Assembly (NCBI RefSeq): GCF_019880635.1
Contig: NZ_JAINVX010000001.1
Span: forward strand, 434,001 to 498,000
DNA length: 64,000 nt
Direction of reading: 5' to 3'
From: Hanstruepera marina
GTDB lineage: Bacteria; Bacteroidota; Bacteroidia; Flavobacteriales; Flavobacteriaceae
The translations under genes were made by a program, and so were the position numbers. Below the pieces are notes generated by a model, which saw only the letters and a list, made by a program, of their open reading frames with translations, was not told where the DNA came from and ran no database searches. How positions within the stretch are numbered: position 1 is the stretch's first letter; every line of letters begins with the position of its first letter. Positions 1-64,000 of this stretch are shown piece by piece.

Positions 1-356
1 GCAATATCAATTTCATTGTGTGCTATCTCTATTCCGTCAACCGGCTCTGGAACGTTAAAATTACTTTTCTTAATAACAGTCGAATCGGTCAATAAATAGT
101 TGATCATAGATAAAGATTTTAATACCGTTTTAGAAACCACAATGTGTTTGTCTTTTCCAGATAAAATATTCAATATAAAATCGGTATTAACTTCTTTAAA
201 TTCTGGTATCGTTAAAAAAGTATGGTAGTACGATACATTCCAAATAGGTAATTTTAAAAGGTTATTGGCAATTTTCAGGCTTAAATCGTCAACAGTGTTA
301 ATGGTTAGTTCAGAGCGTAATGCTTTGTATTTTTTTCGTAGTTCGGTTTTGGTCAT
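1..356 (-). CDS. 5-formyltetrahydrofolate cyclo-ligase, N-terminal part (runs off the window)
   Basis: Reading from an ATG at 356 back to base 1 gives about 118 residues with no stop. The N-terminus (MTKTELRKKYKALR) has the basic start typical of MTHFS/YgfA proteins, and near the window edge there is an N-F-N-V-P-E-P segment equivalent to the family's G-I-P-E-P. The family is about 190 residues long, so roughly the last 70 lie outside. The enzyme uses ATP to convert 5-formyl-THF to 5,10-methenyl-THF in the cytoplasm. Its ATG overlaps the stop of the upstream desuccinylase-like gene (ATGA), so it is the last visible gene of the rimB-rimK operon. The identification is from pattern recognition of a fragment. 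Confidence 0.8.
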   Translation of the reverse strand, partial: MTKTELRKKYKALRSELTINTVDDLSLKIANNLLKLPIWNVSYYHTFLTIPEFKEVNTDFILNILSGKDKHIVVSKTVLKSLSMINYLLTDSTVIKKSNFNVPEPVDGIEIAHNEIDI

Positions 357-1315
357 TTTAATGCTGTGGTTATGTTAAATAGAGCATCGCCTTGATAGAC
401 AATAGGCGATTCGTTTACATTAATAACATAACCTGTATGAGCCGCTTTCACAAAATGATTAAACTTACCGTAGGGGTCTGTTATGTTTCCAATAATATCA
501 TCTTTTTCGACTCGAGAGTTGATAGCTACTGAAGCCTTGAACATACCAGAATAATTTGCGCGTTGCCATTTACTTTGGGTAATAAACACACAATCTTTTT
601 TAGGCGCTGAAACCTTAAATTTTGAATTTAGCATACCAAAATGATGTAGGATACGCTTGGCACCATTAACGCCTGTGTTGGTAACAGTAGCATCTATATG
701 GTATGATTTTCCACCTTCAAAAAGTAGCATGGGAACACCTAATTTATAACAGGTATTTCTAAATGATTTTTTAAGGTTTTTAGAATACAAAACAAAAGGG
801 GCGCCAAAAGATTTAGCCCAAGCATCTAATTTGGGGTTATTTTTTGCTATCCTAATTTGAGGGGCATTAAAACGTCCAGAACCACCTGTGTGAAAGTCTA
901 TTGCAAAATCAACTTGAGTAACTACTTCATTTACCAGTTTATAGGCAACGCGGCTTGCTAATGACCCTCTTTTAATTCCAGGGAAAACACGGTTTAAATC
1001 GCGTCCATCAGGGAATTCACGTTTCATATTAATAAACCCAAATATATTAATAACAGGAATGCAAATAATGGTGCCGCATTTGGGTTTGTTAATGCCCTTG
1101 GCAATTATTTGTCTCACGATTTCAACACCATTAACTTCATCACCATGAATACCAGCAGTAAATAAAATTGTTGGGCCAGGTTTTTTTGATCGCTCAACAA
1201 TTATAGGGACATCAATGGTAGATGTAGTATGTAATTTTGCCACATCAAAGTTTAGTTCGTAGCTTTTGCCTGGTAAAATACGTGTTCCTAAAATAGTGAT
1301 GGGTTTTGCTGGCAT
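353..1315 (-). CDS. Succinylglutamate desuccinylase/aspartoacylase family zinc hydrolase
   Basis: This 320-residue protein has the zinc signature G-I-H-G-D-E near residue 57, where His and Glu are ligands, then R-D-L-N-R-V-F-P-G and a later D-F-H-T-G-G carrying the third ligand. This is the M14-like AstE/AspA architecture. Members hydrolyse N-acyl amino acids or short acidic peptides. It starts 4 bases after the rimK stop and overlaps the MTHFS start, so it is translationally linked to both. There is no signal peptide, so it is cytoplasmic. Because its neighbour is a glutamate ligase, an acyl-Glu or poly-Glu substrate is plausible, but that is inferred from context. An arginine-succinyltransferase role is unlikely because no other ast gene is present. 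Confidence 0.85.
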   Translation of the reverse strand: MPAKPITILGTRILPGKSYELNFDVAKLHTTSTIDVPIIVERSKKPGPTILFTAGIHGDEVNGVEIVRQIIAKGINKPKCGTIICIPVINIFGFINMKREFPDGRDLNRVFPGIKRGSLASRVAYKLVNEVVTQVDFAIDFHTGGSGRFNAPQIRIAKNNPKLDAWAKSFGAPFVLYSKNLKKSFRNTCYKLGVPMLLFEGGKSYHIDATVTNTGVNGAKRILHHFGMLNSKFKVSAPKKDCVFITQSKWQRANYSGMFKASVAINSRVEKDDIIGNITDPYGKFNHFVKAAHTGYVINVNESPIVYQGDALFNITTALK

Positions 1316-1319
1316 GGCG

Positions 1320-2192
1320 CTACTTGTTTCGTTCGATAAAAGTAATAATTGCTCTAGCTATATTTTTATGAGTTGCACCTTCTATACCTTCTAAACCTGG
1401 AGTGGAATTGACCTCTAACAATAGAGGGCCTCTAGCAGATTGAAGCATGTCAACACCGCAAACGGGAAGTTTTAAAGCACGCGAAGCGTTCATGGCCAAA
1501 CGTAATTCATCTTCATTTAATTTAATAATGTTAGCTTTTCCACCTCTATGTAAGTTAGATCGGAATTCACCGTCTTTACCCTGCCGTTTCATTGCGCCAA
1601 CAACTTGTCCGTCAACAATTAGTGCGCGAATATCGGCACCTTTTGCTTCTTTAATAAATTCTTGAACAATTACTCTTGCCTCCAAACCATTAAAAGCTTC
1701 CAATACTGATTCGGCAGCATTTTTGGTTTCGGCTAAAACAACACCTAAACCCTGGGTTCCCTCAAGTAATTTAATAATTACGGGAACACCACCTACATGC
1801 TCTATAACTTCTTCAACATCACGGGAATAATTGGTGAATACCGTTTTTGGCATACCAATTCCAGCTTTACTTAAACGCTGTAAACTACGAAGTTTGTCAC
1901 GTGAGCGCTGAATAGCATCAGAAGTACAAATGGTAAAGACATTCATCATTTCAAACTGTCTGACTACCGCACAACCATAAAAGGTTACCGATGCCCCAAT
2001 TCTAGGAATAATAGCATCAACATAATCCAAATAACGGTCTTTGTAATAAATTGTAGGTTTCTCCTTTTCTATGATAATATCACATTTTAAAGGATCAATC
2101 ACTTCCATTTTATGATTGCGTTTTTCACCTTCTTCAACTAAACGCTGCGTAGAGTACAGATTTGGATTTCTGGAAAGAATAACAATATTCAT
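1320..2192 (-). CDS. rimK: RimK-family ATP-grasp alpha-L-glutamate ligase
   Basis: A 290-residue ATP-grasp ligase. Visible features are the N-terminal pre-ATP-grasp domain ([14 protein letters not shown]), the central lysine strand ([16 protein letters not shown]), the E-F-I-K-E segment, and the metal-binding end [11 protein letters not shown]. Length and motifs match RimK, which adds glutamates to the C-terminus of ribosomal protein S6. Related enzymes make gamma-glutamyl or N-acetylaspartyl-glutamyl peptides, so the substrate is not settled. Its ATG overlaps the stop of the retropepsin-like gene upstream, and the desuccinylase-like gene follows after 4 bases. This is close to the rimABK arrangement known in pseudomonads. 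rpsF is not in the window. Confidence 0.9.
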
Positions 2193-2614
2193 GATTGCTT
2201 TTTGTTAAATGAAATATTTTGTTCGTCAACATCTACCAGAAATTTTTTGTTCAAAAACTGTCTGCCAATAAGAACAGGAAACTTCATATCATCCCGAGTG
2301 CTTAAAGTTAAGTTAATCTTATATGTTTTTCCAAAGAATATCACTTCAGATTTAATTTTAAATCTATTTTCTTTATAACCATTACTACTTTTTACATCGG
2401 TTCTGGAATATTGCTTGAACACAACCTCCTTGCCACTAAAGTTTGGGTGTCCTTTGCTATAGAATGTACATTTAAGCCCTGTTTCTTCTTCAAGAATTTG
2501 AGAACAGTGAATGGCCGATGTATAGGCACCAGTATCTATTTTGGCATCAATGTTATATAAATCCAATTTTGGAAAGTCAACTTTGTCAACGCGTCCAATA
2601 ATTTGTTTTGTCAT
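2189..2614 (-). CDS. Retropepsin-like aspartic protease, RimB/DUF785 (PF05618) type
   Basis: A 141-residue single-domain protein with the aspartic-protease-like motif [10 protein letters not shown] near residue 25 and a C-terminal [11 protein letters not shown] segment typical of PF05618, once annotated as ATP-dependent zinc protease. In pseudomonads the RimB homologue trims glutamates added by RimK. There is no signal peptide or membrane segment. It is the first gene of the minus-strand operon and its stop overlaps the rimK start, so co-production is likely. The intergenic region up to uvrC (2615-2735) holds the divergent promoters; I see no exact TAnnTTTG box on the minus strand. The role as a glutamyl-trimming protease is inferred from family and context. 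Confidence 0.85.
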
Positions 2615-2722
2615 TAAAGTTTTTTTAAAAAAGCGGCGAAAGGTAGTAAATAGAATGTTCTAAAAATATACTTTTATTATAAATCTTTACGGTTAATTAA
2701 TCTGCTAAAAAATAGAAATAAT

Positions 2723-2730
2723 TACCTTTG
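2723..2730 (+). promoter_or_regulatory. Candidate -7 box (TACCTTTG) for uvrC
   Basis: This is an exact match to the Bacteroidota -7 consensus TAnnTTTG. It ends only 5 bases before the uvrC ATG, so initiation from it would give a leaderless or near-leaderless transcript. No clear -33 TTG is seen at the usual distance. Confidence 0.45.
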
Positions 2731-2735
2731 AGGGA

Positions 2736-4529
2736 ATGCCTAAAACCGAGTTGGACATACAATTAAAAACTCTGCCGAACGAACCTGGTGTGTATCAGTA
2801 TTTCGATAAGGAAGGTAATATTCTATATGTTGGCAAAGCCAAAAATTTAAAAAAGCGGGTTAGTTCTTATTTCACTAAACAACACGATAGTGGTAAAACC
2901 CGTGTTTTAGTAAAAAAAATTGCAGACATTAAACATATTGTGGTCAATACCGAAACAGATGCGCTTTTACTTGAAAACAACTTAATAAAAAAGCATAGAC
3001 CACGTTACAATGTATTGCTTAAAGACGATAAATCCTATCCATGGATTTGTATAAAAAAGGAACGTTTTCCTCGTGTATTTTCTACGCGACGTGTCATTAA
3101 AGATGGCTCTGAGTATTTTGGCCCTTACACGAGTATGAAAACGGTTTCAACCCTGTTAGAATTGATACGAGGCTTATTTTTACTGCGAACCTGTAATTAC
3201 GATCTGTCGCAAGAAAAAATTGACGCCGGAAAATATAAAGTTTGTTTGGAGTACCATTTAGGAAATTGCAAAGGCCCTTGTGAAGGTCTAGAAACTGAAG
3301 CGGAATATCACAGTAATATTGAATCGATTAGAGAGATTTTAAAAGGAAATTTTAAATCGTCGCTTAATCAGTTTAAAGCTCAAATGAAAGCTTTTGCAGT
3401 AGATATGCAATTTGAAGACGCGCAAAGAATTAAGGAAAAGATAGATGTTTTAGAAAACTATCAAGCCAAGTCTACAATTGTAAACCCAAAAATTAGTAAT
3501 GTAGATGTATTTTCAATAGTGACAGATGAAAGTTATGCATACATCAATTTTTTACAACTGTCCTACGGTTCAATTATTCGTTCGCACACATTGGAAATCA
3601 AAAAGAAATTGGATGAAACCGATAAGGAGCTTTTGGAGTTGGCCATTACCGAAATTAGACAACGATTTCACTCAAACTCCAAAGAAATTTATGTGCCTTT
3701 TAAAGTGGATTTGGGAGAAGATGTAAAAGTAACAGTGCCCAAATTGGGCGATAAAAAACGAATTTTAGAACTATCGGTTCGCAACGCTAAATATTACAGA
3801 TTAGAACAATTAAAACAGGTTAAAATTGTAGATCCTGATCGCCATACCAATAGAGTTATGGCCCAAATGAAGGTTGATTTACGTCTATCTGAAGAACCAC
3901 GACATATTGAATGTTTTGATAATTCCAACATACAAGGAACAAATCCGGTTGCGGCTTGTGTGGTGTTTAAAAATGGTAAACCCTCAAAAAAGGATTACAG
4001 ACATTTTAATATTAAAACGGTTGAAGGCCCTGACGATTTTGCTTCTATGGAAGAAGTCGTTTACAGGCGCTATAAAAGACTGTTGGATGAAAATCAACCA
4101 TTGCCACAACTCATTATCATTGATGGCGGAAAAGGACAATTGTCTTCAGCTTTAAAAAGCCTTGATGCACTCGATTTAAGGGGTAAAATAGCGATTATCG
4201 GAATTGCGAAGCGTTTAGAAGAATTATTTTATCCAGACGATCCAATTCCATTATATTTAGATAAGAAAAGTGAAACGCTCAAGATTATTCAGCAATTGCG
4301 TAATGAAGCACACCGATTTGGTATTGAGCACCATAGAAATAAAAGAAGTAAAAGTGCGTTAAATACCGAGTTGGAAACCATTCCGGGAATAGGCGAAAAA
4401 ACTGTTGTTGAATTACTAAAACAATTTAAATCAGTAAAACGAATATCCATTGCAAGTTTAACAGATTTAGAGGCTGTTGTGGGATTGTCAAGAGCACAAA
4501 AAATACACGCATATTACAACAATAAATGA
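2736..4529 (+). CDS. uvrC: Excinuclease ABC subunit C
   Basis: A 597-residue UvrC of normal length. It has an N-terminal GIY-YIG nuclease domain (P-G-V-Y-Q-Y-F and I-L-Y-V-G-K-A-K-N-L, residues about 14-90), four cysteines at about 153, 170, 178 and 182 that match the iron-sulfur ligands reported for UvrC, and a UVR/coiled segment around 200-230 that contacts UvrB. It then has an RNase H-like endonuclease domain (E-C-F-D-N-S-N-I-Q-G and I-I-I-D-G-G-K-G-Q-L), and a helix-hairpin-helix tail (I-P-G-I-G-E-K-T). It makes both incisions in nucleotide excision repair in the cytoplasm. Its stop overlaps the next gene's start by 4 bases. Confidence 0.97.
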   Translation: MPKTELDIQLKTLPNEPGVYQYFDKEGNILYVGKAKNLKKRVSSYFTKQHDSGKTRVLVKKIADIKHIVVNTETDALLLENNLIKKHRPRYNVLLKDDKSYPWICIKKERFPRVFSTRRVIKDGSEYFGPYTSMKTVSTLLELIRGLFLLRTCNYDLSQEKIDAGKYKVCLEYHLGNCKGPCEGLETEAEYHSNIESIREILKGNFKSSLNQFKAQMKAFAVDMQFEDAQRIKEKIDVLENYQAKSTIVNPKISNVDVFSIVTDESYAYINFLQLSYGSIIRSHTLEIKKKLDETDKELLELAITEIRQRFHSNSKEIYVPFKVDLGEDVKVTVPKLGDKKRILELSVRNAKYYRLEQLKQVKIVDPDRHTNRVMAQMKVDLRLSEEPRHIECFDNSNIQGTNPVAACVVFKNGKPSKKDYRHFNIKTVEGPDDFASMEEVVYRRYKRLLDENQPLPQLIIIDGGKGQLSSALKSLDALDLRGKIAIIGIAKRLEELFYPDDPIPLYLDKKSETLKIIQQLRNEAHRFGIEHHRNKRSKSALNTELETIPGIGEKTVVELLKQFKSVKRISIASLTDLEAVVGLSRAQKIHAYYNNK

Positions 4530-6757
4530 AGCGACTCATTTTAGGCATATTATTCGTTTTTTCATGCTTTGGTTTTTCCCAAGAAGACCTGAAAGGCGAT
4601 CCTAAAGTTGGGTTAGTTTTAAGTGGAGGTGGCGCAAAAGGCTTGGCTCATATAGGGGCTTTAAAAGTCATTGATAGTTTAGGAATACGTGTGGATTATG
4701 TTGCAGGAACTAGCATGGGAGCTATAGTTGGAGCCTTATATGCTTCAGGGTATTCGGGTAATGAAATAGATTCTATATTTAAAGACGTAGATTTTGACAA
4801 AATTATAAATGATAACTTACCACGAGCGTCAAAAACATTTTATGAACGTGATAATTCTGAAAAATATGCAGTTTCATTACCGTTTGATAAATTCAAATTG
4901 GCATTGCCTTCTGGTCTGTCGCGAGGGCAAAATACGTTAAGCTTACTTTCAAAACTATTATTGCATGTAAGCAATGTCGACGATTTTAGTGAGCTTCCAA
5001 TTCCTTTTTTTTGTATAGCAACCAATGTAGAAACAGGAGCGCCCGTAATTTTGGATAGTGGTAGTTTACCGCAAGCCATTGCTGCAAGTGGTGCATTTCC
5101 TTCTCTTTTTCAACCTGTTATTATAGACGATCAAATTCTTATTGATGGCGGTGTGGTCAATAACTATCCCATTGATGAGCTCAAGGCAAAAGGGTTAGAC
5201 ATTATTGTAGGGGTTGATGTTCAAGATGATTTGGCTACGCGAGAAGAATTAAAATCGGCACCAGATATTTTACTTCAAATTAATAACTATCGTACGATAA
5301 ATGATATGAAAGTAAAATCTAAAAAAACAGATATTTACATTAAACCTGATATTAGGGATTATACGGTTGTATCGTTTAGCGAAGGTAGAAGCATAATTGA
5401 GCAGGGGTTTGTAGCCGCACAAAAAAAACAAGATGCTCTTGAGAAAATAGCTGAAATGCAAGTCGAAAAACCTACTGAAAGAAAGCGAATCCAACCTATT
5501 AACCGTGTTAAGATCAGTACCATTATTGTTGAGGGTAATGAGCTTTATACACGATCGTATGTTTTGGGTAAAATAAAAATAAAATCTGATGAAGAAATTG
5601 ATTATATAGATTTTGTTAGAGGTGTTAATAATTTAGCAGCCACCAATAACTTTGAAAGTGTAATTTATGACTTGAAACCTTCTAGAATAGACGATGAATA
5701 TGATTTATATATCAAAGTTAAAGAAACACCAATTAGAACTTTTTTAAAGCTGGGAATTCATTATGACGATTTATACAAGTCTGCAGCACTGGTTAACTTA
5801 ACCCGAAAGAAAATATTATTTAAAAATGATGTAGCCTCGTTAGACTTTATTGTAGGAGATCATATTCGTTACGACTTCAATTATTTTATAGACAAAGGAT
5901 TTTATTGGAGTATAGGGATATACTCACGTTATAATCATTTTGAAAAAAACATACCATCGGCTACAATCCTAACAGAGCAACAACGCTCTGATTTTAACGT
6001 TAATAAAATTGATGTTGGATTAAGTGATTTTACAAATCAATTTTATGTGCAAACACTGTTCAGAAAAGATTTTGCCTTAACATTAGGAGGCGAGTATAAG
6101 CGGTTAAGAATATCAACCGAAACTTTTATTGAAGATTCGGAATCAGAAGAAACGGTATTTGAAAACAGTGATTTTGTCAGCGTCTTTGGAAAATTAAAAT
6201 TAGACACCTATGATAATAAGTATTTTCCAAATGAAGGGTTTCTTTTTGATGGTGACTTCCATTTATATTTATACTCTTCAGATTTTAACAATACATTTTC
6301 AGAGTTTTCAATTGCAAAGGCTACAATAGGATATTCGTTAAGTTTTTGGTCTAAATTTTCAGCAAATATAACCGCTCAAGGTGGATTTAAAATAGGGGAA
6401 GACTCAACACAATCCCTAAACTTCGTTTTAGGAGGATATGGTGATAATCTTATAAACAATTTCACGCCATTTTTTGGGTACGACTATATCTCGCTACCAG
6501 GTAATAGTTTTGTAAAAGGCATGCTTACTTTAGACTACGAAGTATTTAAAAAGAACCATATTATTTTTAATGCTAATTATGCTAATGTAGAAGACAATAT
6601 TTTTGAGACAGGTGAGTGGATAACAACCCCAGATTTTTCAGGTTACGCTATTGGATATTCGCTTGAAACATTTTTAGGGCCAATTGAAGGAAAGTATTCT
6701 TGGTCACCAGAAGCCAACAAGGGGTATTGGTTTTTTAATGTTGGGTTCTGGTTCTAA
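4526..6757 (+). CDS. Patatin-like phospholipase with POTRA and outer-membrane beta-barrel (PlpD-like)
   Basis: 743 residues. A signal peptide (MKRLILGILFVFSCFGFSQ) precedes a patatin domain with the oxyanion loop G-G-G-A-K-G (about 34-39), nucleophile motif G-T-S-M-G (Ser63) and catalytic Asp in D-G-G (about 207). One POTRA-like segment (V-K-I-S-T-I-I-V-E-G-N-E-L-Y) starts near residue 325. From about 405 to the end is a BamA/TamA-type barrel with a terminal Phe. This is the type Vd autotransporter layout of Pseudomonas PlpD, which secretes its own lipase domain. All catalytic residues are intact. It overlaps the uvrC stop (ATGA), suggesting co-transcription, though no functional link is obvious. 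Whether the lipase is released is unknown. Confidence 0.9.
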   Translation: MKRLILGILFVFSCFGFSQEDLKGDPKVGLVLSGGGAKGLAHIGALKVIDSLGIRVDYVAGTSMGAIVGALYASGYSGNEIDSIFKDVDFDKIINDNLPRASKTFYERDNSEKYAVSLPFDKFKLALPSGLSRGQNTLSLLSKLLLHVSNVDDFSELPIPFFCIATNVETGAPVILDSGSLPQAIAASGAFPSLFQPVIIDDQILIDGGVVNNYPIDELKAKGLDIIVGVDVQDDLATREELKSAPDILLQINNYRTINDMKVKSKKTDIYIKPDIRDYTVVSFSEGRSIIEQGFVAAQKKQDALEKIAEMQVEKPTERKRIQPINRVKISTIIVEGNELYTRSYVLGKIKIKSDEEIDYIDFVRGVNNLAATNNFESVIYDLKPSRIDDEYDLYIKVKETPIRTFLKLGIHYDDLYKSAALVNLTRKKILFKNDVASLDFIVGDHIRYDFNYFIDKGFYWSIGIYSRYNHFEKNIPSATILTEQQRSDFNVNKIDVGLSDFTNQFYVQTLFRKDFALTLGGEYKRLRISTETFIEDSESEETVFENSDFVSVFGKLKLDTYDNKYFPNEGFLFDGDFHLYLYSSDFNNTFSEFSIAKATIGYSLSFWSKFSANITAQGGFKIGEDSTQSLNFVLGGYGDNLINNFTPFFGYDYISLPGNSFVKGMLTLDYEVFKKNHIIFNANYANVEDNIFETGEWITTPDFSGYAIGYSLETFLGPIEGKYSWSPEANKGYWFFNVGFWF

Positions 6758-6948
6758 TTATTGGTAATTAGAAACGCATTGTTTTAACCTGAAGTCTAAT
6801 AAATTTTCACGATATTTGTAAAGAATGAAATCTATTTGGGAAAATTTATTAACCGTTTTAAAATTTCTAATTAAACGAAATCCTGAATGATAATTAGGTA
6901 AGTAATTATCACTGTAAATTTTTGTTTAATTATCAAATTAATATTGTC

Positions 6949-8106
6949 ATGCCTTTTTATCATAAATTAGGGAAAATACCTTCAAAAAGACACATTCAAT
7001 TCAGAAAACCAGATGGCAGCTTGTACTACGAGCAACTATTTGGAACCATTGGTTTTGATGGCATGTCTACCAACAGCTATCACGAACAGCGACCAACGCA
7101 AGTAAAAGCTATTAAAAATCAATACAGCGTTGCCCCAAAAGTTGCAAAAGCAAACAACATACAATCTTATAGGCTTCATGGATTTAAAGTACCGCAAATA
7201 AACGACTATTTAGAGAGTCGTAAAGTGGTTTTGACTAATAGTGACTGCAACATTATACTAGCAGCGCCAAAAGAGTCTACAGCAAACTATTTTTACAAGA
7301 ATACAGATGCCGATGAGCTAATTTTCATCCATAGAGGCTCTGGAAAATTACGAACCATGCTTGGCAATTTAGATTTTAAGTATGGCGATTATTTATTAAT
7401 TCCAAGGGGAATAATCTATAAACTGGATTTTGATACCGATGATAACCGCTTGTTTATCGTTGAATCGTATTCGCCAATTTACACACCAAAGCGTTATAGA
7501 AATTGGTTTGGACAATTACTTGAACATTCACCATTTTGTGAACGTGACATCAGGCAACCTTATGAGTTGGAAACCTATGATGAAAAAGGGGATTTTCTCA
7601 TTAAAGTTAAAAAGCAAAACGATATTTTTGATATGGTTTATGCAACACATCCTTTCGATGTAGTTGGATACGATGGGTTTAATTACCCTTATGCCTTTTC
7701 AATACACGATTTCGAGCCTATAACGGGTCGTATTCACCAACCGCCACCAGTTCATCAAACTTTTGAAACCAATGCGTTTGTAGTTTGTAGTTTCGTTCCG
7801 CGTTTGTATGATTATCATCCCGAAGCTATTCCTGCACCATACAACCACAGCAATATAGACAGTGATGAGGTTTTATATTATGTAGATGGTGATTTTATGA
7901 GCCGTAATGACATTGATGCTGGTCATATTTCGTTACACCCTGCTGGGATACCTCATGGTCCCCATCCAGGGGCAACTGAACGCAGTATTGGAAAAGTTAA
8001 AACAGACGAGCTAGCAGTTATGGTGGACACCTTTAAACCCCTACAAGTTACAGAAGAAGCATTAAAAATAGCAGACGAAGATTATTTTAAATCTTGGTTG
8101 GAATAA
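6949..8106 (+). CDS. hmgA: Homogentisate 1,2-dioxygenase
   Basis: 385 residues from the ATG at 6949; an upstream in-frame TTG at 6922 is less likely because the family-like sequence M-P-F-Y-H-K-L-G begins here. The double cupin fold shows the N-terminal H-R-G-S-G barrel and the iron-binding C-terminal segment N-H-S-N-I-D-S-D-E-V-L-Y-Y-V followed by P-H-G-P-H-P-G. It opens the ring of homogentisate to maleylacetoacetate in tyrosine/phenylalanine breakdown. hppD, which makes its substrate, follows after 13 bases, so the two form an operon ending at a strong terminator. The next enzymes (maleylacetoacetate isomerase, fumarylacetoacetase) are not in the window. Confidence 0.95.
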   Translation: MPFYHKLGKIPSKRHIQFRKPDGSLYYEQLFGTIGFDGMSTNSYHEQRPTQVKAIKNQYSVAPKVAKANNIQSYRLHGFKVPQINDYLESRKVVLTNSDCNIILAAPKESTANYFYKNTDADELIFIHRGSGKLRTMLGNLDFKYGDYLLIPRGIIYKLDFDTDDNRLFIVESYSPIYTPKRYRNWFGQLLEHSPFCERDIRQPYELETYDEKGDFLIKVKKQNDIFDMVYATHPFDVVGYDGFNYPYAFSIHDFEPITGRIHQPPPVHQTFETNAFVVCSFVPRLYDYHPEAIPAPYNHSNIDSDEVLYYVDGDFMSRNDIDAGHISLHPAGIPHGPHPGATERSIGKVKTDELAVMVDTFKPLQVTEEALKIADEDYFKSWLE

Positions 8107-8119
8107 AAAATAAATAACA

Positions 8120-9280
8120 ATGAGTAAAGAAATAAAATCGGTAGAATACGGACTAGAAAAAATATTTGAAGGCGCTGAAGACTTTTTGCCCTTATTAGGA
8201 ACAGATTATGTAGAGTTTTACGTTGGAAATGCCAAACAAGCAGCACATTTTTACAAAACTGCATTTGGCTTTCAATCTTATGCCTACAAAGGTTTGGAGA
8301 CAGGTTCTAAAGAAGAAGTGAGTTATGTTTTAAAACAGGATAAAATCCGATTAGTTTTAACCACGCCTCTAACTAGTAAATCACCAATAAACAACCATAT
8401 TGTAAAACATGGTGATGGTGTAAAAGTTATTGCGCTTTGGGTTGAAGACGCAAGAGCAGCTTACGAGGAAACCACAAAGCGTGGTGCCAAATCGTACATG
8501 GAGCCTACCGTTGAAAAGGACGAAAACGGTGAAGTGGTTCGTGCAGGAATATACACCTATGGAGAAACAGTTCATATGTTTGTAGAACGCAAAAATTATA
8601 AAGGACAATTTATGCCTGGATTTGTAAAATGGGAATCCGATTACAATCCAAAACCAACGGGCCTAAAATATATTGACCATATGGTTGGTAATGTTGGATG
8701 GGGAGAAATGAACACTTGGGTAAAGTGGTATGAGGATGTTATGGGGTTTGTTAATTTCTTGTCATTCGACGATAAACAAATTCACACCGAATATTCTGCA
8801 CTAATGAGTAAAGTAATGAGTAACGGTAATGGTCGAATTAAATTCCCCATTAATGAGCCAGCTGAAGGTAAAAAGAAATCGCAAATTGAAGAATATCTTG
8901 ATTTTTATGAAGGATCTGGAGTGCAGCATATTGCAGTAGCAACAGATGATATAATTACAACGGTATCAGATTTGCGTTCCCGAGGTGTTGAGTTTTTATC
9001 TACTCCACCAGAGGAATATTATAGAGCTGTTCCTGGTAGGCTTGATGAGTTTAGTCACGAGCTTCGTGAAGATATTGAAACCTTAAAGCGATTAGGAATT
9101 ATGATTGATGCTGATGAAGAAGGGTATTTGTTGCAAATTTTCACAAAACCTGTCGAAGATAGACCCACCTTATTTTTTGAAATCATTCAACGTATGGGAG
9201 CACGGGGATTTGGAGCAGGAAACTTTAAGGCGTTGTTCGAGTCTATTGAGCGCGAGCAGGCAAAAAGAGGTACTTTATAA
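8120..9280 (+). CDS. hppD: 4-hydroxyphenylpyruvate dioxygenase
   Basis: A 386-residue two-barrel vicinal-oxygen-chelate enzyme. The three iron ligands are visible: His in Y-I-D-H-M-V-G-N-V, His in G-V-Q-H-I-A-V-A-T, and Glu in T-L-F-F-E-I-I-Q-R-M-G. The C-terminal helix G-F-G-A-G-N-F-K-A-L-F that closes the active site is also present. It converts 4-hydroxyphenylpyruvate to homogentisate, the substrate of the gene just upstream. The cluster order hmgA-hppD places the downstream enzyme first. A rho-independent terminator follows 24 bases after the stop. Confidence 0.97.
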   Translation: MSKEIKSVEYGLEKIFEGAEDFLPLLGTDYVEFYVGNAKQAAHFYKTAFGFQSYAYKGLETGSKEEVSYVLKQDKIRLVLTTPLTSKSPINNHIVKHGDGVKVIALWVEDARAAYEETTKRGAKSYMEPTVEKDENGEVVRAGIYTYGETVHMFVERKNYKGQFMPGFVKWESDYNPKPTGLKYIDHMVGNVGWGEMNTWVKWYEDVMGFVNFLSFDDKQIHTEYSALMSKVMSNGNGRIKFPINEPAEGKKKSQIEEYLDFYEGSGVQHIAVATDDIITTVSDLRSRGVEFLSTPPEEYYRAVPGRLDEFSHELREDIETLKRLGIMIDADEEGYLLQIFTKPVEDRPTLFFEIIQRMGARGFGAGNFKALFESIEREQAKRGTL

Positions 9281-9304
9281 CAAATATTTAACTAAAATGA
9301 ATTT

Positions 9305-9339
9305 AAAAACTCTATCAATCATGCTGATAGAGTTTTTTT
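9305..9339 (+). terminator. Rho-independent terminator after hppD
   Basis: A perfect stem (ACTCTATCA / TGATAGAGT, 7-base loop) is followed by a run of T. The A-rich left flank pairs with the T run, so the hairpin is extended. It ends the hmgA-hppD operon. Confidence 0.9.
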
Positions 9340-9345
9340 GTTTTA

Positions 9346-9353
9346 TACTTTTG
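9346..9353 (+). promoter_or_regulatory. Candidate -7 box (TACTTTTG) for the DUF3108 gene
   Basis: This is an exact TAnnTTTG match 74 bases upstream of the chosen ATG at 9428 and just after the hppD terminator. No convincing -33 TTG is seen at the standard distance. Confidence 0.4.
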
Positions 9354-9427
9354 GAATAGTAATTGTATTTAGTGTAGAAAAACAATAATCTGCTATGCAA
9401 AAAGTTACAGTTACAAAACTAAAAAAC

Positions 9428-10210
9428 ATGAAAAAAAGCCTTCTTATTATTGCGATATTGTTTTGCGCACAAGTTTTATTTGCACAAAAGAGCGATTCGT
9501 ATGATGTAGGCGAATGGTTTCGTTTTGAAATGAGCTATAGTGGCTGGATGAAAGCTGGAGAAGCAACATTAACAGTAAACGAAAGCGTGTATAAAAATAA
9601 ACCCGTTTATCATATTGTTGGTAAAGGTTGGACAACAGGTGCGGTAAGTTGGTTTTTTGAGGTTGAAGATCGTTACGAAACATATATTGATAAGCGAACC
9701 AATATGCCTTATAAATTTATAAGGGACATAGATGAAGGTGGTCATACAAAAAATATCGAGATAGAGTTCGATCAAGATAAAAACAAAGCCTATGTGCACA
9801 ATATAAAACACAATAGAAAAGCTGTTTTTGATACAGAACCCAACATTCAGGACATGGTATCAACATTCTATTATTTACGAAATAATTTAGATGTTCAAAG
9901 TTTGAAAATTGGCGATGAGGTATTTGTTAACATGTTTTTTGATGAGGAAAACTATGGTTTTAAATTGAAGTATTTAGGAGAAGAAGTGATAAAAACCGAA
10001 TTTGGTAAAATGAATGCTTTAAAATTTAGACCTTATGTGATGGCAGGACGAGTTTTTAAGGAAGAAGAGAGTTTAACACTTTGGGTTTCCAATGACAAGA
10101 ATAAAATTCCTTTACGAGTGAAAGCAGATTTGGCAGTAGGATCGTTAAGGGCCGATTTAGATGCCTTTAAAGGATTAAAACATCCTTTTAAAATTATTGT
10201 TGATAACTAA
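9428..10210 (+). CDS. DUF3108 domain-containing exported protein
   Basis: I choose the ATG at 9428, where a clean signal peptide (MKKSLLIIAILFCAQVLFAQ) begins; an in-frame ATG at 9395 would add 11 polar residues before it. The mature part (about 240 residues) is rich in beta strands and begins with G-E-W-F-R-F-E-M-S-Y, then G-W-M-K-A-G-E-A-T-L. This matches the DUF3108 family of periplasmic or outer-membrane proteins of unknown function. It sits 8 bases upstream of tryptophan 2,3-dioxygenase and is probably co-transcribed with it. No catalytic residues are recognisable and the link to aromatic amino-acid breakdown may be chance. Confidence 0.8.
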   Translation: MKKSLLIIAILFCAQVLFAQKSDSYDVGEWFRFEMSYSGWMKAGEATLTVNESVYKNKPVYHIVGKGWTTGAVSWFFEVEDRYETYIDKRTNMPYKFIRDIDEGGHTKNIEIEFDQDKNKAYVHNIKHNRKAVFDTEPNIQDMVSTFYYLRNNLDVQSLKIGDEVFVNMFFDEENYGFKLKYLGEEVIKTEFGKMNALKFRPYVMAGRVFKEEESLTLWVSNDKNKIPLRVKADLAVGSLRADLDAFKGLKHPFKIIVDN

Positions 10211-10218
10211 CTAGTATA

Positions 10219-11136
10219 ATGACAAAAGATATAACTAACCAATTAAAAGAAAAATTTGATAAAATAGGCCAAGATTTAGACACCCATTTAGAAGGTCTTT
10301 TATACAGTAAACCCATAAACTATTGGGATTATATTCAAACCGACGCTTTGCTCGATTTGCAAACTCAACGTACTGTACTTCCTGATGAAATGGTTTTTAT
10401 CATGTATCATCAAATAAACGAACTGTTGTTTAAAATGATACTATGGGAAATCGAGCAGGTGGCTAAAACAGAAAATCTGACCGTAGATTTATTTTCATCA
10501 AAACTTATGCGTATTAGTCGGTATTTTGATATGCTCACGTCTTCATTTGATATTATGAGAGAGGGCATGGAAGTTGAGCAATACAATAAGTTTAGAAATA
10601 CACTCACACCTGCCAGTGGGTTTCAAAGTGCCCAATACCGTAAAATTGAATTCTCATCCACAGAACTGATTAATTTAATTGATAACCGTTTTCGGGAAAC
10701 AATTGACAGAAATACGTCTTTTGAGCATGCTTTCGAACATTTGTATTGGCAAGCTGCTGGAAAAGATTATAAAACGGGTAAAAAAAGTTATTTATTAACA
10801 GTTTTCGAGGAGCGATACAAAGATGAATTTATTAGATTTGCGAAATTCTATAATACAAATAACTTGTGGACAAAATTTAAAGAGTTGCCGCAAGATGTTA
10901 GAGAAGATAAAGCTTTAATTAAAGCTATGCGTCATTACGATTATACAGTCAATATAAAATGGGTAATGGCACATTACAATACAGCTAACCACTATTTAAA
11001 TATTGGTGGAGAAACTGCTGAAGCAACAGGCGGAAGTGAATGGACAAAATACATGCATCCAAAATATCAACGACGAATATTTTTTCCAGATTTATGGACC
11101 AAACAAGAATTAGAAGATTGGGGAAAGAATGTGTAA
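10219..11136 (+). CDS. kynA: Tryptophan 2,3-dioxygenase family protein
   Basis: A 305-residue all-helical haem dioxygenase. Matches to the TDO family include Y-W-D-Y-I-Q-T-D-A-L-L-D-L-Q near the N-terminus, M-Y-H-Q-I-N-E-L-L-F-K in the distal pocket, S-G-F-Q-S-A-Q-Y-R, the proximal haem ligand region (V-M-A-H-Y-N-T-A-N), and E-A-T-G-G-S-E before the C-terminus. It opens the indole ring of Trp to N-formylkynurenine. The terminal G-G-S motif is a Bacteroidota-type variant. No kynurenine formamidase, kynureninase or kynurenine monooxygenase is in the window. Its end overlaps the likely start of the M23 lipoprotein gene. Confidence 0.88.
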   Translation: MTKDITNQLKEKFDKIGQDLDTHLEGLLYSKPINYWDYIQTDALLDLQTQRTVLPDEMVFIMYHQINELLFKMILWEIEQVAKTENLTVDLFSSKLMRISRYFDMLTSSFDIMREGMEVEQYNKFRNTLTPASGFQSAQYRKIEFSSTELINLIDNRFRETIDRNTSFEHAFEHLYWQAAGKDYKTGKKSYLLTVFEERYKDEFIRFAKFYNTNNLWTKFKELPQDVREDKALIKAMRHYDYTVNIKWVMAHYNTANHYLNIGGETAEATGGSEWTKYMHPKYQRRIFFPDLWTKQELEDWGKNV

Positions 11137-12404
11137 TTCTTTTAATAGTTGCACTTTCCTTATTTAATTGTAAGAACGACAAAGAAGAAACTCCACAAGT
11201 TGAAGAGGTAGCGGTTATCGAACCGCAAGATGTTTATGAATTTGGGTTTAATTTAAACGACTTTGTTGTAAAACGTGATACCATTAGAAAAGGGGATAGT
11301 TTCGGGACGATCATGGAACGTAATAGAATAGGCTACCCTAAAATTTTCCAAATAGCAGAAAAAGCCAAAGATAGTTTTGATATTACTAAACTGAATATTG
11401 GGAATCCGTATACTATTTTGTGCTCAAAAGATTCGCTTCAAGAGCCAAAATGCTTTATTTACCAGCCTAATAAAGAAGAATATGTTGTAGTGAATTTTCT
11501 TGATTCCATTCATGCTTATACAAGCAGAAAGCCTATTAAGTATGTTGAAAAAATTGCAACAGGAACCATTGACAGCAATATTTCCGTGACCATGGAAGAG
11601 CTCGGTCTTAGCCCTAGATTAGCTTATAAAATGGCTGATGAAATCTATGCCTGGACAATAGATTTTAGACGTTTACAGCCAGGGGACAGATTTAAAGTAA
11701 TTTATACTGATAAGTATATTGATGACAGTATTTATGCGGGTGTTCATAATATTAAAGCTGCTTTTTTTGAACATAACAAAGAGGCGTTTTATGCCTTTCA
11801 ATTTGAAACAGATTCAGTAAAAGGTATCAAAGATTATTTTAACGAAGAAGCAAAAAACCTTCGAAGAGCCTTTTTAAAAATGCCTGTACAATTTGGTAGA
11901 TTATCTTCTCGCTATAATTTAAAAAGACGTATAGCGTATTACGGCAATAAAATTAGACCTCACAAAGGAACAGATTTCGCAGCCCCTGTCGGAACTGAAA
12001 TTATGGCAACAGCAAATGGTACTGTTACTAAATCAGCCTACACTCGAGGCAATGGGAAATATGTAAAAATACGCCACAACAACACCTATGAAACTCAATA
12101 TTTACATATGAAAAAACAGAATGTAAAAGTTGGGCAGTATGTAAAACAAGGCGATGTTATAGGTTGGGTAGGAATGACAGGTAATACAGGTGGACCACAT
12201 GTGTGTTATCGTTTTTGGAAAAACGGAAAACAGGTAGATCCTTTCAGGGAAAAATTACCTGAAGCTGAACCAATTTCTGATAGCTTAAAATCAAGATATT
12301 TAGAATATATTCAACCAATAAAAGTGCAATTAGATGACATTGAGTTTGAAAATGAGTTGGATATAGACATGCCTACAAATTCAGAAATTACAGATTTACA
12401 ATAG
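11094..12404 (+). CDS. M23-family peptidoglycan peptidase, lipoprotein
   Basis: The start is uncertain. The ATG at 11094 (436 residues) gives a basic N-region, a hydrophobic stretch and a lipobox (S-L-F-N-C), but overlaps the dioxygenase gene by 43 bases; a TTG at 11118 is an alternative. Residues about 55-140 resemble a LysM/OapA-like substrate-binding region. The C-terminal M23 (LytM) domain has H-K-G-T-D-F for two zinc ligands and Y-L-H-M. The normally invariant H-x-H is H-V-C: the Cys codon is at 12204. The rest, Y-R-F-W-K-N-G-K-Q-V-D-P, is intact. It is predicted to cleave peptidoglycan cross-links or regulate cell-wall hydrolysis from a membrane anchor. pgi follows after 3 bases. Confidence 0.85.
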   Translation: MDQTRIRRLGKECVILLIVALSLFNCKNDKEETPQVEEVAVIEPQDVYEFGFNLNDFVVKRDTIRKGDSFGTIMERNRIGYPKIFQIAEKAKDSFDITKLNIGNPYTILCSKDSLQEPKCFIYQPNKEEYVVVNFLDSIHAYTSRKPIKYVEKIATGTIDSNISVTMEELGLSPRLAYKMADEIYAWTIDFRRLQPGDRFKVIYTDKYIDDSIYAGVHNIKAAFFEHNKEAFYAFQFETDSVKGIKDYFNEEAKNLRRAFLKMPVQFGRLSSRYNLKRRIAYYGNKIRPHKGTDFAAPVGTEIMATANGTVTKSAYTRGNGKYVKIRHNNTYETQYLHMKKQNVKVGQYVKQGDVIGWVGMTGNTGGPHVCYRFWKNGKQVDPFREKLPEAEPISDSLKSRYLEYIQPIKVQLDDIEFENELDIDMPTNSEITDLQ

Positions 12405-12407
12405 TTT

Positions 12408-14051
12408 ATGTCTTTTCCAAAAATTAATCCAACCGAAACTCTAGCGTGGAAAAATCTCCAAGAGCATTATTACAACATTGAACATCTTCACATGAAAAGC
12501 TTATTTGCAAATGATGTAAATCGAGCAGACAAGTTTACTGTACAATGGGAAGATTTTTATGTGGACTATTCAAAAAATCGAATAACCGAAGAAACTAAAA
12601 CGTTACTATTACAATTAGCTCAAGAAGTAGAACTGGAAAAGGCTATTCAGTTTTATTTTTCTGGAGAAATTATAAATGAAACCGAAGGTAGAGCAGTCAT
12701 GCATACTGCTTTGCGAAAACCTAAAGTATCTGAAGCTATTGTTAATGGAGAGAATGTTATTCCTGAAATTAACCAGGTTAAGCAAAAAATAAAAGCCTTT
12801 TCAGATCAAGTTGTTTCAGGAACTCTTAAAGGGTATACAGGTAAAGCATTTACAGATATTGTTAATATTGGAATTGGAGGTTCAGATTTAGGGCCAGCAA
12901 TGGTTGTTGAATCCCTTCAATTTTATAAAAATCATCTAACTACACATTTTGTAAGCAATGTTGATGGTGACCATGTTAATCAAGTAATAAAGCATCTAAA
13001 CCCTGAAACCACATTGTTTGTTGTGGTTTCAAAAACATTTACAACTCAAGAAACCTTATCAAACGCTAATACCATAAAGGCGTGGTTTTTAGAATCGGCT
13101 AATCAAGAAGCCATTGCAAAACATTTTGTTGCGGTATCAACAAATTTAGAACAGGTTAAAAACTTTGGAATTCACATCGATAATATCTTCCCAATGTGGG
13201 ATTGGGTTGGAGGGCGTTTTTCGCTATGGAGCGCAGTTGGATTGTCAATAAGTTTATCAGTTGGTTATGAGAATTTTGAAAGATTGCTAGAGGGAGCTCA
13301 TAAAATGGATGAGCATTTTAAAAACGAATCTTTTGAAAATAACATTCCGGTTTTATTAGCATTGTTGAGTATTTGGTATAATAATTTTTTTGGAGCAGAA
13401 AGTGAGGCCATAATTCCATATTCGCAGTACCTTAATCAGTTCGCAACATATCTTCAGCAAGGCATTATGGAAAGTAATGGGAAAAGTGTTGATAGAAACG
13501 GCAATACAATTAATTATCAAACCGGAACCATTATCTGGGGAGAGCCAGGCACGAATTCGCAACATGCCTTTTTTCAGTTAATTCATCAAGGAACAAAGTT
13601 AATACCTGCAGACTTTATTGGTTTTGCCAAATCGCTCCATGGTAATCAAGACCATCAAGATAAATTAATATCAAATTTTATTGCTCAAACAGAAGCCTTA
13701 TTAAACGGTAAAGATGAAGACGAAGTTTTGTCTGAATTATTAAACCAAAATCTTTCAAAAGAGCAAATAGAAAAACTACTACCGTTCAAAGTATTTGAAG
13801 GCAATAAGCCAACAAATACCATTTTTATAAAAAAATTAACTCCAGAAAGTTTAGGAAAACTTATTGCCCTGTACGAACACAAGATATTTGTTCAAGGGGT
13901 TATTTGGAATATTTTTAGCTATGACCAATTTGGAGTGGAATTAGGTAAGCAATTGGCATCAAAAGTGCTAAAAGATATACAAAATTCAAAAATTACTAAA
14001 CACGATAGTTCTACCTTAAATTTATTGCGATTTTATAAAAATTTAGCATAA
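12408..14051 (+). CDS. pgi: Glucose-6-phosphate isomerase
   Basis: A 547-residue enzyme of the usual PGI length. It has the sugar-phosphate segment [10 protein letters not shown], the signature [14 protein letters not shown], the catalytic Glu/His region ([10 protein letters not shown]) and the C-terminal catalytic Lys segment (E-L-G-K-Q-L-A). It interconverts glucose-6-phosphate and fructose-6-phosphate in the cytoplasm. It lies 3 bases after the M23 peptidase gene, so the two are probably co-transcribed. The link may reflect cell-envelope sugar supply, but that is speculative. Confidence 0.97.
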
Positions 14052-14174
14052 AAATTGTTAAAAACCCTGTTGAAAGCTTTTTTTGTTAAAAACCTTATAA
14101 ACCCTTTTTATTCAATACCTTTTGATTGGTTAAATTTCTTAATATTGAGTTAATGTTAGAACGATTTATTAATG

Positions 14175-14182
14175 TAATTTTG
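14175..14182 (+). promoter_or_regulatory. Candidate -7 box (TAATTTTG) for the TonB receptor
   Basis: This is an exact TAnnTTTG match 31 bases before the ATG at 14214. A TTG at 14145-14147 lies 27 bases upstream, slightly longer than the usual spacing. The remainder of the 162-base gap is AT-rich with no other feature. Confidence 0.5.
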
Positions 14183-14213
14183 CCAAAAATTTGAAACAAA
14201 TCTTATTAATACA

Positions 14214-16757
14214 ATGAAAAAAATTACAAGATTATTTTTTGCAGTTACATTTATGTTTACTGCATTTGCAATGGCTCAAACTACGGTAACAGGTACTGTA
14301 ATTGATGCCGAAATGAATGCACCACTTCCTGGTGCTAACATCATTGAGAAGGGTACAACAAACGGAACCTCTTCAGATTTTGATGGGAACTTTACTTTAA
14401 CTACTGAGTCTGCTTCAGGAGAATTGGAGATTTCATATGTAGGTTATGGTAAGGTTGTTGTTAGCTTTAACGGCAACACAAATTTAGGAAATGTGCAATT
14501 AACTTCTGATAACTCTCTTGAAGAGGTTGTGATTATTGGGACAGGTGTAATTGACTTGGCAGAGGACAGAAAAACACCTGTAGCGGTATCAACTATTAAA
14601 GCAGAAGAGATTAGAGAAAAATCTGGTAACTGGGACTTACCTGTATTATTAAAATCTACACCATCTGTGCAAACTATCCAAGCAGGTGGATTTGGTGATG
14701 GTCAAATGTTTTTAAGAGGATTTGATCAAACAAACACGGCATTCTTATTAAACGGACAGCCAATTAATGGTATGGAAGATGGTAGAATGTATTGGTCTAA
14801 CTGGCAAGGTGTTACAGATGTTGCTAATGCCATTCAGGTACAGCGTGGTTTAGGTGCTTCTAAATTAGCTATATCTTCTGTTGGAGGTACTGTAAATATT
14901 GTAACAAAAACGATAGATAATAAAGCAGGTGGGTTTGTTCAGCAGATGGTTGGAAATGATAATTATTTAAAATCTACAGCTTATTTTTCAACAGGGGTTA
15001 GCGACAAAGGATGGTCTTTTTCTGGATTGTTGGGGCACTGGCAAGGAGACGGTTATGTAGATAATACTCAAGGTCAAGGTCAAACGTATTTCTTTTCTGT
15101 TGGATACCAACCAAGTGAAGATCACTCATTAAACTTCTTATTAACTGGAGCGCCACAATGGCATGCAGCAGCTGGAGGTGCTTCTATTGGTGATATTTTA
15201 GACAGTGAAAGAGGAAGACGTTACAACCCTTGGAACTATGAAGGTGTTAATAGTCCAAATACTTTGCATGGAGGAGATTACCCTGGTGGGCGTAATATCT
15301 ATCACAAACCAGTTGCTAATTTAAACTGGGATTGGACAATTAATGATAAGTCGTCGTTATCAACGGTTTTATATGGTTCAATGGGTAGAGGTAGTTTTGC
15401 CCAAGCTAGAACTTCAGGTGACGAAGTAACATATGCTCGTGGTTCAAATAATAATCATAACTGGTATGGTTTAGTTACAAACTATAATAATCAATTAACA
15501 GAAAATTTAAATTTTAATATTGGTGCTGATGTGCGTTTTTATAATGGAATCCATTTTAGAGATGTGAGAGAATTTATAACTATCGATACTATAGCGAACA
15601 GTTCAGGTTATAGTGGAGGTGAGACGTATTTCTTAACTGAAGCAGGTGGTATCAATCCTTGGGAAGTGTTTTTTGATCCAAACACAGATCATTTACAACG
15701 TTTTGGATATGATTACGAAGAGCAAATTAACTATCAAGGAATATTTGGACAATTAGAATATGCAAAAGATAATTTTTCAGCATTTTTCCAAGGAGCATTG
15801 TCTAACCAGTCACATGTAAGAACAGAATTTTTAAATACTTCAACGCCAGGAGAGGGTGAAGAAGGTGAAAAAGTTAATAACATTGGATATAATCTTAAGG
15901 CTGGTGCATCATATCAAATTGGAAATATGCACAAGGTTTTTGTAAATGCTGGTTTTTATTCTCGTCAACCTTTTCATGATAATTTGTATGTTAATGATAG
16001 AGGTAGTAATGAATTGTATAATCCTGCAATTGAGAATGAAGAGATTACAGGATTTGAGGCTGGATATCAATTTAATGGAGGTAGAGCAATTTCAGCAAAC
16101 TTGAATCTATACCATACAACATGGGATAATAGAACTTTGGTAAATAATAATGGTGAGAATGATGAAGATTTTAGATCTTTTCAAACTTTCGGTGTAAAAC
16201 AAGTGCATTACGGTGTTGAATTGGAGGTGTTTACACGACCATTAGATAATTTAAGGCTTAATGGTTACTTATCTTTAGGTGAATGGCAGTTTAAAGATAA
16301 TGCCATAGAAAGAGAATTTGATCAAGATGGGACACAAGTGTCGCCCGATAAGGAAATTGTTATTGATGGCTTTAGTGTAGGTGGTGCTTCACAAGTAACA
16401 GCTGGAATTAATGGTATTTACGATTTGTGTCGTAATACAAGTATCGATGCTGCGTGGAACTGGTATAATGATATTTTTTCAACGGGCTCTTTAGACCAAG
16501 CACCATTGTCAATGCCTTCATATGATACGGTGGATCTAGGTTTTTCATATAAAATGTTTGTTGGTGAAGGAACAAATTCTGTTCAATTTCGTCTAAATGT
16601 TAACAACGTTTTTGATGAGGTTTATTTAGAATCTGTAAGAGGAAATACTCAAGCTTCAGCCAATCCTGAAGAGAATTATAAAGGAATTAATAGAAGTAAT
16701 ACGGGACGTTTTGGTTATGGTAGAACTTGGAACACAAGTATTCGTTTCAATTTCTAA
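14214..16757 (+). CDS. TonB-dependent receptor with carboxypeptidase-regulatory-like domain
   Basis: 847 residues. A signal peptide ending M-A-Q is followed by a CarboxypepD_reg-like domain (about 25-105; T-V-T-G-T-V-I-D-A and D-F-D-G-N-F-T-L). A plug domain with M-F-L-R-G-F-D-Q-T-N and a 22-strand-type barrel end in a terminal F-N-F. This is an outer-membrane active importer. No SusD-like partner is adjacent, so it is not a classical polysaccharide-utilisation pair. It has its own candidate promoter and a strong terminator, so it looks monocistronic. The substrate cannot be told from sequence. It shares the plug-region style (W-S-N-W-Q-G versus W-S-D-W-G-G) with the receptor at 18539. Confidence 0.92.
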   Translation: MKKITRLFFAVTFMFTAFAMAQTTVTGTVIDAEMNAPLPGANIIEKGTTNGTSSDFDGNFTLTTESASGELEISYVGYGKVVVSFNGNTNLGNVQLTSDNSLEEVVIIGTGVIDLAEDRKTPVAVSTIKAEEIREKSGNWDLPVLLKSTPSVQTIQAGGFGDGQMFLRGFDQTNTAFLLNGQPINGMEDGRMYWSNWQGVTDVANAIQVQRGLGASKLAISSVGGTVNIVTKTIDNKAGGFVQQMVGNDNYLKSTAYFSTGVSDKGWSFSGLLGHWQGDGYVDNTQGQGQTYFFSVGYQPSEDHSLNFLLTGAPQWHAAAGGASIGDILDSERGRRYNPWNYEGVNSPNTLHGGDYPGGRNIYHKPVANLNWDWTINDKSSLSTVLYGSMGRGSFAQARTSGDEVTYARGSNNNHNWYGLVTNYNNQLTENLNFNIGADVRFYNGIHFRDVREFITIDTIANSSGYSGGETYFLTEAGGINPWEVFFDPNTDHLQRFGYDYEEQINYQGIFGQLEYAKDNFSAFFQGALSNQSHVRTEFLNTSTPGEGEEGEKVNNIGYNLKAGASYQIGNMHKVFVNAGFYSRQPFHDNLYVNDRGSNELYNPAIENEEITGFEAGYQFNGGRAISANLNLYHTTWDNRTLVNNNGENDEDFRSFQTFGVKQVHYGVELEVFTRPLDNLRLNGYLSLGEWQFKDNAIEREFDQDGTQVSPDKEIVIDGFSVGGASQVTAGINGIYDLCRNTSIDAAWNWYNDIFSTGSLDQAPLSMPSYDTVDLGFSYKMFVGEGTNSVQFRLNVNNVFDEVYLESVRGNTQASANPEENYKGINRSNTGRFGYGRTWNTSIRFNF

Positions 16758-16775
16758 ACAAAAATTTATCAATAC

Positions 16776-16807
16776 AAAAAACCTCTTCGTAACGAAGAGG
16801 TTTTTTT
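16776..16807 (+). terminator. Rho-independent terminator after the TonB receptor gene
   Basis: A perfect 9-bp stem (ACCTCTTCG / CGAAGAGGT) has a 3-base loop, and flanking A and T runs extend it. It separates the receptor from the small membrane protein gene. Confidence 0.93.
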
Positions 16808-16821
16808 ATGGCATTTATTCT

Positions 16822-16829
16822 TACATTTG
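16822..16829 (+). promoter_or_regulatory. Candidate -7 box (TACATTTG)
   Basis: This is an exact TAnnTTTG match, 28 bases before the ATG at 16858 and after the preceding terminator. No -33 TTG is present at normal spacing because the terminator occupies that region. Confidence 0.4.
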
Positions 16830-16857
16830 TTTGTAACCAAAAAAGAAATTTAACATT

Positions 16858-17298
16858 ATGTATAACACGGTAAAAATTCTACACTCCTATTGGGCTTATT
16901 TAGTACTTTTAATTATAGTTTTAGCTGTTATTAACAGTATAATAAAGCGTGTTGGTAATAAAGAGTATGGTGCAAAAGATTTTAGAATTGCACTTTTTGC
17001 ACTAATAGTTTCGCATATTCAATTACTAATAGGATTTGTAATGTACTTTGTATCTCCAAGGTTTAGTTTGTTTAGTGAGTCTGGCATGGGTGAAATCATG
17101 AAAAATTCGGTAGACAGACTGTATTTAGTTGAACATCCTTTAGTTAATATCTTGGCCATAGTATTGATTACAATGGGCTATTCAAAACATAAAAAGAAAC
17201 GTATCTCTAGTGCTAAATTTAAGACCATATCTATTTACTATACAATAGCGTTGGTTCTTTTGTTGTCTAGAATTCCATGGGACTCATGGATGGCTTAA
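16858..17298 (+). CDS. Four-helix integral membrane protein of unknown function
   Basis: 146 residues with four predicted membrane helices (about 10-30, 44-68, 90-110, 122-140). Histidines sit near the ends of helices: H-S-Y-W-A-Y before the first, S-H-I-Q-L-L in the second, and E-H-P-L-V-N at the third. Relatives in Flavobacteriia are sometimes labelled cytochrome b-like; the His pattern would permit haem binding, but this is not established and I assign no function. It is flanked by terminators on both sides and probably forms its own transcript. Confidence 0.75.
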   Translation: MYNTVKILHSYWAYLVLLIIVLAVINSIIKRVGNKEYGAKDFRIALFALIVSHIQLLIGFVMYFVSPRFSLFSESGMGEIMKNSVDRLYLVEHPLVNILAIVLITMGYSKHKKKRISSAKFKTISIYYTIALVLLLSRIPWDSWMA

Positions 17299-17331
17299 AA
17301 AAAGAGCGACAATTTTGTCGCTCTTTTTTTT
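17297..17331. terminator. Bidirectional rho-independent terminator between converging genes
   Basis: A perfect 9-bp stem (GAGCGACAA / TTGTCGCTC) with a 2-base loop is flanked by A7 and T8 runs. It can therefore stop transcription from the membrane-protein gene (plus) and the nuclease gene (minus). Confidence 0.93.
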
Positions 17332-17344
17332 AACTCTTTTTACT

Positions 17345-18397
17345 TTATTCTATTTCTTTTATGAGATAGATGTAAACGGGAAAATGGTCACTAAATCCAT
17401 CAGTAAAGTTCCCGTCAGCAAAGCTTCTTAAGGGATAGCCTTTATATCTACCGCGCTTATTTACTAAATAGTTTTTGTTATAAATACCTGCTCTGTAATA
17501 TTGATAGGTAGAATAATCCTTTTCCAAAAATGGTTTTGTTATCATAATCTGGTCGAATAAACTCCAGCTATCACGATAGGCATTAGAACCAATTCCATTT
17601 TTAAAGAATTCCTCCATTGGATTATAGATGCCTTTTAAACCAACGTCTTCTTTATGTCTTTCGGCTTTTAGTACATCTTTTACACTAGCATTAATTGGGT
17701 CATCATTTAAATCGCCCATAATTATGACTTTGGCATACGGATCTATAGTTTGTAGAGAGTCAATAATTTTCTTATTCAATTTAGCTGCTGCAACACGTTT
17801 AGGTCTACTTCTAGCCTCACCACCTCTTCGCGATGGCCAATGGTTAACAATTACATGAATAAGCTCTCCATCTAGCTTTCCACTAACCAATAATTGATCT
17901 CTAGTATATATACGTTCTCTTGAACTATCGTCATAAATAACAAGTTCATGGCTACTTGTATTTATAGGTGTAAAAAAGCGTTTTTGATATAGTAGCGCCA
18001 CATCAATACCACGTCTGTCTGGAGAATCGTAGTGAACAATACCATAGTCTTTTGAGATTAGCAATGGGTCATTTACTACGTCTTCAAGTACATCTCTGTT
18101 TTCAACTTCAGAAACACCAATAATTACAGGTGAATTTTTAGTGTCGTCTACACCAATATCTGAAATTACGCGAGCCATATTATGAACCTTCTTTTTGTAA
18201 ATTTCACCAATTTCAGTGTTCATTTCCATTATTGGGCTGGCCTCGTCATTCTTAGACGGATCATTAATGGTATCAAATAAATTCTCTAAATTATAAAAGG
18301 CTACAGTATGTATCTTAAATTTTTTCGATTCTTGTGCTTGTACAGTTGTCACACATAAAATCAGGAGTGCAAAAGCACATATTTTTATAAGTCTCAT
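17345..18397 (-). CDS. Exported endonuclease/exonuclease/phosphatase-fold protein
   Basis: 350 residues with a signal peptide (MRLIKICAFALLILCVTTVQAQ). The EEP fold (DNase I-like) is shown by A-F-Y-N-L-E-N-L-F-D-T with the first catalytic residues, S-E-V-E-N with the metal-binding Glu, V-N-H-W-P-S-R-R with a catalytic His, M-G-D-L-N-D-D-P with Asp/Asn, and S-D-H-F-P-V at the end. It is probably a secreted or periplasmic nuclease or phosphodiesterase. It diverges from the TonB receptor/DUF5689 pair. A second EEP protein without a signal peptide lies on the far side. DNA, RNA and phospholipid head groups are all possible substrates. Confidence 0.88.
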   Translation of the reverse strand: MRLIKICAFALLILCVTTVQAQESKKFKIHTVAFYNLENLFDTINDPSKNDEASPIMEMNTEIGEIYKKKVHNMARVISDIGVDDTKNSPVIIGVSEVENRDVLEDVVNDPLLISKDYGIVHYDSPDRRGIDVALLYQKRFFTPINTSSHELVIYDDSSRERIYTRDQLLVSGKLDGELIHVIVNHWPSRRGGEARSRPKRVAAAKLNKKIIDSLQTIDPYAKVIIMGDLNDDPINASVKDVLKAERHKEDVGLKGIYNPMEEFFKNGIGSNAYRDSWSLFDQIMITKPFLEKDYSTYQYYRAGIYNKNYLVNKRGRYKGYPLRSFADGNFTDGFSDHFPVYIYLIKEIE

Positions 18398-18443
18398 TCA
18401 AATAGTATGTTATGTTTTCGTTACGATAATACAAATCTTGCGC

Positions 18444-18451
18444 CAAAAGTA
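18444..18451 (-). promoter_or_regulatory. Candidate minus-strand -7 box (TACTTTTG) for the exported nuclease
   Basis: Reading the minus strand, an exact TAnnTTTG lies 46 bases upstream of the ATG at 18397. It shares the 141-base intergenic region with the divergent receptor promoter. No -33 TTG is at standard distance. Confidence 0.35.
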
Positions 18452-18471
18452 GATATTTATTATAAATAATG

Positions 18472-18479
18472 TAAATTTG
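18472..18479 (+). promoter_or_regulatory. Candidate -7 box (TAAATTTG) for the TonB receptor/DUF5689 operon
   Basis: This is an exact TAnnTTTG match 59 bases before the ATG at 18539, giving a leader of about 50 bases. It is only 20 bases from the divergent minus-strand box, so the two transcripts could be co-regulated. Confidence 0.4.
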
Positions 18480-18538
18480 CTCGCTTATTTAATTAAGATT
18501 TAATATAGCGAATCAAATTTTTAACTATAAAATCAAAC

Positions 18539-21304
18539 ATGAAAAAACGATTAATTATTTTTTTAATTGGAATTTTCTCAAGTGCTACCATGTTTGCACA
18601 ACAAACAATTGTAAAAGGTAGTGTGTCAGAATCCATAACACTTGAGCCCATTCCAGATGTAACTGTTACCATAGAGGGAACCGTAATTGAAACTCAAACT
18701 AATGCTTCTGGTGAATTTGAGTTTTCTGAAGAGTTACCATTAGGGGAACAAATTATTAGAATATCAAAACCAGGGTATGTGTTCAAAAGATATCCTATAG
18801 TAATAAACGAGGGGGAAACTGTAAATATAACGGATATGACTTTGGAGATTGATTCTGTTGAGTCTAACTTGTTTACAATTAACCTAACAGATGATGAGCT
18901 AAACACAGACACAAGTGGTTTAGATAACATTTCAGGTTTGTTGCAATCCTCTCAAGATGTTTTTCAAAGAACAGCTGCTTTTGAATGGAGTTCGTCATTC
19001 TTTAGAGTTAGAGGTTTAGATTCCGAAAACGGTTCGGTATTGATTAATGGGATTGAAATGAATAAACTATTTGATGGTCGCCCACAATGGAGTGATTGGG
19101 GAGGTTTAAATGATGTGCTTAGAAACCAAGAATTAACCTCTGGCCTTCAACCATCAAATTATAACTTTGGAGGTGTATTAGGTACAACTAATATGAATGT
19201 AAGAGCTTCGCAATATCGTGAAGGTGGTCGTGTTACCTATTCTACATCAAATAGAAGTTATACGAATCGTATTATGGCAAGCTATTCTTCTGGATTATCA
19301 AAAAATGGTTGGGCTTACACCTTTATGGCTGGAAGACGCTGGGGTAAAGAAGGGTACCAAGATGCAACACTTTATGATGCGAATTCATTTTTTGCTTCTG
19401 TTGAGAAAAAAATTAACGATAAGCATAGTTTAAACTTTACTGGAATGTATACTCCTAATCGTAGAGGGAAATCATCTCCTAATACACAAGAAGTTTATGA
19501 CTTAAAAGATATAAGATATAATGAATATTGGGGCTGGTTAGATGGCGAGAAGAAAAACTCCAGAATTAAAGAGGTTGAAGAGCCCATATTTATGTTAAAT
19601 CACTATTGGGATATTAGTGATAAAACCAGATTAAATACTAATGTAGGATATCAATTTGGAAAAATAGGTAATAGCCGTTTAGATTTTGCTGGAGGTGCAA
19701 ATCCAAGCCCTGCCTACTATCAAAATCTCCCAAGTTATTTTTTAGCTGATGATGATGGTCCGGACTACGAAGGCGCTTATTTGGCAGAACAAGAATTCAT
19801 TAATGATGGTCAAATAGATTGGGAACGCATTTTAGACGCCAACCTAACTAATAATACTGCTGGTTTACCAGGAGCTTACGTTTTGTATGAAGATAGAACA
19901 GATGATACACAACTAACATTCAACTCTATATTAAATACCGAAATTAACGAGAATATTTTGTTGAATGCTGCTTTTACGTATAAAGATTTTAAATCTGAAA
20001 ACTTCGGTAACATCATTGACTTATTGGGTTCTACTGGATATTTAAATGTTGATAACTTTGATGGTTTTCAATTTGATGCCAGAAATCCTAACAGAATTGT
20101 AGGTGAAGGTGATAAATTCCGCTACAATTATGAGATTGATGCTTCGGTAATTTCAGGTTATGCACAAGCACAATTTAAATACAGCAAAGTTGATTTTTAT
20201 GCATCAGCTAGTATTACAAGCACAACCTATCAAAGAAACGGCTTATGGGAGCATTCTGCTTTTGAGAACTCATATGGTAAAGGCGAAAAGTTAAGCTTTA
20301 CCGGTGTTGGCGCTAAAGGAGGTTTAACTTATAAAATTACGGGTAAACACTTAATTGATATTAATGGAGGGTACTTAACTAAAGCGCCTACATTAAGAAA
20401 CAGTTATTCTAATGTAAGAGAAAACAATGATGTGGTATCCAATATTACAGAAGAAAAAATTGCTTCAGTTGATGTAAGCTATATATACCGTTCACCAATT
20501 GTTAAGGCCAAATTAACGGGTTATTACACTAAAATTCAGGATGCTAACGAAATTGCTTTTTACTTTGCTGATGGTTTAGCAAATATTAATATAGAAAATG
20601 GTAACGAGTCTGTTTCAATAAACCAGACAACAGCTTTTGTTCAAGAGGTTTTACAAGGTGTTGATAAAAGACACATTGGTGCCGAGCTAGGACTTGAAGC
20701 GCAAGTCACACCAACCATAAAATTAAAAGGAGTTGCTTCTGTAGGGCAGTACACGTATGATAATAATCCTAATTTATACTTAACGTCATCACTTTTTGGA
20801 CGTACAGACACCTACACGGCAAACATGAAAAATTATAAAGTTTCAGGTGGCCCTCAACAGGCCTATTCTGTTGGTTTTGAATACCGTGATCCAGATTACT
20901 GGTGGTTTGGCGCTACAGTAAATTATCTATCAAACACTTATGTTGATATTAGCCCTTTGACAAGAACTGAAAACTTCTATTTAGATAGAGATGGTTTACC
21001 TATAAATGATTATGACGAAGGCATAGCTCAAGAATTACTTAAACAAGAAGAGTTTGATGACTATTTTACAGTTAATTTAATAGGAGGAAAATCATGGAAA
21101 ATAGGAGAATACTACATTGGCTTATTTGCTAGTATTAACAACCTGTTGGATGAAGTATATAAAACAGGTGGTTTTGAACAAGGTAGAAATGCTAATTACA
21201 GAGAGTTACTTGCTGACAATCAAAACCCTAAACGCGTTTTTGGACCAAAATATTGGTACGGACGTGGTGCTACTTATTTTGTAAACCTTAACTTTAGATT
21301 CTAA
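18539..21304 (+). CDS. TonB-dependent receptor with carboxypeptidase-regulatory-like domain
   Basis: 921 residues. A signal peptide (ending M-F-A-Q) is followed by a carboxypeptidase-regulatory beta-sandwich (about 24-110), a plug (S-S-S-F-F-R-V-R-G-L-D) and an outer-membrane barrel ending F-V-N-L-N-F-R-F. It is paired with the DUF5689 lipoprotein gene 36 bases downstream, in the way SusC is paired with SusD, although DUF5689 is unrelated to SusD. With EEP-fold nucleases on both sides, import of nucleotides, oligonucleotides or released phosphate compounds is a reasonable hypothesis. The sequence itself does not show the substrate. Confidence 0.92.
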   Translation: MKKRLIIFLIGIFSSATMFAQQTIVKGSVSESITLEPIPDVTVTIEGTVIETQTNASGEFEFSEELPLGEQIIRISKPGYVFKRYPIVINEGETVNITDMTLEIDSVESNLFTINLTDDELNTDTSGLDNISGLLQSSQDVFQRTAAFEWSSSFFRVRGLDSENGSVLINGIEMNKLFDGRPQWSDWGGLNDVLRNQELTSGLQPSNYNFGGVLGTTNMNVRASQYREGGRVTYSTSNRSYTNRIMASYSSGLSKNGWAYTFMAGRRWGKEGYQDATLYDANSFFASVEKKINDKHSLNFTGMYTPNRRGKSSPNTQEVYDLKDIRYNEYWGWLDGEKKNSRIKEVEEPIFMLNHYWDISDKTRLNTNVGYQFGKIGNSRLDFAGGANPSPAYYQNLPSYFLADDDGPDYEGAYLAEQEFINDGQIDWERILDANLTNNTAGLPGAYVLYEDRTDDTQLTFNSILNTEINENILLNAAFTYKDFKSENFGNIIDLLGSTGYLNVDNFDGFQFDARNPNRIVGEGDKFRYNYEIDASVISGYAQAQFKYSKVDFYASASITSTTYQRNGLWEHSAFENSYGKGEKLSFTGVGAKGGLTYKITGKHLIDINGGYLTKAPTLRNSYSNVRENNDVVSNITEEKIASVDVSYIYRSPIVKAKLTGYYTKIQDANEIAFYFADGLANINIENGNESVSINQTTAFVQEVLQGVDKRHIGAELGLEAQVTPTIKLKGVASVGQYTYDNNPNLYLTSSLFGRTDTYTANMKNYKVSGGPQQAYSVGFEYRDPDYWWFGATVNYLSNTYVDISPLTRTENFYLDRDGLPINDYDEGIAQELLKQEEFDDYFTVNLIGGKSWKIGEYYIGLFASINNLLDEVYKTGGFEQGRNANYRELLADNQNPKRVFGPKYWYGRGATYFVNLNFRF

Positions 21305-21340
21305 AAAGAAAAAGAAAAATAATTAAAAACATTATTGAAC

Positions 21341-22744
21341 ATGAAAACAAATAAATTTATATCAGGAATACTTGTGTTAATAGCTGCTTTTGCTATAACA
21401 TCTTGTGTACAAGACGACGATTATACCGTTCCTAGTAGCTTAGGGGATGAAGAGAATGCCAGACTAAATGATTTAATTGCAAACTCAACAGCTATAACAG
21501 TTGCAGAAGCAAAATCATACTTTGTTCCTGGTGAAGTTACAGAAATAGTTACCGATGTGTATGTTAAAGGATATGTATCTTCATCGGACAGAACAGGGAA
21601 TTTCTACAAGGAGTTCTTTATTCAAGATGCACCTTCTAACCCAACTGCAGCTATTAAAGTAGTTTTAAACCAAGTAGATTCATATAACCAATTTAATATT
21701 GGTAGAGAGGTTTACATCAACTTAAATGGATTATATGTTGGAGAGGTTCGTTCGGGCGATGATGTAATAGCTATAGGAGGCGTTACAAATGCTGATAATG
21801 AAGTAGAGGCCATGACAGCCAATATGGTTCCTCTTCATGTATTGAGATCTCAAGTTACCGAAACTATCGAACCACTTGTTGTGACATTTTCTCAAATAAA
21901 TGACTCTCATATTGGTATGTTTGTTATGGTTGAAGATGCTCAATTTCCTGATAGTTTAGATGGTGAATTTTATGTAGATCCTTTAGATGATTTTGATACG
22001 TCAAGAACAATACAAAGCTGTGAAGGCTTTGGCTATTCATCATTTCCATTAGAAACAAGTTCTTTTGCAGATTTTGCTCAAATGCCATTGCCTACAGATG
22101 GAGGAGGAACAATTGCAGGTGTTATAACAAAAACATTTAACGGTAGTAACTTAGTTATGGCATTAAACTCTACAGATGATGTAGTGTTTGATCAGTCTAA
22201 ATGTGAGCCATTGGATATTAATGACTTTGTTGTTATTATGGAAGAAGATTTTAACGATGCTGTAGATAATACAGATTTAGACTTACCAGGTTGGACTAAC
22301 TTTGCAGAGCAAGGTGGAGAACATTGGACAGAGCAAGTATTTAGCGGAAATGGTTATGCTGAATTCAGCTCATACTTAACTGGTGATGATGTTAATATTG
22401 GATGGTTAGTGTCTCCAGGTATCGATATGGATGCGCAGGAGAATGAGTTCTTAAACTTTAAAACAGCACAACACCATTTAGACTCTCCAGATAATACATT
22501 AGAAGTATTTGTATCTACGGATTATGACGGATCGGATGTGTTAGGAGCAACATGGATTCCAATTTCAGCAACTTTAGCATCGCAATCAAATTCATGGTAT
22601 GAGTTTGTAGATTCTGGATTAATTGATATTTCTGAATATACAGGAACACTATATGTTGGGTATAAAGTAACAGGTTCAGGTACTGATACGCAATTAGATG
22701 GTGCATACCACGTAGAAGACTTTGTAGTATTAGCTACAGAATAG
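21341..22744 (+). CDS. DUF5689 surface lipoprotein with C-terminal choice-of-anchor J-like domain
   Basis: 467 residues from the ATG at 21341; a TTG two codons upstream is unlikely. A lipoprotein signal (A-F-A-I-T-S-C) is followed by V-Q-D-D-D, an acid-rich stretch resembling the Bacteroidota surface-export signal. Residues about 30-300 fit DUF5689, which contains OB-like segments (T-D-V-Y-V-K-G-Y-V-S-S). The last 160 residues (E-D-F-N-D-A then G-W-L-V-S-P-G-I-D) look like a jelly-roll choice-of-anchor J domain, often a binding module. It probably captures substrate on the cell surface for the receptor just upstream. DUF5689 has no known function. Confidence 0.82.
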   Translation: MKTNKFISGILVLIAAFAITSCVQDDDYTVPSSLGDEENARLNDLIANSTAITVAEAKSYFVPGEVTEIVTDVYVKGYVSSSDRTGNFYKEFFIQDAPSNPTAAIKVVLNQVDSYNQFNIGREVYINLNGLYVGEVRSGDDVIAIGGVTNADNEVEAMTANMVPLHVLRSQVTETIEPLVVTFSQINDSHIGMFVMVEDAQFPDSLDGEFYVDPLDDFDTSRTIQSCEGFGYSSFPLETSSFADFAQMPLPTDGGGTIAGVITKTFNGSNLVMALNSTDDVVFDQSKCEPLDINDFVVIMEEDFNDAVDNTDLDLPGWTNFAEQGGEHWTEQVFSGNGYAEFSSYLTGDDVNIGWLVSPGIDMDAQENEFLNFKTAQHHLDSPDNTLEVFVSTDYDGSDVLGATWIPISATLASQSNSWYEFVDSGLIDISEYTGTLYVGYKVTGSGTDTQLDGAYHVEDFVVLATE

Positions 22745-22764
22745 TTTAACTTAAACTATAAGTT

Positions 22765-22792
22765 AAAAAGCCCACTATTTAGTGGGCTTTTT
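22765..22792. terminator. Bidirectional rho-independent terminator
   Basis: The 7-bp GC-rich core stem (AGCCCACT / AGTGGGCT) has a 4-base ATTT loop and is flanked by A and T runs on both sides. It lies between the converging DUF5689 and nuclease genes and can serve both. Confidence 0.93.
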
Positions 22793-22796
22793 GTTT

Positions 22797-23741
22797 TTAG
22801 TTTTGTTCTAGTAAAATATATACCGGAAAATGATCGCTATATCCACCTTTATATTTTTTACCAACATAGGTTCTAAATGGAGCACCTTTAAAAGGGCCTC
22901 GGTATTGTTTTAAAAAATCTTCATCAAATAGAGCCGCACTACTAAAAGAAAGACGGTTAGGGATTGTTTCAAAGAAATTGGTGCTAAATAAAATCTGATC
23001 GAATAAATTCCATTCATCAAAATGACGTGTGGTTCCCGAATCATCAGATAACAACGTTGCCATTGGGTTATATAAGTCATTAGAATTCATAAGGTGTTTT
23101 ATGCTGTTACTAAATGGGTCATCATTAAAGTCGCCCATGATGAGGATTTTAGCTTCAGCATTTTCATTTTTTATAGTTTGAATAATTTCACTCGCCTGTT
23201 CTGCTGCGGCAATGCGTTTAGGCTCTGTTTCCAATTCCCCATCATGTCTAGAAGGCCAATGATTTACCATTACATATACCATTTCATTATATAAAAACCC
23301 CTTTACCAAAAGGATATCGCGAGTATAGTCTATGCTGCCGTTTTCGTCATAAATATGTACCGGAAAAACTTCAGATACTTCAACTTCAAAAACAGTTGTA
23401 TCATACAGTAAAGCGACATCAATACCGCGTTCATCAGGCGAATCAAAATGAACATAGTCATAAGGTTTGTCAGCTAAATGTTCCGAGTTTAACAAATCAT
23501 CTAAAACCAAATTGTTTTCAACTTCAGCCAATCCAATTAATGCTGGTGATTCATTTGTTTCTGCTTTGCCAATATTTGAAATAGCAAACCCTAATTTCCG
23601 TATTTTATTATGGTAGCGTTTAGGGGTCCAACGTTTAACAGAATTAGGTAGAAAATCGTTGTCGTTTGTTAAATCGTCATCATAAGTATCAAACAGATTT
23701 TCAAGGTTATAAAAAGCAACTGTAAATAGTGATTTGGTCAT
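22797..23741 (-). CDS. Endonuclease/exonuclease/phosphatase-fold protein without signal peptide
   Basis: 314 residues beginning MTKSLFTVAFYNLENLFDTY, so the fold starts at once and the protein is probably cytoplasmic. EEP motifs are A-E-V-E-N-N, V-N-H-W-P-S-R-H, M-G-D-F-N-D-D-P and S-D-H-F-P-V. It is clearly a paralogue of the exported protein at 17345 (same N-L-E-N-L-F-D, R-G-I-D-V-A-L-L-Y and D-Q-I segments). One exported and one internal copy bracket the receptor pair, which suggests successive steps of the same breakdown route outside and inside the cell. It diverges from hflX. Confidence 0.87.
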   Translation of the reverse strand: MTKSLFTVAFYNLENLFDTYDDDLTNDNDFLPNSVKRWTPKRYHNKIRKLGFAISNIGKAETNESPALIGLAEVENNLVLDDLLNSEHLADKPYDYVHFDSPDERGIDVALLYDTTVFEVEVSEVFPVHIYDENGSIDYTRDILLVKGFLYNEMVYVMVNHWPSRHDGELETEPKRIAAAEQASEIIQTIKNENAEAKILIMGDFNDDPFSNSIKHLMNSNDLYNPMATLLSDDSGTTRHFDEWNLFDQILFSTNFFETIPNRLSFSSAALFDEDFLKQYRGPFKGAPFRTYVGKKYKGGYSDHFPVYILLEQN

Positions 23742-23828
23742 TCTAAAATTTTCAATACAATTAATGGTTAAGATACTAATTTAGTAATAAGAATAGAGTA
23801 AATTAGAATACATTACATAATATCATTG

Positions 23829-23836
23829 TAACTTTG
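23829..23836 (+). promoter_or_regulatory. Candidate -7 box (TAACTTTG) for hflX
   Basis: This is an exact TAnnTTTG match ending 12 bases before the ATG at 23849, implying a very short leader. No strong -33 match is seen. Confidence 0.4.
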
Positions 23837-23848
23837 TATAATATTTTG

Positions 23849-25072
23849 ATGATTATGATAGAAAAGAAAGACATAGATTTAGAACGCGCTGTTTTAATAG
23901 GAATAATTACAAAAAACCAAGATGAAGATAAATCTAAAGAATATTTAGATGAGTTAGAATTTTTAACATACACAGCAGGAGGTGAAGTTTTAAAGCGCTT
24001 CACACAAAAAATGGACATGCCCAATCCTAAAACATTTATAGGGACAGGAAAGATGCAGGAGGTTCAGGCTTTTATTGAGGAGCATGATATTGGAACAGCT
24101 ATTTTTGATGATGAATTGTCACCTGCCCAAGAGCGCAATATCAGTAAAATACTGAATTGTAAAGTGCTGGACAGAACTAATTTAATTCTAGATATTTTTG
24201 CCCAACGTGCGCAAACCAGTTATGCGAGAACACAGGTGGAACTGGCACAATGTGAGTATTTGTTGCCACGATTAAAAGGTATGTGGACACACCTTGAGCG
24301 GCAAAAGGGGGGTATTGGTATGCGTGGTCCCGGTGAAACCGAAATTGAAACTGATAGGCGTATAGTACGTGATAAAATAGCTTTGCTCAAGGCTAAAATT
24401 AAGACCATTGACAAACAAATGGCGGTGCAACGTGGTAATCGTGGAAAAATGGTTCGTGTAGCACTTGTTGGGTATACTAATGTTGGTAAATCAACGCTTA
24501 TGAATACCATTAGCAAGAGTGAAGTATTTGCCGAGAATAAGCTGTTTGCAACTTTGGATACTACGGTTAGAAAAGTGGTCATTCAAAATTTACCGTTTTT
24601 ATTGACTGATACTGTTGGGTTTATTCGAAAGTTACCAACGCAGTTGGTGGAAAGTTTTAAAAGTACTTTGGATGAGGTTTGTGAAGCCGATTTGTTATTG
24701 CATGTTGTAGATATATCCCATCCTAATTTTGAAGAGCATATTGAATCTGTTAATAAGATTTTAGGTGAAATAGATAGTGCAGATAAGCCAACTATTATGG
24801 TATTCAATAAAATTGATGCTTATGAGGCCGAACCTTATGATGACACCGATTTGATGACAGAACGTACAAAAGCTAACTACAGTTTGCAGGAATGGAAAAA
24901 AACCTGGATGAACCGCATAGGTAATAACGCCCTGTTTATTTCAGCATTAAACAAGCAGAATTTAGAAGATTTCAAGAAGCGTGTTTACGATGAAGTTCGT
25001 GAAATACATGTTACGCGTTTTCCTTACAATCACTTTTTGTATCCAGATTACAATTATGAGGAGGAAGAGTAG
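23849..25072 (+). CDS. hflX: Ribosome-associated GTPase HflX
   Basis: 407 residues from the ATG at 23849 (a second ATG two codons later is equally possible; an upstream TTG overlaps the promoter box). The N-terminal HflX domain (E-Y-L-D-E-L-E-F-L, G-T-G-K-M-Q-E) leads to a glycine-rich linker (G-G-I-G-M-R-G-P-G-E-T-E-I-E). The GTPase has G1 G-Y-T-N-V-G-K-S-T, G3 D-T-V-G-F-I, and G4 N-K-I-D. HflX splits stalled or hibernating ribosomes under stress. It is probably transcribed alone or with the penicillin-binding protein 70 bases downstream. Confidence 0.95.
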   Translation: MIMIEKKDIDLERAVLIGIITKNQDEDKSKEYLDELEFLTYTAGGEVLKRFTQKMDMPNPKTFIGTGKMQEVQAFIEEHDIGTAIFDDELSPAQERNISKILNCKVLDRTNLILDIFAQRAQTSYARTQVELAQCEYLLPRLKGMWTHLERQKGGIGMRGPGETEIETDRRIVRDKIALLKAKIKTIDKQMAVQRGNRGKMVRVALVGYTNVGKSTLMNTISKSEVFAENKLFATLDTTVRKVVIQNLPFLLTDTVGFIRKLPTQLVESFKSTLDEVCEADLLLHVVDISHPNFEEHIESVNKILGEIDSADKPTIMVFNKIDAYEAEPYDDTDLMTERTKANYSLQEWKKTWMNRIGNNALFISALNKQNLEDFKKRVYDEVREIHVTRFPYNHFLYPDYNYEEEE

Positions 25073-25142
25073 GTCATAAAATTCTGTTAACCAACACCTC
25101 ATATTTAATAAATCAAGTAATCTGTCGTTTGTAAAATTAACT

Positions 25143-27392
25143 ATGGAAAAACTACGCATGTTACTCAATAAGAAGTGGATAAAGTGGCCAATCATACTAT
25201 TGGTTATAGGAGTCTTTTTTGTGATACTGTTGTATGGATTTACCTATTTAGGTCTATTTGGGAAATTACCAACCAAGCAGGATTTAAGTTCCTTAAAACA
25301 AACTGAAGCTACACAGGTTTTGGATAGAAATCAAAAGCTCATTGGTAAATACTATGTTTATGATAGACAGCCTCTCAAGTATGAAGATTTCCCCCAACAT
25401 TTAATAGATGCTTTGATAGCTACAGAGGATGTTCGGTTTTACGAACACAACGGTGTTGACAATAGAAGCCTTTTACGCGTTTTTTTTAAAAACATTTTAT
25501 TGCAGGATGAATCAGCTGGAGGTGGAAGCACCATAACCCTCCAGCTGGCAAAAAACTTGTATGGTAGACAAGATTATATGCTGTTTGGCATTCTAATTAA
25601 TAAATTTAAAGAGTCTATAACAGCTAGGCGTATTGAAACTATTTATTCCAAAAAAGAGATATTAACCCTATATCTCAATACTGTTCCGTTTCCCGATAAC
25701 ACTTATGGTATTGAAAGCGCCGCACAAAAGTTTTTTAATAAGTCGGCAAGGGAATTAACTGTTTCTGAAGCGGCTACTTTGGTGGGAACCTTGAAGGCAA
25801 ACCATTATTATAACCCAAGAATTTCAGTAAGACGTAGTGAATTGCGTCGAAATGTGGTTATAAATCAAATGTTGAAATACAATTTTATAGATGAAGAACA
25901 AGCTGAAACAATAAAACAAGACTCCTTAATTTTAGATTACCACTCCTTTAATCACGATATGGGTTTGGCACCATATTTTAGAATGCAAGTCAAAAAAGAG
26001 CTTGTTGAAATGCTTAAGGCTATTAAAAAACCAAACGGAGAATCTTATGATATATATCGTGACGGTTTAATTGTGCACACCACATTAGATGCTACCATGC
26101 AAACCTATGCCGAAGAGGCTATGAAGGAACACCTTACAAACTTGCAAAAGGCCTATGAAAAATCTTATGGCAATCAAGCACCATGGAAGACATTATCAGC
26201 AACTTTTAATAAAGCCATGCAAAATCTTTCAGTTTATAAAAGACTAAAACGTAATGGTTTATCAGATAATGACATTTTAGATAGTTTGTCGAAACCACGA
26301 GATATGGAATTGTTTTCATGGGAAGAAACCAAAACGGCTAAACTTTCGGTTAAAGACAGTTTAGCATATTACTTAAAGTTTTTAAATACTGGAATGTTGT
26401 CTATTGAGCCATCAACAGGTGCTATTAGAACTTATATAGGAGGGATAGATTACCGCTTTTTTAAGTACGACCATGTGTCGCAAAGCGAACGACAGGTAGG
26501 GTCTACTTTTAAACCCATAGTTTATACCGCAGCTATTGAAAACGGCATGAAACCTTGCTCCTATTATGATGTAAAAGCCATTACCTATACCAATTACGAT
26601 AATTGGACACCAACCAATTCTGGCCAAGAGGTTGATGAAAACATAAACTACAATCTAGAAAAAGCGTTAAGTCATTCTATAAATACTATTGCGGTAAAGG
26701 TTTTAAACGACACAGGTATTTCAGCCACCATAAACCAAGCCCAAAGTATGGGAATAACAAAGGACTTGCCTGAAGAACCCTCATTGGCTTTGGGTGTAGC
26801 CGAAATTAAATTAAAGGAATTAACAGGGGCTTATGCCAGTTATGTGAACCAAAGTAAAGCAGTAAAACCTTATGCCATAACTAAAATAACCGATAATAAC
26901 GGAAAGGTAATTGCGGAATTTAAACCCGAATTTTCAGAGCACAAAGCCTACAGTGATTATACCAGACAGGTGCTTTTGGAAATGATGAAAGCCACTATCA
27001 ATCAAGGAACAGCATCCAGATTACGAACCACGTATAATCTTAAAAATGCCATGGCAGGTAAAACAGGAACAACACAAGACAATAAAGATGGTTGGTTTGT
27101 AGGTATAACTCCAAATTTGGTAACCGTAACTTGGGTAGGGAATGATAATTACAATATAGGGTTTAAAACCACGGGTTTGGGTCAAGGTGCTAACTCGGCA
27201 TTACCCATGTTTGCCAAATTTTATCAAAAACTAAATGCCGATTCAAAGTTTAATAATATAACGCATATCCAGTTTGAAAAACCAAGTCAAAAGGTTTTAG
27301 ATGATCTGGACTGCAAATTAGAAAAAGAAGATAACTTTTTTCAAAGATTGTTTAAAAGTAAAAAGAAGAAAAAAGAATTTAAAGGAAATTAA
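25143..27392 (+). CDS. Class A penicillin-binding protein (transglycosylase/transpeptidase, PBP1A-like)
   Basis: 749 residues. A basic N-terminus and one membrane helix (about 15-40) are followed by a GT51 transglycosylase domain with catalytic Glu95 in A-T-E-D-V-R-F-Y and G-G-S-T-I-T-L-Q-L-A-K-N. The transpeptidase domain has S454-T-F-K, then S-H-S-I-N (SxN) and K640-T-G-T-T, all intact. It polymerises and cross-links peptidoglycan on the outer face of the inner membrane. The C-terminus is short and lysine-rich with no PASTA or OB extension. A strong terminator overlaps its stop codon. Confidence 0.95.
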   Translation: MEKLRMLLNKKWIKWPIILLVIGVFFVILLYGFTYLGLFGKLPTKQDLSSLKQTEATQVLDRNQKLIGKYYVYDRQPLKYEDFPQHLIDALIATEDVRFYEHNGVDNRSLLRVFFKNILLQDESAGGGSTITLQLAKNLYGRQDYMLFGILINKFKESITARRIETIYSKKEILTLYLNTVPFPDNTYGIESAAQKFFNKSARELTVSEAATLVGTLKANHYYNPRISVRRSELRRNVVINQMLKYNFIDEEQAETIKQDSLILDYHSFNHDMGLAPYFRMQVKKELVEMLKAIKKPNGESYDIYRDGLIVHTTLDATMQTYAEEAMKEHLTNLQKAYEKSYGNQAPWKTLSATFNKAMQNLSVYKRLKRNGLSDNDILDSLSKPRDMELFSWEETKTAKLSVKDSLAYYLKFLNTGMLSIEPSTGAIRTYIGGIDYRFFKYDHVSQSERQVGSTFKPIVYTAAIENGMKPCSYYDVKAITYTNYDNWTPTNSGQEVDENINYNLEKALSHSINTIAVKVLNDTGISATINQAQSMGITKDLPEEPSLALGVAEIKLKELTGAYASYVNQSKAVKPYAITKITDNNGKVIAEFKPEFSEHKAYSDYTRQVLLEMMKATINQGTASRLRTTYNLKNAMAGKTGTTQDNKDGWFVGITPNLVTVTWVGNDNYNIGFKTTGLGQGANSALPMFAKFYQKLNADSKFNNITHIQFEKPSQKVLDDLDCKLEKEDNFFQRLFKSKKKKKEFKGN

Positions 27393-27421
27393 AAAAAGCG
27401 ACCTGAATGGGTCGCTTTTTT
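27391..27421. terminator. Bidirectional rho-independent terminator
   Basis: The stem GCGACC / GGTCGC with a 6-base loop is flanked by A7 and T6 runs. It starts at the stop codon of the penicillin-binding protein gene and also faces the end of the DUF3078 gene on the minus strand. Confidence 0.92.
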
Positions 27422-27442
27422 AAATAATATGTAGTTTGTTTA

Positions 27443-28378
27443 TTAGAATGAATAACTCAATCCAAACGTGGTATAAACTTGTAAATCGTTGTCTACATTA
27501 TCAAAATCAGGCTCTGGTTCTGTACCCATTGGATCCCAGTTACCATATGCAAAATTAACAGCTTCTTGTTTGTTGTCTCGTAATCCTACTTCAAAACCAA
27601 GACCTAAACTTTTCCATACTTTATAGCTTAAAGAGTTTATCCAAGTCCAGTTGGATAAGTTAGAATCTTCATAACTAATAAATGCCGATAGGTTGGAGTT
27701 GAAATCTAAATTACCAAAAGATTTTGAGTAATTAGCAACTACTTTAGCACCTAGTGATGATTCAAAAATAGCATCGTTATCAGCAAATACAAAGTTGTAG
27801 TTTATAGGGTGAACCACAACAATTAAACCATCAACAGGAGTCCAAGTAATACCTACACCAACGTCTAGATAACCTGGATCGTTAAAATTATTGATTAAAG
27901 TGGTTCGGTATTCAGCTAATGTAGATGCCGCTAATGTTTCGGTTAATTTATACCCAAAAAGTGAGGTTACACTAAATACATCGTTAGCTTCTCTAAAGCT
28001 ATCATCGTCAGTTGGGTCGTCTTTATCATCAAATTTAACCCAGCTTAAGTTAATTTTAGCAGTATTATACCAAAAGTATTTTTCACGATCTAATTTGGCA
28101 TAAGGATTTGCGGTAATGGTAATATTACCGGATGAGTTATTAGGTGTACCTTGACCATACCAATTATTAAATTCAGAAAAGCTAGCACCAATAGTTCCAA
28201 ATGCACCAAATTTCCAACCTGGAAATTCATCTATTTGCTTTTGTAAATCATCTATTCGGCCTTGAATAGCATCAAGAGAGTCTTGTTTTTTAGATTTTTC
28301 TTCTTTGAGTTCATCAATGGTTTGCGAAAATGAAGCTGTCGCTAACAGCATGAAACATAGCGTAAAAATTTTTCTCAT
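27443..28378 (-). CDS. DUF3078 outer-membrane beta-barrel protein
   Basis: 311 residues. A signal peptide (MRKIFTLCFMLLATASFSQ) is followed by a short coiled-coil segment (about 22-50, with K-K-Q-D-S-L-D-A-I-Q) and then alternating aromatic strands (G-W-K-F-G-A-F-G-T-I-G-A-S-F-S-E-F-N-N-W) to a terminal Y-S-F. This is the DUF3078 pattern of predicted barrels in Bacteroidota, with unknown function. The N-terminal coiled coil before the barrel might form a trimeric periplasmic stalk. It lies 59 bases after DUF2480 and may be the last gene of the sufE transcript. Confidence 0.8.
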   Translation of the reverse strand: MRKIFTLCFMLLATASFSQTIDELKEEKSKKQDSLDAIQGRIDDLQKQIDEFPGWKFGAFGTIGASFSEFNNWYGQGTPNNSSGNITITANPYAKLDREKYFWYNTAKINLSWVKFDDKDDPTDDDSFREANDVFSVTSLFGYKLTETLAASTLAEYRTTLINNFNDPGYLDVGVGITWTPVDGLIVVVHPINYNFVFADNDAIFESSLGAKVVANYSKSFGNLDFNSNLSAFISYEDSNLSNWTWINSLSYKVWKSLGLGFEVGLRDNKQEAVNFAYGNWDPMGTEPEPDFDNVDNDLQVYTTFGLSYSF

Positions 28379-28437
28379 AAGATTAAGAATGAATTAATTA
28401 TAGCTTATATAATTAGATTAATAACGGTGTAAAAATA

Positions 28438-28944
28438 CTATTTTCTTTTAAATAAAGGCACATTGGAACAAGCTTCTCCAAACATAACAGATTTAGCAAT
28501 TGGTTTCAATTTACTTGAAATCATGTTATAGGCATTTAAGGGTACGGGTTTTTTAGAACAGCCTTTAATGATAACAGGTTTGTCTTGAAAATCAGATATA
28601 TCCAATTGGTCTATAATATCTCGGTAAATTACAGTTTCCAAAGTTTCTAAATTTCCTACAACAGTCAATTTAGAATAAGGCTGAAGTTCAAAGGATATTA
28701 GCATATAAGCCCAAGCTGGAATAATAGCATCTGTAGAACAGTAAACGGCTACATATTTTTCTTGGTATTGTTCCCAATTATGAGCCTTAACATGAGTTCT
28801 AAAGTCTTTTTCGCGTAAAACGATGCTTTCAAAAAGCCATTTAGAAATATCTAATAAAATACGTTCACCACTTGGGTAGTAATCCTCTAAATCAAGAGTG
28901 ACTAGTTTACTGTTCGCTACACGATTTATTATTTCGTCTGACAT
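28438..28944 (-). CDS. DUF2480 family protein
   Basis: 168 residues from the ATG at 28944, which follows the DUF59 gene directly; the longer reading frame begins inside DUF59 and is rejected. No signal peptide or membrane segment is present. The sequence contains V-A-V-Y-C-S-T-D-A-I-I-P-A-W-A-Y-M-L and a C-terminal I-I-K-G-C-S segment plus G-E-A-C-S-N-V-P, so three cysteines are available. DUF2480 proteins recur next to the SUF Fe-S assembly genes in Bacteroidota, and this gene is 5 bases from DUF59/SufT. A role in Fe-S maturation is likely from context, but the activity is unknown. Confidence 0.85.
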   Translation of the reverse strand: MSDEIINRVANSKLVTLDLEDYYPSGERILLDISKWLFESIVLREKDFRTHVKAHNWEQYQEKYVAVYCSTDAIIPAWAYMLISFELQPYSKLTVVGNLETLETVIYRDIIDQLDISDFQDKPVIIKGCSKKPVPLNAYNMISSKLKPIAKSVMFGEACSNVPLFKRK

Positions 28945-28949
28945 AATTA

Positions 28950-29273
28950 TTAAAGCATTCCCAATTCTAACTTGGCTTCCTCGCTCATCAAATCTTGACT
29001 CCAAGGCGGATCAAAAGTAATTTCAACTTCAGCGGATTTTACGGCATCTAAAGATTTTACTTTTTCTTCTACTTCCAACGGCAATGTCTCGGCCACAGGA
29101 CAGTTAGGTGTGGTTAAGGTCATTAATATTTTCACATCGTAATCCTCGTTGACGAACACATCGTAAATTAAACCTAATTCATATATATCTACTGGTATTT
29201 CAGGGTCAAAAATAGTTTTTAAAACCTTTACAATTTTCTCGCCTAATTCTGTTGTGTCTATAGTTTCACTCAT
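28950..29273 (-). CDS. DUF59/MIP18-family Fe-S assembly protein (SufT-like)
   Basis: A 107-residue single-domain protein with the family core F-D-P-E-I-P-V-D-I-Y-E-L-G-L-I-Y, the conserved L-T-T-P-N-C-P-V-A with its reactive Cys, and F-D-P-P-W-S-Q-D-L-M-S near the end. SufT-type proteins help mature Fe-S enzymes, mainly under high demand. It starts 2 bases after sufE stops and precedes DUF2480 by 5 bases, so all three form one translation unit in the second half of the SUF locus. Confidence 0.92.
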   Translation of the reverse strand: MSETIDTTELGEKIVKVLKTIFDPEIPVDIYELGLIYDVFVNEDYDVKILMTLTTPNCPVAETLPLEVEEKVKSLDAVKSAEVEITFDPPWSQDLMSEEAKLELGML

Positions 29274-29275
29274 GA

Positions 29276-29698
29276 TTATTGTAATTGTGTTTGGTATGCT
29301 ATGGCATACATTTTCAGTTGTTTTATCATACTCACCAAACCATTGGCTCGTGTAGGCGATAAATGTTCTTTAAGTCCTATTTGATCAATAAAATCGGTAT
29401 TGGCTTCAATAATAGCTTTTGGCGATTGATTTGAAAATACGCGAATAAGAATAGCTATAATGCCTTTGGTGATAATAGCATCGCTATCAGCTGTAAAAAC
29501 AACATTGTTGTTTTGCATGTCAGCATGCACCCAAACTTTACTTTGACAGCCTTTTATAATATTGTCTTCAGTTTTATACTGGTCTTCAATAAGCGGCAGT
29601 GTTTTTCCTAAATCAATCATGTATTGGTAGCGTTCTTCCCAATCATCAAACATGGAAAACTCATCGATTATCTCGCTTTGAATTTCTTCAATTGTCAT
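29276..29698 (-). CDS. sufE: Cysteine desulfuration protein SufE
   Basis: A 140-residue SufE with the sulfur-accepting cysteine in I-I-K-G-C-Q-S-K-V-W-V. The N-terminal E-I-Q-S-E-I-I-D-E-F and C-terminal L-S-P-T-R-A-N-G-L helices match the family. It takes sulfane sulfur from SufS and passes it to SufBCD. It is separated from sufS by a protease and a META lipoprotein gene, and lies 30 bases after the META gene. Confidence 0.95.
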   Translation of the reverse strand: MTIEEIQSEIIDEFSMFDDWEERYQYMIDLGKTLPLIEDQYKTEDNIIKGCQSKVWVHADMQNNNVVFTADSDAIITKGIIAILIRVFSNQSPKAIIEANTDFIDQIGLKEHLSPTRANGLVSMIKQLKMYAIAYQTQLQ

Positions 29699-29728
29699 GG
29701 TCTAAATTTTGTACAAAAATACGGATAT

Positions 29729-30511
29729 CTATTGTTTTTCAGCCAACTTCTTCATAGATAAAACCTTATTTACAATTTGCTCTATTGATTTTGGCGGATT
29801 ACCATGGTCAAAAACAGCTGTCTTATATACGTTTCCTTGAAGTCCAATTTCTAACGTAGCTCCAGCTGCAGCATCATACTGATTAGTTTTTGATGGTGCT
29901 TCAAGGTCTGGTAGTTTTGTAATATCAATTCCTTTTATTAAATTAATTAAGTCATCCCATTCATTAGAAGGACAATTGGCTTGGTTTACTATCTTTAGAT
30001 TATAGTCATTTGAAAAGTTTATAGACTTTTGATTTATCCAAATTTTTTCGAAGTATCCTCGGGTTGCAGCTTGATAAGTAATAAGCATATCATGTTCTTT
30101 TACTAGGGCTGTAATGACTGTTTTGTCACCTGTTTTTAAAATTAATTTCCCATCTAAATACTCATAGGTGTTAATTTCATTCAGCAGACTTAAAAATTGA
30201 GATTCAACAGCATTTCTATCCGGAGTACAAGCCATTTTTGTAGAAGCTAATGGACCAATTTTTAGAGTGTTTCCAATTGTTTCATAAGTTCCGGAAAAGC
30301 GGTTGCAACCTGAATAGCCTGAAACTGTTTTAAGACTATCGTTAAAACTAATAGTCAAGTCTTCTAACGATATTTTTGAACCATTAATTTGATTAATTGA
30401 AAATTCACCATTAAGGGCTTTTTGAGATTGTTTATCCACTGTTGTTGCGCTTTTAGAATTACCACAAGTAGTCATTGTAATTAATGCAAAAAATACTGTA
30501 ATTAATTTCAT
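29729..30511 (-). CDS. META (HslJ-like) domain lipoprotein
   Basis: 260 residues. A short lipoprotein signal (I-T-M-T-T-C) is followed by neutral or basic residues (G-N-S-K-S-A), which suggests periplasmic rather than surface location. The META domain (about 33-135) has the typical S-G-Y-S-G-C-N-R-F-S-G-T-Y and the K-M-A-C-T pattern. The remaining 120 residues form an extra domain ending P-P-K-S-I-E-Q-I-V-N-K-V that I do not recognise. META proteins are stress-linked with no defined activity. The gene stands between two terminators and sufE, and may supply the promoter for sufE-DUF59-DUF2480. Confidence 0.83.
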   Translation of the reverse strand: MKLITVFFALITMTTCGNSKSATTVDKQSQKALNGEFSINQINGSKISLEDLTISFNDSLKTVSGYSGCNRFSGTYETIGNTLKIGPLASTKMACTPDRNAVESQFLSLLNEINTYEYLDGKLILKTGDKTVITALVKEHDMLITYQAATRGYFEKIWINQKSINFSNDYNLKIVNQANCPSNEWDDLINLIKGIDITKLPDLEAPSKTNQYDAAAGATLEIGLQGNVYKTAVFDHGNPPKSIEQIVNKVLSMKKLAEKQ

Positions 30512-30544
30512 AATACCTTTGTTTTTCTTTTAACATAATAATAC

Positions 30545-30572
30545 AAAAAAGACGCCAAAGTTGGCGTCTTTT
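30545..30572 (-). terminator. Rho-independent terminator after the M43 protease gene
   Basis: A perfect 8-bp stem (GACGCCAA / TTGGCGTC) with a 2-base loop. On the minus strand it is followed by six T. It separates the protease gene from the META gene. Confidence 0.92.
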
Positions 30573-30595
30573 AAAATTATAATAAAAACTAGGAT

Positions 30596-31654
30596 TTAGT
30601 TTGCCATAGCACTTCGTGGTCCACCAGATGCGAAAATAGAACGCATTCTAGTTTTTTGGCCTTCAGTAAACATATACATACAAGCGTCATCAACATAATC
30701 CATATAGTTCATGGTCATGTCATTTGAGCGACAATTAACTGTTGGATATGATGGACATCCATAATTTGGACCATCTGAAGAAGGTGTGTCAGCTACAAAA
30801 TCGTCTTGACGACATCTTCCATCGCCCCAAATATGACGTAAATTTAAATAATGACCTACCTCATGAGTTGCAGTTCTACCTTCATTGTAAGGAGCTGCAG
30901 AGCCTCCTGGTAAGCTAGAGTACAATAATACTACACCATCTGTTGAGCTTGAACCACCAGGGAATTGAGCATATCCTAAAATGCCTCCACCGATGTTGCA
31001 GACCCAAATATTTAAGTGAGTATTTGGGGTAACTGGAGGATAAGCTGCTTTTACAGCATCATTGGTTCCCCAAGACGTTCTTGAATTTGAGTGTCTGAAT
31101 ACACCTGCCAAAGAAAATGTTATTTCACTATCAGCAATTAATCCAGCAAATTCTGATGGTGCTTGATTAGTATCGTTATTAGTTGCTCTAAAATCTTCGT
31201 TTAATACTGACATTTGAGAGTTTATTTGTTGGTCGCTAACATTTTCTGAAGAATTGCTATAGACTACATGTACATAAACAGGAATGTCAATAACCCCAAG
31301 GTTGTCACCACCTCCTGTTCCACCATCTCCTCCAGAGCCACCACCATTTCCGTTGCCATTGCCACCTTTTTTAGCAGCAATGAACTTACGAGAATTGTAC
31401 TCAATGTCAAACATATTTTGCTCCAATTCTGGGTTTTCATTTAGCATTCTATTCAAATTAACCATTGAATAACAAGCTTTTGATTTGCCTTCGGCTAAAC
31501 GAGCGGCTTCATCAATATCAGCATCTGTATAGACATAGAAATCACTCATGTCAATTTTTGATTGGTCGTCATTAGTTGGAATCGAGTTTTGATCATCGTT
31601 ACATGATGCAAATAGTAAAGCTAGGGCAGCCATACTAAAGAGTGTTTTTTTCAT
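30596..31654 (-). CDS. M43-family (pappalysin-type) zinc metalloprotease, lipoprotein
   Basis: 352 residues. The lipobox (L-L-F-A-S-C) is followed by N-D-D-Q, an acid-rich start that favours surface display. A glycine/asparagine-rich linker (about 94-118) separates an N-terminal region from the protease. The zinc motif H-E-V-G-H-Y-L-N-L-R-H is complete, and the Met-turn segment M-N-Y-M-D-Y-V-D-D follows as in pappalysins. Cysteines near the C-terminus may form disulfides. It is a secreted endopeptidase, probably for protein scavenging. It is flanked by terminators and so is probably unrelated to the SUF genes around it. Confidence 0.92.
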   Translation of the reverse strand: MKKTLFSMAALALLFASCNDDQNSIPTNDDQSKIDMSDFYVYTDADIDEAARLAEGKSKACYSMVNLNRMLNENPELEQNMFDIEYNSRKFIAAKKGGNGNGNGGGSGGDGGTGGGDNLGVIDIPVYVHVVYSNSSENVSDQQINSQMSVLNEDFRATNNDTNQAPSEFAGLIADSEITFSLAGVFRHSNSRTSWGTNDAVKAAYPPVTPNTHLNIWVCNIGGGILGYAQFPGGSSSTDGVVLLYSSLPGGSAAPYNEGRTATHEVGHYLNLRHIWGDGRCRQDDFVADTPSSDGPNYGCPSYPTVNCRSNDMTMNYMDYVDDACMYMFTEGQKTRMRSIFASGGPRSAMAN

Positions 31655-31771
31655 AATAATGTATAATTTGGTTTAAAATCTTGCCGAATATATAATTCTT
31701 TAAGAAAAAATTAACGTAATTGATAAAAAAATAATCAACTTTTCGATGAAATGCATTTTAGGTGTAGAGCC

Positions 31772-31793
31772 AAAAAAACACCCGTTGGGTGTT
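31772..31793 (-). terminator. Rho-independent terminator after sufS
   Basis: The perfect 7-bp stem AACACCC / GGGTGTT has a 3-base loop, followed on the minus strand by a T run. It ends the sufA-sufS transcript. The rest of the gap to the protease gene (31655-31820) is AT-rich and shows nothing else. Confidence 0.88.
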
Positions 31794-31820
31794 AAGTTTT
31801 TGATAATCAAAAAGTTATGA

Positions 31821-33035
31821 TTAACAAAGCATCATTTGGGCTTTTTTGACACCTTCTACTAAAGCATCCACTTCAGAACTGGTGTTATAAAATGCAAAAG
31901 AAGCTCTAACCGTTCCTGGAATTTTAAAGTAGTCCATAATAGGTTGGGCACAATGGTGGCCTGTGCGAACAGCAATACCCATTTTATCTAAAATGGTTCC
32001 CACATCATACGGGTGAATGCCTTCTAGATTAAAAGAGACTACAGAAGTTTTATGTTTTGATGTGCCGTAAATTTTTAAGCCTTCAATTTCTTGGAGTTTT
32101 TCAGTAGCATAAACCAGTAATTCATGCTCGTACGTAGCGATATTGTCGAAGCCAATTTGGTTCAAATAGTCGATAGCAGCACCAAAAGCAATGCCACCAC
32201 AAATATTGGGTGTTCCAGCTTCAAATTTATGAGGTAATTCGGCATAAGTGGTTTTTTCAAAAGTGACTTCCGCAATCATTTCGCCACCACCTTGATAGGG
32301 AGGCAATTTGTTAAGCCAAGCCTCTTTTCCATACAATATGCCAACTCCGGTTGGGCCACACATTTTATGGGCAGAAGCTACATAAAAATCAACATCTAAA
32401 GCTTGAACATCTGGTTTTATATGCGGACATGCTTGTGCACCGTCAACTAAAACCGCTGCACCAACTTGATGCGCTTTTTGTATGATGTCTTCAATTGGGT
32501 TTATGGTTCCTAGAGCATTAGAAATATGATTCACAAAAACCAATTTCGTTTTAGAAGAAAGAAGATTATCGAATTCAGCCATTACAAGTTCCCCTTGTTC
32601 GTTCATAGGAATAACTTTCAAAGAAGCTCCAGTACGCTCGCAGAGCATTTGCCAAGGCACAATATTACTATGGTGTTCTAATGTCGAAACTATAATTTCA
32701 TCACCATCTTTTAAAATTGATGAAAATCCATTAGCCACTAAATTTATACCATGGGTTGTGCCAGAAGTAAAAATAATTTCATGGGCTTTTTGGGCATTGA
32801 AGTGTTTTTGAATAGTTTGTCTTGCCGCTTCGTATTTATCTGTTGCTTCCTGACTTAAAGTATGAACGCCTCTATGAATATTGGCATTATAATTAGAATA
32901 ATAATCAACAATACAATCAATAACTTGCTGCGGAGTTTGCGATGTTGCTGCATTGTCTAAATACACTAGTGGTTTACCATTTACCTTTCTTGAAAGTATG
33001 GGGAAATCTTTACGGATATTTTCAACAGCTAGCAT
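31821..33035 (-). CDS. sufS: Cysteine desulfurase SufS
   Basis: 404 residues, a class V aminotransferase fold. It shows the N-terminal Y-L-D-N-A-A-T-S-Q-T-P, the PLP-binding Lys in S-A-H-K-M-C-G-P-T-G, and the catalytic Cys in R-T-G-H-H-C-A-Q-P, all standard for group II (SufS) desulfurases. It removes sulfur from cysteine and hands it to SufE. It starts 3 bases after sufD and is followed by a terminator. Confidence 0.97.
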   Translation of the reverse strand: MLAVENIRKDFPILSRKVNGKPLVYLDNAATSQTPQQVIDCIVDYYSNYNANIHRGVHTLSQEATDKYEAARQTIQKHFNAQKAHEIIFTSGTTHGINLVANGFSSILKDGDEIIVSTLEHHSNIVPWQMLCERTGASLKVIPMNEQGELVMAEFDNLLSSKTKLVFVNHISNALGTINPIEDIIQKAHQVGAAVLVDGAQACPHIKPDVQALDVDFYVASAHKMCGPTGVGILYGKEAWLNKLPPYQGGGEMIAEVTFEKTTYAELPHKFEAGTPNICGGIAFGAAIDYLNQIGFDNIATYEHELLVYATEKLQEIEGLKIYGTSKHKTSVVSFNLEGIHPYDVGTILDKMGIAVRTGHHCAQPIMDYFKIPGTVRASFAFYNTSSEVDALVEGVKKAQMMLC

Positions 33036-33038
33036 AAA

Positions 33039-34352
33039 CTATAAGTCAAACCCAATATTAACCCCCAATTTGTTGGCTATAATTTTAGTAATACGTTGTT
33101 TTATTTCAGGAATTTTTACCGAACTCAATACGTTGTTGCTAAATGCATACATCAATAAAGCTTTAGCTTCTTTTTCTGGAATACCTCGAGAACGCATATA
33201 AAACATAGCACTTTCATCTAATTGCCCAATGGTGCAACCGTGAGAGCATTTTACATCATCTGCAAAAATTTCCAGTTGAGGTTTTGTATTTATGGATGCC
33301 TTATCGCTAATTAAAATATTATTGTTGGCTTGGAAAGCATTAGTTTTTTGTGCTTCCTTATTAACAATAACACGACCATTGAAAACACCAGTAGCGTTAT
33401 CACCAAAAATACCTTTATAATCTTGGTGACTTTCGCAATTCGGTTCTATATGATGAACCAAGGTGTTGTGGTCTACATGCTGTTTGTTTCCTATAATGGT
33501 AACGCCCTTAAGTGTAGAATCTATACGCTCGCCATTTTGGAAAAAATTCAAATTATTTCGCGTTAATTTACCGCCAAACGAGAAGGTATGGACAGAACAA
33601 TGACTTTCTTGCTTTTGACTTATAAAGGTATTATCAATTAATGAAGCCGTTTCTCTATCGTTCTGAACTTTATAGTAGTCTATAATCGCACGTTTATTGG
33701 CGAAAATCTCTGTAACGCTATTGGTTAACACAGGGTTGTCCGTTAAACTTTGATGGCGTTCAATTATCTGTACATGGGCATTCTCATCAACCACAACCAA
33801 ATTACGCGGTTGAAGCATTAAAGCTGATTCGTCTCCAGAACTGAAATGTAAAATTTGAATGGGCTTTTCAACTAGCTTATTTTTCTTAATATGAATAAAA
33901 GCACCTTCGCTAGCAAAAGCAGTATTTAACGATGACAAACTGTCTTTTGTAGCAGCCTTATTAAAATAATTTTCAATTACCAATCTGTATTTAGGTTTGT
34001 TTAATGCAGCAGACATTAAACAAACATCAAAACCTTCATGAGTGGTTTGCGATAAATGCGAGGAATACTTACCATCAATAAAGACAATTTTATAACTGTC
34101 TATATCATGAATAAAATATTTTTTAATATCTCGGTATTCTAAAGCATTTTCTTGTTTAGGAAAAACACTATAATCTTGATTTATAATAGATTTTAGCGAC
34201 GTGTATTTCCAAGCCTCTTGTTTTTTTGTTGGAAACCCTTCCTGTTCAAATGTTTTTATAGCTTCGCTTCTTACATCATGCACTGGAGAATCTATATCAA
34301 TTTGATTCTCAAAAGCCATGAAAGAGGATACTAATTTTTCTTTTAAATCCAT
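33039..34352 (-). CDS. sufD: Fe-S cluster assembly protein SufD
   Basis: 437 residues. The N-terminal helical region contains R-S-E-A-I-K-T-F-E, G-F-P-T-K-K-Q-E-A-W-K-Y-T; the right-handed beta-helix core follows, with the conserved C-terminal S-H-G-C-T-I-G-Q-L-D and Y-M-R-S-R-G-I-P. SufD pairs with SufB in the SufBC2D scaffold. It lies 10 bases after sufC and 3 before sufS. Confidence 0.96.
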   Translation of the reverse strand: MDLKEKLVSSFMAFENQIDIDSPVHDVRSEAIKTFEQEGFPTKKQEAWKYTSLKSIINQDYSVFPKQENALEYRDIKKYFIHDIDSYKIVFIDGKYSSHLSQTTHEGFDVCLMSAALNKPKYRLVIENYFNKAATKDSLSSLNTAFASEGAFIHIKKNKLVEKPIQILHFSSGDESALMLQPRNLVVVDENAHVQIIERHQSLTDNPVLTNSVTEIFANKRAIIDYYKVQNDRETASLIDNTFISQKQESHCSVHTFSFGGKLTRNNLNFFQNGERIDSTLKGVTIIGNKQHVDHNTLVHHIEPNCESHQDYKGIFGDNATGVFNGRVIVNKEAQKTNAFQANNNILISDKASINTKPQLEIFADDVKCSHGCTIGQLDESAMFYMRSRGIPEKEAKALLMYAFSNNVLSSVKIPEIKQRITKIIANKLGVNIGFDL

Positions 34353-34362
34353 TTGATAATGC

Positions 34363-35115
34363 TTACGCGTTTATTTCTTCTTTAATCCAATCGTAGCCTT
34401 TTTCTTCTAGCTCATGTGCCAATTCTTTACCACCTGATTTAACTATACGACCATTATATAAAACGTGTACATAATCTGGTACGATATAGTCAAGTAGTCT
34501 TTGGTAGTGTGTTATAACTATAACCGCGTTATCTTTACTTTTCAGCTTATTAACACCGTTGGCAACAATTCTTAAGGCGTCGATATCCAAACCGGAATCG
34601 GTTTCATCTAAAATGGCTAGTTTAGGTTCCAACATAGCCATTTGAAAAATTTCATTACGTTTTTTCTCCCCACCCGAAAATCCTTCGTTTAGTGAACGTG
34701 ATAAAAATTTTCTATCAATTTCAAGAAGTTCAGATTTTTCACGAATCAACTTTAGCATTTCATTGGCGGGCATTTCTTCTAAACCTTTTGCCTTACGCGT
34801 TTCGTTAATGGCTGTTTTCATAAAATTGGTAACAGACACTCCAGGAATTTCAACTGGGTATTGAAACGAAAGAAACACACCTTTATGAGCACGTTCTTCA
34901 GCTGCTAAGTCATCAATATTTTCATCTTCTAAAAGAATTTCGCCTTCTTCAACTTCATATTCTTCCTTACCTGCTATAACAGATGCTAATGTACTTTTTC
35001 CAGAACCGTTTGGTCCCATGATGGCGTGCACCTCTCCAGGTTTAACTTCTAGGTTAATACCTTTTAGTATATTTTTATCTTCTACACTTGCGTGTAAGTT
35101 GTTTATCTTTAACAT
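34363..35115 (-). CDS. sufC: Fe-S assembly ATPase SufC
   Basis: 250-residue ABC-type ATPase with Walker [10 protein letters not shown], signature [13 protein letters not shown], Walker [13 protein letters not shown] and switch His in V-I-T-H-Y-Q-R. The F-S-G-G-E-K-K signature is specific for SufC. It drives conformational change in the SufBC2D scaffold. It lies directly after the lipoprotein gene that interrupts the usual sufB-sufC pair. Confidence 0.97.
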
Positions 35116-35118
35116 AGT

Positions 35119-35538
35119 TTATTTAGATTCCAATTTAACAACATTGTTAGCCTCTGGTTTAGAAGCTGTCACGTTTAATATTTCTTTAACTGCTACACGG
35201 TATGGCCAACCTTCTTCATTAGTTGGTTTAGGTGTGATTTTACCACGGATAGAAACTGTTACATAATCGGTAGCTTCATTTTTAAATGGTTTGGCAAGTT
35301 TGTCCAATTCATGCATTTTATCATCTATAATAACAGCATAAACTTCTCTATGCGTTTGCAAAACAGCAGCATCTGCATAATACACAAACTCACCTTTTAA
35401 TAAGGTTAAACCATCGCTTTGTTTTTCAGTACGATTAGGACTGTCAACATCAATAGGTTTTGTGTCTTCAGTTTTTTTGTCGTTTTTACAACTAATTAAT
35501 ACAATTAGACTTAAAAGTAATAATGCTAATTTTTTCAT
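35119..35538 (-). CDS. Small lipoprotein with NlpE C-terminal OB-like domain, inside the suf operon
   Basis: 139 residues. The lipoprotein signal (L-I-V-L-I-S-C) is followed by K-N-D-K-K-T, a basic start that favours retention in the periplasm. Residues about 45-115 (G-E-F-V-Y-Y-A-D-A-A, then V-R-like strands and I-R-G-K-I-T-P-K-P) resemble the C-terminal OB-fold domain of NlpE/CutF, the copper- and envelope-stress lipoprotein of enterobacteria. The N-terminal NlpE domain with its CxxC is absent. It lies between sufB and sufC with gaps of 11 and 3 bases, so it is clearly part of the operon. Its role in Fe-S assembly, if any, is unknown. Confidence 0.75.
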   Translation of the reverse strand: MKKLALLLLSLIVLISCKNDKKTEDTKPIDVDSPNRTEKQSDGLTLLKGEFVYYADAAVLQTHREVYAVIIDDKMHELDKLAKPFKNEATDYVTVSIRGKITPKPTNEEGWPYRVAVKEILNVTASKPEANNVVKLESK

Positions 35539-35549
35539 TTTTATAATTT

Positions 35550-36998
35550 TTATCCGACTGATCCTTCTAAACTTATTTCCAATAATTTTTGAGCTTCAAC
35601 AGCAAATTCCATAGGTAGCTTATTTAATACCTCCTTGCTAAAACCATTGACTATTAAAGCGATTGCTTTTTCGGTATCAATACCACGTTGGTTGCAATAA
35701 AATATTTGGTCTTCTCCAATTTTACTGGTTGTAGCTTCATGCTCAATTTTAGCTGTTTTGTTTTTGGCTTCTATGTATGGGAAGGTGTGAGCGCCACATT
35801 CATTACCCATAAGTAAACTATCACACTGTGAAAAGTTTCGCGCATTTTCAGCTCTTGAACTTACTTGAACCAGTCCACGATAGCTATTTTGGGATTTACC
35901 AGCTGAAATACCTTTTGAAATAATAGTTGACTTGGTGTTTTTTCCCAAATGAATCATTTTAGTTCCAGTATCAGCCTGCTGATAATTATTGGTTACTGCT
36001 ATGGAGTAGAACTCACCAACTGAATTATCTCCTTTTAAAACACAACTTGGGTATTTCCATGTAACGGCAGAACCTGTTTCAACCTGCGTCCAAGATATTT
36101 TAGCATTTTTCTCACAAAGCCCACGTTTGGTTACAAAATTGTAAACACCCCCTTTGCCTTCTGCATTTCCAGGATACCAATTTTGAACGGTAGAGTACTT
36201 TATTTCAGCATCTTCAAGTGCAATAAGTTCTACAACAGCTGCATGCAACTGGTTTTCATCACGGCTTGGTGCAGTACAACCCTCTAAATAGGAAACATAA
36301 CTACCTTCGTCTGCTATTACCAATGTTCTTTCAAACTGACCTGTTCCTGCTTGATTTATTCTGAAGTATGTCGATAACTCCATTGGGCATTTTACACCTT
36401 TTGGGATGTAACAGAATGAACCATCACTAAATACGGCCGAGTTAAGTGCCGCATAGAAATTGTCTTTTTGAGGTACAACAGTACCAATATATTTTTTTAC
36501 AAGTTCAGGATGCTCTTTTATAGCTTCTGAAATACTCATGAAAATTATACCTTTTTCGGCTAATGTCTTCTTAAATGTTGTAGCTACCGAAACCGAATCG
36601 ACAACAACATCCATAGCAACTCCAGCTAATTTTTTTTGCTCGTCTAAAGAAATTCCTAGCTTTTCAAATGTTGCCAGTAATTCAGGGTCTACTTCATCCA
36701 AACTGTCATATTTTGGTTTGCTGTTTGGTGCCGAATAATATGAAATAGCCTGAAAGTCGGGTTTTTCATAATGTACATTGGCCCAATTAGGCTCAACCAT
36801 GTCTTTCCAAACTTTAAAAGCTTGAAGGCGCCATTCGGTCATCCATTCTGGCTCTTCTTTTTTCTTTGAAATAGCCTTAACAATATCTTCATTTAAGCCA
36901 ACAGGAAATGTATCTGATTCTATGTCAGTGTAAAAACCGTACTCGTATTCTTTGGTTTTTAGCTCTTCCCTTAAGTCGTCTTCAGTATATTTACTCAT
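35550..36998 (-). CDS. sufB: Fe-S cluster assembly protein SufB
   Basis: 482 residues, the standard SufB length. Visible hallmarks are [26 protein letters not shown], and the C-terminal [16 protein letters not shown], plus the cysteine-rich [13 protein letters not shown]. It is the scaffold subunit that builds the nascent cluster. It starts 9 bases after sufA. Confidence 0.97.
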
Positions 36999-37007
36999 GT
37001 TTAGAAA

Positions 37008-37337
37008 TTAGAGTGAAAAAGATTCTCCACAACCGCAAGTACGATTGGCATTAGGATTATTAAAAACAAAACCTGAACCATTTAAGCCGCCAGAATACTC
37101 AAGAGTTGTACCAATAAGATACAAGAAACTTTTTTTATCCACTATTATTTTGATGCCATTATCTTCAAAAACCTTGTCCTCATCTTGTTGTTGCTTATCA
37201 AACTTCAAATCATAAGACAGACCAGAGCAACCGCCACTTTTAACACCAACACGGACAAAGTCGGTAGTTGAATTATAGCCATCTTCAGTCATTAATTCAA
37301 TGACTTTCTTTTTAGCTGTTTCCGAAACTTTTATCAT
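37008..37337 (-). CDS. sufA: HesB/IscA-type iron-sulfur carrier (SufA)
   Basis: 109 residues from the ATG at 37337 (MIKVSETAKKKVIELM); the longer frame adds 14 untypical residues and would cross the candidate promoter. The three conserved cysteines are visible in S-G-G-C-S-G-L and R-T-C-G-C-G-E-S-F. It carries assembled clusters from SufBCD to targets. As the first gene of sufA-B-lipoprotein-C-D-S, its leader holds the operon's candidate promoter and a palindrome. Confidence 0.94.
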   Translation of the reverse strand: MIKVSETAKKKVIELMTEDGYNSTTDFVRVGVKSGGCSGLSYDLKFDKQQQDEDKVFEDNGIKIIVDKKSFLYLIGTTLEYSGGLNGSGFVFNNPNANRTCGCGESFSL

Positions 37338-37345
37338 TTCTTTAA

Positions 37346-37360
37346 TTAGATTTTGTCTAA
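37346..37360. promoter_or_regulatory. Inverted repeat in the sufA leader (candidate operator)
   Basis: TTAGA and TCTAA arms separated by 5 bases lie 9-23 bases upstream of the sufA ATG and 9 bases downstream of the candidate -7 box. A repressor bound here could block the promoter of the Fe-S operon in response to iron or cluster status. The site may be chance given the AT-rich sequence. Confidence 0.35.
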
Positions 37361-37368
37361 ATAGAGTG

Positions 37369-37376
37369 CAAATATA
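37369..37376 (-). promoter_or_regulatory. Candidate minus-strand -7 box (TATATTTG) for the suf operon
   Basis: On the minus strand this is an exact TAnnTTTG match 31 bases before the sufA ATG. No TTG is present at the normal -33 position. Confidence 0.45.
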
Positions 37377-37441
37377 CAATATAAGTCATGGATTACCATA
37401 TAACCTAACATTATATTAATATATGATTTAATAGCTTTTTA

Positions 37442-38524
37442 CTATTGGTTTTGAAAGTCAGGATTGTTAATGAAAGATGGGTCTGAAAGTGTTAGTAGAA
37501 ACGCTTTTAGATCAGCTTTGTCTTGGTCGGATAGATGTACGCCGCCTTCGTCAACTTTTTTCATTAACGGATCTATTGTTGGTGAGTTTTGCAGTCCTTC
37601 ACTGTAGTGGTTAATTACATCATCTAAAGTATTAAATCTTCCATCATGCATATAAGGAGCAGAATACGCTAAATTTCTTAATGAAGGTGATTTAAATTTG
37701 CCATTATCAGCTGGGTCACCTGTTACTTCGCCTAATCCTAAATCTGAAAACGTAGCATCCAAACCATTATTATGAAAAATATTATCAGTCCAAAGGGGAT
37801 TGTTTGGATTGCCATGGCAATGGAAACAGTCGCCTCTTTCTTCATCCATAAAAACATTGAATCCATTTAGCTCTTGTGGAGTAAGTTGTACTTCACCTAA
37901 TAAATATCTGTCGAATTTTGAATTGGCAGAAATAAGTGTTCTCTCAAATTGGGCAATAGCCTTGGTTGCTTTTCCCCTAGTAATTGGTCCGTTGCCAAAT
38001 GCATTACTAAACATATTAGGATATTCAGGATGTTGTTCTAATCTATCTACAACAACTTCCCAAGTATTGTGCATTTCAATAGGGTTGGTTACAGGTTCTA
38101 AAGCCTGATGTTCTAGACCGAACACACGTCCATCCCAAAAGAATTTTTCATCATAATTCCAGGCTAAATTAAATAGTGGCATAGAGTTTCTGTTTCCAAA
38201 AATGCCGTCTATACCTTCACTAAATCTAGTGCTGTCCGTAAAGGCATTTTGTGGACTATGGCAATCCGCACACGATTGTGTTTGATCACCGGATAGTATG
38301 GGGTCAAAAAATAGTTTTTTGCCTAAAGCAATACCTTCCAGGGTTTGAGGATTGTCAATTGGTATTACTGGATCTAGAATGTTTTCAGAGAATATTTGTG
38401 GGATGTTTAACGGTGCAGGTGTTGGTTGATTGATATAATTACCATCATCAATCTTGTTATCGCTACAGCTTAAAACGGCGACAAGGCTAAATATTAAAAT
38501 CCCATATTTTAAGAAATTATTCAA
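37442..38524 (-). CDS. MbnH-like di-haem cytochrome c peroxidase, lipoprotein
   Basis: 360 residues. The lipobox (A-V-L-S-C) is followed by S-D-N-K-I-D-D. There are two c-type haem motifs, C-A-D-C-H (about residue 81) and C-F-H-C-H (about 240). The first is followed by S-P-Q-N-A-F-T-D-S, and the protein has the W-D-G-R and Y-M-H-D-G-R-F segments of the CcpA/MauG superfamily. MauG-type members oxidise Trp in partner proteins instead of detoxifying peroxide. The gene lies 6 bases after an MbnP-like gene, the pairing known for MbnH/MbnP, so I favour a MauG/MbnH role over a simple peroxidase. It is the last gene of the surface-protein operon. Confidence 0.85.
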   Translation of the reverse strand: MNNFLKYGILIFSLVAVLSCSDNKIDDGNYINQPTPAPLNIPQIFSENILDPVIPIDNPQTLEGIALGKKLFFDPILSGDQTQSCADCHSPQNAFTDSTRFSEGIDGIFGNRNSMPLFNLAWNYDEKFFWDGRVFGLEHQALEPVTNPIEMHNTWEVVVDRLEQHPEYPNMFSNAFGNGPITRGKATKAIAQFERTLISANSKFDRYLLGEVQLTPQELNGFNVFMDEERGDCFHCHGNPNNPLWTDNIFHNNGLDATFSDLGLGEVTGDPADNGKFKSPSLRNLAYSAPYMHDGRFNTLDDVINHYSEGLQNSPTIDPLMKKVDEGGVHLSDQDKADLKAFLLTLSDPSFINNPDFQNQ

Positions 38525-38530
38525 AATAAA

Positions 38531-39304
38531 CTATTGTGTTACTGTACCGACAGAAAAAACAGTTGATACGTTTTCTTGCATCATTTTTTGTGCTGTGTAA
38601 TTTGGCATTAAAGGTGTGTCTAAAACATTTAAATCCCAAGTGTTTGGGTTCTTAAAGAATTCAGCAATATTCATTTTCACTTCAATTACAGCGTTATTTG
38701 TTATTACAATTTCAGTTGGCAAATCTATTTCAGCAAAATTTTGTTCAAATACACCTGTACTTACTCTTGCCGTACCGTTATGGTAATTAAAAGGCGCAGG
38801 CGCAGTTGTATTTACATTATACATACCGTCAAATTGTAAAAAATGATAGCCACCACCTAACATTTCAGGCCAGTTCCATGACGCACTATTTAAATCTGCA
38901 TAAGCACCATCAACATTGTCAGTTTCATTAAAGCCCCAAATAAATTTTAAAGTATATGTTCCGGGTGGGATACTGTTATTGTCTGGTGTGAAATTGTATG
39001 ACGCTTCATCAGATAGATCAGTGAATTTGTAGCCATCAAAAAGATAAGATTCCCCTTGATTATTTACTAACTCCAATCGTGATACTAAATATCGAATTCT
39101 TGTCATGCTTATTTCTTCGCCATGCTCATTGGTAACAATTTCGGTTGTTAAATTAGAACTGTTAATGAGAGTGTTATCCCAATCGTGAGTAAAATTAAAG
39201 CTGACATTTACTTGCGATGGAGTAGGTGTAATATTATCATCATGGTCTTCGCTACATGCTGAAAAAACGAATACAATAGCAAGAATGGTTAAGATTTTTT
39301 TCAT
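38531..39304 (-). CDS. MbnP-like copper-binding lipoprotein
   Basis: 257 residues. A lipobox (V-F-S-A-C) is followed by S-E-D-H-D-D, an acid-rich surface-export type sequence. The mature protein is beta-rich and contains the MbnP-family segments F-N-F-T-H-D-W (start), R-I-R-Y-L-V-S-R-L-E-L, P-G-T-Y-T-L-K-F-I-W-G and S-A-S-W-N-W-P-E-M-L-G-G-G-Y-H-F-L-Q-F-D-G. In characterised MbnP a Trp is converted to kynurenine by MbnH and helps bind copper; several Trp and His residues here are candidates. It overlaps the upstream propeller gene (ATGA) and is followed by the MbnH-like gene, so the whole set is translationally coupled. Confidence 0.83.
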   Translation of the reverse strand: MKKILTILAIVFVFSACSEDHDDNITPTPSQVNVSFNFTHDWDNTLINSSNLTTEIVTNEHGEEISMTRIRYLVSRLELVNNQGESYLFDGYKFTDLSDEASYNFTPDNNSIPPGTYTLKFIWGFNETDNVDGAYADLNSASWNWPEMLGGGYHFLQFDGMYNVNTTAPAPFNYHNGTARVSTGVFEQNFAEIDLPTEIVITNNAVIEVKMNIAEFFKNPNTWDLNVLDTPLMPNYTAQKMMQENVSTVFSVGTVTQ

Positions 39305-40647
39305 TTTGTTTTTACTATTAATAAGTCAGAAAACCCTTTGTTTTCTTCTATGTCACCATCAGAACTATTGGATTCTCCAACAGCAATAATGGTATTGTTT
39401 TCTAGAACTGTGGCATCATAACAAAAGTCAATTTGGGATCCGCCAACAGTTTTTTGAAACATTAAATTTCCAGAACCATCAACCAATACAATCCAAGCAT
39501 CATTTTGACCTTTGTTTTCTTCAACATCACCATCGGCACTTCTTGAACTTCCCGAAATAATGAAACTATTATTGTTTGATTTTTGAATGGAACGCGCCAC
39601 GTCAAAACTACTACCACCATAAGTTTTTTCCCAAACTAGATTACCTTCTGGAGTTATTTTAATTAGCCATAAATCGGCAGCGCCTTTATTACTTGAAACG
39701 TTAACATCACTACTTCTAGTATCTCCAGCTATTAGATAATTACCGTCTCCAGATTCAACAATACCTCTGGCTTCATCAATTTCAGTTCCACCAAAAGATT
39801 TTTCCCATACAAGGGTGCCGGTTTCAGATATTTTAACAACCCAAAAATCGTAAGTCCCAATGTTGTTTTGAATATCAACATCATCACTATCAGATGATCC
39901 AACTATTATATAGCCATTGTCTGCTGTTTGAATAGCATCAAAAGGCGTATCTGTAAAACTACCACCATAATATTTACTCCATTCACGATTACCACTGGCA
40001 TTAAGTTTTATAGCCCAATAATCTCCACCAGCATGACGTGAGTTGGCATTACGTGTATTGCCCTCGCCGCCAGAAGCCGTTACATCTAAAACACCAGTAA
40101 TTAAATAACCGCCATCATTAGATTGAAGAATAGTATTCCCTATATCGGAACCGGAGTACCCATAGGATTTTTGCCAAACTAAATTTCCGTTTGTATCGAG
40201 TTTTGCAATCCAGTAATCTTGGGCTCCAGCATTTTCAGACACATCACCATCGCTACTTGAGGAATAACCTAGAATAGCATAACCGCCATCTTGAGTTTGT
40301 ATAATGGCATTGCCTCTATCATCATCAGAACCGCCATAAGTCTTTGACCATTGAAGTTCATGGTTAGCACTAAATTTTAGAACCCAATAATCAAAACTTT
40401 CATTGTCCTTATCGGTAATGTCGCCATCTGCACTTTGCGAATAACCCAAAATTACATAGCCACCATCTGAAGTTTTGGCAATGGAATGCCCTCGGTCATT
40501 TTTTGTACCACCGTAAACTTTTGCTAATTCCAGTTGAGGTTCTGGTGTTGGCGTGGTTCCTCCTGGAGAGTCATCGTCTGAAGAACAGCTTATTATGGAT
40601 AGACACATTAAAACACCTAATAAGTTATATGGCGAATGTAATTTCAT
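39301..40647 (-). CDS. Beta-propeller repeat lipoprotein
   Basis: 448 residues. The lipobox (S-I-I-S-C) is followed by S-S-D-D-D-S, a strong match to the Bacteroidota lipoprotein surface-export signal. About seven repeats of roughly 50-55 residues follow, each with a W-x-K-x-Y/F-G-G strand, then D-x-(A/G)-x-x-I-x-x-(T/S)-x-D-G-G-Y-x-I-x-G and S-(S/A)-D-G-D or D-V, and a D-x-W-x-V/I-K strand. This is a seven-bladed propeller, probably a binding protein. It overlaps the start of the MbnP-like gene by 4 bases and touches the stop of the upstream choice-of-anchor B gene. I do not recognise a specific ligand. Confidence 0.82.
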   Translation of the reverse strand: MKLHSPYNLLGVLMCLSIISCSSDDDSPGGTTPTPEPQLELAKVYGGTKNDRGHSIAKTSDGGYVILGYSQSADGDITDKDNESFDYWVLKFSANHELQWSKTYGGSDDDRGNAIIQTQDGGYAILGYSSSSDGDVSENAGAQDYWIAKLDTNGNLVWQKSYGYSGSDIGNTILQSNDGGYLITGVLDVTASGGEGNTRNANSRHAGGDYWAIKLNASGNREWSKYYGGSFTDTPFDAIQTADNGYIIVGSSDSDDVDIQNNIGTYDFWVVKISETGTLVWEKSFGGTEIDEARGIVESGDGNYLIAGDTRSSDVNVSSNKGAADLWLIKITPEGNLVWEKTYGGSSFDVARSIQKSNNNSFIISGSSRSADGDVEENKGQNDAWIVLVDGSGNLMFQKTVGGSQIDFCYDATVLENNTIIAVGESNSSDGDIEENKGFSDLLIVKTK

Positions 40648-41855
40648 TAAGTTCCACTTTTTCTAATTATAAATAATCCTCTATTTATATCGCTTATTAT
40701 AATATTTCCGCTCTCGAAGTAAGGGTAAACATTCCAAGCACCATTGAAATCGGTTGCATTAGATTCAGGGTGTGTATCAAAATAACCTATTGTACTGACC
40801 GAATTGTTTTCAATATTGGAAATATCATAAAACTTAACTCCAGCTGTGTAGTTTGCTAAATAGTAAATATCATTTTTTACATAACCGTTATGGTCTATTG
40901 CTGGTGAGTTGCCTATAATTTCGGTATGAAAAGTTGGGTTGTCTAAATCGCTAAAATCAAATACTAGAGTTCTTGTGTTGTTACCATAATTTATTTCATC
41001 TAATTCGTCGCCAACAATAAAATATTTCAAGTCTGATGAAAACCAACCTTGATGTGTGTAACCAATATTGGAGTATCCTATTGTTGTTATTTGAACAGGA
41101 TTGGCTTTATCTGTAACATCAACCAAAACTATCTCATTTTCGTTACTGCCAATTAAAATTTCTCTTCCTGAATAATCTGAATCTGGTCCGTTGTATGTTA
41201 TAACTTGAGCATCATGAGAATAACCAGAAAAACCACCTTCGCCAATTGGGCTTAAAGGGTTTTGAATATTTACAAAATGAGGGCCACCAAGAAATGTATT
41301 TGAACCAACAGCATAGGCGTATCCGGAGACTTCGTTTATTACAATATTGTGAGCGCTACCAAACCCAGAATAATGGGCGTCAGGGGTAAATGATTGTGGT
41401 GGATTAGTAACATCTCTTAATCTTGTTAAATCAAAAACTTGCATACCATGATTCTCTGCCTCACTTACAATAAAGGCATAATTATTATAAACTTTAACAT
41501 CTCTCCAAGGGCTGTCAACAGTTTGTGTGTTAATTGAGCCAAGAAAAATAGGGTTTATAGGGTTTGAAATATCGACAAATGATGTAGCTCTATCGGTACA
41601 GAATAACACATATTCTTTGCCTGTTGAAGGGTCTGTCCATCCCCAGGAATCATTTCCCCTTGCTCCATTTCCTGCTAAAATATTTAAAGGAATATGTGCT
41701 AATAAATCATAATTATTGCAAGGATAAATACCAGCAAAACCATTGTTGCAGGTTGTGTCACCAGAAGGGTTATTAGGGTCTGATGACGCATCGTCACTTG
41801 AACATGCAATTATAAATAAGAGCAGTATAATTGAAACTAAAATTTTAAGTCTCAT
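40647..41855 (-). CDS. Choice-of-anchor B family lipoprotein (third paralogue)
   Basis: 402 residues. The lipobox (F-I-I-A-C) is followed by S-S-D-D-A-S, so it should be surface-exposed. The rest is the choice-of-anchor B propeller: [33 protein letters not shown] and the final [21 protein letters not shown]-type strands recur around the propeller. There is no C-terminal sorting domain; anchoring is by lipid. It lies 11 bases after the second paralogue and meets the next gene without a gap. Confidence 0.87.
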   Translation of the reverse strand: MRLKILVSIILLLFIIACSSDDASSDPNNPSGDTTCNNGFAGIYPCNNYDLLAHIPLNILAGNGARGNDSWGWTDPSTGKEYVLFCTDRATSFVDISNPINPIFLGSINTQTVDSPWRDVKVYNNYAFIVSEAENHGMQVFDLTRLRDVTNPPQSFTPDAHYSGFGSAHNIVINEVSGYAYAVGSNTFLGGPHFVNIQNPLSPIGEGGFSGYSHDAQVITYNGPDSDYSGREILIGSNENEIVLVDVTDKANPVQITTIGYSNIGYTHQGWFSSDLKYFIVGDELDEINYGNNTRTLVFDFSDLDNPTFHTEIIGNSPAIDHNGYVKNDIYYLANYTAGVKFYDISNIENNSVSTIGYFDTHPESNATDFNGAWNVYPYFESGNIIISDINRGLFIIRKSGT

Positions 41856-41866
41856 GGCACAATCTT

Positions 41867-43336
41867 TTAGTTACTTGGTCGAACTATAAATAAACCCCTT
41901 TCAATGTCGCTTATAATTATATTGCCACTAGCAAAATATGGATAAACGCTCCAAGCTCCATTAAAGCTTGTGTTGTTGTTTTCAGGGTGAGTATCAAAAT
42001 ACCCTGTTTCAGTCATGGTATTGTTGTTTATCCCAGAAATATCAATTATTCTTAATCCAGCAGTATAACTGGCTTGGTAATAGGTGTTTGCTTTTACATA
42101 GCCATTATGGTCTATAGCAGATGTTGGTCCAAAATATTCCATTTTAAAAGACGGGTTATCTAAATCGGAAAAATCAAAAACCAATGTTCGTGTGTTATTG
42201 CCAAAGCCCATTTCATCAGTTTCATCCCCTAGTATAAAATATTTCATGTCTTCGGTAAACCAACCTTGGTGTACATAACCAATATTATTATAGCCTATTG
42301 TTGAGATAGTAACAGGATTCCCTTTATCTGTTATATCTGCTATAACAACTTCGTTTTCATTACTACCTATTAAAATTTCATGACCTGAATAATCTGAATC
42401 GGGACCGTTGTACGTTACAACTTGAGCATCGTGGGCATATCCAAAAAAACCACCTTCATCTTGTGGGGTTAATGGATTTTGAATATTGATAAATAAAGGG
42501 CCACCACCGTAGGTGCCTCCTCTACTAGTTCCAACTGCATAGGCATAACCAGAGTTTTCATTTATTACAATATTGTGTGCGCTTCCAAACCCTGTATAAT
42601 GTGCATCAGAGGTGAAGTTCTCAGGAGGATTGGTAACATTTCGCAATCGAGTTAGATCGAAAACTTGCATACCGTGAGCACCTACATTGTCTGCAACAAT
42701 AAAGGCATAGTTATTGTAAACTTTTACGTCTCTCCAATAACTTGTACTTGTAGCCGTATCTAGACGGCCTAAAAATATTGGATTGGTTGGGTCGGTGACA
42801 TCTACAAATGCAGTGCTGTTGGTCATAGCAATTAAAGCATATTCCTTTCCAGTTGTCGGATCTGTCCATCCCCAAATGTCACTGCCTTCAGGATTGCCCA
42901 TTGTATTGGCAAGTTCAGAAACTGGAAGGTAGCCCATTAAATCATAACCGTCACAAGGATAGGGGCCTGCCATACCATTTTCGCAAGGGTATAGTGGCGT
43001 TAAATCAGGGTTATTTTGACAGGCATCTCCAATACCATCATTGTCACTGTCCAATTGGTCAGGATTTGGAGTATTGGGACAGTTATCTACGTCGTTTGGA
43101 ACGCCATCATTATCGGAATCTGTATCATTTGTAGGATCGCAGATATCCCCAATGCCATCACTATCAGAATCTTCCTGATTAGGATTAGAAATGCTAGGAC
43201 AGTTATCAATTCCATCCGGAACGCCATCGTTATCAGTATCAACAACAATTACTGGGTCTACGGGCTCATCTTCACAAGATTGAATAAAAGCAATTGTCAA
43301 TAAGGCAAATAACAGAGTTTTAATTATGGTTTTCAT
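41867..43336 (-). CDS. Choice-of-anchor B family lipoprotein with thrombospondin type 3 repeats (second paralogue)
   Basis: 489 residues. The lipobox (F-I-Q-S-C) is followed by E-D-E-P-V-D. Residues about 32-105 are calcium-binding TSP3 repeats ([36 protein letters not shown]) with cysteines, forming a rigid stalk. The choice-of-anchor B propeller then follows with D-I-W-G-W-T-D-P and ends G-L-F-I-V-R-P. It is probably a lipid-anchored propeller held away from the surface by a calcium-stiffened stalk. It starts 1 base after the first paralogue ends. Confidence 0.88.
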
Positions 43337-43337
43337 T

Positions 43338-44852
43338 TTACTTTAGCAATATTTTTTTTGTGTTATTTGAATTTATGTTTACTAGATACATGCCTTTTGC
43401 ATAGGTATGGATTGGTAAAACGAATGTTTTTTGATTTATATTGTTGGCACTAAAAAGCTTTTCTCCTAAAATGTTGAAAATCTCAACAGATTCAATTACT
43501 GAACTTCCATTGGAGATAATTTTAGTATTGGTTTCAGTTGGATTAGGAGTTATTAAGAAATCATTGTTTTTAACAAATTCTGGCTGTGACAATGTGCCAC
43601 TTTTTCTCACTATAAACAACCCACGATTTATATCACCAATAATGATATTCCCACTATTGAAATATGGGTAAATACTCCAGGCACCATCATACGCTGTATT
43701 ATCATTCTCTGGATAAGTATCAAAATAGCCTACTTCAGTCATAGAATTACTTGCAGCCGAAATGTTGGTAATATCTAATACACGCATGCCAGCTCTATAA
43801 TTGGCCAGATAAAATTTATCGCCTTTTACGTATCCGTTATGGTCAATAGCCATTGAAGGGCCAAAGTATGTTGACGATAGTGTTGGGTTGTCTAAATCTT
43901 GAACATCAAAAACTAAAGTTCTTGTATTCATACCATACGATTGCTCATCGGTTTCATCTCCCATAATAAAATAGCGGTGATCATCAGTAAACCATCCTTG
44001 ATGTGCATATCCAGGATTGGAATATGCAACTTCTGAAATCACAACAGGATTAGTTTTGTCGGTAACATCAATAAAAACAAGTTTGTCGTTATTAGAAAAT
44101 GTACCATTGCTTGCTACTAAAATTTCTCTTCCAATATAACTGGGGACGGAAGTCGTATTAGGGTCAGGAGAGTTGTCAGGTCCGTTATAAGTCACAACTT
44201 GTGCGTCGTGAGTATACCCGCGATCGGCATAACCACCTTCAGAAACTGGATTAGATGGATTTGAAATATCAATAAAAACCAGTCCGCCACTAAATTCATC
44301 ACAGCCCACTAAATACGCATAAGATTCAGATTCATTAATTACAACATTGTGACAACTTCCAACTCCAGAATACAGTGTGTAATTCGTAAAAGTTTGAGGC
44401 GGATTACTTACGTTTCTTAAATTGGTTAAATCAAAAACTTGCATACCATGTGCACCTACATTATCTGCCACAATAAAGGCATGATTATTATATACTTTAA
44501 CATCGCGCCAAAAGCTTGTGGTTGTTTCGGTATCAATTCTGCCTAAAAAAACAGGATTTATAGGGTCTGTAACATCAATAAATGCCGTGCTATTTGTTGT
44601 CGCGAAAATGGCATATTCATTACCATTCAAAGGGTCTGTCCAACCCCAAATGTCACTACCTTCAGGATTTCCTTGTGCATTGGCAAGTACTGAAATGGGA
44701 ATGTTAGATAATAAATCGTAGTCGTTACATGAAAACGATTCACCACCGCTAACATTTGCAACACCGCCAATACATGGTGTTATTTGAGAATGGCTAAAAT
44801 TAAATGTAAAAAGGAAAAATAATAGAAATGTAATTTTTTTTATAGCTAACAT
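43338..44852 (-). CDS. Choice-of-anchor B family protein with T9SS C-terminal sorting domain (first paralogue)
   Basis: 504 residues. A signal peptide without lipobox Cys (ends F-S-H-S-Q) is followed by the propeller ([22 protein letters not shown], up to G-L-F-I-V-R). The last 80 residues form a type A T9SS sorting domain ([26 protein letters not shown]) with a K-K-I-L-L-K tail. It should be exported through T9SS and attached or released at the surface. It is the first gene of the six-gene operon. Relative to its paralogues it shows the same domain with a different anchor. Confidence 0.9.
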
Positions 44853-44878
44853 GGTTTTAGGGCAATTATTAAGCTTGA

Positions 44879-44886
44879 CAAAATTA
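44879..44886 (-). promoter_or_regulatory. Candidate minus-strand -7 box (TAATTTTG) for the surface copper/propeller operon
   Basis: On the minus strand this is an exact TAnnTTTG match 26 bases before the ATG at 44852. A TTG on the minus strand lies 13 bases further upstream, closer than usual. It is the only good match in the 182-base divergent region. Confidence 0.42.
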
Positions 44887-45022
44887 ACAGAATAATCGAC
44901 AAAATCTAATGGTTTAATGTTAAAAGTCAGCTTTTTAGGCTTGTTTTTGTTTAATACTCTGTAATTTATATAAACTAAACAGTTTAATTATAAAATATCC
45001 TACTTTTTTAGATTAAGCTTTT

Positions 45023-45030
45023 TATTTTTG
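45023..45030 (+). promoter_or_regulatory. Candidate -7 box (TATTTTTG) for thiL
   Basis: This is an exact TAnnTTTG match ending 4 bases before the thiL ATG, so the transcript would be nearly leaderless. No -33 TTG is seen. Confidence 0.4.
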
Positions 45031-45034
45031 CAAA

Positions 45035-46081
45035 ATGATAGAAGATAAAAATCAACAACCTACACCATTAAGCGAACTTGGTGAATTTGGTTTAATAGAC
45101 CATTTAACGAAACAATTTGACACAAAACAGGAGTCAACTGTTAAGGGTATTGGTGATGATGCAGCCGTTTTAAATTTTGAAAATAAAAATACCGTTGTTT
45201 CAACGGATTTATTGATTGAAGGAGTACATTTTGATTTGAGCTACATGCCCTTAAAGCATTTAGGATACAAGGCCATAATTGTGAACTTATCTGATATTTA
45301 TGCCATGAACGCAAAAGCTACTCAAGTTACTGTTTCGATTGCAGTTAGCAGTAGGTTTCCGCTAGAAGCTTTAGAAGAGCTGTATGAAGGTATCGCTTTG
45401 GCTTCAAAAATTTATAATGTAGATGTGGTTGGAGGAGATACTACATCTTCTACTTCTGGACTAATCATTTCGGTTACGGCAATTGGTGAGATTTCTCAAA
45501 ATGATGAGGTGTTAAGAAATGGAGCCAAACCAAATGATTTGTTGGTGGTAACGGGAGATTTAGGAGCAGCTTATATGGGGCTTCAAGTTTTAGAGCGTGA
45601 AAAAGAAGTTTTTAAGGTTAACCCTAACAACCAGCCAGATTTAGATACTTATACTTATATTATTGAAAGGCAATTAAAACCAGAAGCCAGAAAGGATATT
45701 ATCACACTATTTAAAGATTTAGATATGAAACCTTCTGCAATGATTGATATTAGTGACGGCTTATCATCAGAAATTTTGCACATCTGTAAACAGAGTGGCG
45801 TTGGTTGTGATTTGTATGAAAATAAAATTCCTTTAGATCCCCAAGTTATTTCAACTTGTGAAGAGTTTAATATAGATAGTACTACTGTGGCTTTAAATGG
45901 TGGTGAAGATTATGAGTTACTATTTACAATTAGTCAACACGATTATCCTAAAATTAAAGCTAATCCAAATTTTAGTGTTATTGGATTTATAAAAGAGGCT
46001 CAAGCAGGAGTGCATTTGGTAACTCGTGCTGAAACACAAATTCCTTTAAAAGCTCAAGGCTGGAAAAGTTTTAATGACTAG
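45035..46081 (+). CDS. thiL: Thiamine-phosphate kinase
   Basis: 348 residues of the AIR synthase-like fold. Motifs are G-I-G-D-D-A-A-V near the N-terminus, S-T-D-L-L-I-E-G-V-H-F, G-G-D-T-T-S-S, D-I-S-D-G-L-S-S-E and G-G-E-D-Y-E-L-L-F-T. It phosphorylates thiamine monophosphate to the active pyrophosphate. No other thi gene is nearby. Its stop codon shares the palindrome CTAG with the stop of the convergent small gene. Confidence 0.96.
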   Translation: MIEDKNQQPTPLSELGEFGLIDHLTKQFDTKQESTVKGIGDDAAVLNFENKNTVVSTDLLIEGVHFDLSYMPLKHLGYKAIIVNLSDIYAMNAKATQVTVSIAVSSRFPLEALEELYEGIALASKIYNVDVVGGDTTSSTSGLIISVTAIGEISQNDEVLRNGAKPNDLLVVTGDLGAAYMGLQVLEREKEVFKVNPNNQPDLDTYTYIIERQLKPEARKDIITLFKDLDMKPSAMIDISDGLSSEILHICKQSGVGCDLYENKIPLDPQVISTCEEFNIDSTTVALNGGEDYELLFTISQHDYPKIKANPNFSVIGFIKEAQAGVHLVTRAETQIPLKAQGWKSFND

Positions 46082-46353
46082 GCAGGCATTCTCAAATTTT
46101 GATTATATGCTCTGTTTTGTAAACGCATAATACGTTGCGTGTACATACGTTCTAGTATACTATTGATTTCACGATATTTTGGAGTTAGTTCAGTTAAGTT
46201 TCCATTGCTATTGGTTGTTAATTGTTTTTTACAATGAGAACAGGTATACTCCTTAACATGATGAGTTACTTTTCGGGTAACTTCATAATCATGACCAAAA
46301 ATATTGCAGTACAACTTTGGGATGATTGCAGTTTTCTGTGTAGTTGTTTTCAT
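46078..46353 (-). CDS. Small protein with a C-x-x-C zinc-ribbon-like motif, unknown function
   Basis: 91 residues. It shows N-I-F-G-H-D-Y-E-V-T and, 20 residues later, Y-T-C-S-H-C-K-K, which resembles the G-H-x-(W/Y) plus C-x-x-C pattern of small zinc-binding DUF1660-like proteins. An upstream Cys in L-Y-C-N could be a further ligand. The C-terminus is basic (R-I-M-R-L-Q-N-R). No secretion signal is present. Its stop overlaps the thiL stop in a shared CTAG. I do not recognise a function; nucleic-acid binding is conceivable. Confidence 0.7.
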   Translation of the reverse strand: MKTTTQKTAIIPKLYCNIFGHDYEVTRKVTHHVKEYTCSHCKKQLTTNSNGNLTELTPKYREINSILERMYTQRIMRLQNRAYNQNLRMPA

Positions 46354-46410
46354 AATTCATATGATTTGGGAAAATAAATCTATGATTTTTTATCATAAAA
46401 TCGACAAAAG

Positions 46411-47190
46411 TTATATTTTTTCGACGAAATGCACAATATTGTGTAGGAATAAACGTTCATTTTCTATATAGTTCATGTGTCCCCCATCTAATTCTATTAA
46501 ATCCGTATGAGTTGTTTTAGCTTCATTTATAAGAGTATATGGCTGAATTACAGTGTCCTTATGCCCGATTATTAGCAATTTTTTGAAAGAAGCATTTTTT
46601 AAAATTAATTCTCTGTTTTTTCTCACTTTCATACCTTCCAATGCGGCGATTATGCCTTGAAGCGGTGTTTTTAGGGCTTCGTTTTTGGTGTTTTTAATCT
46701 CTTTTGAATATAATTTTCTATTACTTTCTGCAAACAAGTTTGTAACGGCCATACTCACAAATGCTTTGTAATTTTGCTTTACCGCCCTTATAGCTCTACC
46801 TCTGTTGATTTTTCTTTCCTTACTATCTTCTTGGGAAGTTGAGTTAGCTAGGCACAATCCCAAAACTTTTTCGGAAAACATTTCAGCAAAGGCTAATGCT
46901 ACATAACCACCCATTGAATGTCCTATAAATATAGCATTATCAATTTCTAAATGAATTAATACCGCATCAACCATTTTAGCCATATCTTCCATCGTGTGCA
47001 CATACCCTATACAACCTGTTTGCCCATGACCCAAAAGATCTATGGAAATTACACGATTGGTTTTTGATACATGAGGTACTATGTTTTTCCACATGAGTGA
47101 GTTTTCTAAAAAGCCGTGCAATAATACTACAGGTGTTCCCTTGCCTTCATCAGTATAAAAAACCGGAATCTCTTTGTAATCTAAAATCAT
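46411..47190 (-). CDS. Alpha/beta hydrolase
   Basis: 259 residues. It has the oxyanion segment L-L-H-G-F-L-E-N-S near residue 24, nucleophile elbow G-H-S-M-G-G, Asp in I-I-G-H-K-D-T-V and His in D-G-G-H-M-N-Y, so the triad is complete. The order and length match the haloperoxidase/esterase-like family. No signal peptide is present. The substrate cannot be deduced. It diverges from brnQ. Confidence 0.9.
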   Translation of the reverse strand: MILDYKEIPVFYTDEGKGTPVVLLHGFLENSLMWKNIVPHVSKTNRVISIDLLGHGQTGCIGYVHTMEDMAKMVDAVLIHLEIDNAIFIGHSMGGYVALAFAEMFSEKVLGLCLANSTSQEDSKERKINRGRAIRAVKQNYKAFVSMAVTNLFAESNRKLYSKEIKNTKNEALKTPLQGIIAALEGMKVRKNRELILKNASFKKLLIIGHKDTVIQPYTLINEAKTTHTDLIELDGGHMNYIENERLFLHNIVHFVEKI

Positions 47191-47207
47191 AAATAAACTA
47201 TCTTGTG

Positions 47208-47215
47208 CAAAGATA
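47208..47215 (-). promoter_or_regulatory. Candidate minus-strand -7 box (TATCTTTG) for the hydrolase gene
   Basis: On the minus strand this is an exact TAnnTTTG match 17 bases before the ATG at 47190. It also lies 10 bases from the divergent brnQ start. No -33 TTG is found within brnQ. Confidence 0.4.
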
Positions 47216-47225
47216 AATTTATGAG

Positions 47226-48518
47226 ATGAATAATAAGAAAACCATTTTCATAATTGGATTTGCTTTATTCGCTAGTTTTTTTGGGGCGGGCAACTTAATT
47301 CTGCCACCACAACTAGGATTCAATTCTGGTCCAGATTGGTGGTTAGTTGCAATCGGGTTTGTTATTTCGGCTACAATAATTCCCTTGTTAGCACTTTTAG
47401 GACATGCCAAATTACAAGGCACCATGATGGATTTTGGGAATAAGGTATCACCTGTTTTTAGTTTGATTTTCTGTTTATGCGTTTACATAATAGCTATCAC
47501 ACTTCCAATACCTAGAACCGCAGCAGTTACTCATGAGATGGCTATTGAACCATTTTTTAACACAAGTTCGTTGCTAACCAGCAGCTTTTATTTTGGAATT
47601 GCTTTTGTGTTTGTAATGAAACGCGATAGTATATTGAGTATTCTTGGAAAGTTTTTAACGCCTTTGATTGTAATAATTCTATTGGCAATCATTTTTGTTG
47701 GAATTTTCACGTCACCAGATCAGATGAACCCATCGGTATTGGAATCTTCAGCATTAGTAGCCGGTTTATTAGAAGGGTATCAAACCTATGATGCTTTGGG
47801 AGGGATATTAATTGGAGGAGTTATTATCATTTCATTAAATATTGAAGGAGGCATTTCTTTTGAAGATAAAAAAGCTATTATTATCAAATCTGGATTGGTA
47901 GCTGCAGCGGGATTATTTATTATTTACACAGGCATGATAGCGGTTGGTGCTTTACATAATTCAGAATTTAATTCATCAATTTCAAGGTCTGAGTTGTTGT
48001 CAGGTTTAAGCTTAAAAACCTTGGGTTATGTTGGAAATATGCTTTTAAGTGTTCTGATAGCGTTAGCTTGTTTTACTACAGCTGTGAGTGTTATTGTAGG
48101 TACAGCAGATTTTTTTAGTGGCTTGTTCAAGAATTTTAAAAATGCCTATTTAATGACGGCTTTGGTTTCATGTTTGTTGGGAGTTGCTGTGGGGCAAATG
48201 GATGTAAGTTACATTATTGATGTAGCGTTACCAGTTTTAATGTTTATTTATCCGTTGACTATTGTTCTTATTTTGTTGAACCTTCTTCCGGAACGTTTTA
48301 TTGACAAAACAGTTTTTAGAATGGTGGTTCTAGTAACATTTATTTTTAGTATTCCAGATTTTTTAGGTTTTTTGATTGATGCAGAATGGCTTAATGAGAT
48401 AAAAAGCTTTATTCCATTGGCAAATGATAACCTTGGCTGGGTTTTACCGGCTTTTTTGGTGTTTGTTTTAGCAAATACCATAAAAAAACCCCATTTAAGT
48501 GAGATAAATGAGGTTTAA
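47226..48518 (+). CDS. brnQ: Branched-chain amino acid transporter, BrnQ family
   Basis: 430 residues with about 12 hydrophobic helices. The N-terminus (F-A-L-F-A-S-F-F-G-A-G-N-L-I-L-P-P) is the signature of the LIVCS/BrnQ sodium- or proton-coupled carriers for leucine, isoleucine and valine in the inner membrane. The ATG at 47226 is used; the ATG at 47221 is in another frame and stops at once. A hairpin at its 3' end is mainly oriented to terminate the opposing gene. Confidence 0.93.
   Translation: MNNKKTIFIIGFALFASFFGAGNLILPPQLGFNSGPDWWLVAIGFVISATIIPLLALLGHAKLQGTMMDFGNKVSPVFSLIFCLCVYIIAITLPIPRTAAVTHEMAIEPFFNTSSLLTSSFYFGIAFVFVMKRDSILSILGKFLTPLIVIILLAIIFVGIFTSPDQMNPSVLESSALVAGLLEGYQTYDALGGILIGGVIIISLNIEGGISFEDKKAIIIKSGLVAAAGLFIIYTGMIAVGALHNSEFNSSISRSELLSGLSLKTLGYVGNMLLSVLIALACFTTAVSVIVGTADFFSGLFKNFKNAYLMTALVSCLLGVAVGQMDVSYIIDVALPVLMFIYPLTIVLILLNLLPERFIDKTVFRMVVLVTFIFSIPDFLGFLIDAEWLNEIKSFIPLANDNLGWVLPAFLVFVLANTIKKPHLSEINEV
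48482..48517 (-). terminator. Terminator for the aminopeptidase P gene, overlapping the 3' end of brnQ
   Basis: The 12-bp stem AAACCCCATTTA / TAAATGAGGTTT has one mismatch and a 7-base loop, followed on the minus strand by a T run. It lies within the last codons of brnQ and just past the end of the minus-strand gene. Confidence 0.7.
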
Positions 48519-48537
48519 ATTATAGATGGAATTCACC

Positions 48538-49830
48538 TTAAGAATTCATAATGTCTTCAATTTCATCAGCTTCAATCGGGATATTGCCCATTAGATTGAA
48601 AGGTTCGCCATTTTCTTGAATAACCACATCATCTTCCAAACGAATGCCAAATCCTTCATCTGGGATATAAATGCCAGGTTCAACGGTAAAGACCATGTTG
48701 GCTTGCATAGGTTCTGTAAGAATGCCATAATCATGTGTATCCAAACCAATATGATGACTTGTACCGTGCATAAAATATTTTTTGTAAGCAGGCCAATCAG
48801 GATTTTCGTTTTGCACATCGGCCTTATCCAATAAGCCCAATCCTAATAATTCAGAAGTCATCAATTTGCCAACTTCAATATGATAATCCGCCCAAAGTGT
48901 TCCAGGAACTAACATCTTTGTGGCTTCATTTTTCACACGATTTACAGCGTTGTAAACTGCTTTTTGCCTGTCAGTATATTTTCCTGAAACCGGAATGGTG
49001 CGAGTTAAATCACTTGAGTAGTTGGCATATTCTGCACCAACATCCAATAATATTAAATCGCCTGCTTGGCACTGTTGATTGTTCTCGATATAATGTAATA
49101 CATTGGCATTGTTACCAGAAGCCACAATAGGCGTGTAAGCAAAGCCTTTTGAGCGATTTCTTAAAAATTCATGCATCAATTCCGCTTCAATTTCAAATTC
49201 CCAAACACCAGGTTTTACAAAGTTTAATAATCTACGAACACCTTTTTCTGTGATATTACAGGCTTTTTGCATTAAGTCAATTTCAACAGGGTCTTTTACT
49301 GAACGTAAACGTTGTAAAATAGGATTGCTTTTAGCAACATTGTGCGCTGGATACTTTTCTTTTAACCATTTGGTGAAGCGATCTTCACGAGTTTCTGTTT
49401 CAACATTGGCACGATAATGTTCGTTGGTGTTTATGTAAACGGTATCACATTGCGTCATCAATTCAAATAGGATTTTTTCCATATCCTGAAGCCAATACAC
49501 TGTTTTAATGCCACTCGCTTTAAACGCAGCTTCTTTAGTCAATTTTTCACCTTCCCAAACCGCTATATGCTCATTAGTTTCCTTTAAAAATAAAATCTCC
49601 CGATTTTTCTCATTTGGACAATCTGGAAATATAACTAGCACACTTTCTTCTTGATCTACACCGCTTAAATAGAAGATATCACGATGTTGTTGAAAAGGCA
49701 TGGTGCTATCGGCACTAATTGGATAAATATCATTTGAATTAAATACTGCTAAACTGTTGGATTTCATTTTAGCGGCAAAATGCTTTCGATTTTTTATGAA
49801 TAGTTGGCTATCTATAGGTTGATACTTCAT
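48538..49830 (-). CDS. Xaa-Pro aminopeptidase (aminopeptidase P, M24B)
   Basis: 430 residues. An AMP_N domain (about 1-135) precedes the pita-bread metallopeptidase domain with I-L-L-D-V-G-A-E-Y (first Asp), S-S-D-L-T-R-T-I-P, H-G-T-S-H-H-I-G-L-D-T-H-D, V-E-P-G-I-Y-I-P and G-I-R-L-E-D-D-V, which carry the five metal ligands. It removes N-terminal residues preceding proline. No signal peptide is present, so it is cytoplasmic. A minus-strand TAGCTTTG at 49851-49858 is a possible -7 box. Confidence 0.95.
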   Translation of the reverse strand: MKYQPIDSQLFIKNRKHFAAKMKSNSLAVFNSNDIYPISADSTMPFQQHRDIFYLSGVDQEESVLVIFPDCPNEKNREILFLKETNEHIAVWEGEKLTKEAAFKASGIKTVYWLQDMEKILFELMTQCDTVYINTNEHYRANVETETREDRFTKWLKEKYPAHNVAKSNPILQRLRSVKDPVEIDLMQKACNITEKGVRRLLNFVKPGVWEFEIEAELMHEFLRNRSKGFAYTPIVASGNNANVLHYIENNQQCQAGDLILLDVGAEYANYSSDLTRTIPVSGKYTDRQKAVYNAVNRVKNEATKMLVPGTLWADYHIEVGKLMTSELLGLGLLDKADVQNENPDWPAYKKYFMHGTSHHIGLDTHDYGILTEPMQANMVFTVEPGIYIPDEGFGIRLEDDVVIQENGEPFNLMGNIPIEADEIEDIMNS

Positions 49831-49972
49831 TTTCTTTAAATTTAATTTCTCAAAGCTACATATTTCAAGAATGTCTAAAAAATATAGCCTGACTTTTGTT
49901 AAACTTTAACACCAAATTTTGATGCTGTTGCTGTAATGGTTATTTTTCAGAATAAATTCTAACCAACAATCC

Positions 49973-52804
49973 ATGAAATTTAGATTTCTTTTCAGCCTAA
50001 TAGTATTAATCTCATATTCATTTTTTGGACAACAACCTGCGACTTCAGCCAAAATGGTTGAAAAGGCTCTTTTGCAAAAAAAAGAGAGCCAAAACAATTC
50101 TCTGGTTAAGAATATTCCTTTTAAAAATGTTGGCCCAACCGTTATGAGTGGACGAGTGGTCGATATTGATGTGAACCCCAATGATCCTACGGAATTTTAC
50201 GTAGGCTATGCTTCAGGCGGTGTGTGGCACACTACCAATAATGGGTCGTCATTTACACCAATTTTAGATTCATCGAATACACAAAATGTAGGTGATATTG
50301 CTGTTGACTGGAAAAATAGGACTATTTGGGTTGGAACCGGAGAAAACAATTCGTCTCGTTCTAGTTATGCTGGAATCGGAATTTTAAAGTCGAACGATAA
50401 TGGTAAGACATGGGAAAATATGGGTTTGAAGGATTCTCATCATATAGGACGCATTTTGATTAATCCAAACAATCCTGATGAGGTAATAGTAGGAGTGATT
50501 GGACATTTGTACTCGCCTAATGATGAAAGAGGTATATTCAAAACTATAGACGGTGGAAAAACTTGGAATAAAACTCTATTTATAGATTCTGAAACAGGAA
50601 TTATAGATGTGCAACAGGTCCCTGAAAATTTCAACACACTTTATGCCGCTTCATGGACTCGAGATAGAAAAGCTTGGAATTTTTCTGGTAGTGGAAACGG
50701 TTCTGCTATTTATAAAAGTACCGATGCAGGAAGCACATGGGAAAAAATATCAACAAGAAAGAGTGGTTTCCCTATTGGGGAAGGCGTTGGTAGAATAGGT
50801 TTGGCCGTTTTTGATGAAAATACGGTTTATGCTTTGCATGATAATCAATTTAATAGACCAAAGGACGATTCTAAAGAAGAAACACGAGGGTTGAAAAAGG
50901 ATGATTTCAAAACAATGAGTGTTGATGTTTTTTTAAAGTTAGAGGACAAAAAACTCAACAATTTTTTAAAGACTAATAATTTTCAAGAAAAATATCGTGC
51001 TGAAAACGTGAAACAAATGGTGCGTAGTGGCAATGTAAAACCTATGGATTTGGCAACTTATCTAGAGGACGCTAATGCCATGCTGTTTGATACACCGGTA
51101 ATTGGAGCTCAAGTTTATAAAAGTACTAACGGTGGAAAAACTTGGAAAAAAACCCATGACGATTATTTAGATGGTGTGTATTTTAGTTACGGTTATTATT
51201 TCGGTGAAATTAGAGTAGATGCCAAAAATGCTGACGCCATTTATGTAATGGGAGTTCCTATTATAAAATCTAAAGATGGTGGAAAATCGTTCACGTCAAT
51301 AAGTCGAGAAAATGTTCATGCCGACCATCAGGCGCTTTGGGTTAATCCAAACAGGGCAGGACATCTTATAAATGGTAACGATGGTGGACTAAACTTGAGT
51401 TATGATGATGGTGAAAATTGGGAAAAGCTTAATGTTAATTCAGTAGGCCAATTTTATACGGTTAATGTTGACAATCAGAAACCGTATCACATTTATGGTG
51501 GATTGCAGGATAATGGTGTTTGGGTCGGCTCTCACCGAGCTTCCAACAATAAAAGTTGGCAGCAAAGTGGTGAAAATCCTTGGAAAAGTATTTTAGGTGG
51601 TGATGGGATGCAAATTCAAATAGATAGTAGAAACCACAATATTGTTTACACTGGATTTCAGTTTGGGAATTATTTTAGGATAAACCGCGAAACAGGTGAA
51701 CAAACCTACATTCAGCCGAAACATGAATTAGGGGAAAGCCCATATAGATTTAATTGGCAAACACCTATTTTGTTATCCCCACATAATCAGGATATATTGT
51801 ATTTAGGAGGTAATAAGTTAATGCGGTCTATGAATCAAGGAGCTGATTGGCAGGCTATTAGTCCGGATTTAACGTCTGGAGGCAAAAAAGGTAATGTAGC
51901 CTATGGCACCTTGACAAGTATTAGTGAATCTGCTTTTCAGTTTGGTTTGATATATGTTGGTAGTGATGATGGCTATGTTCATATCACCAAAAATGGTGGT
52001 GGAAGCTGGGAAAATATTTCAAGTTCCTTTCCAAAAGATTTATGGGTCAGCCGTGTTATTGCCTCACAACATAAAAAGGAGCGTGTTTTTGTAACGTTAA
52101 ACGGATACCGTTGGGATGACTTCAATACCTACATTTATGTTTCTGATGATTATGGACAGACATGGAAAAGTATTACGTCTAATATTCCTTCATCGCCTGT
52201 TAATGTGATAAAGGAAGACCCTAAAAATCCTTATACTTTGTATGCGGGAACAGACAATGGCGCTTACGTTTCCCTTGATTTTGGTGAGTCTTGGGAAGCA
52301 TTTGTAAAAGGGTTGCCAAGTGTTGCTGTCCACGATATGGTTATTCACCCTGAAGCCAACGATTTAATTTTGGGGACACACGGTAGAAGTATCTATGTTG
52401 CAAACATAGAACCTTTGCAAGGTGGAATTATTAAAACAACTCCTAAAATTTTTGAGATGGAAGAGGTAAGACATTCTTGGCGTTGGGGAAGTTCTTGGAG
52501 TAAATTTTTAGAGCCTTATGAGCCATCAGTTGACATAAAATTATACGCAAATAATAGTGGAGGTCAAACCATTAAAATTTTATCAGAAAGCGGTATTGAG
52601 TTAAATCAAATTCAGGCTGAATTGGACAGAGGATTTAATTATGTAGAGTATGATTTAACAATTACCGAAAAAGGGAGAAAAGCCCTAATGAAAGAAAATA
52701 CTGAAATAGATATTTCAAAAGCGCAAAACGATAAATATTACTTGCCAAGAGGGGCTTACACTGTTGAATTGAATGGTAAAAAAGCAACTTTAATAATTAA
52801 GTAA
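49973..52804 (+). CDS. Large exported VPS10/sortilin-like BNR beta-propeller protein
   Basis: 943 residues with a signal peptide (MKFRFLFSLIVLISYSFFGQ). Repeated Asp-box motifs (S-N-D-N-G-K-T-W, T-I-D-G-G-K-T-W, S-T-D-A-G-S-T-W, S-T-N-G-G-K-T-W, S-D-D-Y-G-Q-T-W) mark a sortilin-type or double propeller, to about residue 810. The last 130 residues form a beta-rich domain with no T9SS tail. Homologues are often annotated as glycosyl hydrolases, but Asp-boxes alone do not show catalysis. It is likely a periplasmic or secreted binding protein. An insert at about 300-370, rich in charged helices, interrupts the repeats. I do not recognise a ligand. Confidence 0.85.
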   Translation: MKFRFLFSLIVLISYSFFGQQPATSAKMVEKALLQKKESQNNSLVKNIPFKNVGPTVMSGRVVDIDVNPNDPTEFYVGYASGGVWHTTNNGSSFTPILDSSNTQNVGDIAVDWKNRTIWVGTGENNSSRSSYAGIGILKSNDNGKTWENMGLKDSHHIGRILINPNNPDEVIVGVIGHLYSPNDERGIFKTIDGGKTWNKTLFIDSETGIIDVQQVPENFNTLYAASWTRDRKAWNFSGSGNGSAIYKSTDAGSTWEKISTRKSGFPIGEGVGRIGLAVFDENTVYALHDNQFNRPKDDSKEETRGLKKDDFKTMSVDVFLKLEDKKLNNFLKTNNFQEKYRAENVKQMVRSGNVKPMDLATYLEDANAMLFDTPVIGAQVYKSTNGGKTWKKTHDDYLDGVYFSYGYYFGEIRVDAKNADAIYVMGVPIIKSKDGGKSFTSISRENVHADHQALWVNPNRAGHLINGNDGGLNLSYDDGENWEKLNVNSVGQFYTVNVDNQKPYHIYGGLQDNGVWVGSHRASNNKSWQQSGENPWKSILGGDGMQIQIDSRNHNIVYTGFQFGNYFRINRETGEQTYIQPKHELGESPYRFNWQTPILLSPHNQDILYLGGNKLMRSMNQGADWQAISPDLTSGGKKGNVAYGTLTSISESAFQFGLIYVGSDDGYVHITKNGGGSWENISSSFPKDLWVSRVIASQHKKERVFVTLNGYRWDDFNTYIYVSDDYGQTWKSITSNIPSSPVNVIKEDPKNPYTLYAGTDNGAYVSLDFGESWEAFVKGLPSVAVHDMVIHPEANDLILGTHGRSIYVANIEPLQGGIIKTTPKIFEMEEVRHSWRWGSSWSKFLEPYEPSVDIKLYANNSGGQTIKILSESGIELNQIQAELDRGFNYVEYDLTITEKGRKALMKENTEIDISKAQNDKYYLPRGAYTVELNGKKATLIIK

Positions 52805-52877
52805 TGCAATAAAAACATTTAAAAAATTAAACATCTGTTTAAAATCATTCTAAATATGTAATTTAAGTTGAAGGCTT

Positions 52878-52908
52878 TTGCCTAGATATGATTTGTAGCG
52901 TATCTTTG
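52878..52908 (+). promoter_or_regulatory. Promoter of the sdhCAB operon
   Basis: The -33 TTG (52878-52880), a 20-base spacer and the -7 TATCTTTG (52901-52908) fit the Bacteroidota consensus. The ATG follows 24 bases later. This is the clearest promoter in the window. Confidence 0.65.
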
Positions 52909-52932
52909 TTGGGATAAAAATAAACTTCAACA

Positions 52933-53607
52933 ATGAGCGGAATTTTCAATTCTTCGATAGGGAGAAAAATAGCCATGGCACTCTCGGCATTCTTCCTTAT
53001 GATTTTCTTATTGCAGCATTTTGTTATTAACTCTTTATCGGTCATAAATCCAGATACCTTCAACGAAGTTTCGCATTTTATGGGAACCAACTGGTTAATA
53101 CAGTACATTATGCAGCCTGTTTTAATTTTTGGTGTTGTATTCCATTTTATTATGGGATTTATTCTAGAAATTAAAAACAGACGTGCCAGACAAATTAGCT
53201 ATGCTAAAAATAATGGTGCAGCCAATTCTACTTGGATGAGTAGAAATATGATCTATTCTGGGATGGTGATTTTGGCCTTTATCGTTCTTCATTTTATTGA
53301 TTTCTGGTTTCCTGAAATTAACACCAAGTATATTCAAGGCGATATGTCTGGAATGCACAATGGAGAGTTTAGGTATTTCCATGAATTACAAGAGAAATTT
53401 TTAAGTCCTGCAAGAGTAGCTGCTTATGTTATAGCTTTTGTGTTTTTGGCATTGCACTTATTGCACGGGTTTACATCAGCATTCCAATCTATGGGATCGA
53501 CAGCTGGACGTAAAAAAGCAATGCAGAATTTTGGTAAGGCCTATGCGATTATCATTCCGTTAGGATTTATAATCATAGCACTTTATCATCACTTAAATCA
53601 CCATTAA
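52933..53607 (+). CDS. sdhC: Succinate dehydrogenase cytochrome b subunit (type B, SdhC)
   Basis: 224 residues with five predicted membrane helices. Several histidines lie in or at helix ends (L-L-Q-H-F-V, V-V-F-H-F-I, I-V-L-H-F-I, L-A-L-H-L-L-H), consistent with binding two b haems. A single membrane subunit with no SdhD is the type B arrangement (as in Bacillus and Wolinella). It anchors SdhAB and reduces menaquinone. It opens the operon, with sdhA 13 bases downstream. Confidence 0.95.
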
Positions 53608-53620
53608 TCTTAATAATATT

Positions 53621-55633
53621 ATGGCTTTAGATTCAAAAGTACCAGAAGGTCCAATTAAAGATAAATGGACAACTTATAAAGATAAAATTAACCTTGTTAA
53701 CCCAGCTAACAAAAGGCATATTGACGTAATTGTTGTTGGTACGGGATTAGCAGGCGGATCGGCTGCTGCTACTTTAGCAGAGCTTGGATATAATGTAAAA
53801 GCTTTTGCTTATCAAGATTCTCCACGCCGAGCGCATTCCATTGCGGCTCAAGGAGGAATCAATGCAGCAAAAAATTACCAAGGAGATGGCGACTCTACGT
53901 ACAGATTGTTTTACGATACTGTAAAAGGTGGAGATTACCGCTCGCGTGAAGCTAACGTATATCGATTAGCTGAAGTATCGGCAAATATCATAGATCAATG
54001 TGTAGCTCAAGGTGTTCCTTTTGCTCGTGATTATGGAGGATTATTAGACAACCGTTCATTTGGAGGGGTGTTAGTTTCCAGAACCTTTTATGCCAAAGGG
54101 CAAACTGGGCAACAATTGTTGCTAGGTGCTTATTCAGCGATGAACAGACAAATAGCCCGTGGTAAAATTGAAATGTACAACCGTCATGAAATGCTTGACG
54201 TTGTTAAAGTTGGTGGCAAGGCAAGAGGTATTATTGCGCGTAATTTAATTACTGGCGAAATTGAAAGACATTCAGCACATGCTGTTGTTATTGCTTCAGG
54301 TGGATATGGTAATGTATATTTCTTATCTACAAACGCTATGGGTTCTAATGCTACTGCAGCATGGAAAGCCCATAAAAGGGGTGCTTATTTTGCAAACCCT
54401 TGTTACACACAAATACACCCAACTTGTATTCCACGTTCTGGTGATTATCAGTCTAAATTAACGTTGATGTCTGAATCGCTTCGTAACGATGGTCGTATTT
54501 GGGTGCCAAAAAACATGGATGATGTCATGGCTATTCGTGAAGGCCGTAAAAAGCCAACCGATTTATCTGAAGAAGAACGTGACTATTATTTAGAGCGTCG
54601 TTATCCAGCATTTGGAAATTTAGTGCCTCGTGATGTGGCTTCTAGAGCTGCAAAAGAACGCTGCGATGCTGGATATGGTGTAAATGCCACGGGTGAAGCC
54701 GTTTATTTAGATTTCGCATCCGCCATAGAACGTTATGGTAAAGAGCAAGCAAAAATACATGGTATCAATAACCCTTCAAAAGAAAAAATTACGGAATTAG
54801 GAGAAGGTATTGTTGAAGCTAAATACGGTAACTTATTCCAGATGTATGAGAAGATTGTTGACGAGAACCCATACAAAACACCAATGATGATTTACCCTGC
54901 TACACACTATACAATGGGTGGCGTTTGGGTAGATTACAATTTAATGACAACTGTAGACGGCTTATATTGTATTGGTGAAGCCAACTTTTCAGATCATGGG
55001 GCAAATAGGCTAGGTGCTTCGGCATTAATGCAAGGATTGGCCGATGGTTATTTTGTGCTGCCTTACACTATAGGCGACTATTTAGCGAATGATATTCGTA
55101 CTGGAAAAATACCAACCGATACTAAAGAATTTGACGAAGCTGAAAAAGAAGTTAAAGATAGAATTGACTTTTTTATGAATAACAGCGGAACCAAATCTGT
55201 TGACCATTTCCATAAACGACTTGGTAAAGTGATGTGGGATAAAGTTGGTATGGCTCGTAATGAGGAAGGACTAAAAGAAGCCATGGCTGAAATAAAAGCT
55301 ATTCGTGAAGAATTCTGGAAAGAAGTGAAAGTTCCTGGAAACGCAAACGAAATGAATCCTGAATTAGAGAAAGCAGGGCGTGTAGCTGACTTTTTAGAAC
55401 TAGGTGAGCTATTTGCTAAAGATGCTTTAATGCGAGAAGAATCTTGTGGAGGACACTTTAGAGAAGAGTCGGTTGAATTGGATGGTGAGCAAAAAGGTGA
55501 AGCAAAGCGTAATGACAAAGATTTTGCTTTTGTTGCTGCTTGGGAATATAAAGGTGAACCAAGTGATGCCGTTTTACACAAAGAAGAATTAGAGTTTAAA
55601 GATATTGAACTAAAACAACGTTCATACAAATAA
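53621..55633 (+). CDS. sdhA: Succinate dehydrogenase/fumarate reductase flavoprotein subunit
   Basis: 670 residues. The FAD-binding start is [16 protein letters not shown], and the covalent FAD His is in [13 protein letters not shown]. Substrate residues appear in I-H-P-T-C-I-P and H-Y-T-M-G-G, and the [14 protein letters not shown] segment is complete. It oxidises succinate to fumarate in the TCA cycle. Length and sequence type agree with Bacteroidota SdhA. It lies between sdhC and sdhB. Confidence 0.97.
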
Positions 55634-55643
55634 AAAAGGCGAT

Positions 55644-56390
55644 ATGAATCTTACATTAAAAATTTGGAGACAAAAAGACTCAAATGCAAAGGGTCAGATG
55701 GTTGATTATAAAGTGACTGATATTTCAGAACACATGTCTTTTTTAGAAATGATGGATGTTTTGAATGAGCAGTTAATAAATTCTGGAGAAGAACCTGTAG
55801 CCTTCGATCACGACTGCCGTGAAGGTATTTGTGGTATGTGCTCCATGTACATTAATGGTGAAGCACATGGTCCAGATAGAGGTGTTACAACTTGTCAGTT
55901 GCACATGCGTATGTTTAAAGATGGTGATACTATTACTATTGAACCTTGGCGTGCAACAGCTTTTCCAGTAATTAAGGATTTAGTGGTAGACCGTACAGCT
56001 TTTGAGCGTATACAGCAAGCTGGTGGTTATATATCCGTCAATACTTCAGGAAACACTCAAGATGCCAATGCATTACCTATTTCAAAACATGCAGCTGATG
56101 AAGCTATGGATGCAGCAACTTGTATTGGTTGTGGTGCTTGTGTAGCTACTTGTAAAAATTCTTCGGCTATGCTATTTGTTGGGGCTAAAGTTAGCCAATA
56201 CGCCTTGTTGCCTCAAGGTCAAGTAGAAGCTGCGGATCGTGTTAGAAATATGGTTGCGCAGATGGATTTAGAAGGATTTGGAAACTGTACCAATACAGGT
56301 GCTTGTGAGGTAGAGTGCCCTAAAGGGATTTCATTGGATAATATTGCGAGAATGAATCGCGAACTTATAAAAGCTAGTGTTAGTGACTAA
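55644..56390 (+). CDS. sdhB: Succinate dehydrogenase iron-sulfur subunit
   Basis: 248 residues. The [2Fe-2S] ligands are in C-R-E-G-I-C-G-M-C with a fourth Cys in T-T-C-Q-L-H. The C-terminal ferredoxin-like part has [11 protein letters not shown] for [4Fe-4S], and [12 protein letters not shown] for [3Fe-4S] plus the last [4Fe-4S] ligand. It passes electrons from SdhA to the quinone in SdhC. It is followed by a terminator. Confidence 0.97.
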
Positions 56391-56412
56391 TAGGTTTTAA
56401 AATATAATAATT

Positions 56413-56446
56413 AAAAAATCTCAAGTTTATTCTTGAGATTTTTTTT
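56413..56446 (+). terminator. Rho-independent terminator after sdhB
   Basis: The stem AATCTCAAG / CTTGAGATT has a 6-base loop and is followed by eight T. It ends the sdhCAB operon. Confidence 0.92.
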
Positions 56447-56477
56447 GTTTCTTTAACACCTGAAAAAAACGCCCTTT

Positions 56478-57377
56478 ATGAAAAAACTATTGATGCTATT
56501 CTTTTTAGGGAATGGTTTAATATCCTTCTCCCAAGAAAAGACATTTCAATTTGATTCTAATAAATTATTGAAGCATGTAGAAGTTTTGTCATCAGATTCA
56601 TTTGAAGGGAGAAGAACAGGCACACATGGTGCTTTATTGGCTAAAGACTATATTGTTAGTGAACTTAAAAAAATAAGTATTAAGCCTTTGGGTGATGCCT
56701 ACGAGCAACCTTTTAGTTTTAGAGCAAGGGGTAAGGAATATAAAGGCATTAATATTTTAGCGAAGATTTCAGGAACAGATGTGCCCAATAAATATATTGT
56801 GATTAGCGCGCACTATGACCATGAAGGTATCAAAAATGGTCAGATTTATAATGGTGCCGATGATGATGCTTCTGGTGTAAGTGCTTTGTTAGCGTTTGCC
56901 GAATACTTTAAAAAGAATCCACCTAAGCACTCTGTTATTTTAGCCTTTTTTGATGCTGAAGAATTGGGTCTTCAAGGTTCTCGATATTATGTAGATAATA
57001 CCATTGTACCTTTGGAAAGTATTAGGCTTAATATGAATTTGGACATGGTGAGCAGAAATGATAAGAACGAGTTGTATATCACTGGAGCACGAGATAATCA
57101 AGCTTTTAAAAATGCCATTGAAAATCAAAAAGCTTCAGATGATTTTAAATTTGTAATGGGTCATGATGGTAAAGATGGTAAGCAAAATTGGACATTTTCA
57201 TCGGATCATGGATCCTTTTTTAGAAAAGGGATTCCATTCCTCTACTTTGGTGTTGAAGATCACAAAGATTACCATAGACCAACCGATGATTACGAGAACA
57301 TCCACCCTGAATTTTATAAATTAGCGGTACAGAATATGATTTCACTTTTTGCTGAAATAGATTCTTTGAAATTATAG
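56478..57377 (+). CDS. Exported M28-family metallopeptidase
   Basis: 299 residues with a signal peptide (MKKLLMLFFLGNGLISFSQ). The two-zinc M28 ligands are visible: His and Asp in S-A-H-Y-D-H-E and G-A-D-D-D-A-S-G, Glu pair in F-F-D-A-E-E-L-G, Asp in N-L-D-M-V, and His in H-R-P-T-D-D-Y. It is a secreted aminopeptidase, likely acting on peptides in the periplasm or medium. It lies 16 bases before the MutS-like gene; the two may be co-transcribed but look functionally unrelated. Confidence 0.93.
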   Translation: MKKLLMLFFLGNGLISFSQEKTFQFDSNKLLKHVEVLSSDSFEGRRTGTHGALLAKDYIVSELKKISIKPLGDAYEQPFSFRARGKEYKGINILAKISGTDVPNKYIVISAHYDHEGIKNGQIYNGADDDASGVSALLAFAEYFKKNPPKHSVILAFFDAEELGLQGSRYYVDNTIVPLESIRLNMNLDMVSRNDKNELYITGARDNQAFKNAIENQKASDDFKFVMGHDGKDGKQNWTFSSDHGSFFRKGIPFLYFGVEDHKDYHRPTDDYENIHPEFYKLAVQNMISLFAEIDSLKL

Positions 57378-57393
57378 TTAAAAAACACCTTTC

Positions 57394-59163
57394 ATGCAAA
57401 ATCCGCAAGATTTTTATTCTGAACAATTAACTCACTATCAAAAAATTGTTAAGGATTTAAACAAGCAGCTTATTCGGTTAAGTACGCTGCGTGTTTTGGT
57501 TTTTGTGTTGACGGTACTTGGGATTTACTTCACCTATCCTAATTGGATTTCAGTGGCTATCATAGCTGTTTTAGGGATTGGCATTTTTTTGTTTTTGTTG
57601 TCTAAATACACGAATGTAAAGTACAATCGTGATTTAAATAAGGCTTTGGTAGTTATCAATGAGGAAGAGTTGCTTATAGCTTCTGGAGACTTTCATCACA
57701 GACCCAACGGTAATACTTTTCAAGACCCGAAGCATTTTTATAGCTTGGATATAGATTTGTTTGGAAAAGGATCCTTTTTTCAATTCATCAATAGAACAAC
57801 TATTCCTGAAGGGACACATCTGTTAGCCAATCTTCTAAAAGCAAATACTATTGACGGTATTGAGGAAAGACAAGAAGCAATCAAAGAACTGACACAAAAA
57901 CCGACATGGCGACAACACTATTCAGCGGCTTCCAGTTTGATTCAGGCTGAAACGTCTGCAGGCGATATTATTGATTGGTTAAAAAACCATAAACCATTTT
58001 TACCAAAAATAATGCGTTGGCTACCTATGGCTTTTGGGTTGGCTTCAATCATTTTAATTATACTTTCGGTATTCCAGGTTATATTGCCCAATTTAGTTGG
58101 TTATTGGCTTTTGTTGGGATTTGCCATCACCGGAAAATATCTGAAAAAGATTAATAGTTTGGCTTCTAATACCGATAAGGTTAAAGACACGTTCAAGCAA
58201 TACGCTACCTTGTTGGATAGCATCGAGCAAGAATCATTTACTTCAGAATTACTGCTCGAAAAACAACAACAAATAGAGTCTCATCACCAAAAGGCATCCG
58301 CTATTTTTAAACAGTTTTCAAGACATTTGGATGCCTTGGATAATAGAAATAATATGATTGGTGCTATTTTGGGTAATGGGTTTTTTCTAACCGATTTAAA
58401 ACATAGTTACAGAATAGAGCAGTGGATTACAAAGCACCAGCAAACTGTTGCCAAATGGTTTGAGGTGGTTTCCTTTTTTGATGCTTATAACTCCTTGGGT
58501 AATTATGTGTTTAATCATCCAGAATATGTGTTTCCCGAAATAGTTGATCCCAAACAAGTCATTTCTGCACAAGATCTAGGTCATCCCTTGTTGGATAAAA
58601 CCAAACGGGTTAGCAGTGATTTAGAGATTGACAACCAAGAATTCTTTATTGTAACAGGTGCTAATATGGCTGGCAAGAGTACGTTTTTGCGAACCGTTTC
58701 TTTGCACATTGTTATGGCTAATGTGGGTTTACCTGTTTGTGCCAAATCCAGTCAGTATCATCCCATTAAATTAATCACTAGTATGCGCACCAGCGATTCG
58801 TTGACAGATGATAGCAGCTATTTCTTTTCGGAATTAACACGTTTGAAATTCATTGTAGATGAAATAGCCAATGAGCCGTACTTTATTGTGTTGGATGAAA
58901 TTTTAAAAGGTACTAATTCTACCGACAAAGCCATTGGCTCCAAAAAGTTTGTTGAGAAACTGGTGGCTTCAAATGCTACGGGTATTATTGCTACTCATGA
59001 TTTAAGTTTATGCGACATTGAAAGCCAATTAGAGCCTGTTAAGAACTACTATTTTGATGCGCAAATAGTTAATGACGAACTCTTTTTTGACTATAAATTT
59101 AAAAAAGGTATTTGCCAGAATATGAATGCCAGTTTCTTGTTAAAGAAGATGGAGATTGTTTAA
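57394..59163 (+). CDS. Membrane-anchored MutS-like ATPase
   Basis: 589 residues. Two N-terminal hydrophobic helices (about 30-50 and 53-72) and two more at about 208-248 make it an integral membrane protein. A helical lever-like region (about 255-400) leads to a MutS family ATPase domain with Walker A T-G-A-N-M-A-G-K-S-T-F-L, Walker B I-V-L-D-E-I-L-K-G-T-N, and the T-H-D-L dimer switch. The mismatch-recognition and connector domains are absent. It therefore is unlikely to do mismatch repair; such MutS-like proteins of Bacteroidota have no known role. A REP-like palindrome follows the stop directly. Confidence 0.88.
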   Translation: MQNPQDFYSEQLTHYQKIVKDLNKQLIRLSTLRVLVFVLTVLGIYFTYPNWISVAIIAVLGIGIFLFLLSKYTNVKYNRDLNKALVVINEEELLIASGDFHHRPNGNTFQDPKHFYSLDIDLFGKGSFFQFINRTTIPEGTHLLANLLKANTIDGIEERQEAIKELTQKPTWRQHYSAASSLIQAETSAGDIIDWLKNHKPFLPKIMRWLPMAFGLASIILIILSVFQVILPNLVGYWLLLGFAITGKYLKKINSLASNTDKVKDTFKQYATLLDSIEQESFTSELLLEKQQQIESHHQKASAIFKQFSRHLDALDNRNNMIGAILGNGFFLTDLKHSYRIEQWITKHQQTVAKWFEVVSFFDAYNSLGNYVFNHPEYVFPEIVDPKQVISAQDLGHPLLDKTKRVSSDLEIDNQEFFIVTGANMAGKSTFLRTVSLHIVMANVGLPVCAKSSQYHPIKLITSMRTSDSLTDDSSYFFSELTRLKFIVDEIANEPYFIVLDEILKGTNSTDKAIGSKKFVEKLVASNATGIIATHDLSLCDIESQLEPVKNYYFDAQIVNDELFFDYKFKKGICQNMNASFLLKKMEIV

Positions 59164-59183
59164 ATTCCTGCGCACGCAGGAAT
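59164..59183. repeat. REP-like palindrome between converging genes
   Basis: A perfect 9-bp inverted repeat (ATTCCTGCG / CGCAGGAAT) with a 2-base loop fills nearly the whole gap between the MutS-like stop (59163) and the GldM-like stop (59184). Its core ATTCCTGC...GCAGGAAT is the same as in the two copies at 61954 and 62071. It is more GC-rich than its surroundings and may also work as a terminator. Confidence 0.8.
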
Positions 59184-59822
59184 CTAATCTTTAATTATTA
59201 TTTTAATTTGTAAAGGATACTGCATTCCCACTGAAGGAGCATTTTCAACTTTGTAACCAATTCCATAACCATAAATGTATATAATATCGTTAGCTTTTAA
59301 TTCTTCTATTCTCTTATTAATTGATTCTGAAATGACATTCCCTTTAATTGTAATTGGGTCTTGATTAGGTAATTTTATCTGAAATTCTTCTATGTGATAA
59401 ATCCATCCATGTAAGAAATTTGGAACTTTTATACCAATTGTCCCATTAATGATTTCATTTTTTCTTAATTCTAATATTCCGCTTTTATTATTTAATGTTA
59501 CTACATGTTTTTCTATATCTTTAATACGCAATGTTTTGATAGCAGTAACAATCTCCCCATCTGGAAGTTTGCCTCGTAGTTCAATATCAACGGTTAACCC
59601 AGAACCAGGATGCATAATGTAGTTCCCATAATCATCAACTTTTTTTAATCCTGGAGCTGATGCTTCAAAGGAAACGGTTCCTGGCATACTTAACGTTAAG
59701 GGGTTGCTCACACCTCGGTATACTACATTCATCTTGTTAACTTCAACAACTGCTTTGTGAGGTTCTTGTGAGAAACCAATAATATTTATAAGAAGAAATA
59801 AGAAGCAATAGAGGAATTTCAT
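59184..59822 (-). CDS. Exported GldM C-terminal-domain-like protein
   Basis: 212 residues with a signal peptide (MKFLYCFLFLLINIIGFSQ). The mature sequence N-K-M-N-V-V-Y-R-G-V-S-N-P-L-T-L-S-M-P-G, then A-S-A-P-G-L-K-K-V and L-R-I-K-D-I-E, closely matches the periplasmic C-terminal domains of GldM, the rotor-linked T9SS/gliding motor protein. The membrane helix and coiled-coil domains of GldM are missing, and no gldK, L or N is nearby. It is thus a free-standing paralogue of the last one or two GldM domains. It could bind GldK/N-like partners, but this is inference. Confidence 0.8.
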   Translation of the reverse strand: MKFLYCFLFLLINIIGFSQEPHKAVVEVNKMNVVYRGVSNPLTLSMPGTVSFEASAPGLKKVDDYGNYIMHPGSGLTVDIELRGKLPDGEIVTAIKTLRIKDIEKHVVTLNNKSGILELRKNEIINGTIGIKVPNFLHGWIYHIEEFQIKLPNQDPITIKGNVISESINKRIEELKANDIIYIYGYGIGYKVENAPSVGMQYPLQIKIIIKD

Positions 59823-59889
59823 AACGGATGGTTTAGTTACTCTAATAACTAAAAATACCGTTTTTTATTTTGTTTAGTGCCTCGAGAAG

Positions 59890-60783
59890 CTATTCGACTT
59901 GAGACTTAATCTTTTCAATCATTTCTTTTGCATTGTCATCATCTGGCTTTAGGCTTAAGACTTTGTAATAGTTTTTTAATGCATTATCATAATTCTTGGT
60001 TTCAAAATAGGCTTCACCCAAGCTGTCATAAACATTGTATTTATAAGGAAAAATTTGAGTGTTCAAATTAAAAATATACAAGGCTTTGTCATATTCTTGA
60101 GTGCGTAAATACACATAACCTAAAGTATTCAACTCCCGACTGCCTTTTACAAATTCGGCCAATCTGGGAACTAGAATATCATGTTCCAATTGTAAACTAT
60201 CAATCGACTTGGTTTCTAGTAATGCACCAACATAATTGGCTGCTACGTAATTGGGTCTATATGTTTTGTTTGAGACAATGTTAAGTATATCGCGTTCCAA
60301 AGTTTCCATAGGATGTTCCACAATACGATTCACCTCCTGACCATTTTTATAAAAAATAAAAGTTGGTACCCTATGAATGTTCAAGCCTTGTTCTTCATGG
60401 TTCGGAGCTTGTTTATAGGCTTCAGGTGTTCTATCTACAGCAATTACTTCCAATTGATTTTTTGGAAATTTAGCCATATCCAAAATATGGTAAAATCTTG
60501 GGACTTCTTTTTTGCTATCACCGCACCACGAGCCCAAAAACACTTTTATGTAATACTGGTGCAGTGAATCTTTGAGTTTGGATACCACCTTTTTGTTGAC
60601 AAGATAGTCATTGTAATTAGGTTCAAACCACTCGTTAAAAGGTGCTTGTTGCAGATCGCTTTTGTCAATTTTGCCTAATAATTTGGGATTGCCCTTGTCG
60701 TTAATGACCGTTTGGTTAATGGTTTGAGAAAAAGTGATTTGGGAGCAAAAAAGGATGGCTAAAGTTAGTGCTATTCGTTTCAT
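59890..60783 (-). CDS. Exported thioredoxin-fold protein with TPR repeats
   Basis: 297 residues with a signal peptide (MKRIALTLAILFCSQITFSQ). The thioredoxin-like domain (about 60-170) has F-L-G-S-W-C-G-D-S-K-K-E-V-P, so the usual C-x-x-C is C-G-D-S with the second Cys replaced by Ser, and the cis-Pro is in H-R-V-P-T-F. The C-terminal 90 residues form two TPR-like helical pairs (A-L-Y-I-F-N-L-N, A-L-K-N-Y-Y-K-V-L-S-L). A single Cys would favour a peroxidase-, isomerase- or binding-type role over disulfide reduction. Confidence 0.82.
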   Translation of the reverse strand: MKRIALTLAILFCSQITFSQTINQTVINDKGNPKLLGKIDKSDLQQAPFNEWFEPNYNDYLVNKKVVSKLKDSLHQYYIKVFLGSWCGDSKKEVPRFYHILDMAKFPKNQLEVIAVDRTPEAYKQAPNHEEQGLNIHRVPTFIFYKNGQEVNRIVEHPMETLERDILNIVSNKTYRPNYVAANYVGALLETKSIDSLQLEHDILVPRLAEFVKGSRELNTLGYVYLRTQEYDKALYIFNLNTQIFPYKYNVYDSLGEAYFETKNYDNALKNYYKVLSLKPDDDNAKEMIEKIKSQVE

Positions 60784-60800
60784 GATGGATGATTTTTAAT

Positions 60801-60832
60801 CAAAAATAGAAGCTTAACAACTTGCTTGCCAA
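60801..60832 (-). promoter_or_regulatory. Promoter of the thioredoxin-TPR gene
   Basis: On the minus strand, TTG (60832-60830), a 21-base spacer and TATTTTTG (60808-60801) fit the Bacteroidota consensus, 17 bases upstream of the ATG at 60783. Confidence 0.55.
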
Positions 60833-60897
60833 TAATTTGTATTTTCAACTCATTTAGGTGTACGAATGTTTAATTTCATAATACAAATGGTTGTTTG

Positions 60898-60931
60898 TTG
60901 CGTTATTTCTGCCTTTTGTACATTATGTTTG
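60898..60931 (+). promoter_or_regulatory. Candidate promoter of the LytS-type kinase gene
   Basis: TTG (60898-60900), a 23-base spacer and TATGTTTG (60924-60931) lie 36 bases before the ATG at 60968. The spacer is a little longer than usual. Confidence 0.45.
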
Positions 60932-60967
60932 ACCAACTAAAGAATTCTGTTTACTTTTCATTTCCAT

Positions 60968-61939
60968 ATGAATACCTTAAAAAAACATAGCTCTCAAATA
61001 TTGGTGCATATCCTGTTTTGGATCTTGTTCGTCATGGTATCTTTATTTGTTTTTTCACCTTATTACTGGCGCGAAAACCCCTTTTTGCAGTACATATCCA
61101 TATTGGTGTTCATTGTTTATGTCAACAATTTGATATTACTGCCCTATTTTGTCAAGAAGAAAATGTACGCTTGGTATGTTTTCGTTATTGCCTTAATTTC
61201 ATTTTTGGCCACGCAATTGTACTGTTATGAATTTGCTCAATGCGGTTGCTCCATTATGAAATGCTTAAGCGATTATTTATGGCAAACCTTGGTACCACTT
61301 ATTTTCTTCTCTTTTGTTTGGGTGTTATACCGATTTATAGATAAGCAAGAAGAAGTAGAGCAAATAAAGAAGGAACATTTGGAAATGGAATTGAAGTTTT
61401 TAAAATCACAGATTAATCCGCATGTACTGTTCAATAACCTGAATACCATTTATTCCTATGCTTTAGAAAAACCAAATGAAACACCAGAATTGATTTTAAG
61501 GCTTTCCGATAATTTAAAGCATGTATTGTACGAGAGTAATGCGAAAAAAATTCCATTGCACAAGGAGATTCAGTTTATTGATAATTACATGACCTTTCAA
61601 GAATTGCGAACCGAAGGTGTGAATACGATTGTTTATACCAAGAGCATTGAAAGTGAAAACAATCAAATAGCACCTTTATTACTAATAACCATAATTGAAA
61701 ATGCATTTAAGCATAGTTCCTTGAATAGTGAAATTATGGTTTCCATCATTGAAAAAAATGGTGTTTTGGAGTGTGTTTGTGAAAATGATTTTACAGAAAA
61801 AGATCGTGACTTGGCTGAATTTAAAATAGGCCTTCAAAACTTGGAAAAGCGTTTGGAGTTGTTATATAAAGATCATTATGAATTGAACGTTATAAAAAAT
61901 AATAAGTTTAAAGTTGTTTTGAAATTATCACTACTGTAA
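60968..61939 (+). CDS. LytS/YehU-type sensor histidine kinase
   Basis: 323 residues. Four predicted membrane helices (about 10-32, 40-60, 66-86, 104-124) are joined by short loops, with a small Cys-rich loop (Q-C-G-C-S-I-M-K-C) before the fourth. The His_kinase domain has the H-box Q-I-N-P-H-V-L-F-N-N-L-N-T-I, where most relatives have Phe after the His, and the N-box L-L-I-T-I-I-E-N-A-F-K-H-S. The C-terminal ATPase is short, as usual for this family. It is the partner of the LytTR regulator downstream, separated from it by 173 bases of repeat-containing DNA. Confidence 0.9.
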   Translation: MNTLKKHSSQILVHILFWILFVMVSLFVFSPYYWRENPFLQYISILVFIVYVNNLILLPYFVKKKMYAWYVFVIALISFLATQLYCYEFAQCGCSIMKCLSDYLWQTLVPLIFFSFVWVLYRFIDKQEEVEQIKKEHLEMELKFLKSQINPHVLFNNLNTIYSYALEKPNETPELILRLSDNLKHVLYESNAKKIPLHKEIQFIDNYMTFQELRTEGVNTIVYTKSIESENNQIAPLLLITIIENAFKHSSLNSEIMVSIIEKNGVLECVCENDFTEKDRDLAEFKIGLQNLEKRLELLYKDHYELNVIKNNKFKVVLKLSLL

Positions 61940-61953
61940 AAATTAACTCCAGT

Positions 61954-61980
61954 TGTCATTCCTGCGAAGGCAGGAATCCA
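61954..61980. repeat. REP-like palindromic element, left copy
   Basis: The core ATTCCTGC-GAAG-GCAGGAAT forms an 8-bp hairpin with a 4-base loop. Twenty-five bases of this unit recur exactly, in inverse orientation, at 62071-62095, between the kinase and regulator genes. The two copies could pair into one long cruciform. Confidence 0.88.
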
Positions 61981-62070
61981 TGGAATTATTTGTCTTAAAA
62001 CCATAATGTTTTAAGAATTTAAATAGCGTAAAGAAAGAAAATTATTAATCAAAATACCGGAGCTTAAATA

Positions 62071-62095
62071 GATTCCTGCCTTCGCAGGAATGACA
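62071..62095. repeat. REP-like palindromic element, right (inverted) copy
   Basis: This is an exact inverted copy of the unit at 61954-61978, 92 bases away, ending 17 bases before the regulator ATG. Its core hairpin is GCAGGAAT-type as in the other copies. An mRNA from the kinase gene could fold the two units together ahead of the regulator start. Confidence 0.88.
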
Positions 62096-62112
62096 GAAAA
62101 ACTGGATTTAGT

Positions 62113-62805
62113 ATGACCTGTATCATCATTGAAGACGAAATACCTGCGCAAAACATTCTTAAGAATTTCTTGAAAAAGTTGCCTGATATGGAATTAATAG
62201 CAACTTTTAAAGCCGCTATTGAAGCCAATAATTTTCTAAAAAGCGAAACGGTAGATTTGGTGTTTTTAGATGTAAACTTGCCAGATATTTCAGGGATTGA
62301 TTTTATTAAAACCGTTAAAAATCCGCCAGCTATAATCATGACAACGGCTTACCCAGATTATGCTGTGAGTAGTTTTGAATTGGATACTATTGTAGATTAT
62401 TTGGTAAAACCCTTCTCGTTTGACCGTTTTATAAAAGCGATTAATAAAGCTAAAGATAGACTAGAGGTTTCGAATAAAACGACTGCTGATGAATCTGAAG
62501 TATTGTTTTTGAATGTCGACAAAACACTTCATAAAATTGTATTGGATGAATTGGTCTATATAGAATCCGACAGAAACTATATTACTGTTGTTACCACCAA
62601 ACAAAAACTGTCCTATATCGATTCCCTAAAAAACTGGAACGAAAAATTACCGAGTAATCAGTTTATACAAACCCACAAGAGCTACATCATAAACCGTAAG
62701 TTTGTCGATAAAATTGCGGGTAATGAAATTTATGTAAATAGTAACCGCTTACCAATTGGCAGAACCTATAAGCAGGAATTGTTAAGGAAGTTGCATATTG
62801 TATAA
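62113..62805 (+). CDS. LytTR-family response regulator
   Basis: 230 residues. The receiver domain (about 1-118) begins C-I-I-I-E-D-E-I-P-A, has the phospho-acceptor Asp in L-V-F-L-D-V-N-L-P, Thr in M-T-T-A-Y and Lys in L-V-K-P-F-S. The LytTR DNA-binding domain (about 132-230) has Y-I-E-S-D-R-N-Y-I and F-I-Q-T-H-K-S-Y-I-I-N. It should be phosphorylated by the LytS-type kinase upstream. Targets are not visible; LytTR sites are not obvious near other genes here. Confidence 0.94.
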   Translation: MTCIIIEDEIPAQNILKNFLKKLPDMELIATFKAAIEANNFLKSETVDLVFLDVNLPDISGIDFIKTVKNPPAIIMTTAYPDYAVSSFELDTIVDYLVKPFSFDRFIKAINKAKDRLEVSNKTTADESEVLFLNVDKTLHKIVLDELVYIESDRNYITVVTTKQKLSYIDSLKNWNEKLPSNQFIQTHKSYIINRKFVDKIAGNEIYVNSNRLPIGRTYKQELLRKLHIV

Positions 62806-62833
62806 AAAAAAAGCCTCAAATAGATGAGGCTTT
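62804..62833. terminator. Bidirectional terminator between regulator and S46 peptidase genes
   Basis: The stem AAAGCCTCA / TGAGGCTTT has a 6-base loop. The minus strand carries a long T run after it, so it is strongest for the peptidase gene; on the plus strand the T run is short. Confidence 0.85.
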
Positions 62834-62856
62834 AAATTTTATAAACGTATAGTGAC

Positions 62857-64000
62857 TTACTTTTTCGGATGCACCAAATCCATTTCTTCAATCAGGTGTT
62901 TGGCACCGGCATATTTATCAACGATAAACAACACATAGCGTAAATCCACCATAATGTTACGGCATATTTCTGGATCGTAATTCATATCACTCATAGTACC
63001 TTCCCATACACGGTCAAAATTTAAACCAACCAAATTACCGTGGGCATCAATAGCTGGACTTCCTGAATTGCCTCCAGTCGTGTGATTGGTTCCTAAAAAG
63101 CACACAGGTACTTTGCCATTGGCATCGGCATATTGTCCGTAATCTTTGGCTTCATAAAGATCCAATAGTTTTTGTGGTACATCAAATTCATAATCGCCAG
63201 GCACATATTTTTCAATAACACCTTCTAAATGGCTAACAGGCTGATAATACACAGCATCTCTAGGTTGATAACCACGTACTTGACCATAGGTAACACGCAA
63301 GGTGCTATTGGCATCTGGGAAATAGCGTGCATTAGGTAAGGCTTTCATAAGCGCAGTCATATATTCCGTTTGTAAAGCCGTAATAGGTTCATTTTTTTGC
63401 TCGAATTCTGGATTGATACTGGTGTAGAATTCCTCAATAATGGGTTTGGCGTATGCATAAGCCGCATCGTCGTTCAACTTTTTAATAACATCATCAGCAG
63501 AACCTTCAAAAAGCTTCAGGGCACTATCTAAATTAGTGAAAGCTGTCTTGTCATAAATAGTTGGGTCAACATTGTTTTTTTTGTAAAGTGGCATGACGGC
63601 CTCATAAACACCTTTATCAACATTAACATCATAGTTTTTGTGAATACCCTTTAATAGATTGGTAATGTAATCACGATTCTTTTCTAAATTATTAGGATCT
63701 TGTTTTAAGGACTGTTCAACTTGATAGGCTCTGAATGTCATCTGCATCAATTCGTTAGTCACTAAAAACACTTCTATGAAATTTCTACGTTTTATATTGA
63801 CATCGGCAAAATCTTTATAGAGTTTTTCAAATTCAGGTAAAATATGACCATACTTGTCTTCGAGTCCTTTTTCTTTTAAAGCTCTGGTGAATGTGGCTTC
63901 AAACGCTTGACGCTCGGCAACTGCATTACTTTTTTCAATACCTAAATTTTCACCAATCCATTTTTTCCAAGCATTGGCAATACGCGCTTGTTTGGAGGCA
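62857..64000 (-). CDS. S46-family dipeptidyl-peptidase, DPP11-type, C-terminal part (runs off the window)
   Basis: The frame stays open from the stop at 62857 to base 64000, giving about 380 residues; full S46 enzymes are about 720, so the N-terminal half with the catalytic His and Asp lies outside. The catalytic Ser is in T-G-G-N-S-G-S-P. Arg lies 18 residues after it (G-L-N-F-D-R-V-W-E-G), the position that is Arg in Asp/Glu-specific DPP11 and Gly in DPP7. The end V-D-L-R-Y-V-L-F-I-V-D-K-Y-A-G matches the family. It is probably periplasmic and removes dipeptides with acidic P1 residues. Confidence 0.93.
   Translation of the reverse strand, partial: ASKQARIANAWKKWIGENLGIEKSNAVAERQAFEATFTRALKEKGLEDKYGHILPEFEKLYKDFADVNIKRRNFIEVFLVTNELMQMTFRAYQVEQSLKQDPNNLEKNRDYITNLLKGIHKNYDVNVDKGVYEAVMPLYKKNNVDPTIYDKTAFTNLDSALKLFEGSADDVIKKLNDDAAYAYAKPIIEEFYTSINPEFEQKNEPITALQTEYMTALMKALPNARYFPDANSTLRVTYGQVRGYQPRDAVYYQPVSHLEGVIEKYVPGDYEFDVPQKLLDLYEAKDYGQYADANGKVPVCFLGTNHTTGGNSGSPAIDAHGNLVGLNFDRVWEGTMSDMNYDPEICRNIMVDLRYVLFIVDKYAGAKHLIEEMDLVHPKK

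Follow-up and report, generated by a model that had tools for sequence, protein, structure and literature searches.

Free-standing GIY-YIG homing endonucleases enter at conserved gene ends and are transferred laterally to the same site. A class of small dispersed palindromes, the CGTC-REPs, was described by Di Nocera et al. (2013; PMC3733652), according to whose available text they consist of a CGTC or TGTC tag, an 8-bp stem beginning with AT, a 4-base loop and a tail that is mostly CCA, were reported in Bacteroidetes, and have Azospirillum lipoferum, Sinorhizobium meliloti, and Novosphingobium aromaticivorans among the carriers named. As far as the same text goes, RAYTs (REP-associated tyrosine transposases) are the proposed mobilisers of the GTAG REPs, the CGTC repeats are unassociated with transposase genes and seemingly without a dedicated transposase, no RAYT gene flanked by CGTC repeats appeared in the survey, hypothetical proteins of less than 120 aa were excluded from the pool of intragenic REPs, and the mover of the CGTC class was left open. 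A search of the open-licence PMC literature (bioRxiv preprints aside) returned, among the titles and abstract openings listed, nothing that links GIY-YIG genes with REPs, which may be in print elsewhere; the term GIY-YIG is absent from the available text of RepRanger 2025 (PMC12306157), a HuH survey (PMC6006769), and a TnpAREP paper (PMC8266576), and the 2007 Caulobacter repair paper (PMC1839093), which treats three small COG2827 genes of open role, contains neither "palindrom" nor "repeat" in the text available.

The locus described here lies in a 64,000-nucleotide stretch of the Hanstruepera marina genome (hereafter the window; genome G000, 3.28 Mb, 13 contigs). A sensor histidine kinase gene (60968–61939, + strand, 323 aa, PF06580) ends with its stop at 61939, and the ATG of a LytTR-family response regulator gene (62113–62805, + strand, 230 aa, PF00072 and PF04397) follows at 62113, leaving a gap of 173 bp (61940–62112). 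A first-pass annotation made from the letters of the window had placed in this gap, between kinase and regulator, two identical inverted REP-like elements of 25 bases that end 17 bases before the regulator ATG, and all of this was borne out, with exact inverted 25-mers at 61954–61978 (+) and 62071–62095 (−), and a spacing of 17 bp from the right arm to the ATG. Each is a tagged palindrome: the left one (61954–61981, +) has the tag TGTC, an 8-bp stem ATTCCTGC, the loop GAAG and the tail CCA, its stem-loop reading ATTCCTGC-GAAG-GCAGGAAT and the stem beginning with AT, whereas in the right one (62068–62095, −), which is inverted and bears the same tag, the tail CTA replaces CCA. The inverted arms reach a length of 28 nt (96% complementary), are separated by 86 nt, and delimit a shell of 142 bp whose interior (61982–62067, +) holds no open nuclease frame and has stops in all three + frames.

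Tag, AT-starting stem, loop, left-arm tail, and inverted dimer arrangement are those of the CGTC-REPs as far as the 2013 text describes them; the difference is that no transposase is reported there for the class, whereas full-length relatives of the pair described here enclose a GIY-YIG gene, as shown below. No further site for the 24-base core was detected within the window at up to 3 mismatches (0.00 expected from 100 shuffles), and the 25-mer occurred at seven places in the whole genome (up to 3 mismatches), two of them being the window arms. Across the five genomes of the genus, a 23-mer search (up to 2 mismatches) found 60 places, 5 to 20 per genome, including seven inverted pairs less than 600 bp apart, all with their tags outward (counted by eye). 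The 20-base core of the palindrome was not found in the open-licence PMC literature.

Examination of the sister species, a check that the first-pass annotation had proposed, was decisive for the identity of the pair, which is present in two of four of them and missing from the other two. The regulator orthologue was found in all five genus genomes. In G001 and G003, the kinase-regulator junction is empty and the two genes share a stop/start overlap, ATGA, whereas H. marina, H. flava NBU2984 (G004), and H. ponticola MM-14 (G002) are occupied. In the last two, the same inverted palindromes enclose, at the place of the window interior, an intact GIY-YIG ORF of 99 aa (PF01541), giving a full form of about 370 bp in which a TGTC-palindrome, the nuclease gene and the inverted TGTC-palindrome follow one another. 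As the junction is empty in two sisters and the same pair surrounds an intact nuclease gene in two others, the window pair reads as a nuclease-less copy. Among 16 orthologous kinase-regulator pairs from other genera of the family, 10 overlap by 4 bp and 2 by 1 bp, and the remainder have gaps of 2, 3, and 14 bp (three pairs) and of 111 bp (one), with two of the 16 spacings estimated since the match begins at residue 3 or 4; a close junction is therefore the norm, and the window pair a leftover of an insertion. Taken together, it is very probable that the pair represents both termini of a small mobile element that has lost its nuclease gene and persists as a 142-bp MITE-like shell. The REP-like nature recognised in the first-pass annotation stands; what could not be seen from the window alone is the identity of the pair as a GIY-YIG element shell.

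The window interior showed a weak similarity to the nuclease gene (p = 0.006 with G002, 0.036 with G004); two other elements and the reverse strand gave no signal. Given this weakness, an obvious nuclease relic in the interior was rejected. The shell resembles bacterial MITEs in being short, with inverted ends, without coding capacity, and with an autonomous partner in relatives (G004 and G002), but its partner is a GIY-YIG element instead of an insertion sequence, and the target duplication seen in relatives is long and irregular. As a separate observation, a 111-bp kinase-regulator gap in another genus (L075, G097) contains a different repeat, of the GTCAGTTCGAGTG...GTATCGAGAAC type, and a similar repeat lies downstream of a neighbouring gene in G004 (L046).

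Comparison of the two intact copies revealed that the element has moved laterally. Element identity between G002 and G004 was 96.8% (358/370), against 83.4% for the adjoining regulator, and dS was 0.106 for the nuclease gene and 1.55 for the regulator, so the element is far more alike than the gene next to it, having moved laterally into the same site. The sequences that flank the G002 and G004 insertions differ, which makes more than one entry into this junction probable. The junctions of G004 and the window, for their part, agree at all but 2 of the 33 bp that precede the left arm and at all but 2 of the 17 bp that follow the right arm.

Towards the kinase side, the window matches the empty G001 and G003 at 87–100% per 60-column bin until about 78 bp away, and then falls, in the last two bins (78 bp), to 0.62/0.60 and 0.33/0.33, the corresponding values with G004 being 0.93 and 0.89. 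This diverged tract (61876–61953, +, left limit approximate) covers the kinase C-terminus and the spacer and resembles the element-bearing G004, not the empty G001 or G003. G002, whose regulator is the most distant, has the G001/G003 type of tract; the type found in the window and G004 is accordingly derived, and may have come by co-conversion from a diverged donor. On the other side, a relic of the original kinase 3′ end together with the regulator ATG (62096–62115, +, GAAAAACTGGATTTAGTATG) corresponds to AAAACTGAATTTAGTATGACC in the empty G001 and AAAATTGGATTTAGCATGACC in the empty G003; the 17 bases 5′ of the ATG are thus what remains of the old kinase end. Here in the window, the duplication of flanking sequence is incomplete and has diverged. 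A diverged flank common to two occupied alleles is shared with the free-standing GIY-YIG homing endonucleases, as are the GIY-YIG domain, the conserved gene ends, and lateral entry into the same site; the inverted palindromic ends, the dispersed copies, and the duplicated target set the present elements apart.

Relatives of the element show a clear target-site duplication at a DEAD-box helicase gene (PF00270), whose 3′ end is an insertion site shared by several of them, with long flanking duplications. G002 has a single copy of this gene end and no element; in G001 an element is bordered on either side by a 23-bp copy of this end, and shrunken remnants are left in G003 and G000. Of the 109 loci compared, six lie at the helicase gene, the element pointing one way in four of them and the opposite way in two; past the element, the gene end is repeated in L140 (25/26), L238 (47/50), L235 (50/55), and L157 (13/14), and no such copy was seen in L222 and L237. 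Further insertion sites among the 109 loci also recur across genera. Among 49 tagged elements (past arm-score and tag filters, duplicates included), 5 had a flanking direct repeat that exceeded the 99% point obtained from mismatched pairs, where 0.49 were expected; the lengths vary. In A. lipoferum, an element lies between sufB and sufC and is absent from the four regions read in A. ramasamyi, A. oryzae, Azospirillum sp. B510, and A. thermophilum; presence and absence were seen at this site, and a clear duplication was not found. Locus L142 (G002), considered as a third site, was too rearranged for a duplication to be defined and was set aside.

The small GIY-YIG genes of the genus and of some relatives were then analysed for flanking palindromes. 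The 40 loci fetched contain 43 ORFs, 27 of them from Hanstruepera, out of at most 28 small GIY-YIG genes in the five genus genomes, and 13 loci from outside the genus are a chosen subset. Under a loose comparison of the 200 bp upstream with the reverse complement of the 200 bp downstream, 21/43 GIY-YIG ORFs (13/27 in Hanstruepera) exceeded the best of 50 control ORFs; some of these matches beyond the control, such as L164 and L169, are repeats without a clear tag. Further loci came from a genome-contig scan, from which the best 80 of 566 confirmed candidates were taken, and from a plasmid search (32 records, 14 fetched), the query alignment of the genome scan being built from palindrome-bearing loci, which biases the 80 genome loci. 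Inverted flanks at p ≤ 0.01 (200 dinucleotide shuffles) were found in 65 of 93 usable loci, L241 being left out of the 94 for its short flank and three duplicates, of L146, L155, and L157, being kept.

In a stricter test, each side had to contain, within 200 bp, a [CT]GTC tag leading into an exact hairpin of at least 6 bp. In a first set of 108 loci (three duplicates removed, and including 17 of the 40 fetched loci, picked after their flanks had been seen), 47 passed, 7 had the hairpin upstream only, 10 downstream only, and 44 on neither side, against none of 96 controls (0/52 window ORFs and 0/44 neighbour ORFs of the same loci). With all 43 ORFs restored, the count became 49/134, composed of 39/91 from the collections, 7/27 from Hanstruepera (formerly 7/16, so that the rerun lowers the rate), and 3/16 from other relatives. 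The 27-ORF Hanstruepera set is the fairer and least biased one, given the origin of the genome-scan queries, and its 7/27 still departs from the controls (Fisher p 1e-5). Hairpins at both ends thus flank many related genes. The test was failed by 85/134 GIY-YIG ORFs, and by 20/27 in Hanstruepera, where several failing ORFs have visible but imperfect palindromes; either the arms decay, or some small GIY-YIG genes lie outside such elements. All three carriers named in the available 2013 text were found here with GIY-YIG genes, those of A. lipoferum and N. aromaticivorans having tagged arms on both sides and that of S. meliloti (L203) failing the two-sided hairpin test.

The palindromes follow the proteins. 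Palindrome similarity correlated with protein similarity over the 47 passing loci (r = 0.60, permutation p = 0.0005) and within the seven Hanstruepera loci alone (r = 0.95), and different nuclease subfamilies carry different palindromes. The passing loci are labelled as Bacteroidota, Ignavibacteria, Chloroflexi, several Patescibacteria, and Alpha- and Betaproteobacteria, although single placements may be wrong, as many are metagenome bins. The nucleases are mostly about 92–116 aa long, and among the residues invariant in 11 aligned proteins are Y7, Y18, G20, R28, H32, E53, E65, and N84, which look like a GIY-YIG active site and which we take to match the active-site residues of I-TevI. Against solved structures, the best match was the UPF0213 protein 1zg2 (E 2.6e-9), the I-TevI domain 1mk0 giving E 0.008. 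Beside GIY-YIG genes of other subfamilies, eight loci (L135, L138, L143, L145, L147, L150, L156, and L158) have other dispersed palindromes, of the types TTGCGAGG..GAAGCAATC, CGACTGCGCTCG, TTCGACAAGCTC, and ATTCAGAACG..GAAGAATC, so that several repeat families may own a nuclease each.

Our proposal is that the mobility of CGTC-REPs comes from small GIY-YIG nucleases, through a process akin to homing. We give this about an even chance of being correct; the cleavage and transposition that it invokes are hypothetical, and the lateral transfer into one site and the diverged flank bear on them indirectly. The nuclease would cut at a sequence conserved in gene ends, which in the kinase-regulator operon is the stop/start overlap, and repair would copy the element in while duplicating flanking sequence, with the result that both host genes stay intact. 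The palindromes would be the ends recognised by the nuclease or by the repair machinery, and loss of the nuclease gene over time would leave palindrome pairs and solo palindromes, the solo and paired CGTC/TGTC REPs being leftovers of such elements. The general form of the proposal could turn out either way with equal ease: GIY-YIG proteins would be the missing mobilising enzymes of the CGTC-REP superfamily, forming elements of about 350 bp unrelated to RAYT/IS200, with homing-like entry at gene ends and a long target duplication, and the REP pairs and solos of several phyla would be their debris.

The GIY-YIG gene is possibly a passenger or a caretaker. As a caretaker it would be the element's own structure-specific nuclease, cutting cruciforms of the flanking hairpins while host recombination takes care of insertion; the superfamily includes structure-specific nucleases such as SLX1, the termini of the element are hairpins, and the insertions leave long, variable copies of gene ends. 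However, the element reached one and the same site laterally in two species, and six loci share a single gene end, with the element in either orientation; both observations suggest site-directed entry, and we consider this alternative rather unlikely, if worth keeping in mind.

The pair might also be a kept regulatory device, the stem attenuating the regulator or protecting the kinase mRNA, which would be compatible with an origin from an element. The long stem foreseen in the first-pass annotation is indeed predicted: the RNA of 61930–62130 folds at −65.7 kcal/mol (z = −8.9, none of 200 shuffles being equally stable), with a stem that exceeds 25 bp and includes ACUGGA adjoining the start codon, so the fold extends to the start region. 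In addition, both arms remain exact copies of each other, and the 17 bp before the ATG leave little space for a promoter. A sigma-70-type scan of 61800–62250, to which Bacteroidetes-type promoters are foreign, gave no match on the + strand and one on the minus strand, and no terminator-like site (a GC-rich stem followed by a T run) was detected in the same interval. Against such a device, two of four sister species lack the pair and have overlapping genes, 15 of 16 family orthologues either overlap or are separated by no more than 14 bp, and the same ends enclose a nuclease gene in two sisters, and are therefore explained by the element; we regard a kept device as improbable. An effect as a by-product of the insertion is another matter: as the ATGA overlap has been replaced by 173 bp and a very stable stem near the regulator start, the lower regulator level or the protection of the kinase mRNA suggested in the first-pass annotation is a possible side effect.

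The reading in which a RAYT moved an ordinary REP dimer and the GIY-YIG genes travelled along as passengers has on its side the general appearance of the pair and the role proposed for RAYTs with GTAG REPs in the available 2013 text, but it is very improbable and a RAYT was rejected as the mobiliser, because PF01797 (Y1 transposase) gave no match in the H. marina genome, in a search that was positive in 5 of 14 control genomes, the tag is TGTC and not GTAG, the available survey text has no CGTC-flanked RAYT gene, and the palindrome varies with the type of GIY-YIG protein. The preferred GIY-YIG element does resemble the REPtron/RAYT system in having a small nuclease gene between inverted REPs, with REP dimers as non-autonomous offspring; it differs in that the nuclease is GIY-YIG and not the unrelated HUH/Y1, in its other tag, and in the long flanking duplications.

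A cognate nuclease, if confirmed, would explain the origin of the CGTC repeats and of the inverted dimers near gene ends, would turn questions on REP function into testable questions on a selfish element, and would give a role to many small genes annotated merely as "GIY-YIG nuclease family protein". The window locus, for its part, offers a natural before/after comparison for an ATGA-overlapping two-component operon, which, at the insertion, would have lost its overlap and gained a strong RNA stem 5′ of the regulator start.

Some further observations were made along the way. All Rfam matches in the gap were sub-threshold (window 61939–62129: WsnRNA46, 45.8 bits, cut-off 65.3; FtrB, 30.9 and 23.3 bits, cut-off 66), and a known RNA family was rejected for it; these Wolbachia and Francisella "sRNA" families may themselves be CGTC-REP pairs. 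Phage records gave no match for the kinase-regulator gap. A gene neighbourhood around the element is shared by L217 and L240, from a Flavobacteriaceae bin and a Candidatus Nitrotoga bin, through either lateral transfer or a mis-binned contig. In L170 (G023:C20), three adjacent GIY-YIG copies, of which two are truncated or broken, are individually flanked by palindromes and form an element cluster. Finally, a Planktothrix plasmid copy (L204) is located between an MmeI-type restriction enzyme gene and drmA (DISARM).
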